Assembly: GCA_017561085.1 (NCBI GenBank)
Contig: JAFZDQ010000012.1
Coordinates: 1-44,226 of the forward strand
Reading direction: 5' to 3'
Length of the DNA: 44,226 nt
DNA from: Lachnospiraceae bacterium
Lineage (GTDB): Bacteria; Bacillota; Clostridia; Lachnospirales; Lachnospiraceae
A program made the translations under genes and the position numbers. Shown one piece after another: positions 1 through 44,226 of this stretch. The first letter of the stretch is position 1; every line of letters starts with the position of its first letter. Under the pieces are notes generated by a model. The model did not search any database, had not been told where the DNA came from, and was given only the letters and a program-made list of their open reading frames with translations.

Positions 1-50
1 CATTATAGCACGGGAGGTTTTTGCTTGAAGCTAAAGCTGGCCGTTGACTC

Positions 51-132
51 ACCCGCTTAGCGGGTGGTTTATTTGTTTTTCTTCAGTTCGTTTCTCTTCT
101 GAGAAACTCCCTCGAAAAACGGGCTGAAGCCC
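51..132. repeat. Cluster of three short hairpins
   Basis: Three perfect or near-perfect hairpins stand in a row: ACCCGC-TTA-GCGGGT (51-65) followed by a T-rich run on the plus strand, GTTTCTC-TTCT-GAGAAAC (90-107), and GGGCT-GA-AGCCC (121-132). CTTCAG at 81-86 can also pair with CTGAAG at 124-129. The first hairpin with its T-rich tail could terminate a plus-strand transcript entering from the left. The grouping also resembles subterminal hairpins of IS200/IS605-type elements or REP-like repeats, but no transposase is visible and the element would extend beyond the left edge. No gene is seen in 1-211. Confidence 0.4.
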
Positions 133-142
133 AACAAATAAT

Positions 143-178
143 AAATGCTGCAAGGAGCAACCCCCTGCAGCATTTTCT
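143..178 (-). terminator. Terminator of the polysaccharide locus
   Basis: The stem AAATGCTGCA (143-152) pairs with TGCAGCATTT (166-175), and GG/CC pairs can lengthen it. It lies 34 bases past the stop codon of the last minus-strand gene. T-rich sequence flanks it on both strands, so it could work in either direction. It is the first clear terminator after more than 30 kb of minus-strand genes, which marks the end of the locus. Confidence 0.7.
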
Positions 179-211
179 TTTTCATAAAATAATTTTCCAT
201 TCAGTTCCCGG

Positions 212-1213
212 CTACTGCCTGAGCGGAATTACAAGTTTTTCATACAAACGGACGATGTGATAGTATCCCTTCGGCCATGTCAAAAAGACCTTCATCCGAA
301 CCTTATCTCCGGTTGCTACGAAATCCCTTCCGTAAACCTCACGGATTCTTTCTTTTTCAGACCTTAACATGCCTGCCAGCTTAGCCGCTGAGTCAAACAT
401 TTTCCTGTCACAAAAATCAATATAATAAAACAGCATTTTACGGTAAAAACGATACGCAGATTTATCAGCAAATTCCTGCATACCAAGCCCTGAAAGATGC
501 TGCTCCTGTTCTCTCCAGAAGGGAATCTCATCTCCAAATCTGCGTTCCGCAAGACGCTGGTTCATGACGCTGTCCTGCCTGCTGACAATATAATGATACA
601 GCGCCTCGTCCACAAAAACAGACTTATCTGCTTTGGCAAGCGCCCTGGTGGTATACATAATATCCTCGGAGTTTCTTCCTTCCGGGAATAGCACACCGCC
701 CACCACTTCTCTGGAAAAAAGTTTACTCCACACGGAATTATAAAGGCGGTACTTCTCATGGCCGTTCACATACCATTCCAGGGCTTCCTCCCTGGTTAAG
801 GGTATGATATTTCCTGTGGGATTACAGGGCGTTGCCCCTTCCCCTTCTTCGCGGTAGGTACAGACTGCCACCTTGGCATCGTGCTCCATACATGCTTTGT
901 ACATGGTCTCATACATGGTAGGTTCAATGTAATCATCCCCATCCACATAACCGATGAAATCACCCTTGGCAATGGCAAGCCCGGAATTACGTGCCGCCGA
1001 AATGCCGCCGTTTTGCCGATGGATTACCGTAACCTTTTCATGTTCTTTGCCATAGTTGTCACAAATGGCTCCGGTGGAATCCGTAGAGCCGTCATCAATC
1101 AGAATAATTTCCAGATTCGGATAAGTCTGTGCCAGAACACTGTCCATACAGCGGGGCAACAGTTTTTCAATGTTATATGCAATTACAATGACGGAAATCA
1201 ATTGTTCCTTCAT
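212..1213 (-). CDS. Family 2 glycosyltransferase
   Basis: This is an inverting GT-A glycosyltransferase of family 2, expected to act at the cytoplasmic face of the membrane and add a sugar from a nucleotide donor to the lipid-linked repeat unit. The N-terminus has the GT2 pattern (SVIVIAYN, then DDGSTDST), and the donor/metal motif reads YVDGDDY. There are no C-terminal membrane spans, which separates it from the GtrB-like GT2 at 23814. Its start codon overlaps the stop of the upstream fucosyltransferase as ATGA (1210-1213), so translation is probably coupled. It is the last gene of the locus and is followed by the terminator at 143-178. Donor and acceptor cannot be deduced. Confidence 0.9.
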   Translation of the reverse strand: MKEQLISVIVIAYNIEKLLPRCMDSVLAQTYPNLEIILIDDGSTDSTGAICDNYGKEHEKVTVIHRQNGGISAARNSGLAIAKGDFIGYVDGDDYIEPTMYETMYKACMEHDAKVAVCTYREEGEGATPCNPTGNIIPLTREEALEWYVNGHEKYRLYNSVWSKLFSREVVGGVLFPEGRNSEDIMYTTRALAKADKSVFVDEALYHYIVSRQDSVMNQRLAERRFGDEIPFWREQEQHLSGLGMQEFADKSAYRFYRKMLFYYIDFCDRKMFDSAAKLAGMLRSEKERIREVYGRDFVATGDKVRMKVFLTWPKGYYHIVRLYEKLVIPLRQ

Positions 1214-2124
1214 GCTTCTATCAGTATCCCTTCTGCTGTTATTTTTAACATTTCCGGTGTATATATATCCTTACAATCCTGATTATTGTACCATCTGGCA
1301 GGCGCAATCACACATTTTTCCTTAGAGGGATTCAAATAAGCTCCCCACCAGCTGAAGCTGGAATTGGCCACAATATGGTGCTTACACTTACTCATCAGGA
1401 ACAAATCCAGATAACCCAGTTCTTCCGGCGCTCCCGCTACCGGCACAAATTTACTGCCGGTCTTTTCCTCCTTTGCCTTACACCAATCCTCTGCCCAATT
1501 ATCATCATTGGAGAATACATAAAATACCGCTTCCGGCACTTTCTCTTTGATGGTCTTTATTGCCTTGGCATAATAAGCTTCGGTACAGTTGCCGCCATAT
1601 ATATCCGCATTGCTTAAATAGTCGCCCCTGCGGATATGCAAGCTGACAGATGCTGTGTTTTCTATATCAATTTGATAAATCGTGATTTTATTTTTAAGTT
1701 CCGTTTCCAATCCTTCAAAAATGGCTTCATCAAAGGCAAATGCCTCTCTCACGGCTTCTTTTATGTCTGAAAAATAGGCTTCACTCTGGAAATAACCGGT
1801 CAGATAAGCAGGGTCCTTCTCAAGAACCGCCGCATCGAAATTGCAGTCCTTTTCCGCATATTTCAGGCTTTTGCGCCCGAATACCTTACGTCTTATCCTG
1901 GCAAGCGGATTTAAAGAACCATCTGTTATTTTATTAATCTCCCTGTCAGTTGCTTTGGGGTAATCAATCCCAAAGGCCCACAACATAATGGGTCTGGCAT
2001 TGGATAGCGTATATTCACTTTTGTCATCAAACTTCACTTCTTTCCCTTGGGAAACCAGTTTCTGATACAAAGCATACTGAAACATCTGATTTCCAAGGCC
2101 GCCCGTCATTCTGATTATTACCAT
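1210..2124 (-). CDS. GT11 alpha-1,2-fucosyltransferase-like protein
   Basis: A family 11 glycosyltransferase, which usually moves L-fucose from GDP-fucose to the 2-OH of galactose or a similar residue. The N-terminal GGLGNQMFQ (residues 8-16), the HIRRGD motif at residues 163-168 that binds the GDP-fucose diphosphate, and the later SNSSFSWW-type motif (here ANSSFSWW) are all present. The length of 304 aa is normal for bacterial members. It is a tandem paralogue of the next gene (2195-3151), and short blocks are identical even in DNA, for example around 1343-1365 and 2334-2356. No gmd or fcl gene is in the window, so GDP-fucose must come from elsewhere. The ribosome site is weak. Confidence 0.9.
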   Translation of the reverse strand: MVIIRMTGGLGNQMFQYALYQKLVSQGKEVKFDDKSEYTLSNARPIMLWAFGIDYPKATDREINKITDGSLNPLARIRRKVFGRKSLKYAEKDCNFDAAVLEKDPAYLTGYFQSEAYFSDIKEAVREAFAFDEAIFEGLETELKNKITIYQIDIENTASVSLHIRRGDYLSNADIYGGNCTEAYYAKAIKTIKEKVPEAVFYVFSNDDNWAEDWCKAKEEKTGSKFVPVAGAPEELGYLDLFLMSKCKHHIVANSSFSWWGAYLNPSKEKCVIAPARWYNNQDCKDIYTPEMLKITAEGILIEA

Positions 2125-2194
2125 AATTCAAACCGCCGTTACTTTTCCGCTTTTTGCACGGTCCGTCCGCGCATACGCTTGTCTACATTTCTTA

Positions 2195-3151
2195 CTAATG
2201 CAGAGTCTTCACTACCCTGCCTTTTCCGTTTACAAGAACCATACCCTTACAGTAGATATCGTCGCTTTCCACATTATTTTTCCACTTATCGGGGGCAATC
2301 ATGATTTTGCCCGGATTGTCATTGAGCCAAGCGCCCCACCAGCTGAAGCTGGAATTGGAAATTATATTGTGCTTACAGCAGGTCATCAGCTGCATATCTA
2401 AATAACCCGTGTATTCCGTATTGGCTTCCACCATCACAAATTTTTGGCGGAGTTTTTCTTTTTCCTCTGCGGTCATATCCGGTGTAATCCGGTTTGCAAC
2501 CAGCCGGTCCACCCAGCCCTTTACCCATTTGGGCTCATTACTGAAAATATAAAATACCGCTTCGGGATAACGCTCTTCGATAAACTGCACTGCCCCTTCA
2601 TAGTACTGCTCCGTGCAAATTCCTTCATACAACTCTTCGTCTTGTCTGGAATCACTGCGGCGCATATGTACGCTTACGGACATGGTATTTTGAACCAAAT
2701 CCATACACTCCCTGGTTACCTGATAAAGCTTATCCGGCAAATGCATGGTCTCAATCTTAGGGAACCGGTAGGTTTGTCTGATTAAAGGCTCGATATCCGC
2801 AAAATACCGCTCACTCTGGAAGCCTCCCCTTAAATACATGGACTCAAAAGAAAGCACTTTCTCATCATAAAAGCCCTCTTCCACATACTCAATGGCCCGG
2901 CGTCCGAAAAGGGTACGTCTCAATCTTTTGAAAAAGTCCATGGAGCCGTCCGTAAATGCATTGATTTCATCCCAGGTAGCCCGGGGAATATCAATCCCAA
3001 ACACAGACAGCATAATGGGTCTTGCGTAGTCATGCCTGTATTCATTTATATCATCAAATTTCACATCCCTGCCCAGGGCTTTCAATTTCAGATAAAGTGC
3101 ATACTGAAACATCTGATTCCCGAGGCCGCCGGACATTCTGATTATATTCAT
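2195..3151 (-). CDS. Second GT11 fucosyltransferase-like protein
   Basis: A paralogue of the GT11 gene just downstream. The start is placed at the ATG at 3151 (protein begins MNIIRMSGG, 318 aa): it forms an ATGA overlap with the stop of the asparagine-synthase-like gene (3148-3151), and GGLGNQMFQ then falls at residues 8-16 as in the paralogue. A longer reading frame back to 3223 would overlap that gene by 76 bases and adds residues unlike the family. The donor motif is HMRRSD (residues 162-167) rather than HxRRGD, so the glycine is a serine. This may change the donor or the activity. The SNSSFSWW motif is kept. A specificity different from the first copy is likely but is inference. Confidence 0.88.
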   Translation of the reverse strand: MNIIRMSGGLGNQMFQYALYLKLKALGRDVKFDDINEYRHDYARPIMLSVFGIDIPRATWDEINAFTDGSMDFFKRLRRTLFGRRAIEYVEEGFYDEKVLSFESMYLRGGFQSERYFADIEPLIRQTYRFPKIETMHLPDKLYQVTRECMDLVQNTMSVSVHMRRSDSRQDEELYEGICTEQYYEGAVQFIEERYPEAVFYIFSNEPKWVKGWVDRLVANRITPDMTAEEKEKLRQKFVMVEANTEYTGYLDMQLMTCCKHNIISNSSFSWWGAWLNDNPGKIMIAPDKWKNNVESDDIYCKGMVLVNGKGRVVKTLH

Positions 3152-5046
3152 AGACTTCCTTTCGTCCTTTCTTCGATTAACCAGCTTTGGAACATTAAAA
3201 TGTACCAGATCTGAATCCGCCACTGTCCCTTTTCAATGAAATCTGTCCAGATTTCCCAAACCACATCCGCATCCAAAATCCCCTGACTGCGGAGCAGTTC
3301 CTTATCAAGCAGACTTTCCGCCCACGCACGGAGGTTTGTCTGTCTCAGCCATTTCTCAATCGGAATACTAAAGCCCTTTTTGGGGCGTTCCATCATTTCC
3401 CTGGGTACATACCGGTAAAGCACCTCTCTAAGTACCTGTTTGCCCACCTGGTTTTGCTTTTTATAAGCAAGGGGTAAGGTCCAAGCAAACTCTACCACGT
3501 CCTTATCCAGCATGGGAACTCTGGTTTCCAGGGACACTGCCATGGCTGCCCTGTCCACCTTCACCAAAATATCATCAGGATGATACATGGTCATATCCAT
3601 CAGCATAATATTGTGATTGGCTTCCTCCAGATAATGGGGATCATATTCACTGTATTTATAACTGATACCGCTGTTATCAAGGCTAATCCGTTTGGTCAGG
3701 GGGTCCGTTTCATAGGAATTGATATACAAATCCGAAGGACCTTTCGCCCCTAACAGCTTGCCCTTCACTCTGTAGATATACTTTTTCTTTAGGGGACTGT
3801 GCAGCACCAGTTCACTGCAGGGTTTCCTTACAAAATAAGGGATTCCCTTCATTTTGTTCCAAATACGCTCCACGGAATTATAGGAATTATATCCGCAAAA
3901 AAGCTCGTCACCGCCATCTCCGCTTAAGGACACCGTCACATGTTCCCTGGTCATTTTACTTACCAGATAAGTAGGAATCTGGGAAGAATCCGCAAAAGGT
4001 TCCCCAAACATGGATGCCAGCTTCGGAACCACTGCTATGGCATCTTCTTCGGTGATATACAATTCCGTATGCTCCGTTCCTAAATGATTTGCAATTTCCT
4101 TGGCATAAACCGCCTCATTATACTCTTTTTCATTCATACCGATGGTAAAGCTTCGCACCTTACCCTGGTTTAAGGATTGCATCAATGCTACGATGGTACT
4201 GGAATCAATTCCTGCAGAAAGAAATGCTCCAACGGGAACGTCAGCCACCATCTGTTCGGAAACAGATGCTTTCAAAAGTCTCTCCAGTTCATCTGTGGCT
4301 TCCTCAAAACTTCCGGTGAAAAGATTGTCCTGTCCCTTTTTCGCCACTTCCTTCATGGACCAATAGGTCTGCATTTCAACATCATCCAAATTATTAAATG
4401 GTAATTTAATTTTTGCGATAGTTCCGGGTTCCAGTTTAAAGATATCCTGATAAATACTATAGGGTGCCGGAATATAGCCATGGGTGAAATAAACATCCAA
4501 AACTGCTGTATTTATCGGGTTTTCAAAGCCCTCCAGCACAGATATCGAACCAAGGTCCGAAGCGAAAACGAATCCGTCCTTTACCTTTCCGTAATAAAGG
4601 GGCTTTTCCCCCACTCTGTCACGGAGTAAATATAACACCTGTTCTTTTTGGTCATAAAGTGCAATGCCGAACATTCCTTTACAGAGGGAAATTGCTTCCT
4701 TTACCCCGTAATGCTCAAAGGCCTCCAAAAGAACCTCCGTATCGGAGCTTCCCTTAAAGGCTTTCACCAGTCCATCGGCAAGCAGCTTTTCCGCCACCGT
4801 TTTGTAATTATATATCTCACCGTTAAACACCATCACAAAACGGCCGCTGTGGGACTTCATAGGCTGGGCACCCGTTTCAGACAAATCAATAATAGACAGT
4901 CTGCGGTGTCCCAAAACCACCTGTCCGTCTTCGGAAATAAAATGACCTCCCGCATCAGGTCCCCGATGGAACATGCGGGCTTTCATCTTCTCAATATTCG
5001 CTAAATTGTCACCCTTTAAATTACAAAATCCGGCTATGCCGCACAT
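3148..5046 (-). CDS. asnB: Asparagine-synthase-like amidotransferase (copy 1)
   Basis: A class II glutamine amidotransferase fused to an ATP-pyrophosphatase synthetase domain, 632 aa, the architecture of glutamine-hydrolysing asparagine synthase. Cys2 is the glutaminase nucleophile; R49, N75-G76-E77 and D102 line the glutamine pocket. The synthetase P-loop reads SAGIDSS at 277-283 where SGGIDSS is usual. In glycan loci this family often amidates the carboxyl of a uronic acid (WbpS in Pseudomonas O6 and WbtH in Francisella are known cases). The UDP-HexNAc dehydrogenase in this locus suggests the same job here. AAAGGAG stands 8 bases before the ATG. Free asparagine synthesis cannot be excluded but is less likely in this setting. 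Confidence 0.9.
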   Translation of the reverse strand: MCGIAGFCNLKGDNLANIEKMKARMFHRGPDAGGHFISEDGQVVLGHRRLSIIDLSETGAQPMKSHSGRFVMVFNGEIYNYKTVAEKLLADGLVKAFKGSSDTEVLLEAFEHYGVKEAISLCKGMFGIALYDQKEQVLYLLRDRVGEKPLYYGKVKDGFVFASDLGSISVLEGFENPINTAVLDVYFTHGYIPAPYSIYQDIFKLEPGTIAKIKLPFNNLDDVEMQTYWSMKEVAKKGQDNLFTGSFEEATDELERLLKASVSEQMVADVPVGAFLSAGIDSSTIVALMQSLNQGKVRSFTIGMNEKEYNEAVYAKEIANHLGTEHTELYITEEDAIAVVPKLASMFGEPFADSSQIPTYLVSKMTREHVTVSLSGDGGDELFCGYNSYNSVERIWNKMKGIPYFVRKPCSELVLHSPLKKKYIYRVKGKLLGAKGPSDLYINSYETDPLTKRISLDNSGISYKYSEYDPHYLEEANHNIMLMDMTMYHPDDILVKVDRAAMAVSLETRVPMLDKDVVEFAWTLPLAYKKQNQVGKQVLREVLYRYVPREMMERPKKGFSIPIEKWLRQTNLRAWAESLLDKELLRSQGILDADVVWEIWTDFIEKGQWRIQIWYILMFQSWLIEERTKGSL

Positions 5047-5058
5047 ATGCTCTCTCCT

Positions 5059-6159
5059 TTACTTTCCGCAAAGTTTTCTGAAAAAAGCCTCCCACTCGCC
5101 GTAAACCTTATCCGGCGCAAAGACTTCACCGATTGCTGTGGCGTTTTTACCCAAACGCTCCCGCAATTCCCGATTCTCTAATACCAGCTTCAGCTGTTCT
5201 TTTAATTCCGCTGTATCTCCAACCCCGAATAAAAGACCGTCTTCGCCGTGTTTTACCAAATCAGCCGGTCCGCCGCAGGGGCAATCGGTAGAAAGTACAC
5301 AAAGGCCCATCAGCATGGCTTCTATCAGGGTATTGGGTACCCCTTCAGTGTTGGAAGTCAGTACAAACACTTCTGACTTGTAAATAGCATCGGATACATG
5401 ATCAATACTTCCCGGAAGGGAAATTTTTCCTGTCAGTTCCAGTTCATCTACCAGCTTCAAAAGCCGCTGTCTCTCCGGCCCTTCCCCATAGATGATAACC
5501 TGATATTCCGGGAAATCCGCAGATAAATCCGCAAAAGCCCGGATTAACATTTCATGGTTCTTGTTGTTGTCTACGCGGCCTACTGCCACGATGGTCTTGT
5601 CCCGCTCTCCTTCATACCTATCCCTGAAAAAAGCAGCACTTACGGGATTGTGCAGAATCACAGCCCGCCTTTTTACCCGTTTGGGGAAAAAGTCAAAGCA
5701 TCTGCGGGTCTGTAAAATCACACCATCCGCGAAACCGAAAAGTACCTTTGCCGCAAGACGCAGGAAGTTATTATAATACTCCTCACGCGGCTCACCTCTT
5801 ACCGAAACCGCAACCGGTACAGAAAGCCCCATGGAGGTCAAAATCGCCATCATATTATTTTTACCGATAAAGGATAAAATCAAATCCGGCTTTTCACTCT
5901 TCCAGATGCCGCGAAGTTTCCGAAATCTCCGCACAAAATTCACCAGGCGGTTTCCTGAAATTTCATCTCCTTCGATATCTGAAATCACCCTTTTAATTCC
6001 GGAGCTGATTGTATATTCATTTTCCTTGCGGTACTGGGTCACAATGGTAACCTGATGCCCCTTGGACACAAAATATTCCGCCAGATTTACCATGACACGC
6101 TCTGCGCCGCCCTTGGTCAGGGAGCCGATGGACATGGCAATATGCATCTTTTTTTCCAT
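5059..6159 (-). CDS. Family 4 glycosyltransferase
   Basis: A retaining GT-B glycosyltransferase of family 4. The N-terminal acceptor domain opens with GSLTKGGAERVMVNLAEY, and the donor domain contains VGRVDNNKNHEMLIRAF and the E-x7-E motif in NTEGVPNTLIEAM. The block STDCPCGGPADLV is shared almost exactly with the GT4 genes at 8119 and 10627, so these are paralogues. AGGAG lies 6 bases before the ATG. It sits between two AsnB-like genes with gaps of 12 and 9 bases, so a GT4-AsnB pair appears twice in succession (8119/6169 and 5059/3148). A run of seven A at codons 2-4 (6149-6155) is a possible slippage site. The sugar transferred is unknown. Confidence 0.88.
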   Translation of the reverse strand: MEKKMHIAMSIGSLTKGGAERVMVNLAEYFVSKGHQVTIVTQYRKENEYTISSGIKRVISDIEGDEISGNRLVNFVRRFRKLRGIWKSEKPDLILSFIGKNNMMAILTSMGLSVPVAVSVRGEPREEYYNNFLRLAAKVLFGFADGVILQTRRCFDFFPKRVKRRAVILHNPVSAAFFRDRYEGERDKTIVAVGRVDNNKNHEMLIRAFADLSADFPEYQVIIYGEGPERQRLLKLVDELELTGKISLPGSIDHVSDAIYKSEVFVLTSNTEGVPNTLIEAMLMGLCVLSTDCPCGGPADLVKHGEDGLLFGVGDTAELKEQLKLVLENRELRERLGKNATAIGEVFAPDKVYGEWEAFFRKLCGK

Positions 6160-6168
6160 AATGCACTC

Positions 6169-8049
6169 CTATTCACAATAGGTATGATACCACTGCTGGA
6201 AGGCATACAAGGACCATAAAATCTTGGAGTAGTTCTCTCCCGTTGCCGGTCCACCGTCGCCCTTAATCATATATTTCTCCACCAGGGCTGTTACAAAGTC
6301 AGCATCAAAAATGCCCTGTTTCATCAAATAATCCCTGTTACAAAAATCAAGCAGACTCTCCTTCAGCGGTCCTCTCATCCACTTATCAAGAGGCACACCG
6401 AAGCCAACCTTGGGACGCTCCAGCATTTCCCTGGGGATATAGTCATACGCAAGATCCTTTAAAATACGCTTTTTATTCCCCCTATGGAACTTCAGGTCAT
6501 GGGACATCCTAAAGGAATACTCCATCACATCCTTGTCCAAAATGGGACATCTGGACTCTAAAGAATACTTCATGGAAGCTCTGTCCACCTTGCACAAAAT
6601 ATCTCCGGGCAGATAGGTATCCATATCCACCAGCATTCTTCTTACCTGCCAGTTCTTTACCCCATAGGTACTTTCTATTTCATAATGACAGGGCTTTCCG
6701 CCGGAAAGCACCATCTTATTTGCACAATTGATGTAATTATCGGAACCAAACTGGGTCTTGGTCTCCGGATTTCTGTTGCCGGCAATAACCCTCACCCTAA
6801 AAGGCAGTTTCTCCAGCATCTTCATCTGCTTAAAGGGCGGCAGATTGCACACGCCGTAGGTCATCCCTCCAAGCAAGTCCAGCATTTGGGCCTGTTTTAC
6901 ATTTTCATAAATATTATAACCGCAGAAAAATTCATCCCCACCGTCACCGGAAAGAACAACCGTCACCTTCTCCTTGGCCAATTTGGACACCAACATGGAA
7001 GGAATCTGGGAGGAATCGGAAAAAGGCTCATCATAATACTCGGGAATACTCTCTACCATCTCAAACATTTCTTTTTCGCTGATATAAAGCTCGGTATGGT
7101 CGGTTCCCAAATACTTCGCCACTTCCGCAGCATAAATTGCTTCGTTATAATTTTTTTCATGGAAACCGATGGAAAAGGTTTTCACCGGCGCCTCGGAATG
7201 CTCCGCAGCAATGGCCGTCACCAAAGAGGAATCGTAGCCTCCGCTCAAAAAGGTTCCTAAGGGCACATCGGAAATCATACGTCTCTTTACGGAAAGACGT
7301 AACAGTTCCTTTAATTCTTCCTTTGCCTGCGCGTAATCCGTTACCGGATTTTCCTGCATTCTGTGATAAACCTCATTGATATCCCAATATTTGCGGACAT
7401 TTACCTCGCCGTATTTGAAGGTCAGCACGCTTCCCGGCTCTAATTTGTACACATTTTCAAACACACTGTCAGGTGCGTTGATGTACTGCTGGAACAAATA
7501 TCTGGAAAGCACCTCTGTCCGGATTTTCTTTTCAAATCCCTCTCTTGCCATCAGCGGCTTTAATTCCGATGCAAAATAAAGGTCACCATCCTGCAGTTCA
7601 TAATACAGGGGTTTCTTACCGATTCTGTCCCTTACAAGGAATACCTCATCCGTCTCCCTGTCATAAAGACAAATGGCAAACATACCGTTAAACCTATCCA
7701 CACAGGAGATTCCCCACTTTAAATAAGCGGCAATAATCACTTCCGTATCGCAGGTAGAGCGGAACGGATAATCCCCTAACTCTTCTTTGATTTCAAGGAA
7801 ATTATAAATCTCACCGTTATACACCACGCTAATCCGTCCGTTTTCCGAATGCATGGGCTGATGTCCCAAGGGTGACAAGTCCAAAATAGAAAGTCTTCTC
7901 TGGGCAAGTCCGATGGAATATCCCTCTTTCATAGGGAAAATTTCCTCGCCGGAATCATCCGGGCCACGGTGCACCATGGTATCATTCATGGCCTTTAATT
8001 GTTCTAACGATATCTTCTTTTTTGATACGAATCCGCAAATTCCGCACAT
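6169..8049 (-). CDS. asnB: Asparagine-synthase-like amidotransferase (copy 2)
   Basis: This has the same two-domain layout as the copy at 3148: an N-terminal class II glutaminase with Cys2, YNGEIYNF and CDTEV, then a synthetase domain with a canonical SGGYDSS P-loop at residues 269-275. Length is 626 aa. The paralogues are clearly diverged along their whole length, which suggests an old duplication or separate acquisition rather than a recent copy. GGAG is placed 6 bases before the ATG. The expected role is transfer of ammonia from glutamine to an activated carboxyl, probably a hexuronic acid of the repeat unit. Two copies could serve two different uronic acids, or one may act on another substrate. 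Confidence 0.9.
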   Translation of the reverse strand: MCGICGFVSKKKISLEQLKAMNDTMVHRGPDDSGEEIFPMKEGYSIGLAQRRLSILDLSPLGHQPMHSENGRISVVYNGEIYNFLEIKEELGDYPFRSTCDTEVIIAAYLKWGISCVDRFNGMFAICLYDRETDEVFLVRDRIGKKPLYYELQDGDLYFASELKPLMAREGFEKKIRTEVLSRYLFQQYINAPDSVFENVYKLEPGSVLTFKYGEVNVRKYWDINEVYHRMQENPVTDYAQAKEELKELLRLSVKRRMISDVPLGTFLSGGYDSSLVTAIAAEHSEAPVKTFSIGFHEKNYNEAIYAAEVAKYLGTDHTELYISEKEMFEMVESIPEYYDEPFSDSSQIPSMLVSKLAKEKVTVVLSGDGGDEFFCGYNIYENVKQAQMLDLLGGMTYGVCNLPPFKQMKMLEKLPFRVRVIAGNRNPETKTQFGSDNYINCANKMVLSGGKPCHYEIESTYGVKNWQVRRMLVDMDTYLPGDILCKVDRASMKYSLESRCPILDKDVMEYSFRMSHDLKFHRGNKKRILKDLAYDYIPREMLERPKVGFGVPLDKWMRGPLKESLLDFCNRDYLMKQGIFDADFVTALVEKYMIKGDGGPATGENYSKILWSLYAFQQWYHTYCE

Positions 8050-8118
8050 AATTTACTCCAATTTCAGTCTTTGAAAGGAAATATTTAACCTTGATTTCTT
8101 TTGATAAAATCCTTGAAT

Positions 8119-9222
8119 TTATTTATTTGCAAGGACCTTCTCCATATATTCCTGCCACTCTTTTAAAATCGCAGGACCGTTGATTCTATCACCCAGTTTA
8201 CGGGCATTTGCCCCCAACTGCTCCGCCAATTCCCGATTTTCAATTAAGCGGCAAATCCCTTCTGTCATGGCATCCTCATCCCCTACGGGAATTAAAAGTC
8301 CGTCCTTTTCATGGGTCATTACCGTTGCAGGACCGCCGCAGGGACAATCCGTTGCCACACAGGGCATTCCCAGCACCATTGCCTCCAAAAGGGCATTGGG
8401 CATTCCTTCATAATCCGAAGAAAAAGCATAAACAGCCGCCTTCGGAAGTTCTTTCTCTAAGTCATCACAGGCGCCCATCAGTTTGATATACTCCTCTGCC
8501 TGATGGTCCTTAATGATTTTTTCCAATTTTTCTTTGGTACCGTCAAAGGAATCCCCGCCGTAAAGCTTCAGGATATAATCCGGATGCTTCTCATGGACAC
8601 GGAGAAAGGCTCTAAAGAGCATCTCCTGGTTTTTAAAGCCCACCAGTCTGCCTGACTGTACCACGGTCTTTTCCCGCTCTGCCGGCGCGGGCACATTTAA
8701 ATATTTATCATTTACCGGGTTTAAAATCACCCTGGATTTTCTTTGTAATACCTTCGGGAAATATTCCATCTGCTCATTGGTCTGGAACACACAGCCTTCC
8801 GGCAAGCGATAAAGAAGGGGCACCAAAATCTTATCCGCCGTGCTGTTATAATAAGATTTCGGGTCCTGACGCACTGCCGTAATAAGCGGCACCTTTAAAA
8901 ACAGTGTAGCAATAATTGCCCTGTAATTGGCTCTCCTTGTAAAAGAAACCACCAAATCCGGCTTCTCTGCTTTCACAAGCTTTCGCAGGTAGTGAAACCG
9001 CAGCAAGATCTTCAAAAGACGGTTCTTTTTTTCATCCTCAGGCTTTAATCCCACATGAATCCGTCGTACACGCTCATCCAAACGGAATTCGTTTTCACCC
9101 TGCCACTGGGTTGCCGCGATAATCTCATAATCCTTATCTACCAACTGGTTTACCAGATTGGAAACCACGCGCTCTGCGCCACCCTGTTCAAAACAATTCA
9201 AGTGAAAGATAACTTTTCGCAT
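8119..9222 (-). CDS. Family 4 glycosyltransferase
   Basis: A retaining GT-B enzyme of family 4. It starts HLNCFEQGGAERVVSNLVNQL and carries SDYEGMPNALLEAM (E-x7-E) and ATDCPCGGPATVM in the donor domain. It is about as long (367 aa) as its paralogues at 5059 and 10627. No good Shine-Dalgarno is seen close to the ATG at 9222; only a weak GAAAG stands upstream. A promoter-like sequence at 9281-9309 lies in the 164-base gap before it, the second-longest gap inside the locus as annotated. It may therefore be the first gene of a separately controlled distal unit that includes both AsnB-like genes and both fucosyltransferases. Substrate unknown. Confidence 0.88.
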   Translation of the reverse strand: MRKVIFHLNCFEQGGAERVVSNLVNQLVDKDYEIIAATQWQGENEFRLDERVRRIHVGLKPEDEKKNRLLKILLRFHYLRKLVKAEKPDLVVSFTRRANYRAIIATLFLKVPLITAVRQDPKSYYNSTADKILVPLLYRLPEGCVFQTNEQMEYFPKVLQRKSRVILNPVNDKYLNVPAPAEREKTVVQSGRLVGFKNQEMLFRAFLRVHEKHPDYILKLYGGDSFDGTKEKLEKIIKDHQAEEYIKLMGACDDLEKELPKAAVYAFSSDYEGMPNALLEAMVLGMPCVATDCPCGGPATVMTHEKDGLLIPVGDEDAMTEGICRLIENRELAEQLGANARKLGDRINGPAILKEWQEYMEKVLANK

Positions 9223-9280
9223 ATAATGTCTTTCATGCCTTTCCCGAAAATAGGCTTTTCGTTTTTCGCTTAACTAATCT

Positions 9281-9309
9281 ATTTTATCATAAACAACGTA
9301 TAATCTCAA
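9281..9309 (-). promoter_or_regulatory. Internal promoter before the distal GT genes
   Basis: On the minus strand TTGAGA (9304-9309) is followed after 17 bases by TAAAAT (9281-9286), with TG one base before the -10 box (extended -10). It lies in a 164-base gap with no gene, upstream of the GT4 at 8119. No convincing terminator precedes it, so it would add to read-through transcription rather than replace it. This is prediction from consensus only. Confidence 0.5.
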
Positions 9310-9386
9310 GCAAACCGCAGATTTGAAAGGTTTTTACCCTCTTGCGGTCATACCGCTTCTTCGCAGTCTGTTCCGCTACCGTTCTG

Positions 9387-10613
9387 CTAAGCTTTCACAC
9401 CCGCCATCTGCAAAATCTGCTCCACATAATGACGGAAGGTGAAGATTCCCGCCCGCTTTGCGCCGGCCATCCGGTAGGTTTCTGCCGACTTTTCATCCGT
9501 AAGAAGGGACAGCATCACTTCTGCAAGGGCCTTCTCTTCTTCCGTAATTTCCGCCGGATTTAAATTCTTTTCCGGAGAAAGGGAAGGAATCAAAATACCG
9601 TATTCCCCGTATCTGACAGGCTTTTCACCGGCTGCCTTCTGCTTTGCAAACCAGTCATTTAAAGAAGCTACCGTCTCACTGTCCGTTAAAATTTCCGCAG
9701 GTCCCGACAGGCAATTCACACTCAACGGCACAAGCCCCGCTGCCATGCCTTCCACAAGGGCATTGGGAAAGCCTTCCACACGGGACGCCAGCAAATAAAA
9801 TTCCGCCCTTCCCAAATAAGGATAAGGATTTCTCTGCATCCCCGGAAAATATACTGCATCTGTAATCCCAAGGCCGGCTGCCAATTCTTTATATTCCGAA
9901 AAGCCGCCGTCTCCCATCAGAATCAGTCTGCTTTGGGGCGCCTTTTCATGCACTACGGAAAACGCTTTCAGCATATGCCAGAAACCTTTTACGTCATCCT
10001 CTCTTCCCATGGAAATAAAACAACGGATTTCCCGCTCATCTTCCTGCTCTTGCGGCATATCCCAGGGCAGGGCCGGTGTACTTCCTGCCGCCGCTTCCCG
10101 GATTTTCTCCACATCAAAAGGATTATACAAAACGGTTGTTTTCTTAAATCCATATTTAACTTTTAAAACGCGTTCCATTTCCTTGGAGCAACACACCATC
10201 AGATCCGCAAGCGACTTGAAAAGCCTGATTTTCACGTATTCATTCACATCCTCATAGCTCCGAAGCCCCAGCCAGACCTGCTCTTTGCCGGTCTTTGAGA
10301 AGGCATTTACCATATTTGCGGTAGGACCGAAGCTGTATGCGATATCCGGTTTCAACTGTCTTTTTAAGCCACGTACCTTTCGGGAACGTCTCACAATATT
10401 CAGGATTTTACGCAGTTTTCCGGGCTTCGCCCCTATATTTATGTCAATAATATGAAGTCCTTCCACATCAAATGCAATATCTGCGGAGTTAAAAATAACA
10501 ATAGTTATGTCAAAATACGGTGTCAGTGCACGGGCCGTTGCCACACACACCTTTTCCATTCCGCCTTGATGCAGCATGGGACAAATCAGCATCAATTTCT
10601 TTTTCCCAGTCAT
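9387..10613 (-). CDS. Family 4 glycosyltransferase, divergent
   Basis: A GT-B protein of family 4. The start is set at the ATG at 10613 because GGGAGG stands 6 bases upstream; a frame open to 10670 would overlap the preceding gene by 44 bases and has no such site. The protein (408 aa) starts MTGKKKLMLICPMLHQGGMEKV. The donor motif is SRVEGFPNALVEGM, and the shared TDCPCGGPA block of the other GT4 genes is replaced by VNCLSGPAEIL. It also has an extra segment of about 30 residues near 315-350. It is therefore the most divergent of the four GT4 genes in this part of the locus. It probably adds one sugar of the repeat unit; donor and linkage are unknown. Confidence 0.87.
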   Translation of the reverse strand: MTGKKKLMLICPMLHQGGMEKVCVATARALTPYFDITIVIFNSADIAFDVEGLHIIDINIGAKPGKLRKILNIVRRSRKVRGLKRQLKPDIAYSFGPTANMVNAFSKTGKEQVWLGLRSYEDVNEYVKIRLFKSLADLMVCCSKEMERVLKVKYGFKKTTVLYNPFDVEKIREAAAGSTPALPWDMPQEQEDEREIRCFISMGREDDVKGFWHMLKAFSVVHEKAPQSRLILMGDGGFSEYKELAAGLGITDAVYFPGMQRNPYPYLGRAEFYLLASRVEGFPNALVEGMAAGLVPLSVNCLSGPAEILTDSETVASLNDWFAKQKAAGEKPVRYGEYGILIPSLSPEKNLNPAEITEEEKALAEVMLSLLTDEKSAETYRMAGAKRAGIFTFRHYVEQILQMAGVKA

Positions 10614-10626
10614 TAAAAACCTCCCA

Positions 10627-11733
10627 TCAGATTCCGCCGGAATCCGCCAAAAAACGTCTGATATATTCATGCCATTTTTGATAAATATTTTCCGGATAAA
10701 ATTCCCGCATCCGATCTATTGCATGCTCTGCCATCTCTTCAGCAGCGCCTCTATCCGCCACAAGCTCATCCAGCGCCCGGGAAAGTGCTTCCTGCGCACC
10801 TACCGGCACCAGCCTGCCGCACACACCGTCTTCTATCAGATACGCCGGTCCGCCGCAGGGACAATCCGTGGAAACCACCGGCACCCCTAAAGCCATGGCT
10901 TCCATCAGGGCATTGGGCATTCCTTCATAATCCGAAGAAAGCACAAAACAGGAAGCATCCTCCATGCGCTCCTTCAAATCCTTTACAATTCCGCCGAAAG
11001 CAACACGCTCTTTCAGACCAAGCTCTGCCACAAGATTTTCCAATTCGCCACGCAACGCTCCGTCTCCGTACATTTCCAGTTTATATTCAGGATGTGCCTC
11101 CAAAACAGGCTTACAGGCCTTAAGCAAAAGAACCTGATTCTTCTGTCTGTCCATTCTGCCCACATGGACAATCTTCGGCTCTCTATTTTCAGATTTTTGT
11201 AAATTCAAATAGTCCCTTCCGAGGGGATTGGGAATAATCGTCATAGCTGACGCAATATGCTTTGAAAACGAAAAATACCTGCCTGCATCCGCCGTCTGGA
11301 ATACATAACCGTCTGCCTTAGGATAAAACAGACGCATCAGTAAATAATATATTTTGTTCCGATATTCCCTTGCCGGGTCATTCCGCACGGAAATAATCAT
11401 GGGGAAGGAACATTTCCCCTTCATACTCATTGCCAAAAAATTCGGTTCCGGTAAAAAACTGATTAATAAATCAGGAGCTAACTTATCAAGCACCACAGAT
11501 AAACGTTTCCTTCTTTTCAGGAAACGTTCTCCCATGTTCTGATAAACTGCTCCTTCCTCATCTAAATATACCAGTTCCACCGTCGGGTCTAACGGATATT
11601 CCGCAGGGCAGTTCATACAGGTTACGATAGTAACCTTATAATGGTGCCGCAGATATTCTTCCGTAAGTCTTGCTATCACACCCTCGGCACCGCCCCTTTT
11701 CATAGAAAGCGTAAAAAACACAATATGTTTCAC
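10627..11733 (-). CDS. Family 4 glycosyltransferase (GTG start)
   Basis: A GT-B enzyme of family 4 with VFFTLSMKRGGAEGVIARL at the N-terminus, VGRMDRQKNQVLLLKA, SDYEGMPNALMEAM (E-x7-E) and STDCPCGGPAYLI. The start is assigned to the GTG at 11733 (MKHIVFF, 368 aa): AAGGAG lies 7 bases upstream, giving an 11-base gap to the epimerase stop. The ATG at 11766 has no ribosome site and would overlap the epimerase gene. It follows the sugar-nucleotide genes directly, so it may use their product, UDP-GalNAc or UDP-GalNAcA, but this is inference from position. Confidence 0.88.
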   Translation of the reverse strand: MKHIVFFTLSMKRGGAEGVIARLTEEYLRHHYKVTIVTCMNCPAEYPLDPTVELVYLDEEGAVYQNMGERFLKRRKRLSVVLDKLAPDLLISFLPEPNFLAMSMKGKCSFPMIISVRNDPAREYRNKIYYLLMRLFYPKADGYVFQTADAGRYFSFSKHIASAMTIIPNPLGRDYLNLQKSENREPKIVHVGRMDRQKNQVLLLKACKPVLEAHPEYKLEMYGDGALRGELENLVAELGLKERVAFGGIVKDLKERMEDASCFVLSSDYEGMPNALMEAMALGVPVVSTDCPCGGPAYLIEDGVCGRLVPVGAQEALSRALDELVADRGAAEEMAEHAIDRMREFYPENIYQKWHEYIRRFLADSGGI

Positions 11734-11744
11734 CGGTATGCTCC

Positions 11745-12719
11745 TTATAAATTTTTCTTGTACCAATCGATTGCCAAATGGATTCCCTTGTCAAAATCGA
11801 ATTCCGGGTCATAGCCGAGAAGTTCTCTCGCCTTGCTGATATCCGCATTAGAATCCCTGATATCGCCCTTTCTTACGGGTCCGAAATTAGGTTCCACCTT
11901 CACACCCAGGGCATCACACAAAGCATCATAAACATCAATCAGATATTCTCTTCCGCCGGCCCCGATATTAAAGGCTTCACCGGCCGCATCTGAGGATGCC
12001 AGACAAGCCTTCAAATTGGCTTCAATTACATTATCAATATAAGTAAAGTCCCTGGACTGTCTGCCGTCACCGTTGATGGTAGGCACTTCTCCGTTCATCA
12101 GCTGTTTGATGAACTTCGGAATTACTGCGGCATACATGCCGTTGGGGTCCTGTCTGCGTCCGAATACATTAAAATAACGAAGACCGTAAGTATCCAGTCC
12201 GTAGAGTGTCTTGTATAATCTTCCGTACTCCTCTCCCACCTTCTTGGTTAATGCATAAGGGGAAAGCAGTTTGCCTTCGCATCCCTCTTTCTTGGGAAGT
12301 ACGGGATGGTCACCATACACGGAAGAGCTGGAAGCATATACGAATTTCTTCACACCGTTTTGTCGGGCCGCTTCCATCATATTTAAAGTTCCGCGAATGT
12401 TAATATCTTCATACAAAAGCGGCATTTCTATACTTCTGGGAACACTGCCCCAGGCCGCCTGGTTAAGTACATAGGAAACACCCTCCGTAGCTGCCATACA
12501 GGTATCCAAATCACGGATGTCCCCTTCGATAAAGGTAAACTTCTCATCCTTCATGAAAGGTTCTATATTTCCAAACTTTCCGGTAGAAAGGTTGTCTAAA
12601 CACTTTACCGTATAACCCATGGAAAGAAGCGCTTCACAAAGGTTTGAACCGATAAAACCGGCACCTCCGGTTACCAGAAACACACTTCCTTCTTCAAATT
12701 TCAGATCCCTGTAGCCCAT
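11745..12719 (-). CDS. UDP-GlcNAc 4-epimerase-like SDR protein (WbpP/TviC type)
   Basis: An extended short-chain dehydrogenase/reductase. TGGAGFIGSN near residue 17 binds NAD, and the catalytic Y-x3-K is in SPYALTKK. The sequence style (LDNLSTGKFGNI, NQAAWGSVPRSIE, YASSSSVYGD, GLRYFNVFGRRQDPNG) is that of UDP-GlcNAc/UDP-GalNAc 4-epimerases such as WbpP and TviC. The start is the ATG at 12719 with AGGAG 8 bases upstream (324 aa); a TTG at 12737 is less likely. It is paired with the UDP-HexNAc dehydrogenase upstream, as in WbpO/WbpP of Pseudomonas O6 and WbtE/WbtF of Francisella. The pair should give UDP-GalNAcA. Use of UDP-glucose or a uronic acid form cannot be ruled out. Confidence 0.88.
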   Translation of the reverse strand: MGYRDLKFEEGSVFLVTGGAGFIGSNLCEALLSMGYTVKCLDNLSTGKFGNIEPFMKDEKFTFIEGDIRDLDTCMAATEGVSYVLNQAAWGSVPRSIEMPLLYEDINIRGTLNMMEAARQNGVKKFVYASSSSVYGDHPVLPKKEGCEGKLLSPYALTKKVGEEYGRLYKTLYGLDTYGLRYFNVFGRRQDPNGMYAAVIPKFIKQLMNGEVPTINGDGRQSRDFTYIDNVIEANLKACLASSDAAGEAFNIGAGGREYLIDVYDALCDALGVKVEPNFGPVRKGDIRDSNADISKARELLGYDPEFDFDKGIHLAIDWYKKNL

Positions 12720-12763
12720 TTGTAGTTCTCCTATCAATTAAAATCTCATATCACTATCCGGAA

Positions 12764-14080
12764 TTACAATCTCCAGTAAATGTAATCCTCTGTCAGATAA
12801 TCATTTCTGTCAAATAATCCCTTAATATCCATGAATACTTTCTTTTCATGGGCAGGATTAAAGAAACTGCTTACTTTTTCTTTGTCGATGTCAAGGAACT
12901 GGGTATGAGCCACTGCCATAATCACAGCATCCATATCCTTCACCGCATCCATGCTTTCAAACTCAATGCCGTAAAGACGCTTTGCTTCGTCAGCATCTGC
13001 CGCGGGGTCAACCACCATGGGAGTAATGCCGTATTCGCCCAATTCTTTGTAAATGTCGATTACCTTGGTATTTCTGGTATCAGGACAGTTTTCTTTAAAG
13101 GTAAAGCCTAAAATAGCCACCTTAGCACCCTTTACGGGGATATTCGCCTTAATCAGGTTCTTCACCATGGATTCTGCCACATATTTACCCATATCATCAT
13201 TGATACGGCGTCCTGCCAAAATAATCTGTGAATGGTAGCCCAGCTGTTCTGCCTTGTAGGTCAGATAGTAAGGGTCTACACCGATACAATGTCCGCCAAC
13301 GAGACCGGGGAAGAATTTCAGGAAATTCCACTTGGTTCCCGCCGCCTTAAGTACTGCCTGGGTATCAATGCCCATTTTATTGAAAATAATGGATAACTCA
13401 TTCATAAACGCGATATTGATATCACGCTGGCTGTTCTCAATTACCTTCGCAGCTTCTGCCACCTTAATGGATTCTGCACGGTAAACCCCTGCTTCTACTA
13501 CCAGTTCATAAACCTTGGCAACGATGTCTAAGGTTTCTTCGTCCATACCGGATACGATCTTGGTAATGGTTTCCAGACGATGCACCTTGTCGCCGGGATT
13601 GATTCTCTCGGGTGAATAACCAATCTTAAAGTCTACGCCGCATTTCAAGCCGGATTCTTTTTCCAGGATGGGCACACAAATATCTTCGGTTACGCCGGGA
13701 TAAACAGTAGATTCAAATACAACGATAGAGCCTTTGGTGAGGTTCTGTCCCAAAATTCTGCTGGCACCTTCTACCGGTGATAAATCCGGTGTATGGTCAT
13801 CATTTACCGGTGTGGGCACTGCCACGATATGGAATTTGGCTTCTTTTAATTTGGAAGGATCAGCCGTAAATTCCACGGTGGTATTTTTAATTACGTCATT
13901 GCCCACTTCGTTGGTGGGGTCGATACCGTTCTGATACAGTTCAATTTTCTTTTCGTTTAAGTCAAAGCCCACTACTTTGATTTTACGTGCAAAGGCAACC
14001 GCAATAGGCATACCTACGTATCCGAGTCCGACTAAGGACACCTTCTCTTTGCCGCTTACAATATCTTCATACAAACTCAT
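12764..14080 (-). CDS. UDP-N-acetylhexosamine 6-dehydrogenase (WbpO/TviB type)
   Basis: A nucleotide-sugar dehydrogenase that oxidises C6 of a UDP-HexNAc to the carboxylate in two NAD-dependent steps. The Rossmann motif is VGLGYVGMPIA (17-27). The catalytic cysteine is C265 in FPGLVGGHCIGVDPYYL, the form of this motif found in WbpO/TviB-like UDP-HexNAc dehydrogenases. The C-terminal UDP-binding domain has LGFTFKENCPDTRN. Length is 438 aa. The start is the ATG at 14080: AGGAGG lies 8 bases upstream and ATGA overlaps the preceding stop. This is the only visible source of a carboxyl sugar in the locus and so the likely reason for the two AsnB-like amidotransferases. Confidence 0.9.
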   Translation of the reverse strand: MSLYEDIVSGKEKVSLVGLGYVGMPIAVAFARKIKVVGFDLNEKKIELYQNGIDPTNEVGNDVIKNTTVEFTADPSKLKEAKFHIVAVPTPVNDDHTPDLSPVEGASRILGQNLTKGSIVVFESTVYPGVTEDICVPILEKESGLKCGVDFKIGYSPERINPGDKVHRLETITKIVSGMDEETLDIVAKVYELVVEAGVYRAESIKVAEAAKVIENSQRDINIAFMNELSIIFNKMGIDTQAVLKAAGTKWNFLKFFPGLVGGHCIGVDPYYLTYKAEQLGYHSQIILAGRRINDDMGKYVAESMVKNLIKANIPVKGAKVAILGFTFKENCPDTRNTKVIDIYKELGEYGITPMVVDPAADADEAKRLYGIEFESMDAVKDMDAVIMAVAHTQFLDIDKEKVSSFFNPAHEKKVFMDIKGLFDRNDYLTEDYIYWRL

Positions 14081-15186
14081 ACTGTTTTCCTCCTGTCCGT
14101 ACACTTACCGATTTCCTCAAGGTAAGCATTTACCACTATTTTTCTATCAAATTCCCGCTCCATTTTCAAGCGGGCTTTCTTTCCCATTTCCATCCGCTCT
14201 TCATAAGAGAGCTCCAAAAACTTCCGTACTGCCGTAAGGAACGCTTCCCCATCCCTGGGTGCAAAGCCGATTCCCGTAACGCCGTCATCAAAGCCTTCCC
14301 TGCAGCCCGGAATATCCGAAGCAAGAACCGGTCTGCCCGTGGCCGAAGCTTCCAACACCACATTGGACATTCCCTCATGGTAACTGGGCACTACCACTGC
14401 AGAAGCCTGTTTATAAAAAGGGTGTATCTCTTTTTGATAACCTGTAAGAGCAACAATCCCCTCTTTTTCCTTTCGTTCTAAGGTTTCCCGATAATCTTCC
14501 TCATAACTGCCTACAATTTCAAATATCACTTCCGGATACGCTTTCTTTATCCGGTCTGCCGCAAAAAGAAGTTCATCGATTCCTTTTTCCTTCATAATCC
14601 TTCCTACATACAACAGTCTGACAACATCCTCTCGGGAAGGATATTCTTCCCATATATGTCTGGCAAGATTAACACCGGAACCGGGTACCAACCGGTCGCT
14701 TTTCCCACGGATTCCAAACGTCGAAAACAACTCCCTGTTTTTCGCATTTTGGAAAAAGACACACTCTGCTTTATTTAATGCCATCCGATACAAACCAATT
14801 ACCAGTTTCTTTAAAATTCCTTCTTTTTCAAAAGCGGAACCAAGTCCGGTAATATTCACTACATACGGAATCTTCAACAACCGGGCGCACAGACTTCCGT
14901 ATATATTCGGCTTAATGGTATAGGTAAGCACTACGGATGGCTTTATCTGTTTCAACAGCCGGTAATAACCGGCGATTAATCCAATATCACGTATCGGATT
15001 AACGCCCCGCCTATCCAAATCGGTATGATGCACGATACATCCTTCTTCAGACAGCTGCGGCACTTCCCATTCATCCGGCAAACTGACATGCACTTCATAT
15101 TCTTCAAGAAGCGCAAGTAAAAGCTCATTCCTGAAATCATAGAGGCCGTTTGCACAATTCGCCAGTATCAATATCTTCTTTTTCAT
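14077..15186 (-). CDS. Family 4 glycosyltransferase (PglA-like)
   Basis: A GT4 enzyme of the subgroup that contains PglA, the enzyme adding the first GalNAc to a lipid-linked amino sugar. Its N-terminus is ILILANCANGLYDFRNELL, followed by TYTIKPNIYGSLCARLL and NITGLGSAF, all typical of the subgroup. The donor motif is YHEGMSNVVLEAS (E-x7-E). The start is the ATG at 15186 with AAGGA 6 bases upstream (369 aa). It differs from the other four GT4 genes, which share GGAE and TDCPCGGPA blocks. It sits close to the PglC-like gene, so adding the second sugar to the initiating sugar is the most plausible role. Confidence 0.86.
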   Translation of the reverse strand: MKKKILILANCANGLYDFRNELLLALLEEYEVHVSLPDEWEVPQLSEEGCIVHHTDLDRRGVNPIRDIGLIAGYYRLLKQIKPSVVLTYTIKPNIYGSLCARLLKIPYVVNITGLGSAFEKEGILKKLVIGLYRMALNKAECVFFQNAKNRELFSTFGIRGKSDRLVPGSGVNLARHIWEEYPSREDVVRLLYVGRIMKEKGIDELLFAADRIKKAYPEVIFEIVGSYEEDYRETLERKEKEGIVALTGYQKEIHPFYKQASAVVVPSYHEGMSNVVLEASATGRPVLASDIPGCREGFDDGVTGIGFAPRDGEAFLTAVRKFLELSYEERMEMGKKARLKMEREFDRKIVVNAYLEEIGKCTDRRKTV

Positions 15187-15196
15187 ATCTGTTCCT

Positions 15197-16168
15197 TTAT
15201 TCGGTAACCGCATCCATAATCATGATTTCATTATACTTCATCATTACCTTATTTGAGGCAAATCCACCTATTTTTCTCTCATTTATCTTACCAAAAAGAT
15301 TATTCTTAATCAAGTTCATATGGTTAATTCCGCAAGCATATGCATGGGGATAACCGCCTCCGAATCTCGGATTAACCTCTGAGAAATAGTAAATACCGTC
15401 CTTTTCAAAAATATCGATATCAATTTGTCCTCTAAAGCCGCTTTCCTTAACAAACTCTTCCACCTTGGTAAACAGCGCCTCGTCCTCAAAGGAAACCGCC
15501 TTGTCAGTCTCTCCGGCACGCATAAGAAGCTTTTTCTTTGTAAAAATAGAAACCACTTCCCCGCTTATCATATCAATATAGCAGTCCACGCCAATTTCCT
15601 GTCCTGTCATAAATTCCTGAATCAGCATCTGCTCCCCGTGACCAAATAAAAACTGAACCTCTTCTTCATTATGCGCTATGGAAATCTGCAAGCTGGCGCT
15701 TCCTCTCACGGGCTTTACAAACACCGGATAGGTAACTTCGCCGTTTTTTACTGCGTCTAAAAAGGCATTTAACTCTATATAGGATTTCGCACAGGGATAA
15801 CCATGGTCTTTCATCCACCTGTACATCATCCACTTATCCAAAGATCTTTCACAATGTTCATACGGAGAACCGATTACCGTCACGCCAAGTGCCCGGAATT
15901 CTTCTTCATGCTTTGCAAGCAGAGACAGTTCCGGGTCTATCAATGACAGAACCCCTGCAATCTGCTCTTTCTTACAGATATCATAAATTACATCCAGGTA
16001 ACCGGGCGCAGTCATACGGGGCACAATATAATAAGCATCCCCTTCGTACAAGGCAGGTGCATAGGGATTACAGTCCGTGGTAATAATCCTACCGTCCCCG
16101 GCAAATTCATTCCTAAAATATTGTACAACTTTATTCCTGGTTCCACAACTTAAGATTAACAGATTCAT
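15197..16168 (-). CDS. ATP-grasp ligase
   Basis: An ATP-grasp protein of 323 aa, related to carbamoyl-phosphate-synthase-like and amino-acid ligases. An N-terminal pre-ATP-grasp domain (MNLLILSCGTRNKVVQYF) precedes the nucleotide-binding lysine K152 in FVKPVRGSASL, the adenine-site region MLIQEFMTGQEIGVD, and the metal site E264 and N266 in SEVNPRFGGGYP. Such enzymes activate a carboxylate as acyl phosphate and join it to an amine or other nucleophile. GAGG stands 7 bases before the ATG. Between a PglA-like transferase and a decarboxylase, it may attach an amino acid or amine to a uronic acid or to the 4-amino group of the initiating sugar. Both substrates are unknown. Confidence 0.82.
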   Translation of the reverse strand: MNLLILSCGTRNKVVQYFRNEFAGDGRIITTDCNPYAPALYEGDAYYIVPRMTAPGYLDVIYDICKKEQIAGVLSLIDPELSLLAKHEEEFRALGVTVIGSPYEHCERSLDKWMMYRWMKDHGYPCAKSYIELNAFLDAVKNGEVTYPVFVKPVRGSASLQISIAHNEEEVQFLFGHGEQMLIQEFMTGQEIGVDCYIDMISGEVVSIFTKKKLLMRAGETDKAVSFEDEALFTKVEEFVKESGFRGQIDIDIFEKDGIYYFSEVNPRFGGGYPHAYACGINHMNLIKNNLFGKINERKIGGFASNKVMMKYNEIMIMDAVTE

Positions 16169-16182
16169 GCCTTTTCCTCTCT

Positions 16183-17367
16183 TTAACAGCTGCTCTTCTG
16201 GCTATATTCCTCTGCCGTCCAAGCTTCCCTTACCAACCTATAGGAGCCGTTATCTTCCAGATATACGTTAGGGAAATAACGGATAAACAAAGGTGTTAAA
16301 CACATCGTATATCCGCCTACCTTCTGATAAGTAATCCGGTCTCCTACCTGCAATTCCTTTTTATCTGATATTTCAAAAAGTCTGTCATTCTCCATACAGG
16401 TAAATCCGCAAACCACCTGTTTTTCCATCGTTATGCGCTCTTTATTGGTTGCGCCGTCTTTGTATAAAAACTGATGAAAATAACTCTTTTTCGTATGCAG
16501 CGGATCGATATCAATCCTGCTGCCGTCAGTGATTACCAAACGATTTGCATAGGTGTCCTTAATATCCACAACCGTAGTCACATATTCAATCGGGGGCGTA
16601 ATAAGCGAAGTTCCCGGCTCCATAATCAACATGGTTTCTTCCGGCTTGTAAGCCTTTATCAGTTCTTCTTTGATTGCTTTTATATAATCGGGGAATTTCG
16701 GTTTGTTTTCCATCCCGCCGAAATATCCGCCGCCAATATCAATGTAGGCCAGCTCCAGACGGAACTCTTCTTTTAACCGGCATGCCATTTGTGCAAGCGC
16801 ACGGTAAATATTGATGCTACGGTATTTTGAACTGGTATGCAGATGAAGTCCCGACACCTTGATCCCCGCATGCGAAAGTTTTTGTAAAGCATCCGCAAAT
16901 TCTCCGGTCTCATAAGAAAAACCGAAGCGGCTGCCTTCCTCACCGGCAGAGGTTTCTCCGGGGCAATATGCTTCCAGGTTGAAATTCACACGAAGTCCCA
17001 CCTGAACATCTTTTTTACCGTATCCGCAAAGCCAGTCAAGCTCTCTCTTTGCATCCAAATTAATGATATGTCCCTGTGTAAGGGCATGTAAAAACGTCCG
17101 TTTTCCTTTTACCGGCCCATTGTAAATAATATGGGAAAAACCATGCTTTAAAGCAAGGTCATACTCATCTTCCGAGACCACCTCAGCATAGAATCCCACT
17201 CTTTTCATCTCTTCTACCACATAAGGCAGCGAGTTTGTTTTAAAGGAATAACCCACGCAGGAATTGGGCCACTCTTCCTGAAGCGAACGCTTGAGAAGTT
17301 CTGTTCCTTCCAGCAAAATATCTTTATGAATCACATAACAGGGTGTTATAAGTTCCTGGCTAGCCAT
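16183..17367 (-). CDS. PLP-dependent decarboxylase, fold type III (LysA-like)
   Basis: A relative of diaminopimelate and ornithine/arginine decarboxylases, 394 aa. The PLP lysine is K43 in YSFKTNS; H177 in HLHTSS, the glycine loop IGGGYFGG (from 211), C324 in CGFTCMENDRL and Y353 in GGYTM match the family active site. The usual EPGR reads EPGT (250-253), which suggests a substrate other than diaminopimelate. The ATG at 17367 overlaps the sugar transferase stop by 8 bases. It stands just before the ATP-grasp gene with a 14-base gap, so one may make the amine or amino acid the other attaches. Lysine synthesis is unlikely in this position but not disproved. Confidence 0.85.
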   Translation of the reverse strand: MASQELITPCYVIHKDILLEGTELLKRSLQEEWPNSCVGYSFKTNSLPYVVEEMKRVGFYAEVVSEDEYDLALKHGFSHIIYNGPVKGKRTFLHALTQGHIINLDAKRELDWLCGYGKKDVQVGLRVNFNLEAYCPGETSAGEEGSRFGFSYETGEFADALQKLSHAGIKVSGLHLHTSSKYRSINIYRALAQMACRLKEEFRLELAYIDIGGGYFGGMENKPKFPDYIKAIKEELIKAYKPEETMLIMEPGTSLITPPIEYVTTVVDIKDTYANRLVITDGSRIDIDPLHTKKSYFHQFLYKDGATNKERITMEKQVVCGFTCMENDRLFEISDKKELQVGDRITYQKVGGYTMCLTPLFIRYFPNVYLEDNGSYRLVREAWTAEEYSQKSSC

Positions 17368-17983
17368 CCTCTCTCACCTTTCTTTCTTCCCACAAAAACT
17401 TTTCCACGGTATCTGTATCTACCGCCACATCATCCTTTTTAAGGACCACGCTGACGGTCTTCCACAAAATTTTAACATCCGTTGCAAAGGACAACTTCTT
17501 TACATATTCCACATCCTTTGCAAGGCGGTCATCCCATGCAATAAAGTTTCTGCCGCTTACCTGGGCAAGTCCCGTAAGACCGGGACGTACCGTGTGACGG
17601 AGTTTTTCTTCCGCGGTATAATAAGGCAGATAGCCCACAAGAAGCGGCCTCGGGCCGATCAGGCTCATATCTCCCTTTAAAATATTCCAAAGCTCCGGAA
17701 GCTCATCCAAACTGGTTTTTCGAAGGAAATTGCCAAAGGAAGTCAGTCTCTGTGCGTCGGGAAGAAGGTTACCCTCCGCATCCCGCTCATCCGTCATGGT
17801 ACGGAATTTATTCAGTTCAAAAATTTCCTCCTGATAACCGGGTCTTTTCTGATGGAAAATCACCGGAGAACCAAGCTTAACACGTACTAAAACCGCTACC
17901 ACCAAAAGTACGGGTGAAAGTACGATTAATGCTGTCAGGGAAATCACGATATCCAAAAAACGTTTGATATATTTCCGGTACAT
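17360..17983 (-). CDS. Undecaprenyl-phosphate sugar phosphotransferase (PglC-like)
   Basis: A small monotopic phosphoglycosyl transferase that starts the repeat unit by moving a sugar phosphate from a UDP-sugar to undecaprenyl phosphate. One N-terminal membrane helix lies at about 10-34. Catalytic D93-E94 in TSLDELPELWN sit at the same numbers as in PglC, and GDMSLIGPRPLL and RPGLTGLAQVSGRN are the other family blocks. Length is 207 aa from the ATG at 17983, where GGGAGG stands 6 bases upstream; an in-frame start at 18007 is less likely. With the PglF- and PglE-like genes upstream, the preferred donor is probably a UDP-4-amino-4,6-dideoxy-HexNAc or its acyl derivative. Confidence 0.92.
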   Translation of the reverse strand: MYRKYIKRFLDIVISLTALIVLSPVLLVVAVLVRVKLGSPVIFHQKRPGYQEEIFELNKFRTMTDERDAEGNLLPDAQRLTSFGNFLRKTSLDELPELWNILKGDMSLIGPRPLLVGYLPYYTAEEKLRHTVRPGLTGLAQVSGRNFIAWDDRLAKDVEYVKKLSFATDVKILWKTVSVVLKKDDVAVDTDTVEKFLWEERKVREDG

Positions 17984-18032
17984 AACTGCCTCCCGCGTTT
18001 TTCTCACGGACCTACCGTGCCTTGTGTTTTCT

Positions 18033-18092
18033 CACTTCCTGCTTATTGCTTTCTGCTTTGTTGCTTCCTGTTTTATTGCTTCCTGTTTTGTC
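18033..18092. repeat. Four tandem copies of a 15-base unit
   Basis: Four head-to-tail 15-mers fill most of the gap between the sugar transferase and the aminotransferase: 18033-18047, 18048-18062, 18063-18077 and 18078-18092. The last two differ only at their final bases (GCTTCCTGTTTT followed by ATT or GTC); the first two are more diverged. The unit is not part of either gene. On the transcribed strand it reads as an A- and AGGAAG-rich sequence. Copy number could vary by slippage. Confidence 0.75.
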
Positions 18093-18101
18093 AAAAAACT
18101 T

Positions 18102-19253
18102 TTAACCACGGAACAGCTTTCTGATAATACCGATAATCAGTTCCATATCCTCGGCTGTATTCTTAATGTCACTGGGAAGGCAAAGTCCTCTGTTAAATAC
18201 ATCCTCCGCAACACTTGCTATATCCGGTGTATCTTCTTTGCTTCCCTTCTCGGTGATGAAATCATACTCTGCAAATACAGGCTGTAAATGCATCGGTTTC
18301 CACACCGGTCTGGACTCGATATTTTCCGCATCCAACGCATCCATTACCATATCCGGCGTCACCGGGCTTTCCCTGTCAATCACCATGCCGGACAGCCAGC
18401 AGTTGGCATCTGCATCCGGATTTAAGGGATTCATGGTAATCTCCGGAATATCCGCAAAGGCTTCCTTGTATTGCTGATAAATTGCCTTCTTAATCGCCTT
18501 ATGCTCTTCTAAGTGTAATAACTGCCCTCTGCCGATTCCTGCGGTTACATTACTCATACGGTAATTATATCCGATTTGGGAATGCTGATAGTGGCGGGCA
18601 GGGTCTCTGGCCTGGGTTGCCAAAAAGGTTGCCTTCTGTGTCAAGGAAGGGTCCTGGGAAACCATCATACCGCCCCCTGAGGTGGTAATGATTTTATTTC
18701 CGTTAAAGGAATAAATTCCGATTTTTCCGAAGGTTCCGGTCTGTTTGCCCTTATAGGTACTGCTTAAGGATTCTGCGGCATCTTCAATCAGGGGCACATT
18801 ATGCTCCTTACAGATTTCCACGATTTCATCCAACTTCGCGGGATTTCCGTAAAGGTGTACCAGAATCACCGCTTTGGCCTCCGGATACTTTTCAAAAGCC
18901 TTTCTAAGGGCTACCGGCGACATATTCCAGGTATCCTCATCCGAATCAATAAATACCGGCGTAGCATTTTCATATACAATGGGATTACAGGTGGCCGCAA
19001 AGGTCAGAGAAGAAACAAATACCACATCTCCTTTTCCGATTCCCAGCACCTTAAGTGCCATATGGATTGCCGCAGTACCTGCGCTTAGTGCACTGGCACC
19101 TGCCGCCCCTGTATAGGCTGCCATTTCCTGCTCAAAAGCATTTACATTGGGTCCAAGAGGCGCTACCCAGTTAGTATCAAATGCCTCTTTTACAAATTCC
19201 TGTTCTTCCCCATGCATGGTGGGGCTGGATAAATAAATCCTTTTCTTTGCCAT
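18102..19253 (-). CDS. DegT/DnrJ-family sugar aminotransferase (PglE-like)
   Basis: A PLP aminotransferase that puts an amino group on C4 of a UDP-4-keto-6-deoxy-HexNAc. K187 in YSFNGNKIITTSGGG is the PLP lysine, and D158 in LIEDAAES binds the pyridine nitrogen. The NGNK context is that of PglE-type enzymes; the other aminotransferase at 27257 has the HETK form. Length is 383 aa. It follows the PglF-like dehydratase by 3 bases, with AAGGA at the start codon. The two make a UDP-4-amino sugar, probably the precursor of N-acetylbacillosamine or a related sugar. No PglD-type acetyltransferase is adjacent. Confidence 0.91.
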   Translation of the reverse strand: MAKKRIYLSSPTMHGEEQEFVKEAFDTNWVAPLGPNVNAFEQEMAAYTGAAGASALSAGTAAIHMALKVLGIGKGDVVFVSSLTFAATCNPIVYENATPVFIDSDEDTWNMSPVALRKAFEKYPEAKAVILVHLYGNPAKLDEIVEICKEHNVPLIEDAAESLSSTYKGKQTGTFGKIGIYSFNGNKIITTSGGGMMVSQDPSLTQKATFLATQARDPARHYQHSQIGYNYRMSNVTAGIGRGQLLHLEEHKAIKKAIYQQYKEAFADIPEITMNPLNPDADANCWLSGMVIDRESPVTPDMVMDALDAENIESRPVWKPMHLQPVFAEYDFITEKGSKEDTPDIASVAEDVFNRGLCLPSDIKNTAEDMELIIGIIRKLFRG

Positions 19254-19256
19254 TCC

Positions 19257-21149
19257 TTAATTTCCTTCTTTCTTATAATTGTAGGTCGGCACAATTTCCT
19301 TAATCAGTTCCCTGATATCTTCCTCTTCGCTCTTGCTGGCTTCTTTTAATTCCTTCAGCTGGGCAAAGAACCTCATTTCATCAATTTCAATGGGTTTACC
19401 GATATGAATCAGCTTGTTGGCGGTTTCCTTCATACCCTCTTCCGCCATCAACAGCTCTTCATATAATTTTTCCCCGGGACGGAGCCCCGTAAACTCAATC
19501 TTAATATCTTCATCCACCCGATAACCGGACAGGCGGATTAAATTCTTTGCAAGGTCCAAAATCTTCACGGGCTTGCCCATATCAAGGACAAAGATTTCCC
19601 CGCCCTTGGCATAAGCACCTGCCTGAAGCACCAGCGATACCGCTTCCGGAATGGTCATGAAATAACGGATAATATCCGGATGGGTTACGGTTACCGGACC
19701 ACCGGCCAGAATCTGCTTTTTGAACAAAGGAATCACACTTCCGTTACTGCCAAGCACGTTACCGAACCGCACTGCCACAAACTCCGTGTCATAGTGCTTG
19801 TTAAAGGTCTGGATAATCATTTCACAGATTCGCTTACTTGCGCCCATAATATTGGTGGGATTTACTGCCTTATCGGTAGAAATCATTACAAAACGCTTGG
19901 TGCCGTTCATGGCTGCCGCATAGGCAGTTTTCCAGGTACCGAATACGTTGTTTTTCACTGCTTCGTTGGGACTTGTTTCCATCAGCGGCACATGCTTGTG
20001 GGCAGCTGCATGATAAACAATTTCAGGTTTATATTTTTCAAAAATCCAGTTCACCCTATTGGTATTACGCACGGAGGCAATGAGCACCACCAGATTTAAG
20101 TCCGGATGATTAATCTGCAGCTCCTGCTGTACGTCATAGGCACTGTTTTCATAAATATCCACTAAAATCAGCTGGGCCGGATTGTGCCTTGCAATCTGTC
20201 TGCAAAGCTCGCTTCCGATGGAGCCGCCGCCACCGGTTACCATGACTCTTTTGCCCTGTACATAACCGAGAATGGAATTCAAATCTACTTCAATGGGGTC
20301 TCTTCCCAGAAGGTCTTCTACTTCCACGTCACGCAATTTGCTGACGCTGACATCCCCGTTTACCAGCTGGTACATGCCGGGAAGGGAACGCAGCTTACAG
20401 CTGGTTTCTTTACAAATATCCAAAATCTCGGACATATCCTTCCTGGAAATGGAGGGCATTGCCACGATGATTTCATCAATGCCGAAAATATCCGCGCACT
20501 CAATAATCCTGTCGCGTCCGCCTACTACCTTAATTCCCTGGATAAATCTGCCCCATTTGCCCTCATCATCATCAATGATACAGCGGATTACCATGGTGGA
20601 AAAATTACTGTTCACAATTTCCTTGATAATCAGGTTAGCCGCTTCACCGGCGCCGATTACCATAACGGAAATACTGTTATTTTTATTCTGCTGTTTGTGC
20701 TTTAAACTCCTGAAAAACCGGTAAGAAAAACGGCTGGCAAATATAAAGCTGATCAGCAAAAATACATAAAGGAAATAGTAACTGCCCGGTACCGCAATCT
20801 GTCCCTGATTTCGCACAAACTGGATACCCACGCTGTAAATCACAGAGCTGATCACGCAGGAAATCACCAGGTTCTGCAACTCCGTTTCCCCTGCAAAGGC
20901 CCACAGGCTGTGATACATGCGGAACAAATACAAAACAAACAGGGTGATTAGGATATTCAGCACCAAAAAACGGTTAATCGGCTCAATAAAGTGATCCGGA
21001 ATTTCTGACATGTTGAAATTATAACGCATCAGAAGCGCCAGATAACTTGCACCGATTACGCTGATGATATCATAGATAATCAGACAGGTTCTCCGATATA
21101 ATAATTTGACGTTAAATACATTTTTTACTTTCTTTGTTTCTTCACTCAT
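19257..21149 (-). CDS. Membrane UDP-GlcNAc 4,6-dehydratase (PglF/CapD family)
   Basis: A membrane-bound nucleotide-sugar dehydratase of 630 aa. About four membrane helices span residues 22-140, then a first Rossmann-like domain (VMVIGAGEAANLI, 162-174) and a second catalytic one (VTGGGGSIGSEL, 304-315). The active site has T425-D426-K427 and M435-x3-K439 in place of the usual tyrosine motif, as in PglF and CapD. The reaction is UDP-GlcNAc to UDP-4-keto-6-deoxy-GlcNAc. AAGG lies 7 bases before the ATG, and the polymerase gene ends 3 bases upstream. It supplies the PglE-like aminotransferase. Confidence 0.92.
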   Translation of the reverse strand: MSEETKKVKNVFNVKLLYRRTCLIIYDIISVIGASYLALLMRYNFNMSEIPDHFIEPINRFLVLNILITLFVLYLFRMYHSLWAFAGETELQNLVISCVISSVIYSVGIQFVRNQGQIAVPGSYYFLYVFLLISFIFASRFSYRFFRSLKHKQQNKNNSISVMVIGAGEAANLIIKEIVNSNFSTMVIRCIIDDDEGKWGRFIQGIKVVGGRDRIIECADIFGIDEIIVAMPSISRKDMSEILDICKETSCKLRSLPGMYQLVNGDVSVSKLRDVEVEDLLGRDPIEVDLNSILGYVQGKRVMVTGGGGSIGSELCRQIARHNPAQLILVDIYENSAYDVQQELQINHPDLNLVVLIASVRNTNRVNWIFEKYKPEIVYHAAAHKHVPLMETSPNEAVKNNVFGTWKTAYAAAMNGTKRFVMISTDKAVNPTNIMGASKRICEMIIQTFNKHYDTEFVAVRFGNVLGSNGSVIPLFKKQILAGGPVTVTHPDIIRYFMTIPEAVSLVLQAGAYAKGGEIFVLDMGKPVKILDLAKNLIRLSGYRVDEDIKIEFTGLRPGEKLYEELLMAEEGMKETANKLIHIGKPIEIDEMRFFAQLKELKEASKSEEEDIRELIKEIVPTYNYKKEGN

Positions 21150-21152
21150 GGT

Positions 21153-23702
21153 CTAACCTTCGTTTTTAAATAAAAGTGGAGTAATCACTAATAACAGCAA
21201 AAAGCCACAGGTATTACTGATATGGAAAATCCATTCCGCCACACCTGCTACCGCTACCGCTACCGTAATAATCACAGGCAGCGCCGCATAAGTTATGATT
21301 TCCTTTTTCTTGCGGTAATAAATCAATGCTTTGATAAATGTAACAACACCGACCATAATAAATAAGATTCCCACAATTGCCCCATGGTCATGGGCAACCT
21401 GAAGATAAATGTTATGGGCATGGGGCACCATCGCGTCATTGGCAAGGGTCACCCACATGGTATCATGACCGGTCATATTCAACTGACTTAAGTATGTTTT
21501 AAAAATATCCAGTCTGCCGTTGGTATAATCATCCGGCTCTTCCGGCGCCTCGCCGGGCACAAAATCCGCACTTGCAACCAGCTGGGATGCATCCGCCACG
21601 CCCGGAATTTTTTCTTTCTTTTCTTCTTTCTTTTCTGCATCAAAAGACTTTAATCCTGACGGATTGTTTTTTAAGGTGTTATCGTCCGCGCCCTCTTCGC
21701 CGGCTCCGTGCTCTTTCCGATAGGCTTCTATCTCGCCGTAAACGTCAAAGGTTCCTTCCGGAAGTCCGAAGATTTTTTCCGAAAATACATCAATAAACCT
21801 TCCCACACGCATAAAGTTATGGGAATTTAACTGTCGTCCCCTCATAACATCCTCGGGACAGTACAGCGAATACTCAATTTCATACAAAAAGGGCTCACTG
21901 ACAAGGGCCGGTACGGTTCTCTGGGTTACAAAGGTTACCGGCAGGCAAATTACCACCGCCAGAATCATCAGGGCCAGATTCCTGCCCATGTTAAGCAGCT
22001 TCTCCCTGCCTTTACCGCAGGTTAACACCACCAGAATAAATAATCCCGTCACACCGATTGCCAGATAAGCGGTACGCGCCATGGTAAAAATCATATAAGA
22101 GGATACCACGCCGAACAGTAAAAGTTCCTTCCAGCAATCCTTCAGTTTGCGGCTTTTCGCGAACTTCACAAATAAAAGCACCGCCGCCACGCACTCTACC
22201 ATGGTCAGGTAGGTTGCGGTAATGGTTACCGTATGGAAAATATGGGTGTATCTGGCATTTCTGTAGCTCACATAGGGTCTGTGCAGCAGACAATATCCCG
22301 TGGATAAAATAAACTGCAGCACCACGCCTCTTGCAATATTGGTAAGAAGCCTGTCCTTATGCTCCCACATGCCATAATTCAAATAAAACAGAAGAAAGGC
22401 CACCGCCATCGTAACCGGCCACCATCTGCCGTTTCTGAAAATAATCATCATGGCAAAAAACACCACAAGCAGACCCGCATACAAATATGCCGGCCGGGAC
22501 ATTTTCTTTTTCGCAAATCCAATCAGGGTTCTTATCAGGACAAAGCCAAGCAAAACCGCGATACACACGGTATACTTCAGTACCTGCACTCCTGCCTCAT
22601 CCATTTCCGGTGTGAGATTGGATTTGTAATAACTGTATCCGCAAATACCGGACACAATCAGATAAAGCGCATTATACCAGTTGATGATTTCCTTCCATCG
22701 GAACATGGCAATAACCGCCAGGGAAAACCACAACAGTTCCTTTCTGACTGCCACCGCATGGTGGATGTCATAAAGACCGCTCAAATACTCACAACAAGCC
22801 CATACAGCCCCTGCAATCGCTACCGACTGCACAAAATCACCGATATGGCTTTTGATGTATTCCCACGTAAGTATGGGAGCTACACCGTCCCTGTTGTGAT
22901 TTACTGCATAAAACAAAATACCTGCAAGCAAAAGAATACTAATGAAATACACCGTATTATCCAGCAAATGCTTGCTGCAGTAACCGAGAAGCACCGCCAC
23001 AAGTGCAAAAACCGTTCCTGCCGCAATCAACGGATTTAAGCAAACCTGCATGGTTTTTTCCACCGTAACAAGACGATCTTCTTTGTTTCTGTAATAAAAC
23101 TTCACTGCCAAAACGGAAAGTGCCGAAAGCAAAAGCAGGATCCCGGCGATGGGAAGTACTTTTTCCTTCCTAAGGGGCATGCCGTAGCAATAATCCGCAA
23201 CCAGGCTCATTCCTTCCTGGGTACTGTCACAGTAATACATGGTGCCCAGGTGAGGCAGTTCAAATAAAGGAACCGACTCACAGCCTACAAAAATTTCGGA
23301 ATTCTTCCCCTGCAAAATCAGGTAATACATGGTGCCGACTTCCATATCAACATCTACCAGCACCTCATGAAAACCGGGCAGATTCCCCTGGTCAATTACC
23401 GTTTCCTGTTCGCATACCTGCTGCCACTTACTATCCAAAATCCGGAGCACAAAACTTTCGCCCACGCAATTTTCGCCCAGGTAAACGCGCATGGTATTCA
23501 TATGGTCATAGGATGCAATGATGGTCTGCATCAGCATCTTATCTTCCGTAATCACTTCCGACATATTGCCGGTTGCAGGCTCTACGCTGCTTACCACTTC
23601 CTCCTGCCAAATCCGCAAAGGCCACAGGGAAATAAGAAGCAGTGCCGTTACAATCAGAATCACACTTTGTATTGCCTGACTCTTAAAAATAATCTTTTTC
23701 AT
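21153..23702 (-). CDS. O-antigen ligase/Wzy-like polymerase with ectodomain
   Basis: A large polytopic membrane protein (849 aa) of the O-antigen ligase/polymerase superfamily. The family signature is HAHNIYLQVAHDHG at 761-774, placed after a long outside loop. The N-terminus is unusual: after one membrane helix (about 10-32), residues 33-180 form a predicted soluble, beta-rich domain before the next helix. Residues of about 650-735 form a charged, poorly ordered insert rich in K, E and D. It probably polymerises the lipid-linked repeat unit outside the membrane, though a ligase role is possible. GAGG stands 5 bases before the ATG. The gene has its own promoter-like sequence at 23774-23802. 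Confidence 0.85.
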   Translation of the reverse strand: MKKIIFKSQAIQSVILIVTALLLISLWPLRIWQEEVVSSVEPATGNMSEVITEDKMLMQTIIASYDHMNTMRVYLGENCVGESFVLRILDSKWQQVCEQETVIDQGNLPGFHEVLVDVDMEVGTMYYLILQGKNSEIFVGCESVPLFELPHLGTMYYCDSTQEGMSLVADYCYGMPLRKEKVLPIAGILLLLSALSVLAVKFYYRNKEDRLVTVEKTMQVCLNPLIAAGTVFALVAVLLGYCSKHLLDNTVYFISILLLAGILFYAVNHNRDGVAPILTWEYIKSHIGDFVQSVAIAGAVWACCEYLSGLYDIHHAVAVRKELLWFSLAVIAMFRWKEIINWYNALYLIVSGICGYSYYKSNLTPEMDEAGVQVLKYTVCIAVLLGFVLIRTLIGFAKKKMSRPAYLYAGLLVVFFAMMIIFRNGRWWPVTMAVAFLLFYLNYGMWEHKDRLLTNIARGVVLQFILSTGYCLLHRPYVSYRNARYTHIFHTVTITATYLTMVECVAAVLLFVKFAKSRKLKDCWKELLLFGVVSSYMIFTMARTAYLAIGVTGLFILVVLTCGKGREKLLNMGRNLALMILAVVICLPVTFVTQRTVPALVSEPFLYEIEYSLYCPEDVMRGRQLNSHNFMRVGRFIDVFSEKIFGLPEGTFDVYGEIEAYRKEHGAGEEGADDNTLKNNPSGLKSFDAEKKEEKKEKIPGVADASQLVASADFVPGEAPEEPDDYTNGRLDIFKTYLSQLNMTGHDTMWVTLANDAMVPHAHNIYLQVAHDHGAIVGILFIMVGVVTFIKALIYYRKKKEIITYAALPVIITVAVAVAGVAEWIFHISNTCGFLLLLVITPLLFKNEG

Positions 23703-23773
23703 AAAAACCTCACAGGCGCGGAAATCAGCCTTTTATCCCTTTCCGGCCGCTTCCCCGCAAGTTAACCTTGGTA

Positions 23774-23802
23774 AGTATATCACAGTTGTCTTTATTTATC
23801 AA
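23774..23802 (-). promoter_or_regulatory. Internal promoter before the polymerase gene
   Basis: Minus-strand TTGATA (23797-23802) and TATACT (23774-23779) are 17 bases apart, and TG one base before the -10 makes an extended -10. It lies in a 111-base gap, with the expected start about 65 bases before the polymerase ATG. It is one of the best consensus matches in the window. It would drive the polymerase, the PglF/E/C-like set and genes beyond. Confidence 0.6.
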
Positions 23803-23813
23803 ACCGGCCGGTT
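23802..23813. other. 12-base palindrome at the internal promoter
   Basis: AACCGGCCGGTT is a perfect 12-base palindrome directly after the stop of the GtrB-like gene; its first base coincides with the outer base of the -35 box of the internal promoter. A related CGGCCG core recurs near 23744, between the promoter and the start codon. It could be an operator. As a terminator it would be poor, because there is almost no loop and no T run follows on the minus strand. Confidence 0.4.
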
Positions 23814-24764
23814 CTATACCTCGTCGCCGTCAGTTTCGCCGACCACTTCCCGGATGACATACTGGGGCGAATTGTTCATGGAAACATAAACCCTTCCCAA
23901 ATATTCTCCTACCAGTCCCAGCATCAGCATCAGCATACCGCACATAAATACAATCACCGACATCAGGGCACTAAAGCCCACTACCAAATCCGGCGGCTGG
24001 ATGAAAATCTTTTTGATAATCGTATAAATACCATAGGCAAATCCGCAGAGTGCAAAGAAGGTACCGCTCATGGTAGCAATCCGTAAGGGCTTTACACTAA
24101 ACGCGGTAAACCCGTTAAACCAAAGGCCCAGCAGCTTTTTCAGGGTATAACCTGACGCACCGCTCTCCCTGTCTCTGTGGTTTACTTCCACATTCACAAT
24201 ATTCTTGGTACTGCGAAGCACCAGTCCGATTACATAAGGAAACGCATATTCATATCGGAGAAGTTCCGAAATAATAAACTTCCTTGCCGCAAAATAACTG
24301 GACACGGAAAGGTTCTTCGGCTTGGAAAGCATAATCCTTGTCATCAGTTCATTGATGTGACTGCCGAAATTACGGAAACCGGAGTGATGCTTGGTGGCAT
24401 ATTTGGCATAAACCACATCCGCCCCGTTTTCAATTCCGTCTATCAGCTTGCCCACTTCACAGGCAGGTGTCTGTCCGTCATCATCTAAGCAAACCACGAT
24501 ATCGCCTTTGGCATATCGGAACCCTGCCATCAACGCACTGTGCTGCCCGAAATTTTTGGCCAGGTTAATGCCTTTCATATTTTCGTTTTTTTCACAGATT
24601 GCCCGGATGGTTCCGAAAGTATCATCCGGTGAGCAGTCATTAATCAGAATCACTTCATACGTATATTCTTTCATGCCTGCCATGGTTTCCTTGATTTCGT
24701 CAATCACATGGGGCAAAGTATTTTCTGACCTGTAGCAGGGAATTACAAAACTGATTAACTTCAC
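23814..24764 (-). CDS. GtrB/ArnC-like GT2, polyprenyl-phosphate glycosyltransferase
   Basis: A family 2 enzyme of the DPM1/GtrB/ArnC group, which moves a sugar from a nucleotide donor to undecaprenyl phosphate. The catalytic domain has FVIPCYRSENTL, INDCSPDDTF, NFGQHSALMAGF and CLDDDGQTP (the DxD site). About 230-255 and 270-295 are two membrane helices, the usual C-terminal pair. The start codon is GTG at 24764, with AGGAGG 8 bases upstream. Two GT-C-like membrane proteins lie upstream and could use the lipid-linked sugar on the outer face. With WecE and a GNAT gene next to it, the sugar may be Fuc4NAc rather than glucose; this is inference. Confidence 0.9.
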   Translation of the reverse strand: MKLISFVIPCYRSENTLPHVIDEIKETMAGMKEYTYEVILINDCSPDDTFGTIRAICEKNENMKGINLAKNFGQHSALMAGFRYAKGDIVVCLDDDGQTPACEVGKLIDGIENGADVVYAKYATKHHSGFRNFGSHINELMTRIMLSKPKNLSVSSYFAARKFIISELLRYEYAFPYVIGLVLRSTKNIVNVEVNHRDRESGASGYTLKKLLGLWFNGFTAFSVKPLRIATMSGTFFALCGFAYGIYTIIKKIFIQPPDLVVGFSALMSVIVFMCGMLMLMLGLVGEYLGRVYVSMNNSPQYVIREVVGETDGDEV

Positions 24765-24767
24765 CTT

Positions 24768-25325
24768 TTATTCCTCCTCTTCCTTGGGATTGATACATGC
24801 CATCAAAATCAAATCCCGATATCTTCCATCCAGAAAAACCTCATCCTTCAGATAAGCCTCTTGTACAAAGCCGGCTTTTTCATAGCTCCTTTTGGCCCTG
24901 TCGTTTCCCGCAAGCACCCGGAGCATCAGCTTGTGAAGTCCGAGTTCTTCAAAGGCAAAGGCAACCGCTAACTTCGCCGCCGCTGTTCCGTAGCCACAGG
25001 AAAGGGCTTCCTTTTCTCCGATAAAAATTCCGTACTCGGCTTTCCGGCAGGTCCTGTCGATGTCCCGCAAATATACACTGCCGATGGGCTTATCTTCATC
25101 CGTACAAAGTACGAACTGAATCACTTCCCCGGTCTTTATCTTGTTTTCAATCCATGCAAGGTGTCCCTCTTTGGTAAAGGCACCCCTGTAAATGAAATTC
25201 TCCTTCACAAAGTCCCGGTTTCTCCAATCTACAATCAAATCCGTATCCGCCACAGATAAAGGCCGAAGGTAAATCCCGTCACCGTATAAAGTTTTCAACT
25301 GCTCATCAATGGGGGCATACTTCAT
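24768..25325 (-). CDS. GNAT-family N-acetyltransferase, probably sugar-specific
   Basis: A GNAT acetyltransferase of the RimJ/RimL type, 185 aa. It starts with the typical IYLRPLSVADTDLIVDWRN, and the acetyl-CoA pyrophosphate loop is in SCGYGTAAAKLA, followed by GLHKLMLRVLAGNDRAKRSYEKAGF. AGGAG is 6 bases before the ATG. Relatives such as WecD and PseH acetylate 4-amino sugars bound to a nucleotide. WecE lies two genes upstream, so acetylation of dTDP-Fuc4N to dTDP-Fuc4NAc is the most likely role. It could instead or also serve the UDP-4-amino sugar made by the PglF/PglE-like enzymes, which have no adjacent acetyltransferase. Ribosomal-protein acetylation is unlikely here. Confidence 0.82.
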   Translation of the reverse strand: MKYAPIDEQLKTLYGDGIYLRPLSVADTDLIVDWRNRDFVKENFIYRGAFTKEGHLAWIENKIKTGEVIQFVLCTDEDKPIGSVYLRDIDRTCRKAEYGIFIGEKEALSCGYGTAAAKLAVAFAFEELGLHKLMLRVLAGNDRAKRSYEKAGFVQEAYLKDEVFLDGRYRDLILMACINPKEEEE

Positions 25326-25389
25326 GTTTTTCTCCTAAATTACGCGTTTGAAATCACGCTTTCATAATACCGCTTATACCATGCTTCTT

Positions 25390-27267
25390 TTACTTCTCCC
25401 GCATGCGGTAAATTTCAAATTCTTCTACCGGTTCTGCCACCGCTTCCAGGGTAATCTCTTTTCCCTGCCCGGCGTAATATTCTACCAGCCAGCCGGTATC
25501 TTTTCCCGTCCTTTGTACATAATAGATGCCGTCTCCGGACAAGAGGGCGCTTTGCATATCCCGAATGCCGAAGTTTCTAAGCTTGCTTTTCCACAAAGGA
25601 CTCTTGCAGGCCCAGCCGCCCATAATATCATAATTATCAAGGGAATTATCTACGTTCTCAAACAATTTTTCCGTATAAGTTACGGAGGAGTACACATCAA
25701 TAAAGTAAAAGTTCCCTTTGTTTTCTTCACTGCTTAAATAGGAATATAATTCCTCGTATCCTGCTCTGTATTTTTCTTTTTCACTTTGGTCAGCGCTTGT
25801 GGTTTCAAAGGCAGGAAGCAAAATCATAAGTCCCGCTGCCAGATAAACACCGCCAAAAACAGCCGGTAATAATCCTTTTTTCCGGCCCCGGTTTTCTGCC
25901 ATAGTTTTTCCGGCCTCTGCAGCAGTCCCGTTTCCTGCGGCATTTCCTTCGCATGCGGCATTTCCCGCTTCCGCTGTATTTCCTTCTCCCGCGGAAGATA
26001 CATACAAAAGCAAAAATCCCAGCAGGATACAAAATTCCATCACATACATGGACACGCTGATCCGCACCGGCACACGTTCCCGGATAATCAGCCACAGCCA
26101 GAGAACACTTCTCATACCGCCAAGCAGTGCCAGCTTCCAAAAAACGCCCCAAAGCTTCGCACCTAGTTTCTTATCTCTTTCAAAAAGTGCAGCCGCGAAA
26201 ACCAGCAAATAGGAAACCACAATCACACGGTTCCAGGGAAAATCACTTTCATTGTGCCCCTGTCCGTAAACAGTTCTTCTGTAATAATTACCCATAGCAG
26301 TTTTCAAACGCTCAACAAAAGGTTTCTCAGCGCCGCGGACAGCCGCCGCATACTCTGCAATCTGCCCTACGATTTTTTCATCGATTTCTTCCGATAAACC
26401 AAAATTATAATTTTCAAGCAGCATCCTTTCGCTTTCTGAAATACCGATGCTGTCATAGAATTTTTTGTGGGGTTCATATTCCGGCAGCACCTGGAAATCA
26501 TAAAGCTCCGTCCTGTTATTAAAGAACTCCGTAAACTGCTTCCAGTCACTTCTGCCGTAGGCTGCATTATGGCAAAGCTGGGATACCAAAAGTCCCGCTA
26601 AAATCCCGCCAATCACCGCCGGATACTTTACAAAATTTTCTTTGGAAAAAGGCTTCTCTTCACTGCCCCACTTCATCACACCTGCCATACAGATCAGGGG
26701 CGTCACCAAAAGCAGCATCTCGGAACGGATTAAAAAAGCAAGCACCACCAGTAAAACCGTACCGATATTCTTTTTCACAAAAGTACCTGCAGGAAGCGCC
26801 GCATCCGTAGTTACAAACAGAAATGCCGCTGCCGCTGCCAGCATGGTACAGGTCACGGTATATTGCACACTGATCAGCTGCGGAAGCAACAGTCCCAAAG
26901 AAAGAAAGCCTGCAATTCCCAAAAGGAAAAACTTCGCCGTGCGCTTTTTACAGAAAGATAAGCCTCTGCAGACTACCAGCCCGATACTGCCGTACTGACA
27001 AATGCAAAGGAACAATCCGTAACAGGGAAGCTTCGGAAAAATCCGGTACAACAAACTGACAAAACCGCTTACCGGCCAAAGCATCTGAATGTTGTGTCCC
27101 GCCGGAGTCCCCGTGTAAACACCTGCCAAAATATCCTTCATCAGCACGTCATCGTTTAAATCAAAACAATAATCAAAACAAACGCCGGCCACCAAAAGCA
27201 GGATCAGTAAAAGAAGTCCCGTCCATATGCAGTTTTCCCACTTTTCAAAACTTTTTTTAAGCACCAT
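25390..27267 (-). CDS. Polytopic membrane protein, GT-C-like
   Basis: This 625-aa protein has a dozen or so hydrophobic segments. The acidic pair in FDLNDDVLMKD follows the first helix, as in GT-C glycosyltransferases that use polyprenyl-phosphate sugars. A soluble C-terminal part (from about 510) ends the protein. Residues of about 425-455 are a low-complexity Gly/Ala/Asn/Glu stretch with repeats such as EGNTA, AGNAA and EGNAA. AAGGA lies 5 bases before the ATG, and the gene overlaps wecE by 11 bases. I do not recognise a characterised family. Transfer of an Und-P-linked sugar outside the cell is a reasonable guess given the GtrB-like gene two genes downstream. Confidence 0.75.
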   Translation of the reverse strand: MVLKKSFEKWENCIWTGLLLLILLLVAGVCFDYCFDLNDDVLMKDILAGVYTGTPAGHNIQMLWPVSGFVSLLYRIFPKLPCYGLFLCICQYGSIGLVVCRGLSFCKKRTAKFFLLGIAGFLSLGLLLPQLISVQYTVTCTMLAAAAAFLFVTTDAALPAGTFVKKNIGTVLLVVLAFLIRSEMLLLVTPLICMAGVMKWGSEEKPFSKENFVKYPAVIGGILAGLLVSQLCHNAAYGRSDWKQFTEFFNNRTELYDFQVLPEYEPHKKFYDSIGISESERMLLENYNFGLSEEIDEKIVGQIAEYAAAVRGAEKPFVERLKTAMGNYYRRTVYGQGHNESDFPWNRVIVVSYLLVFAAALFERDKKLGAKLWGVFWKLALLGGMRSVLWLWLIIRERVPVRISVSMYVMEFCILLGFLLLYVSSAGEGNTAEAGNAACEGNAAGNGTAAEAGKTMAENRGRKKGLLPAVFGGVYLAAGLMILLPAFETTSADQSEKEKYRAGYEELYSYLSSEENKGNFYFIDVYSSVTYTEKLFENVDNSLDNYDIMGGWACKSPLWKSKLRNFGIRDMQSALLSGDGIYYVQRTGKDTGWLVEYYAGQGKEITLEAVAEPVEEFEIYRMREK

Positions 27268-28387
27268 AAAATTCCTTTACTTTTTCTGCCACATAAGCCG
27301 CTTCTTCTTCCTTCAGCTGATAGAACATGGGAAGCCTGAGGAGTCTGTCGCTTTCCTTGGTGGTGTACTTATCTTCTCCGTGGAACCGGCCGAATTTCAG
27401 TCCTGCCGGTGCGGAATGAAGAGGTACATAATGGGAAGCCGGGAGAATATCCTTCTCCTTTAAGAAGCCAAACAACGCTTCCCTCTCCTTTAAGTCCTTG
27501 GTCTTAATATAGAACATATGCCCGTTGTTGGTGCAGTGCTCCGGAATAAAAGGAAGTTCAATCCGTCCTGCATCAGCAAGCGGTTTTAACAATGCATAGT
27601 ATTGATTCCATCTGTCGATTCTGGCCTGCTGGATTTCCTCTGCCACTTCAAACTGGGTATAAAGATAAGCCGCATTCATGTCACTGGGAAGATAAGAGGA
27701 ACCAAAATTCTGCCAACGGTATTTGTCTACCTGGCCTCTGAAATATTTACTTCTGTCGGTTCCCTTTTCCCTTAAAATCTCAGCTGCTTCAATATATTTT
27801 TCATCACGGATTAACAGCGCACCGCCTTCACCCATACTGAAATTCTTGGTTTCATGGAAGCTGTAGCAACCAAAGTCACCAAAGGTTCCCAAGGGTTTTC
27901 CTTTGTAAGAACTCATCATGGCCTGGGCAGCATCCTCAATCACCGCAAGCTGATACTTACCGGCGATTTCCATGATTTTGTCCATCTCGCAACCGACTCC
28001 CGCATAATGAACCGGCGCAATCGCCCTGGTCTTTTCGGTAATGGCTGCTTCGATCAGATTTTCATCTATATTCATGGTATCCGGGCGGATATCCACAAAC
28101 ACAATCTTCGCTCCACGCAGTACGAACGCATCCGCTGTTGACACAAAGGTATAAGAGGGCATAATCACCTCATCCCCTTCCTTGATGTCGCAAAGCAGCG
28201 CCGCCATCTCAAGCGCATGGGTACAAGAAGTGGTCAAAAGACACTTAGCCGTACCGGTCTGCTGCTCCAAAAAGGTATGACACTTTTTGGTAAAGGGACC
28301 GTCCCCGCAAATATGCATGCTTTCCACTGCTGTTTTTACATTTTCCATTTCCCTCCCGGTATAAGGAGGCACATTAAAACGAATCAT
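27257..28387 (-). CDS. wecE: dTDP-4-amino-4,6-dideoxygalactose transaminase
   Basis: A PLP-dependent DegT-family aminotransferase that makes dTDP-Fuc4N from dTDP-4-keto-6-deoxyglucose with glutamate as donor. Similarity to E. coli WecE (RffA) runs over the whole 376 aa: GDEVIMPSYTFVST, VFVDIRPDTMNIDE, REKGTDRS and FHGEDKYTTKESDRLLRLPMFY. The PLP lysine is K181 in SFHETKNF, the same number as in E. coli. GGAGAGGAAAG precedes the ATG. No rmlA or rmlB is in the window, so its substrate must come from genes elsewhere. The GNAT gene at 24768 is its likely partner, in the role of WecD. Confidence 0.94.
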   Translation of the reverse strand: MIRFNVPPYTGREMENVKTAVESMHICGDGPFTKKCHTFLEQQTGTAKCLLTTSCTHALEMAALLCDIKEGDEVIMPSYTFVSTADAFVLRGAKIVFVDIRPDTMNIDENLIEAAITEKTRAIAPVHYAGVGCEMDKIMEIAGKYQLAVIEDAAQAMMSSYKGKPLGTFGDFGCYSFHETKNFSMGEGGALLIRDEKYIEAAEILREKGTDRSKYFRGQVDKYRWQNFGSSYLPSDMNAAYLYTQFEVAEEIQQARIDRWNQYYALLKPLADAGRIELPFIPEHCTNNGHMFYIKTKDLKEREALFGFLKEKDILPASHYVPLHSAPAGLKFGRFHGEDKYTTKESDRLLRLPMFYQLKEEEAAYVAEKVKEFYGA

Positions 28388-28404
28388 CTTTCCTCTCCGT
28401 TCTG

Positions 28405-30162
28405 TTATTCATATACCACAAAGGCATCGTTTACAAAAACCTGCCTGTAATCATTTTCATTCACAAATTCGCGGATTAACTTAAGTTTTTCATCCTCGGA
28501 ACTATCCTTTTCCATTGTCTGCGCCGCAAAAATCACCAGAGGTTTCTGACCCTTTTGACTGATTTCTCCAGCAATTTCGGCCAAGTCCGTACGCAGCGAT
28601 TCAATATCACTGCTGGCAAGATCCGGCCAGCTGGTAGATAATGCCGGTGCCCTGTCAAGATAATAAGACAGCCCCGGTATATTACCGTATAAAATCAGTT
28701 TTTTCCCTTCATAAGCGGCATCACTGCCGTTCACAAAGAGACTCAGTTCATCCAACGCTTTGGCATTTTCCGGTGTGGTATACATGCCTGCCAGAACCGG
28801 ATTATTGCTCAAAACAGCGCTTCTCTTTTCACCGCCTTCGCCGTCACGGAACACATAGCCTCCAAGAAGCCCTACGCTCTGCACTAAAAATGCGAGCACC
28901 ATGGCAAGAAGCATGGCTTTGGCTGAAAATAACGGCACCTTTCCGGTGGTATCCAGATAGGTCCTGCCCCATCTGGCAAAGCGGTAAATCATCCAAAAGG
29001 TAACCGGCGCTGCAAAAAACAGATTGTTCAAAATCGGCCACACGTAATTGTTACTTCCCAGCGGAGTAATCAAAATCACTACCAAAGACAATATACCAAT
29101 CAGTTTCCACTCATCATCCGCTTCCTTCGTCAGAAGCATCCAAATGCACACACCGATGGACAACAGTAAGAATACCACGCCCCACTGAAGGCCGGATTCC
29201 TTTTGATAATATTTCAAATTGTACATGCCCCATTTTCCCAGAACAAAGAACAAAAAGAGGATACATACACAGTAAATTCCTTTCCTTAAAAGAGGGAATT
29301 TTTCTTTCTTAATAATCATAAACGGTATGCCCGGCAAAATACAAAGCAACATATAAAGCATCCACTTAAAGCCGGTCAGATAAGCCGAGAAAATAGAAGC
29401 CAACATTTCTCCGAAGGTATAATCGGATGCCCTGCCTGCGATACCGAAAAGACCGCCTATCATCTCCGGATAAGCACCAATTCCGTAAAGCGCCGACATC
29501 ACACCGAACATCAAAAGCTGCGCGCCCAAAAAGCCTGCTACACAAAGCCCGGTTTCCTTTGCAATTTCTTCAAAGGACTTCTTTTTCAGACTGCCGTAAT
29601 ACCAAAGCGCCACAATCAAAACCACTTCCAGTACATTCGGCACACGCACCGCCACATTCAGCCCCAGACAAACGCCCGCAACAACCAGGCACACAGGTCT
29701 GCATCCCGCCAAAGCGCGGAACAGAAATACCACACCCAGAAGGAAGAAAAAGTAACTCAAGTAGTGATACAAAATCCCCACCGGGCACCAGCAAAAGCCA
29801 ATAGCCGCTACCTCGCCCAAAAAGGCCACCCAGGAGGGCATTTTGGTCTTAAAGAAACGGTAGGAAAACAATGCCATGGCGCTGACAATCAGCGCTCCGT
29901 AAAACTTCATCCCCAGCATGGTGCCGCCAAAAGGCAGCTTCGTAAATACATAACCGATCACATTGGACAAAAAGGTAGATAATACCCACACACCTTCCGA
30001 CTCTGCAAAGAAACGGTAGTTCCCCAAATTATACGGGGTGTCTGACAAATCAATTCCCTGATTTATTTTCAAAAGCGGTAAAAGCAAAAGCAGAAGCGGG
30101 AAAATGATTTCTCCGGCTGTATGCAGTGCTTTTTTCTTTGACATGCTATTTCCCACCGGCAT
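28405..30162 (-). CDS. Polytopic membrane protein, GT-C-like
   Basis: A protein with ten or more hydrophobic helices and, near its C-terminus, a soluble part of about 140 residues. After the first helix it has an acidic loop (IDLSDTPYNLGNYRF), comparable to the first-loop acidic motif of GT-C enzymes and placed like the FDLNDD loop of the protein at 25390. The two may be distant paralogues. The start is uncertain: the ATG at 30162 (585 aa) has AAGGAGG very close upstream, GTG at 30156 has better spacing to the same site, and ATG at 30144 would abut the upstream stop. I do not recognise a named family. Confidence 0.75.
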   Translation of the reverse strand: MPVGNSMSKKKALHTAGEIIFPLLLLLLPLLKINQGIDLSDTPYNLGNYRFFAESEGVWVLSTFLSNVIGYVFTKLPFGGTMLGMKFYGALIVSAMALFSYRFFKTKMPSWVAFLGEVAAIGFCWCPVGILYHYLSYFFFLLGVVFLFRALAGCRPVCLVVAGVCLGLNVAVRVPNVLEVVLIVALWYYGSLKKKSFEEIAKETGLCVAGFLGAQLLMFGVMSALYGIGAYPEMIGGLFGIAGRASDYTFGEMLASIFSAYLTGFKWMLYMLLCILPGIPFMIIKKEKFPLLRKGIYCVCILFLFFVLGKWGMYNLKYYQKESGLQWGVVFLLLSIGVCIWMLLTKEADDEWKLIGILSLVVILITPLGSNNYVWPILNNLFFAAPVTFWMIYRFARWGRTYLDTTGKVPLFSAKAMLLAMVLAFLVQSVGLLGGYVFRDGEGGEKRSAVLSNNPVLAGMYTTPENAKALDELSLFVNGSDAAYEGKKLILYGNIPGLSYYLDRAPALSTSWPDLASSDIESLRTDLAEIAGEISQKGQKPLVIFAAQTMEKDSSEDEKLKLIREFVNENDYRQVFVNDAFVVYE

Positions 30163-31291
30163 CCCCCTCCTTTTTAGAAAAAATGTCATCCAGCCTGTAA
30201 ACAGCCTTTACAAGCCGCGTTCCTGCAATCCTCTTATAGATAAAACCAAACAGTTTTTCCCTTACAAAATCCAGTGTCACACCGGCCGCAAACATCACTG
30301 CCACGCAAAGAATGAGTCCCACAAGGAAAAACAAAACCCCTTCTCCCAACACAGGCTTTAAGAAGTCTGTCAGGGCAGGACACCACCTGGTGCGCAAATC
30401 CAAGTGCTCGTGAAGCAGGTAAACACCCAGGCTGTAGGTCGCAAGACGACGGATCAGCTCCGCTGTCTTTCCTTCCTTAATCTGCATTTTACGGAAGGTA
30501 TAGAAAAGTCCCATGGCACCAACCAGGCACAAAATGAAATTGTGGTGGATGGGCATCATAAACAGATACGCCACACCGCTTGTCTTTTTATTGATAAACC
30601 ACGCGCCCATCATAATCAAAAAGCTTAAGGTTGCACTGCCCAAATAAATTTTGAGGGCATGTCTGTCAAACCATTCTTCCAACTTGCCGCCGTACATTCT
30701 CATGCAGGCTGCCAGCAGATAAACACAAAGAAGCCACAACAGCTCATAGCCGCCGTTGTCCATACTAAAGCGTAACGGCACCAGGCTCTTTACGCCGCAA
30801 AATACTGCCAAAAAGCAAGCGGTAATCAGGAGCAGCTGCTTCTTCTCTAACGTTTTCACCGCCAGATTGATAAAGGGCATAAACAGCATCATATAAAAAT
30901 ACGCCGTCATAAACCAATAATGGGAATTCCCGACAGGAAACAGATATTTAAAAAGTCCGTAAACCCCTTCCGTCTGCACAAGGGTCGGTACCCCAAAGAG
31001 CATCAACACAACAGGAATCAGCAGGGTATAAAACCAAAGCCTGCACTGATAGGAAATCAGTTTGGAAACCTTAAATTTCCCATTGATACCATAATAACCG
31101 CTGATAAATACATAGGCATCTATCATCACGATAAAAAGAACCTCAAAGAACATGGCAAGTGCATATCTTCCGGTCAGCCTCTCCGCCTCTAAGGTTAAAA
31201 GACTGCCCGATTCGCGGATATAATGAATCCCTACAACCATCAGCATATTCACAATTTTCAAAAGTTCAATATTGGCCTGTCTTTTTTTCAT
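30146..31291 (-). CDS. Membrane acyltransferase (acyltransferase 3 family)
   Basis: An integral membrane O-acyltransferase of about ten helices that typically puts acetyl groups on surface glycans. The first helix has VVGIHYI, where the histidine is the conserved catalytic one. NSHYWFMTAYFYMMLFMPFINL and later TYSLGVYLLHEH are typical of the family. The start is set at the ATG at 31291 (MKKRQANIELLK, 381 aa), with AAGGA about 10 bases upstream. A frame open to 31348 adds a basic stretch with no match to the family. Seven A in the first codons (31282-31288) are a possible slippage site. Its target is presumably the repeat unit or the finished polymer. Confidence 0.86.
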   Translation of the reverse strand: MKKRQANIELLKIVNMLMVVGIHYIRESGSLLTLEAERLTGRYALAMFFEVLFIVMIDAYVFISGYYGINGKFKVSKLISYQCRLWFYTLLIPVVLMLFGVPTLVQTEGVYGLFKYLFPVGNSHYWFMTAYFYMMLFMPFINLAVKTLEKKQLLLITACFLAVFCGVKSLVPLRFSMDNGGYELLWLLCVYLLAACMRMYGGKLEEWFDRHALKIYLGSATLSFLIMMGAWFINKKTSGVAYLFMMPIHHNFILCLVGAMGLFYTFRKMQIKEGKTAELIRRLATYSLGVYLLHEHLDLRTRWCPALTDFLKPVLGEGVLFFLVGLILCVAVMFAAGVTLDFVREKLFGFIYKRIAGTRLVKAVYRLDDIFSKKEGDAGGK

Positions 31292-31361
31292 TGCAGGGAT
31301 GTTCCTTTCTCTATTCTTCGCGCGCACTCCGGTGCGCAGTCTTCGCATGCCGCCGGTTTTT

Positions 31362-33119
31362 CTACCGTTCTCGGGTGGCCTTTCCGTTTTCTACCCGGTA
31401 AACCATGTCACACTTTTCAATGGTCTGTAATCTGTGGGCAATAATCACCAGTGTCTTCTTGCCATGGAGTCTGTTAATGGAATCCATAATGGCCGCCTCC
31501 GTGTCATTATCAAGGGCTGAGGTGGCTTCATCAAGCACCAATACCTCGGGGTCTTCAAAAAGCGCCCTTGCAATACCGATACGCTGTCTTTGTCCGCCGG
31601 AAATACGGATTCCTCTCTCTCCGATGCCGGTATCTAAGCCTTCGGGAAGGCTCTTTACAAATTCATCCAGCTGGGCTTCCTTTAAAGCACGCCACACTTT
31701 TTCATCATCTATATCTTCTTCCGCGCAGCCGAAGGCCACATTTTTACGGATGGAATCGTCAATCATAAATATGGTTTGGGGAATGTAGCCGATATTCTTC
31801 AGCCAGGAAGGATAGCACAGTCTTACATCCTTACCGTCGGCTAAAATTTCACCGCTCTGGAGCTGCAAAAGTCCCAGCATAATATCCACCACCGTGGTCT
31901 TTCCGGAGCCGGAGGTTCCCACTATACCAACACTCTTTCCGATGGGAATTTCCATGTCCGCATCGTCGAAAATAAGTTTTTCGGTGTTGGGATATTTATA
32001 AGTAATATTTTTCAGTTCAATTTTTTCTTTGATTTCCAGCTTGGGCACATCTTCTTTTTGCTGATATGCTTTTAAGTCATAATTGATATTCTTATCCCGG
32101 ATTTCCTCCTTAAGATTATCACTTGCCCCCATCAGGAAGGGTTCAAAGTAAGAAATGGAGGTCAAATGGGTGTTAATTCTGTTGGCACAGGGAATCAGAC
32201 GCATGGCCACCATGGCAAGCAGGGTCAGCTGGGGCATAATATCAATGATTTCCGCACCGGTAAGAAGTCTCACCATCATATATAAAATCATTCCCGCAAT
32301 GGCTACTGTTTCAATCAGCAGTCTGGGGGTTGCGTTAAACAGGTTGTACCGCTGCACCGCGCTTACATAGCCGGCGCCGCACTTGGCATATTCGTTGATA
32401 AAATAGCTTTCTTTATTGGCAATCTTAATTTCTTTAATCCCCATAACGGACTGGTTAATCCATTTAAAAAGTCCGCTGTAAAAGTCCTGGTTTTCTTCCC
32501 CGGCACGCTTCATAATGGGCTTCAAAATACACTTGATAACAAGGAGCACCGCAATTAACAGAATTGCCACCGTGATACTCATCCACACATCCGCCAAAAG
32601 ACTTACCGCCACCAGACATACAAATACAATACCTTCACTGATGAGCTGCAAAAGCGCCAGAATGAGTCCGTACATATTATTCACATCCGAAGTAATACTT
32701 CTTTGAATCACTGCAGTGTCTGCATTCAGATAATATTCATAAGGACGCTGCATGAAGTTAATCATCATCCTTCTGGAGGTTGCAAACTGGTTGGTGTAAA
32801 CAAACTTAAGCTGCACCTTCTGCTGGAAAAACAAAAACAGGTTCTTCAGTGCAAAAACCACAACAAGGCCTACCATTACCAATATCATCAGACTCTTGGT
32901 ATCATGGTAAGCAATATGGAATATATCACAAATGACCTGTAAATAACGCTTGGACTGCACGGCATTTTCTTCCAGTACCAGTTCCATTACCGGCAAAATC
33001 AGTGACACGCCGAGGGTTTCCAGCACACCACCAATAAGCATCATGAAAACCAGTACCACCATTTTCCTTTTTTGCTTTTGGTCCAGCAAAATCATTAACT
33101 TCTTAAATATATCTTTCAT
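31362..33119 (-). CDS. ABC exporter, PglK-like lipid-linked oligosaccharide flippase
   Basis: A half-size type IV ABC exporter of 585 aa: about six membrane helices in residues 20-310, then an ATPase domain. Walker A is GTSGSGKTT (401-409), the signature is ISGGQ (506-510; LSGGQ is usual), Walker B is VLVLDEATSALD (526-537), and the switch histidine is in IIAHR. The membrane part (GGVLETLGVSLILPVMELV, FLFFQQKVQLKF, MQRPYEYYL) resembles PglK, which flips undecaprenyl-diphosphate oligosaccharides. No Wzx-type flippase is present in the window, so this gene is the best candidate for moving the repeat unit across the membrane. AAGGA lies 9 bases before the ATG. Confidence 0.9.
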   Translation of the reverse strand: MKDIFKKLMILLDQKQKRKMVVLVFMMLIGGVLETLGVSLILPVMELVLEENAVQSKRYLQVICDIFHIAYHDTKSLMILVMVGLVVVFALKNLFLFFQQKVQLKFVYTNQFATSRRMMINFMQRPYEYYLNADTAVIQRSITSDVNNMYGLILALLQLISEGIVFVCLVAVSLLADVWMSITVAILLIAVLLVIKCILKPIMKRAGEENQDFYSGLFKWINQSVMGIKEIKIANKESYFINEYAKCGAGYVSAVQRYNLFNATPRLLIETVAIAGMILYMMVRLLTGAEIIDIMPQLTLLAMVAMRLIPCANRINTHLTSISYFEPFLMGASDNLKEEIRDKNINYDLKAYQQKEDVPKLEIKEKIELKNITYKYPNTEKLIFDDADMEIPIGKSVGIVGTSGSGKTTVVDIMLGLLQLQSGEILADGKDVRLCYPSWLKNIGYIPQTIFMIDDSIRKNVAFGCAEEDIDDEKVWRALKEAQLDEFVKSLPEGLDTGIGERGIRISGGQRQRIGIARALFEDPEVLVLDEATSALDNDTEAAIMDSINRLHGKKTLVIIAHRLQTIEKCDMVYRVENGKATRER

Positions 33120-33192
33120 ATGAATCTATCCTTGCTTTGGGTTATTCTGCGCAAACTATATCATTATATTTTACCATAGCCACGCCCATAAT

Positions 33193-34296
33193 TCAATAAA
33201 TCTGCTCGTTTTGTCTGTGAATCATGGGGTCCTCGTATTTATCCATGAAATCCTTCCCCAGGAATACCTTTTCCTTGGCAAACAAAATCGCATGGGGAAC
33301 GGTAAATACGCTGATTACCTTGTCAAAGGTAAGCCCCTCAACGTAATTTAAAATCTCCATGGGGAACTTGCCGTCTAACACAATGTGCTCCGGAAATACC
33401 TCCCGGTAGTCTACCACATCCCTGGGGTGAGGCTTAATCAGCACTGCTGCCTGCTGTCCGTCTATCACCTGAAACTCCTCTATGATATCCGCAAAAATCC
33501 GTTTTCTGGTTTCCAGGTCACAAAGAGGCTCCGAAAGCACCAGGATTCTGTGCTTCTTACCACCGTCTTCCTTCACAGTCTTTTCCAGTTCTTCCTTATT
33601 TTCGATAAAAATGTCCGCAAGGATCTTCTTTGCTTCCTCTGTCAGATGCTCTGTCAGCTCCTTACGGGGCTTTTCAATATACTTCGGACAAGGATATTGA
33701 AGCGCAGAAATATCGTTCACTTCCATATCAATACAATACTTGGAGTACCCGTTCTGGATATGAATCAGATTATGGGCCGCCATCCAAGCCTTCAAACCGA
33801 AATGGCCTCTGTTATCAAAGCGGGCAGTATCATAATATTTGATACAGTCAAGCCCATCCTCCACCGCATGATAAGGAATTCTGTGGGTACTCAAATAATA
33901 GCCGACAGGGTCGGAGTCACAAAAAACATAAATATCCCCATACTCCCTGAAATCCACCGGCACATAGGGCGCCTGCAGCTTACCGAACTTCTTGGTAAAG
34001 CGGATTCGCTGAATCATATTCTTCACAAGATTCCCCGTGTCCTGTCTGTATGCCGCAAGCTCCGGAAAGAAGCTTTCTTCTTTTTCATCATAATCAAAAA
34101 CCGCTTCAAACAGTCCGCTTTTTTCGGCGCGCTCCTTCAGATTGCCGAAATCATTGGACATTTTGCTGAGTACCAGGGTAGCCTTCCCTCTTTCTTCTGC
34201 CGGCAAGTGAAATTCCTTCAGGCAGGCAATATATGCATGATAAAAAGTATGACAGACATAAATTCTGCTTTTCTTTTCTTTCTTTTTGCTTGTCAT
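33193..34296 (-). CDS. GT52-like glycosyltransferase
   Basis: A soluble protein of 367 aa and the first gene of the locus. IYVCHTFYHAYIACLKE at the start, VEDGLDCIKYYD in the middle and VLIKPHPRD near residue 300 resemble family 52 and related sialyltransferase-like enzymes, which share the KPHPRD motif and take CMP-nonulosonate or other donors. No genes for sialic, pseudaminic or legionaminic acid synthesis are in the window, so either the donor is made elsewhere or the donor is different. GGAGG stands 7 bases before the ATG. The promoter and structured leader upstream make it the first gene of the operon. The family call is moderate. Confidence 0.65.
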   Translation of the reverse strand: MTSKKKEKKSRIYVCHTFYHAYIACLKEFHLPAEERGKATLVLSKMSNDFGNLKERAEKSGLFEAVFDYDEKEESFFPELAAYRQDTGNLVKNMIQRIRFTKKFGKLQAPYVPVDFREYGDIYVFCDSDPVGYYLSTHRIPYHAVEDGLDCIKYYDTARFDNRGHFGLKAWMAAHNLIHIQNGYSKYCIDMEVNDISALQYPCPKYIEKPRKELTEHLTEEAKKILADIFIENKEELEKTVKEDGGKKHRILVLSEPLCDLETRKRIFADIIEEFQVIDGQQAAVLIKPHPRDVVDYREVFPEHIVLDGKFPMEILNYVEGLTFDKVISVFTVPHAILFAKEKVFLGKDFMDKYEDPMIHRQNEQIY

Positions 34297-34323
34297 TTTA
34301 TTTCCTCCGCGCTTTACGCATCC

Positions 34324-34376
34324 TGATTAGTTTCCCGCTTCCGCAAAGACTCCACGGAAACAAAAAACTCTAATCA
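34324..34376 (-). promoter_or_regulatory. Structured leader of the polysaccharide operon
   Basis: The predicted 5' leader can fold into one large hairpin. On the minus strand TGATTA (34371-34376) pairs with TAATCA (34324-34329), and GTTTCC (34356-34361) pairs with GGAAAC within 34330-34335; an inner TTCCG/CGGAA pairing competes with the middle stem. It ends about 15 bases before the GGAGG of the first gene. No T run follows, so it is not a simple terminator. It may be a control site for translation or for processive antitermination of the long operon, but this is only a suggestion from structure and place. Confidence 0.45.
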
Positions 34377-34386
34377 TCCAGTTTAT

Positions 34387-34416
34387 ATAGTACCATAATT
34401 TTCAAGGTTTTTGCAA
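34387..34416 (-). promoter_or_regulatory. Main promoter of the polysaccharide operon
   Basis: On the minus strand TTGCAA (34411-34416) and TACTAT (34387-34392) are 18 bases apart, and TG one base before the -10 box gives an extended -10. Transcription would start near 34380, leaving a leader of about 84 bases before the first ATG. The consensus match is fair rather than strong. No other candidate is as good in the gap between this operon and the divergent tRNA gene. Confidence 0.5.
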
Positions 34417-34504
34417 TGTATATCACCCCAAAAGGGCTCTCTTAAGCAACTTTTAAGATATTTTTCAAGATATTTAAGGACCCTTCCCCGGTCGCAACAT
34501 TGGA

Positions 34505-34533
34505 TTGACTTCACAAAACGAAAACAGTATAAT
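34505..34533 (+). promoter_or_regulatory. Promoter of the tRNA-Ser gene
   Basis: TTGACT (34505-34510) and TATAAT (34528-34533) are 17 bases apart, and the tRNA starts 13 bases after the -10 box. This is a near-consensus sigma-A type promoter. Confidence 0.8.
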
Positions 34534-34545
34534 GAGAAATTGAAT

Positions 34546-34633
34546 GGAGACGTATCGAAGTGGTCATAACGGGGCTGACTCGAAATCAGTTTGCCGGGCA
34601 ACCGGCACGAGGGTTCGAATCCCTCCGTCTCCG
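34546..34633 (+). tRNA. tRNA-Ser (anticodon CGA)
   Basis: The acceptor stem GGAGACG (34546-34552) pairs with CGTCTCC (34626-34632), and G34633 is the discriminator. The anticodon loop is CTCGAAA inside a GCTGA/TCAGT stem, so the anticodon is CGA and it reads UCG. A long variable arm (TGCCGG-GCAA-CCGGCA) and the T arm GAGGG-TTCGAAT-CCCTC are typical of serine tRNA. CCA is not encoded. The tRNA is single and is followed by its own terminator. tRNA genes are common insertion points for mobile DNA, and the next 2 kb is AT-richer, but no copy of the tRNA 3' end was found downstream. Confidence 0.96.
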
Positions 34634-34643
34634 TTTTGTTAAT

Positions 34644-34678
34644 AAGGATCGGCTATATGGCCGGTCCTTTTTGTTTTG
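34644..34678 (+). terminator. Terminator after tRNA-Ser
   Basis: AAGGATCGGC (34644-34653) pairs with GCCGGTCCTT (34660-34669) with one G-T pair, and TTTTTGTTTT follows. It lies 10 bases after the tRNA. Confidence 0.85.
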
Positions 34679-34703
34679 ACTAAGATGCAACAGGGAAAAA
34701 GGA

Positions 34704-34733
34704 TTGCTAGCAAATAATTTTTTGTGTTATACT
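34704..34733 (+). promoter_or_regulatory. Promoter of the MNT/HEPN pair
   Basis: TTGCTA (34704-34709) and TATACT (34728-34733) are 18 bases apart, and TG precedes the -10 box by one base. The expected start lies about 27 bases before the first gene. Confidence 0.55.
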
Positions 34734-34766
34734 TATTACAGAATCAATATAAGAAGGGGATTAGAC

Positions 34767-35120
34767 ATGCATGAAGTAGTTTTAAATGACAACTTAATAA
34801 ACGAAATAAAAGCAGAATGTACCTGTCTGGTCCGCGACTTATTCAAGGATCACTTGGTAGAAGTTGTTTTATATGGTTCATGCGCCAGAGGCGATTACAC
34901 CGAAGATTCTGATATCGACATTGCACTTTTGACAAGAGTGAACCGCCCGGAAGCCAAGAAATACGAAGATGCTTTGGCAACAATCGCAACCGAAATTGCA
35001 ATGAAATACTTTGCTATTGTAAATTTTGTGTGTTTGCCATTTGATGAATTCGAAGAGAAAAAGTCTTGGTATCCGTATTTCATGAATATTGCAACAGAGG
35101 GAGAAGTTTTGTATGGATAA
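34767..35120 (+). CDS. MNT-type nucleotidyltransferase (antitoxin-like)
   Basis: A minimal nucleotidyltransferase of the pol-beta superfamily, 117 aa. The active site G37-S38, ten residues, D49-x-D51 (YGSCARGDYTEDSDIDI) is complete, so transfer of AMP or another nucleotide is possible. The start is the ATG at 34767, with AAGGGGA 6 bases upstream; a frame open to 34704 starts inside the promoter. It overlaps the HEPN gene by 8 bases. In known MNT/HEPN toxin-antitoxin systems the MNT partner adenylylates and silences the HEPN toxin. The gene is AT-richer than the polysaccharide locus and is on the opposite strand. Confidence 0.85.
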   Translation: MHEVVLNDNLINEIKAECTCLVRDLFKDHLVEVVLYGSCARGDYTEDSDIDIALLTRVNRPEAKKYEDALATIATEIAMKYFAIVNFVCLPFDEFEEKKSWYPYFMNIATEGEVLYG

Positions 35121-35529
35121 AGAACAAGGAATGATTTTGGCAAACCTTCGTTTGGACAGATCAAGAGAATTACTGGCAGAGTCAAAAGACTTGTTGAAAA
35201 AAGGTTCTTATAAATCGGCAAATAACAGAGCATTTTATGCAATTGAAAAAAGTATTAAAGCACTACTTGCCACAGAACAAGTGGAGGTAACAACGCATAA
35301 TGGTGCATTAAAGCAATTTAACCTCATTTTCATTTATAAAGGCAACGGTACATTTACACAGGAGGACTATCAAAAGGTTGCTCGGGCTGAGCAAATCAGA
35401 AACGCCTCTGATTATGATGATTTTTATCTTGCAAGCAAGGAAGAAACAAGACAGCAAGTAGAAAATGCAGAGTATCTTGTAAACAAGATAGAACAGTATA
35501 TAGCAAACCTAAATGTCCAAGAATATTGA
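35113..35529 (+). CDS. HEPN-domain protein (toxin-like partner)
   Basis: A helical HEPN protein of 138 aa. SYKSANNRAFYAIEKSIKALL (31-51) and ARAEQIRNASDYDDFYL (90-106) are the conserved helices of the family. The RNase motif R-x(4-6)-H of active HEPN toxins is not seen: after R96 the sequence is RNASDYDDF, without histidine. RNase activity is therefore doubtful and another role is possible. The start is the ATG at 35113, overlapping the MNT gene by 8 bases; a frame open to 35089 overlaps it further. The two genes form one unit ended by the hairpin at 35567. Confidence 0.83.
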   Translation: MDKEQGMILANLRLDRSRELLAESKDLLKKGSYKSANNRAFYAIEKSIKALLATEQVEVTTHNGALKQFNLIFIYKGNGTFTQEDYQKVARAEQIRNASDYDDFYLASKEETRQQVENAEYLVNKIEQYIANLNVQEY

Positions 35530-35566
35530 TATTGGGGACTGAGTGAAAGTTCTTTGAATCACCGCA

Positions 35567-35592
35567 GGCGGGAAGAAATTCCCGCCTTTTTA
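35567..35592 (+). terminator. Terminator of the MNT/HEPN unit
   Basis: GGCGGGAA (35567-35574), loop GAAA, TTCCCGCC (35579-35586), then TTTTT. This is a perfect stem with a stable tetraloop, 37 bases past the HEPN stop. The minus-strand lipoprotein gene converges on it and may use it too. Confidence 0.9.
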
Positions 35593-35621
35593 TAATTAAG
35601 AAGATCGAAAAAAGTTTGATA

Positions 35622-36227
35622 TCAATCATCTTGTTCCGTTATCATAATGCAACTAACTACTATTTCGCCTTCAGCTGAAGGAATCGTAACTTCAAAGGTG
35701 CTTCTTTCTTTACATGGGCCATTCCAGAATAATATCTGGTCACAATAATCATTAATATATACACTCTTTTCTGGCATTATGCCACCGATTTCTTTACTTC
35801 CATAAGTATTTTTTAGATTTTTTCCTTTAGGCTCATATAAGATAAACATATCGCCATCTTCCAACTTGACTTCTTCGCCTTGCTCCACAATTCTCTTTTT
35901 ATTCGTCTCATCATTTGCAATAACAAATTTAGGTTCATCAATTACACCAACAAAAGACAATGTCCATTCTGCAGCAGGCAGTGTTGATTCCATATCAATC
36001 CCTTCATACACTATCGGTTCCGGAGTAGGTTCTTCTGTAGGTTCAGGTGTATATTCTTCTGTGGGCTCTGCTTCAACTATTGCTTCTGCTTTTTCTACTT
36101 CTTCTGCACCGTCTTCCACCTCTGCCAACAAAACTTCTGTCTCCTTTTCTTCATTGCCTTTTCCACAAGCAGTAAGCGAAAAAATTACAGATAAACATAA
36201 AACAATTGCTATTAATTTCTTTTTCAT
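35622..36227 (-). CDS. Secreted lipoprotein of unknown function
   Basis: A 201-aa lipoprotein. The start is the ATG at 36227 (MKKKLIAIVLCL), with AAGGA 8 bases upstream; the ATG at 36233 is too close to that site. A signal peptide ends in the lipobox SLTAC with C21 as the lipidated residue. Residues of about 25-75 are a Glu/Thr/Pro-rich linker (EPTEE and TPEP repeats) that would hold the rest away from the membrane. The C-terminal part of about 120 residues has no motif I recognise. A strong promoter with an overlapping palindrome lies upstream, facing the divergent XRE gene, so that regulator may control it. Confidence 0.85.
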   Translation of the reverse strand: MKKKLIAIVLCLSVIFSLTACGKGNEEKETEVLLAEVEDGAEEVEKAEAIVEAEPTEEYTPEPTEEPTPEPIVYEGIDMESTLPAAEWTLSFVGVIDEPKFVIANDETNKKRIVEQGEEVKLEDGDMFILYEPKGKNLKNTYGSKEIGGIMPEKSVYINDYCDQILFWNGPCKERSTFEVTIPSAEGEIVVSCIMITEQDD

Positions 36228-36265
36228 TTCCATTTTCCTTTCTTTTGTCAATTTGAAGTATGTCC

Positions 36266-36294
36266 ATTATAGCATATTGTGGATATATTCACAA
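36266..36294 (-). promoter_or_regulatory. Promoter of the lipoprotein gene
   Basis: Minus-strand TTGTGA (36289-36294) and TATAAT (36266-36271) are 17 bases apart. Transcription would begin about 30 bases before the lipoprotein start. Confidence 0.7.
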
Positions 36295-36295
36295 T
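36276..36295. promoter_or_regulatory. Palindromic operator candidate
   Basis: ATTGTG-8 bases-CACAAT forms an inverted repeat, and inside it ATAT continues the symmetry, so 18 of 20 positions are symmetric. It covers the -35 box and most of the spacer of the lipoprotein promoter. A partial copy, TTCACAAT, recurs at 36303-36310, and ACAATTGT at 36306-36313 is another short palindrome. The divergent XRE gene is the obvious candidate for the binding protein. Confidence 0.6.
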
Positions 36296-36317
36296 GTTTG
36301 TTTTCACAATTGTTTCT

Positions 36318-36323
36318 TATAAT
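36318..36323 (+). promoter_or_regulatory. -10 box for the XRE gene
   Basis: TATAAT stands 29 bases before the proposed start codon of the XRE gene. No good -35 is seen at the right distance; the region is occupied by the palindromes, so the promoter may be weak or need help. Confidence 0.4.
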
Positions 36324-36352
36324 TATTACAAAAGTGCTAGGAGGACAAAAAA

Positions 36353-36556
36353 ATTATTTCGTACGAACCGCTATGGGAAACAATAAAAAATAAACATGTT
36401 TCACAATATCAATTACTAAAAATGGGGATTGACAATAAGACATTAGATGGTCTGAAACATAATAAAAACATTACGCTATTGACTTTGGAAAAGTTATGCA
36501 AAATTTTAGAATGCACTCCAAACGATATCGTTAAATTCATAGATGAAGTCCACTAA
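36353..36556 (+). CDS. Small XRE-family regulator with ATT start
   Basis: A 67-aa helix-turn-helix protein of the Cro/CI (YozG-like) type. After the start it reads ISYEPLWETIKNKHVSQYQLL, then TLDGLKHNKNITLLTLEKL and CKILECTPNDIVKFI, the usual pattern over the usual length. No ATG, GTG or TTG is at the expected place. The family normally begins MISY..., and here the codon before ISYE is ATT (36353), placed 8 bases after a perfect AGGAGG (36339-36344). ATT is a rare but real start codon (infC uses it), so weak translation is likely; a mutated ATG is the alternative. It is divergent from the lipoprotein gene. Confidence 0.75.
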   Translation: MISYEPLWETIKNKHVSQYQLLKMGIDNKTLDGLKHNKNITLLTLEKLCKILECTPNDIVKFIDEVH

Positions 36557-36563
36557 AGACACG

Positions 36564-36612
36564 AAAAAGCAGGTATCCGACACATGGTCGTGGCACCTGC
36601 TTTTTATTTCTT
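36564..36612. terminator. Bidirectional terminator
   Basis: AAAAAGCAGGT (36564-36574) pairs with ACCTGCTTTTT (36595-36605) and is T-rich on leaving in both directions. It lies between the convergent XRE and glycoside hydrolase genes and can serve both. Confidence 0.85.
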
Positions 36613-36665
36613 TTCATCTCCGGCCGGCTTTTATTCCTGCCGAATTTCCCTCACGGACTTTGCGC

Positions 36666-38954
36666 TTACTTTTCACTTAACCCTTTCGGTTTCTTAATCT
36701 TATTTAACTTCCGGTTCATGGCGAGGAGTTCTTCTTTGGTAAAGGACACGTTCACCATCCCCAGCATGCCGGTCAGACGAAGCAACGTAAAACTGCTCAC
36801 CATCTTAATCATACCGCTGTTGATTTCCGGCATTTCCGTCTTATTCTTCGCCTCATCTCCCCCGGCACCTTTTGCATCATTTTTCTTAAATGTTTTCAAC
36901 AGACGCAGGAGCAATCCGCCCACAAACAGCTTACCGCGGACGCTTTTTAACATATCACCTATGGTATCATTTAGCGAATAACGGCCTTTCGGCGCAGTAA
37001 TATCAAACCAGTTCAGTACCGTTCCCTGTTCCTTCAGGATATAGTCAGGATTCACGCTGTCCACCTTCTTAATCAAGGATTCATCCTTACACTCTCCTGC
37101 TACCGCAAGAAGTTGCGTTTCTCCCCGGTTTGGCACATCAAAATAAAAGAAATGCTCCTCGGCCTGCTTTTTACCAAGGCTCTCGCCGTTTGCGAAAAGT
37201 TCCACCTCCGGCAAATTAGAGTACACGGTTACCTTCGTTATCTCTTCTACCCTGTCTACATATCGCTTGCCGCATATATGCACAAAGGGTTCCTTGGAAA
37301 GCCAAGCTTTGTAGGCATAAAAGGAGTCTTTTTTATACTTACGGTCAATGGTCACAAGGCCCTTGTGATTCTGCCCGTTTTCGCCGCCTTCCGCTCTGGA
37401 ATCGGCGCCAAAATCAAACATATTCCATACATAGGTTGCCCAAATATACCGCCTTGAAAAGAGTTGCTTTATCAGTTCCTCATGGTAATAAGCCTGGTAT
37501 TCTTCCGTATAATCCCCCTGCATGGGATTGGAGGAATGCCAATTCAAAGCCTCACAACCATATTCACTGCAGCCGATGGCTCTTTGCGGATACTTCTTAT
37601 GGAATTTATCAAACCATACACCATTGTCCTGCACATCGCCTCCATACCAGCCAAAATAATGGTTATAAGCGACCACATCAGACAAATGTACAATTTCCTC
37701 ATCTGTTTTGCAATGAGAAATGCAGGCAATGGTGGTCAATCTGGTAGGATCCATTTCATGGACTAAGTCATTTAGTCTTTCGTGATTTGCAAGCAAATCC
37801 GGGTTCTTCGCACCACCCAGGGTAATTTCATTGGAAAGCCCCCAAACTACAATACTCGGATGATTGTAATTTTGGACAATCAGTTCCTTCATCTGGCTTA
37901 CCGCATTCTCATTTGCTCCGGTCATATGCCTGGATATATAGGGAATTTCAGCCCAAACCACCATACCCTTTTCATCACAAAGGTCATAAAAATACCTATC
38001 GTGCTGATAATGCGCCAGTCGGATGGTATTCGCACCCATCTCACAAATCAGTTCCATATCCTCCCTATGATGCTCGAAAAGCAGGGCATTTCCGATACCG
38101 GGACGGTCCTGATGCCTGGAAACACCGCGCAGGGGATACTCTCTTCCGTTTAAGATAAAGCCTCTCTCCGGGTCAATGGAAAAACTGCGGCAACCGAATC
38201 GTTCCGACACCTCATCAAGCACAGTTCCGTTACGCTTTACGGATACAGACGCCGTATAAAGGTAAGGGTCGTTCACGCCATCCCACAGATGCACGCCCTC
38301 AAGGATAAAGGTTTCTTCCTCCTTCTCACTTTCCATCTCCGCAACAATACCACCCTGTGCATCCGCAAGCCGATAACACAAGGTATCACCGGTCTGTAAT
38401 CCGGTTACATAAGCTTTCACAGTTACTTTTGCGCAGGTCCCCTCTACTGCCGGCGTGATCTGAAGTCCTTTTCCGCCGTAATATGACAGGTCAAAATGAG
38501 TATCCTCCACCGCAATCAGGTTTACATCACGGTACAACCCTCCATAAAAAGTAAAGTCTGCAAACTGGGGATATACAAACTGCGAAGGTGCATTATCCAC
38601 CAAAGCAGTAAGAATATTCCTCTCCTGTAAAGCTTCCGTAATATCCACCCGGAAAGTAGAATATCCGCCGTCATGACGGGCTCTGTGATTTCCGTTGATA
38701 TAAACATCTGCCGAAGAATTGGCACCGTTTATTTCCAGAAAATACTTCCGGGCAACAGGCAAATCCTCCTTTAAAAGTTCTTTGGAATAGGAGCATGTCC
38801 CACGGAAATAGTCACTTCCGCCATCCTGCCCGTCAATCCCGTTCCAGGTGTGGGGCAAATCGACAGCAGTTGCTTCCATCGGTATTTCCTTGATAATCTC
38901 CTCCTGATTCTTACAAAAAAACCAGTTCTCGTTTAAATTCACTATCTTTCTCAT
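36666..38954 (-). CDS. Glycoside hydrolase family 2 (beta-galactosidase-like)
   Basis: A GH2 enzyme of 762 aa: an N-terminal jelly-roll sugar-binding domain (NENWFF, VDLPHTWNG), an immunoglobulin-like domain, and a TIM barrel with acid/base E376 in WGLSNEI and nucleophile E464 in GCSEYGCEA. The start is the ATG at 38954 with AAAGGA 6 bases upstream; the ATG at 38960 abuts that site. No signal peptide is seen, so it is cytoplasmic. The last 100 residues or so (SLNDTIGDMLKS, FTLLRLTGMLGMVNVSFTKEELLAMNRKL) are an extra helical tail. Activity may be beta-galactosidase, beta-glucuronidase or another beta-glycosidase; it cannot be settled from the motifs. Confidence 0.88.
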   Translation of the reverse strand: MRKIVNLNENWFFCKNQEEIIKEIPMEATAVDLPHTWNGIDGQDGGSDYFRGTCSYSKELLKEDLPVARKYFLEINGANSSADVYINGNHRARHDGGYSTFRVDITEALQERNILTALVDNAPSQFVYPQFADFTFYGGLYRDVNLIAVEDTHFDLSYYGGKGLQITPAVEGTCAKVTVKAYVTGLQTGDTLCYRLADAQGGIVAEMESEKEEETFILEGVHLWDGVNDPYLYTASVSVKRNGTVLDEVSERFGCRSFSIDPERGFILNGREYPLRGVSRHQDRPGIGNALLFEHHREDMELICEMGANTIRLAHYQHDRYFYDLCDEKGMVVWAEIPYISRHMTGANENAVSQMKELIVQNYNHPSIVVWGLSNEITLGGAKNPDLLANHERLNDLVHEMDPTRLTTIACISHCKTDEEIVHLSDVVAYNHYFGWYGGDVQDNGVWFDKFHKKYPQRAIGCSEYGCEALNWHSSNPMQGDYTEEYQAYYHEELIKQLFSRRYIWATYVWNMFDFGADSRAEGGENGQNHKGLVTIDRKYKKDSFYAYKAWLSKEPFVHICGKRYVDRVEEITKVTVYSNLPEVELFANGESLGKKQAEEHFFYFDVPNRGETQLLAVAGECKDESLIKKVDSVNPDYILKEQGTVLNWFDITAPKGRYSLNDTIGDMLKSVRGKLFVGGLLLRLLKTFKKNDAKGAGGDEAKNKTEMPEINSGMIKMVSSFTLLRLTGMLGMVNVSFTKEELLAMNRKLNKIKKPKGLSEK

Positions 38955-38984
38955 ATGCATTCCTTTCCGCTTACTGCGGAGTAT

Positions 38985-39012
38985 AAAACAGGGATGCCAA
39001 AGGCACCCCTGC
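38985..39012 (-). terminator. Terminator after spoVG
   Basis: On the minus strand CAGGGGTGCC, loop TTT, GGCATCCCTG, then TTTTAT. The stem halves are at 38989-38998 and 39002-39011. The glycoside hydrolase starts only 31 bases further on with no clear promoter of its own, so it may depend on read-through past this hairpin. Confidence 0.75.
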
Positions 39013-39046
39013 TCATTTTTACTTTATGCACTACGCATGTACCGGC

Positions 39047-39319
39047 TTATTCTTCGTCCGGTTCTAATAATGCTTTTTCGTAACTCTCCAGGATAATCTT
39101 CTGGATAGTTTCTCTGGTTCCGGAATTAATGGGATGGGCAATATCTCTGTACTCACCGTCAGTTGCCTTTTTGCTGGGCATTGCGATGAATAATCCTTTT
39201 TCACCTTCGATAACCTTGATATCGTGAATCACGAATTCGTCATCAATGGTGATGGACACAATTGCTCTCATCTTACCTTCCTTGGTAATTTTCCTCACTC
39301 TTACATCTGTAATCTGCAT
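39047..39319 (-). CDS. spoVG: Septation/RNA-binding regulator SpoVG
   Basis: A 90-aa SpoVG protein, typical along its whole length: [11 protein letters not shown] at the start, [45 protein letters not shown], and an acidic tail. SpoVG is a small nucleic-acid-binding regulator of sporulation, septation and gene expression in Firmicutes. It sits 41 bases after glgD on the same strand and probably shares the glgC promoter, while in many Bacilli it stands before glmU. A GGGGG about 10 bases upstream and AAGGA directly at the ATG are both possible ribosome sites. Confidence 0.97.
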
Positions 39320-39360
39320 TCCTTATTTTCCCCCTATCGGAATTATTCCGCCAGGTCCGG

Positions 39361-40479
39361 TTACACGCCGAATCTGTCGTTACTTTCTATTACAATCTTG
39401 ATGCCGTCTGTACCGGTATAGTAAGAGTTTGCACGGATTGTACCCCTACTTTCCACGATACAGTTTTCAATATGTGTATTGTCCCCTATATAAACATCAT
39501 TCAAAATAATAGAATTCTTAATCACGCAGTTATTACCAATATAGGTTTTCTTGAAGATTACGGAGTCTTCAACGGTACCGTTTACGATACAACCACTGGC
39601 AATCAGACTGTTTTTAATTTTCGCTCCTACATTGTACTTCGCAGGCGGCAGGTCATCCACCTTGGAATATACATCAGGATACTGCTTGAAGAAATAATTT
39701 CTTGTATCAGCCTTAAGGAAATCCATATTGGTTGCAAAATAGTCATCGATGGTAGCAATGTTGCTCCAGTATTCCTGCATCTTGTAACCGTAGATTCTCT
39801 TCATATTCTTGTAACGGATCAGAATATCTTTTACGAAATCATAACGTTCTTCTTCTGCACATTTCTCAATCATTTCGATTAACTGTCTTCTTCTGACAAC
39901 GTAAATACCGCAGGAAACAGTATTGGATTTCGCTACTACAGGCTTTTCTTCAAATTCTTCAATGCGGCTTTCTTCGTTCATCTTAATGGTTCCGAAACGG
40001 TCCACATTCACGCCGGCCGGCATATCCTTACATACAACTGTAATATCAGCCTTTTTCTCAATATGATATTCAAGTACCTTATTGTAATCCATCTTGTATA
40101 CACAGTCACCGGAAGCGATTACAACATAAGGTTCATGGCTGTTCTTTAAAAAGCTCAAATTCTGTGCGATAGCATCTGCAGTACCTCTGTACCATGCATT
40201 GCTTTCTGCAGTAACGGAAGGTGTACATACATATAAACCACCCTGTTTACGTCCGAAATCCCACCACTTGGAGGAGCTTAAGTGTTCATTTAAGCTTCTG
40301 GCATTGTACTGGGTAAGTACAGCCACCTTCTGGATATGGGAATTAGACATGTTACTAAGTGCAAAGTCGATGCTTCGATAGCTTCCTGCTATGGGCATAG
40401 CGCACACCGCTCTTTTCTGAGCAAGTTCTTTCATTCTATAGCTGCTTCCGCCTGCTAAAATAATACCTATTGCTCTCAC
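39361..40479 (-). CDS. glgD: Glucose-1-phosphate adenylyltransferase subunit GlgD
   Basis: The second ADP-glucose pyrophosphorylase subunit found in Firmicutes, 372 aa. It has the nucleotidyltransferase fold and a C-terminal left-handed beta-helix ([30 protein letters not shown]). The N-terminal loop is [22 protein letters not shown] in place of the GGQGSRL...AKPAVSF of GlgC, so the catalytic arginine/lysine pattern is altered, as is usual for GlgD. It mainly modulates GlgC in a heteromer. The start codon is GTG at 40479, overlapping the glgC stop as GTGA, so the two subunits are translationally coupled. AGGTGA precedes it. Confidence 0.95.
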
Positions 40480-41750
40480 TTTTCTTCACCTGCCTTAATT
40501 AAAGTTTTACCGCTTGCGAGGCAGTTATCGGAATAATCTTCTGCAGTGGTCTTTCCGAATACACATGCATTCTTTCCGATGGTGATACCTGCCGGTATGG
40601 TACTCTTTTCGCCGATACAAACAAGACCGCTGTTATAAATATGAGGATCTGTTTCGTTCTCTGCTTCTTCGCCGATACCAAGTCTGGCATTATCGCCGAT
40701 TACTACGTTTTCTGCAACAATTGCTTTATTCAGTTCACATCCGGCACCGATTACCGTTTCATTCATAATAATGGAATCTCTAATCACTGCACCCTTACCG
40801 ATGGTAACACCGCAGCCGATTACGGAATTATAAACCTCACCGTAAACCTCGGTACCTTCACCGATAATACTTCTCTCAACCACGCTGTCTTCAGCAAAGT
40901 ACTGAGGAGGAAGGATTTCGCTCTTGGTGTAAATCTTCCAGTATTCTTCATATAAATTGAATTCGGGAACGATATCAATCAATTCCATATTCGCTTCCCA
41001 ATAAGAATTCAGGGTTCCTACGTCCTTCCAATAGCCGTTGAATTCGTACGCATAAAGGGGTGCTCCCTTCTGGTGGCAATAAGGAATTACATGTTTACCG
41101 AAGTCCAGATTAGGCTGCTGTGCATTTGCAATCAGTGCTTCCTTCAGGGTCTTCCAATTGAAAATGTAAATACCCATGGAAGCCAGATTACTTCTGGGAT
41201 TTGCAGGCTTTTCTTCAAAGTCTGTAATTCTTCTTTCTTCGTCGGTAATCATAATACCGAAACGCTTTGCTTCTTCCATAGGAACCGGCATAACCGCGAT
41301 AGTACATTCGCTTCCCTTTTCTTTATGGAAGTCCAGCATCACTTCATAATCCATTTTGTAAATATGGTCACCGGATAAAATCAGGATATACTCAGGATTA
41401 AAGCTGTCCATATAATCCAGGTTCTGATAAATTGCGTTTGCAGTTCCGGTATACCATTCACTGTTCGCAATCTTTTCATAGGGCGGAAGTACACTTACGC
41501 CACCGATGTTTCTGTCCAGATCCCACGGAATACCAATACCTATATGAGTATTCAACCGCAGAGGCTGGTACTGTGTCAGCACACCTACCGTATCGACACC
41601 TGAGTTAATGCAGTTACTCAGCGGAAAATCGATAATGCGGTACTTGCCGCCAAAGGATACTGCCGGTTTCGCCACTTTGGAAGTGAGTACACCGAGTCTG
41701 CTTCCCTGGCCGCCTGCTAACAACATGGCAATCATTTCTTTTTTAATCAT
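40476..41750 (-). CDS. glgC: Glucose-1-phosphate adenylyltransferase (catalytic)
   Basis: This is the first step of bacterial glycogen synthesis: ATP plus glucose-1-phosphate gives ADP-glucose. The 424-aa protein has [37 protein letters not shown] with all catalytic residues, the sugar-site [11 protein letters not shown] and a C-terminal beta-helix. GAGGTGAT stands before the ATG. Its promoter is at 41854-41882. It is the first gene of glgC-glgD-spoVG; no other glg gene is next to it in the window. ADP-glucose is not obviously used by the polysaccharide locus, so glycogen storage is the expected role. Confidence 0.97.
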
Positions 41751-41853
41751 GTCATCACCTCTTACCAGTAATTATAATAGTTTTTTGTTAAAAACCGATA
41801 ACTCAGGCCGTCTGAAAATGCGCAAACTGTCACCAATTATCAATTTTACGAAT

Positions 41854-41882
41854 AGTATAACATAGTTTAGTAAAAAAGTGAA
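41854..41882 (-). promoter_or_regulatory. Promoter of glgC
   Basis: Minus-strand TTCACT (41877-41882) and TATACT (41854-41859) are 17 bases apart, leaving a leader of about 100 bases before glgC. The -35 box is only a fair match. Confidence 0.5.
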
Positions 41883-42026
41883 TATTTTTTACAAAAACTT
41901 TCATCTATCACGGTACTTTTATGTAAGTTTTTTACAATATTTTCTCTTCATTTGTTCTTTGGGGGATTTTTTTGCCATATTTTGTACCATTCCGGCTCCG
42001 GCCACCATATTTTGATGAAAATGCTA

Positions 42027-42055
42027 TTGGTTTTTTTTCGGTAATTTTATATAAT
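42027..42055 (+). promoter_or_regulatory. Promoter of murC
   Basis: TTGGTT (42027-42032) and TATAAT (42050-42055) are 17 bases apart. The spacer begins inside a run of eight T (42031-42038), so a change in run length would change the spacing. Transcription would start about 55 bases before murC. Confidence 0.6.
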
Positions 42056-42116
42056 AAATTCAAAATGGAAATAATGGATTACATAACCATAAGAAACAAA
42101 AATCCGGAGGCTACTT

Positions 42117-43496
42117 ATGTATCAGATTGATTTTAACCAACCCATACACATTTATTTTATCGGCATCGGCGGCATCAGCATGAGCGGTCTTGCCCAGATC
42201 CTTCTGACCAAAGGCTTTACCGTATCCGGTTCCGACAGAACCCCTTCTTCCCTTACGAAATCCCTGGAAGAAGCCGGTGTTACCGTATTTTATGAGCAGG
42301 TTTATGAAAATCTGACAAAAGATGTGGATTTGATTGTTTATACCAGTGCCATTCACGAAGGCCATCCCGAGCTTTGCGCGGCGGCTGATTTATCCATCCC
42401 CACCCTTACAAGGGCGCAGCTTTTGGGACAGATGATGAAAAACTATGCACTTCCCGTGGCAGTCAGCGGAACCCACGGCAAAACCACAACCACTTCCATG
42501 ATTTCGGAAATTTTGCTTGCGGCGGATACCGATCCCACCCTTTCCATCGGTGGTATCTTAAAATCCATCAGCGGAAACCTGCGCATCGGAAACAGTGAGT
42601 ACTTTGTAACCGAAGCCTGTGAATACACCAACAGCTTTTTGAGCTTTTTCCCGAAATACGGCATCATCTTAAATATAGAAGAAGACCATCTGGACTTTTT
42701 TAAGGACTTAGACGATATCCGAAACTCCTTCCGGCAGTTCGCCGCACTTCTGCCGGCAGACGGTGCACTGATTATCAACGGCACCATTCCTAACGTGAAT
42801 GAAATTACGGAGGGACTTGATTGTAAAGTCCTCACTTACGGTATCGGCGGGGATTATGATTACCGCGCTACGGATGTTTCTTATGACGAAACCGGGCTTG
42901 GCATCTTTACCCTTATGAAAAAGGACGGCACCTCCCTGGGCAGGTTCAGCCTGGGTGTTCCCGGAGAACATAATATTTTTAACGCCCTTTCTGCCATTGC
43001 ACTGGGAGATTTATTCGGACTTGATACGGACACCGTCAAAAAGGCTCTTGCTGCCTTTAAAGGAACCGACCGTCGTTTTGAGTACAAAGGCTCCTTTAAC
43101 GGTATTTCCGTCATTGATGATTATGCGCATCATCCCACGGAAATAACCGCAACCTTACAGGCCGCTTCCGGTTACCCGCATGAAAAAATCTGGTGTATTT
43201 TCCAGCCTCATACCTTTACCCGGACCAAAGCCTTTATGAAGGAATTTGCCAAGGCACTTTCCGCTTCCGATGAAATCATTCTGGCGGAAATTTATCCTGC
43301 CCGCGAGACAGACAATTTAGGCATCAGTTCCGAAACACTGAAGCAGGAAATCGAGGCGCTCGGAAAAACCTGCTACTATTTCCCTACTTTTTCAGAAATC
43401 GAAAAATTTGTTTCGTCAAATTTACAACCGGGTGACTTGTTGATAACTATGGGAGCCGGAGATGTTGTAAATATCGGCGAAAACCTGCTTAAATAA
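42117..43496 (+). CDS. murC: UDP-N-acetylmuramate--L-alanine ligase
   Basis: A cytoplasmic ligase that adds L-alanine to UDP-MurNAc, the first amino acid of the peptidoglycan stem. The N-terminal Rossmann domain has FIGIGGISMSGLA (14-26), the ATP loop is GTHGKTTTT (118-126), and EACEYTNSF, HFG-type NIEEDHLDFF and DDYAHHPTEI are the later Mur-ligase blocks. The length of 459 aa is normal. GGAGG stands 6 bases before the ATG. It is single, with its own promoter, and is followed by the DnaA-box region and a DnaD-like gene. Confidence 0.97.
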   Translation: MYQIDFNQPIHIYFIGIGGISMSGLAQILLTKGFTVSGSDRTPSSLTKSLEEAGVTVFYEQVYENLTKDVDLIVYTSAIHEGHPELCAAADLSIPTLTRAQLLGQMMKNYALPVAVSGTHGKTTTTSMISEILLAADTDPTLSIGGILKSISGNLRIGNSEYFVTEACEYTNSFLSFFPKYGIILNIEEDHLDFFKDLDDIRNSFRQFAALLPADGALIINGTIPNVNEITEGLDCKVLTYGIGGDYDYRATDVSYDETGLGIFTLMKKDGTSLGRFSLGVPGEHNIFNALSAIALGDLFGLDTDTVKKALAAFKGTDRRFEYKGSFNGISVIDDYAHHPTEITATLQAASGYPHEKIWCIFQPHTFTRTKAFMKEFAKALSASDEIILAEIYPARETDNLGISSETLKQEIEALGKTCYYFPTFSEIEKFVSSNLQPGDLLITMGAGDVVNIGENLLK

Positions 43497-43499
43497 TTT

Positions 43500-43517
43500 T
43501 TATCCACATTATCCACA
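43500..43517 (+). promoter_or_regulatory. Two abutting DnaA boxes
   Basis: Two perfect TTATCCACA boxes stand at 43500-43508 and 43509-43517 with no base between them, three bases after the murC stop codon. TTATCCACA is the consensus DnaA site. A reverse-oriented near match (ATATCCACA) lies at 43547-43555. Confidence 0.8.
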
Positions 43518-43546
43518 TGAAAAGCTCTTTTTCCGGGAGATTTTTA

Positions 43547-43555
43547 TGTGGATAT
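43547..43555 (-). promoter_or_regulatory. Inverted DnaA-box-like site
   Basis: The plus strand reads TGTGGATAT, so the minus strand reads ATATCCACA, one mismatch from the DnaA consensus. It lies between the two direct arrays. Confidence 0.6.
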
Positions 43556-43589
43556 TTCTTCTCATAAGAGACCCTTGATTTTACTGGTT

Positions 43590-43603
43590 ATTTTCATGAA
43601 AAT
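43590..43603. other. 14-base palindrome in the DnaA-box region
   Basis: ATTTTCATGAAAAT is a perfect 14-base palindrome between the first and second box arrays. It may be a protein-binding site; nothing links it to a known regulator. Confidence 0.45.
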
Positions 43604-43621
43604 GACAAATTTTGCCTTTTG

Positions 43622-43648
43622 ATATCCACATTATCCACAATGTCCACA
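43622..43648 (+). promoter_or_regulatory. Three abutting DnaA-box-like sites
   Basis: ATATCCACA (43622-43630), TTATCCACA (43631-43639, perfect) and ATGTCCACA (43640-43648) follow each other with no gap, all in the same direction as the first array. The outer two have one and two mismatches. Confidence 0.75.
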
Positions 43649-43696
43649 ATTGGCGCAAACCCTTGAAAACACTGGATTTTTCGGCAAAAATACTAT

Positions 43697-43724
43697 TTGC
43701 ATTTCTAAAATCTTATGTTATAAT
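43697..43724 (+). promoter_or_regulatory. Promoter of the DnaD-like gene
   Basis: TATAAT (43719-43724) has TG one base upstream (extended -10), and TTGCAT (43697-43702) stands 16 bases before it. Start of transcription would be about 40 bases before the gene. The nearest DnaA-like boxes end 49 bases upstream of the -35. Confidence 0.6.
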
Positions 43725-43771
43725 TCAACTTGCTTTTTATGAATATAAATAATTAGATTAGGGGTTTTACC

Positions 43772-44226
43772 ATGAGTCGCTTTACCGTATATCAGGATAA
43801 TTATGCTGATGCTACGCTTGTGTCCAATTTGTTCATTGATGAATATATGAAGGATGCCAACGATGCCCAGCTGAAAATATATTTGTACCTTCTTCGTATG
43901 ATGAGTGCACGTCTTGCAACCAGTGTTTCCGACATTGCGGACAAATTCAACCATACCGAGAAGGATGTTATGCGTGCGCTGAAATATTGGGAGAAGATGC
44001 GTCTTCTTTCCTTAGATTACGATGAAAACAAATCCTTAACCGGCATCCGCCTTTTGGATGTGAACCGCCGTCCCGGAGGGGATGTATTTTCCCTTGCTCC
44101 CGTGGTACAGCTTTCCTCCAAACTGCCTGTGGACAGAAGCGGCATTTCCGCACTGCCGGCAGAACGGACAGAGGCACCTTCCCTTGTAAGCAGTCCTGCA
44201 CCGGAACGTGTTTCTTTCGAGAAACC
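43772..44226 (+). CDS. DnaD-like replication protein (partial, 3' end missing)
   Basis: The first 151 codons of a gene cut by the window edge. The ATG at 43772 has AGGGG 7 bases upstream. Residues of about 15-100 form the winged-helix-like N-terminal part (NLFIDEYMKDANDAQLKIYLYLLRMM, SVSDIADKFNHTEKDVMRALKYWEKMRLLSL), as in DnaD/DnaB-type primosome proteins of Firmicutes. From about residue 115 a Ser/Pro-rich linker begins. The DnaD C-terminal domain should follow beyond the window; its absence here limits confidence. The family helps load the replicative helicase, which fits with DnaA sites just upstream. Confidence 0.75.
   Translation, partial: MSRFTVYQDNYADATLVSNLFIDEYMKDANDAQLKIYLYLLRMMSARLATSVSDIADKFNHTEKDVMRALKYWEKMRLLSLDYDENKSLTGIRLLDVNRRPGGDVFSLAPVVQLSSKLPVDRSGISALPAERTEAPSLVSSPAPERVSFEK

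Follow-up and report, generated by a model that had tools for sequence, protein, structure and literature searches.

The question raised by this locus is why DnaA boxes should be clustered between murC and a dnaD-like gene, and whether they act there as a sink for DnaA, as a control site of the neighboring gene, or in some other way. The window, i.e. the whole stretch of 44,226 nucleotides that was analyzed, represents an entire contig (C12) of a Lachnospiraceae draft genome (2,955,146 bases in 131 contigs) and ends inside dnaD. The evidence assembled below suggests that the cluster probably acts close to the origin as a reservoir for DnaA, the initiator protein of replication, and tunes dnaD as a helper gene. 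The identity of the latter gene was established across two contigs: the 151-aa piece in the window had no Pfam or NCBIfam match by itself, and the overlapping continuation on contig C3 was recognized as DnaB_2/PF07261 (1.8e-41). The end of C12 and the start of C3 overlap in dnaD with 97% protein identity over 109 aa, which suggests strain variation within the metagenome bin. On C3, dnaD is followed at its 3' side by a gene for a helicase-loader-like ATPase (IstB 1.2e-15, Bac_DnaA 2.7e-9) and farther on, by eye, by a ribose-phosphate pyrophosphokinase-like gene.

Table 1. Features of the murC-dnaD site, with positions in the window
Feature	Position	Strand	Remarks
murC (UDP-N-acetylmuramate--L-alanine ligase)	42117..43496	+	TIGR01082, 5.6e-141
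murC-internal box	43438..43446	-	TTATCAACA; codons TTG and ATA in 80/80 loci, ACT in 74/80
Array A box 1	43500..43508	+	TTATCCACA
Array A box 2	43509..43517	+	TTATCCACA; abuts box 1; 5' arm of hairpin
Predicted murC terminator-like hairpin and T-rich tail	43510..43565	+	stem 43510-43554
Inverted box	43547..43555	-	ATATCCACA; 3' arm of hairpin
14-base palindrome	43590..43603	no strand	ATTTTCATGAAAAT; between the arrays; not conserved
Array B box 1	43622..43630	+	ATATCCACA
Array B box 2	43631..43639	+	TTATCCACA
Array B box 3	43640..43648	+	ATGTCCACA; abuts box 2; two mismatches to consensus
Block CCTTGAAAACACTGG	43661..43675	+	strict form in 19/80 loci
Predicted dnaD promoter	43696..43724	+	weak -35 TTTGCA, extended -10 TGTTATAAT
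dnaD-like gene	43772..44226	+	ends at contig end; continues on G000:C3

The original prediction described six DnaA-box-like 9-mers, among them an abutting perfect pair, an inverted box and an abutting trio, and all of them were found exactly where it had located them, within 149 bases (43500-43648; five with at most one mismatch, one with two). They form an abutting pair at the murC stop codon (array A) and two or three abutting boxes upstream of the promoter of dnaD and the helicase-loader gene (array B), with the inverted box as a separate element. This six-box cluster is not due to chance. Counted in spans of 150 bp, boxes with at most one mismatch reach five in the real sequence. Of 300 dinucleotide shuffles of the window none exceeded four, a number reached in 5 of them, and none of the 300 yielded an abutting tandem pair. 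The total number of boxes in the window is unremarkable (55 versus 45.2 expected); it is their clustering that is exceptional. Across the draft genome, TTATCCACA occurs 52 times, its reversed control 18 times, and the tandem pattern (at most one mismatch) was found six times, three of these at the murC-dnaD site. A second tandem DnaA-box cluster of this genome is located near an hpf/raiA-like gene for a ribosome-hibernation factor, as judged by eye (G000:C97:963-1032, L042), and its counterpart was seen in other genomes of the order (L154, L279, L282, L285, L286, L287, L289 and L296), that is in 7 of 20 stretches examined plus L154; in L154 and L282 a secA-like gene lies on the other side.

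Two further motifs at the site were considered and rejected. The palindrome ATTTTCATGAAAAT, which had been pointed out between the arrays, is indeed present, but it did not hold up as an operator, its 12-base core being found in 0 of 79 relatives. The block CCTTGAAAACACTGG was dismissed as a regulon motif because of its only three exact genome matches (window 43661-43675, G000:C44:8310 and G000:C110:27548) and the small share of loci with its strict form; the other two copies lie, by eye, beside a lysyl-tRNA synthetase-like gene and beside a gene without a name. In the 18 loci in which both elements were recognized, the block starts 57-58 nt from the -10 hexamer of dnaD.

For comparison we used the best 80 among 331 confirmed relatives, which are Lachnospiraceae or kin according to their titles and of which 79 reach into murC (L116 does not); counts for 80 loci comprise these 79 and the window, which is L006 in the codon count. 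In these genomes, whose counts are not independent since they are related to each other, tandem array A was detected in 77 of the 79 relatives, array B in 9-nt register in 62, and at least one TCCACA beyond +90 in 76. In 61 of the 80 loci array A follows the stop codon without a gap; its boxes are spaced by 9 nt in 76 loci, and it is single in the other four; 115 of 132 spacings in array B are exactly 9 nt. Sixteen of 20 same-genus loci, read in a common orientation, have a box in murC, an array after the stop codon, an inverted box and a second array, and a single merged array was seen in four. The loss or scrambling of the arrays in close relatives had been named beforehand as the finding that would speak against the prediction; instead, the arrays are conserved. 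In the order of these genomes, which we take to be Lachnospirales in GTDB naming, a strict pattern (murC box plus tandem array A) was present in 61 of 295 genomes under 11 family labels and its reversed form in none; the strict pattern misses 234 of the 295, many of them with looser arrays. A related, less sensitive pattern applied class-wide matched 5 of 391 genomes, all from the home family, and none of 372 genomes from other orders; since it matched just 5 of the 19 genomes sampled from its own order, this absence outside the order is suggestive only.

A further box, not contained in the earlier list of six, is located within murC itself. Within the final 90 nt of murC, all 79 relatives carry TGTTGATAA (which is TTATCAACA on the opposite strand), and the three codons it covers are almost completely frozen (Table 1), whereas the Gly and Ala codons directly after it vary among the 80 loci. 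In the remainder of the same genes TTG accounts for a fraction of 0.084 of the Leu codons, ATA for 0.199 of the Ile codons and ACT for 0.226 of the Thr codons. The invariance of these codons, set against their low usage elsewhere in murC, argues that it is the DNA that is conserved here and not the protein alone. The murC box also goes together with the boxes downstream: in 30 genomes in which murC and dnaD are parted (see below) it was found in 13, every one of them with at least two downstream boxes, and it was absent from all 8 with fewer than two (13 to 0; Fisher p 0.004, kinship ignored); nine have downstream boxes and lack the murC box.

On the other side of the cluster, array B lies upstream of the predicted dnaD promoter, at a near-constant distance in close relatives. 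In the window 70 nt separate the end of the last box from the -10 hexamer. An extended -10 was recognized in 78 of the 80 loci, and the distance from the end of the last box to it is 69-71 nt in 64 of these and 78-80 nt in nine, as if in the latter one box were missing; the dnaD start codon, on the other hand, follows the -10 at a variable distance even in close relatives (40-215 nt). A spacing of the boxes that is so nearly constant would be difficult to account for if DnaA did not act at the putative dnaD promoter. Farther from the window the spacing is looser: it is 67-70 nt in only 5 of 17 further home-family loci (42-166 nt in the others, two being without a value) and 95-143 nt in the f22 loci, and in 17 of 20 f5 loci no -10 was recognized. 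The link to the promoter is therefore probable only near the clade of the window. Among close relatives, about 45 bases through the dnaD -10 (window 43679-43725) are unusually conserved, with the stretches CTATTT, TTTT and TATGCTATAAT, which is more than would be expected of an ordinary promoter.

Does the cluster then follow dnaD or murC? Among the matches listed, 149 dnaD places (the one of the window excluded) were compared with 150 tandem places; 97 tandem matches, again among those listed, fall in genomes with dnaD, and 51 of these lie 101-595 bp upstream of dnaD, all 51 on the dnaD strand, with the remaining 46 not near dnaD. For a synteny test we took 79 dnaD loci without a strict-pattern match, of which one was too short, leaving 78. 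Where murC lies upstream of dnaD, 44 of 50 loci have at least three boxes and 27 have a tandem pair (13.7 boxes per kb). Where no murC was recognized within 1.1 kb of dnaD, at least three boxes were found in only 3 of 28 loci (1.9 boxes per kb) and a tandem pair in none of the 28; an array that travels with the gene it regulates would be expected to persist there, and the test thus speaks against an array tied to dnaD alone. Conversely, murC 3' ends parted from dnaD retain at least three boxes in 20 of 30 genomes and have fewer than three in 10. Twenty-four of these 30 were carried over from the 28 genomes just mentioned, and 15 of the 24 murC ends keep at least three boxes; G264, G295, G266 and G282 were left out, the last three having murC arrays. 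The other six are G298, G110 and G176, whose arrays were known beforehand, and G279, G034 and G026; in G026 just 1.3 kb separates murC from dnaD. At 13 of the 20 box-keeping murC ends the first gene of appreciable size that follows is encoded on the opposite strand (in three of the 13 it is preceded by a short same-strand frame of 67-94 aa without support), so that there is no recognized neighboring promoter to control; nine of these opposite-strand genes have a Pfam match, e.g. to a SPOUT methyltransferase, LeuA, RNase H or a tRNA-editing-like protein. In f11, the gene after murC reads as elongation factor P in four genomes (one of them checked with Pfam), and in three f11 genomes the double array is kept before a pepF-like gene (by eye). 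These results indicate that the murC end is the primary home of the cluster, and that dnaD is a neighbor wired in by some lineages.

With regard to the chromosome, the locus is fairly near dnaA in the assemblies examined. In nine array-bearing long-contig assemblies, picked among the strict-pattern genomes (six of them single contigs, with circularity assumed for G216), dnaA and the locus are 107-651 kb apart, in all nine at most 18% of the genome. In G192 dnaD is on another contig, and murC shares its contig with the dnaA boxes, at a distance of about 98 kb. Judging by the strands on which dnaA and dnaD lie, the murC-dnaD unit runs head-on to replication in seven of the nine assemblies (G061, G068, G146, G186, G207, G289 and G292).

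The explanation we prefer, with moderate confidence and by a modest degree, is that an old DnaA-box cluster at the murC 3' end serves as an origin-proximal DnaA sink, which near the clade of the window has also become wired to the dnaD promoter. We do not place it higher because the spacing is near-constant only in close relatives. Both possibilities raised originally, a site of DnaA control or titration and dnaD as a DnaA target, thus retain support; for the link to dnaD, the spacing in close relatives speaks in its favor, and it is limited by the finding that, where the two genes have parted, boxes are retained at murC more frequently than at dnaD. DnaA would nucleate on the abutting same-strand boxes and spread as an oligomer, presumably without unwinding, as no DnaA-trio-like run was seen after either array (the sequences were judged by eye, with no count). 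The bound cluster would act as a sink near the origin that lowers free DnaA and is duplicated soon after initiation. In the clade of the window the same complex, about 80-110 bp upstream of the inferred start site, would set transcription of dnaD and the helicase-loader gene, and its position outside the core promoter favors activation over repression. DnaD of Bacillus subtilis is reported to inhibit cooperative DnaA binding (PMC13220808); if this applied here, a feedback loop would close, which is plausible.

The strongest competitor is a cluster that is solely an origin-proximal DnaA sink, similar to the DnaA-box clusters (DBCs) of B. subtilis or to datA, with the dnaD promoter as a bystander. 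It accounts for the boxes kept at murC ends parted from dnaD, often with opposite-strand neighbors, for the vicinity of dnaA in the nine assemblies, for the looser promoter spacing outside close relatives and for the second tandem cluster near hpf-like genes. A bystander promoter would, however, not give a spacing of 69-71 nt in 64 of 78 loci among close relatives, and we thus regard this explanation as possible, if clearly less probable than a sink with a promoter function. The opposite extreme, a DnaA-regulated promoter of the dnaD and helicase-loader operon with no titration role, would explain precisely that spacing as well as the common strand of all dnaD-near tandem arrays among the matches listed. 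We consider it unlikely, because boxes persist at murC where dnaD is gone, dnaD genes away from murC are mostly without boxes, and three f11 genomes keep a double array before a different gene.

An additional layer is added by RNA structure. Box 2 of array A and the inverted box are complementary and form the stem of a predicted hairpin, which extends past the boxes. The stem forms after the murC stop codon in 75 of the 80 loci, and in 70 of these at least five T are found in the 10 nt after TGTGGA, as would be expected of an intrinsic terminator; four of the 80 loci lack TGTGGA at the hairpin position. The core pairs are invariant by construction, as arms and loci were chosen through the boxes, and it is in the inner stem that covariation is seen among relatives: position +6 is T-A in 30, G-C in 25 and A-T in 13 of the 76 loci with both arms. 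These compensating pairs support an RNA hairpin, most simply the putative terminator of murC. A scan of the window for consensus terminators, with a loop limit of 8 bases, reported none. The presence of two boxes within a terminator-like stem might suggest that, together with array B, they constitute a DnaA-responsive switch, an idea that we consider rather doubtful. By occupying box 2 and the inverted box, DnaA would be a roadblock to RNA polymerase or change how the terminator after murC is used, the same oligomer on array B would set the promoter of dnaD and the helicase-loader gene, and the box inside murC would mark the upstream edge of the element; if this were true, a single element would tie a gene of peptidoglycan synthesis to the level of free DnaA and to helicase loading. 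It is far less probable that the site is a murC terminator with fortuitous repeats and no role for DnaA: the conserved stem with its T-rich tail and covarying inner pairs would fit, but box 1, the frozen box in murC, array B and its 9-nt register would be left unexplained.

That the site is no ordinary oriC, as originally claimed, was borne out by the position of dnaA, which is found on contig C109; it has its own boxes there and, by eye, rpmH-, rnpA- and dnaN-like neighbors. A second origin of replication, for which clustered boxes followed by AT-rich DNA might be taken as an argument, is the least credible explanation of all and was rejected, given the dnaA gene and its boxes on C109 and the lack, by eye, of a trio run like that in the oriC of G192. 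The latter (L157:2508-2545) contains abutting tandem boxes, then GCCC and then CTACTACTACTA / CTACTACTACTACTA; by its sequence it is a BUS-like module with exact 9-base abutment. Abutment of this kind had been called unusual, a view that was not supported, because this origin belongs to the same order; a published search for the unwinding module of oriC allowed up to 3 bp between tandem boxes (PMC8287927). Near its C-terminus the DnaA encoded at L005:5287-6639 reads GKKDHTTV, compared with GGRDHTTV in DnaA of G192 (L157).

How does the murC cluster compare with known systems? No murC-dnaD DnaA-box locus was named in the literature searched, that is in titles and the starts of abstracts, with most subscription papers outside this coverage. 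The closest parallel is B. subtilis, for which several high-affinity DnaA regions outside oriC are described, one of them downstream of both flanking genes (gcp/ydiF) and others upstream of genes (PMC4447404). Deletion of all six clusters leads to early initiation, and the same review states that the clusters have no significant role in initiation control and that none with such a role was identified (PMC5295017). The murC cluster resembles them as a box cluster outside oriC above chance expectation and in its vicinity to the origin, seen in all nine long-contig array-bearing relatives; it thus appears to match a B. subtilis-type DBC in the features based on sequence and position. Okumura, by the title of a paper of 2012, reportedly placed DnaA-box clusters in an origin-proximal position. 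In contrast, none of the regions named in the accessible text of PMC4447404 and PMC5295017 is located at murC or dnaD, and the murC cluster differs further in that its boxes extend into a coding sequence, form part of a terminator-like stem and mostly follow each other at exactly 9 nt.

DnaA-regulated promoters, such as those of sda and dnaA-dnaN in B. subtilis and of dnaB and dnaQ in Caulobacter, share boxes upstream of replication or checkpoint genes with our locus, whereas no operon of dnaD and a helicase loader with a conserved array is named among them in the accessible parts of PMC4447404 and PMC8203912. With datA of Escherichia coli, which needs IHF and promotes DnaA-ATP hydrolysis, it would share the nature of a DnaA-box locus outside oriC that lowers free or active DnaA (PMC5295017). 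The BUS of oriC, i.e. tandem boxes plus DnaA-trios, is similar in the abutting same-strand pair, as in the oriC of G192, and different in that no trio run follows the murC-dnaD box pairs (by eye). As far as can be read from the DNA, three features are new relative to the B. subtilis DBCs: the box in murC, the sharing of boxes with a terminator-like stem, and the spacing to the promoter. A study of Clostridioides difficile reports that YabA, Rok, Hda and DiaA all lack homologues there and describes DnaA control as unknown (PMC7561715). A cis-acting DnaA-box cluster under at least 11 family labels, accompanied by frozen murC codons, is therefore a concrete and testable candidate for clostridial DnaA control, and the genomes in which dnaD is gone and the cluster is kept represent a natural experiment that should help to separate titration from promoter control.
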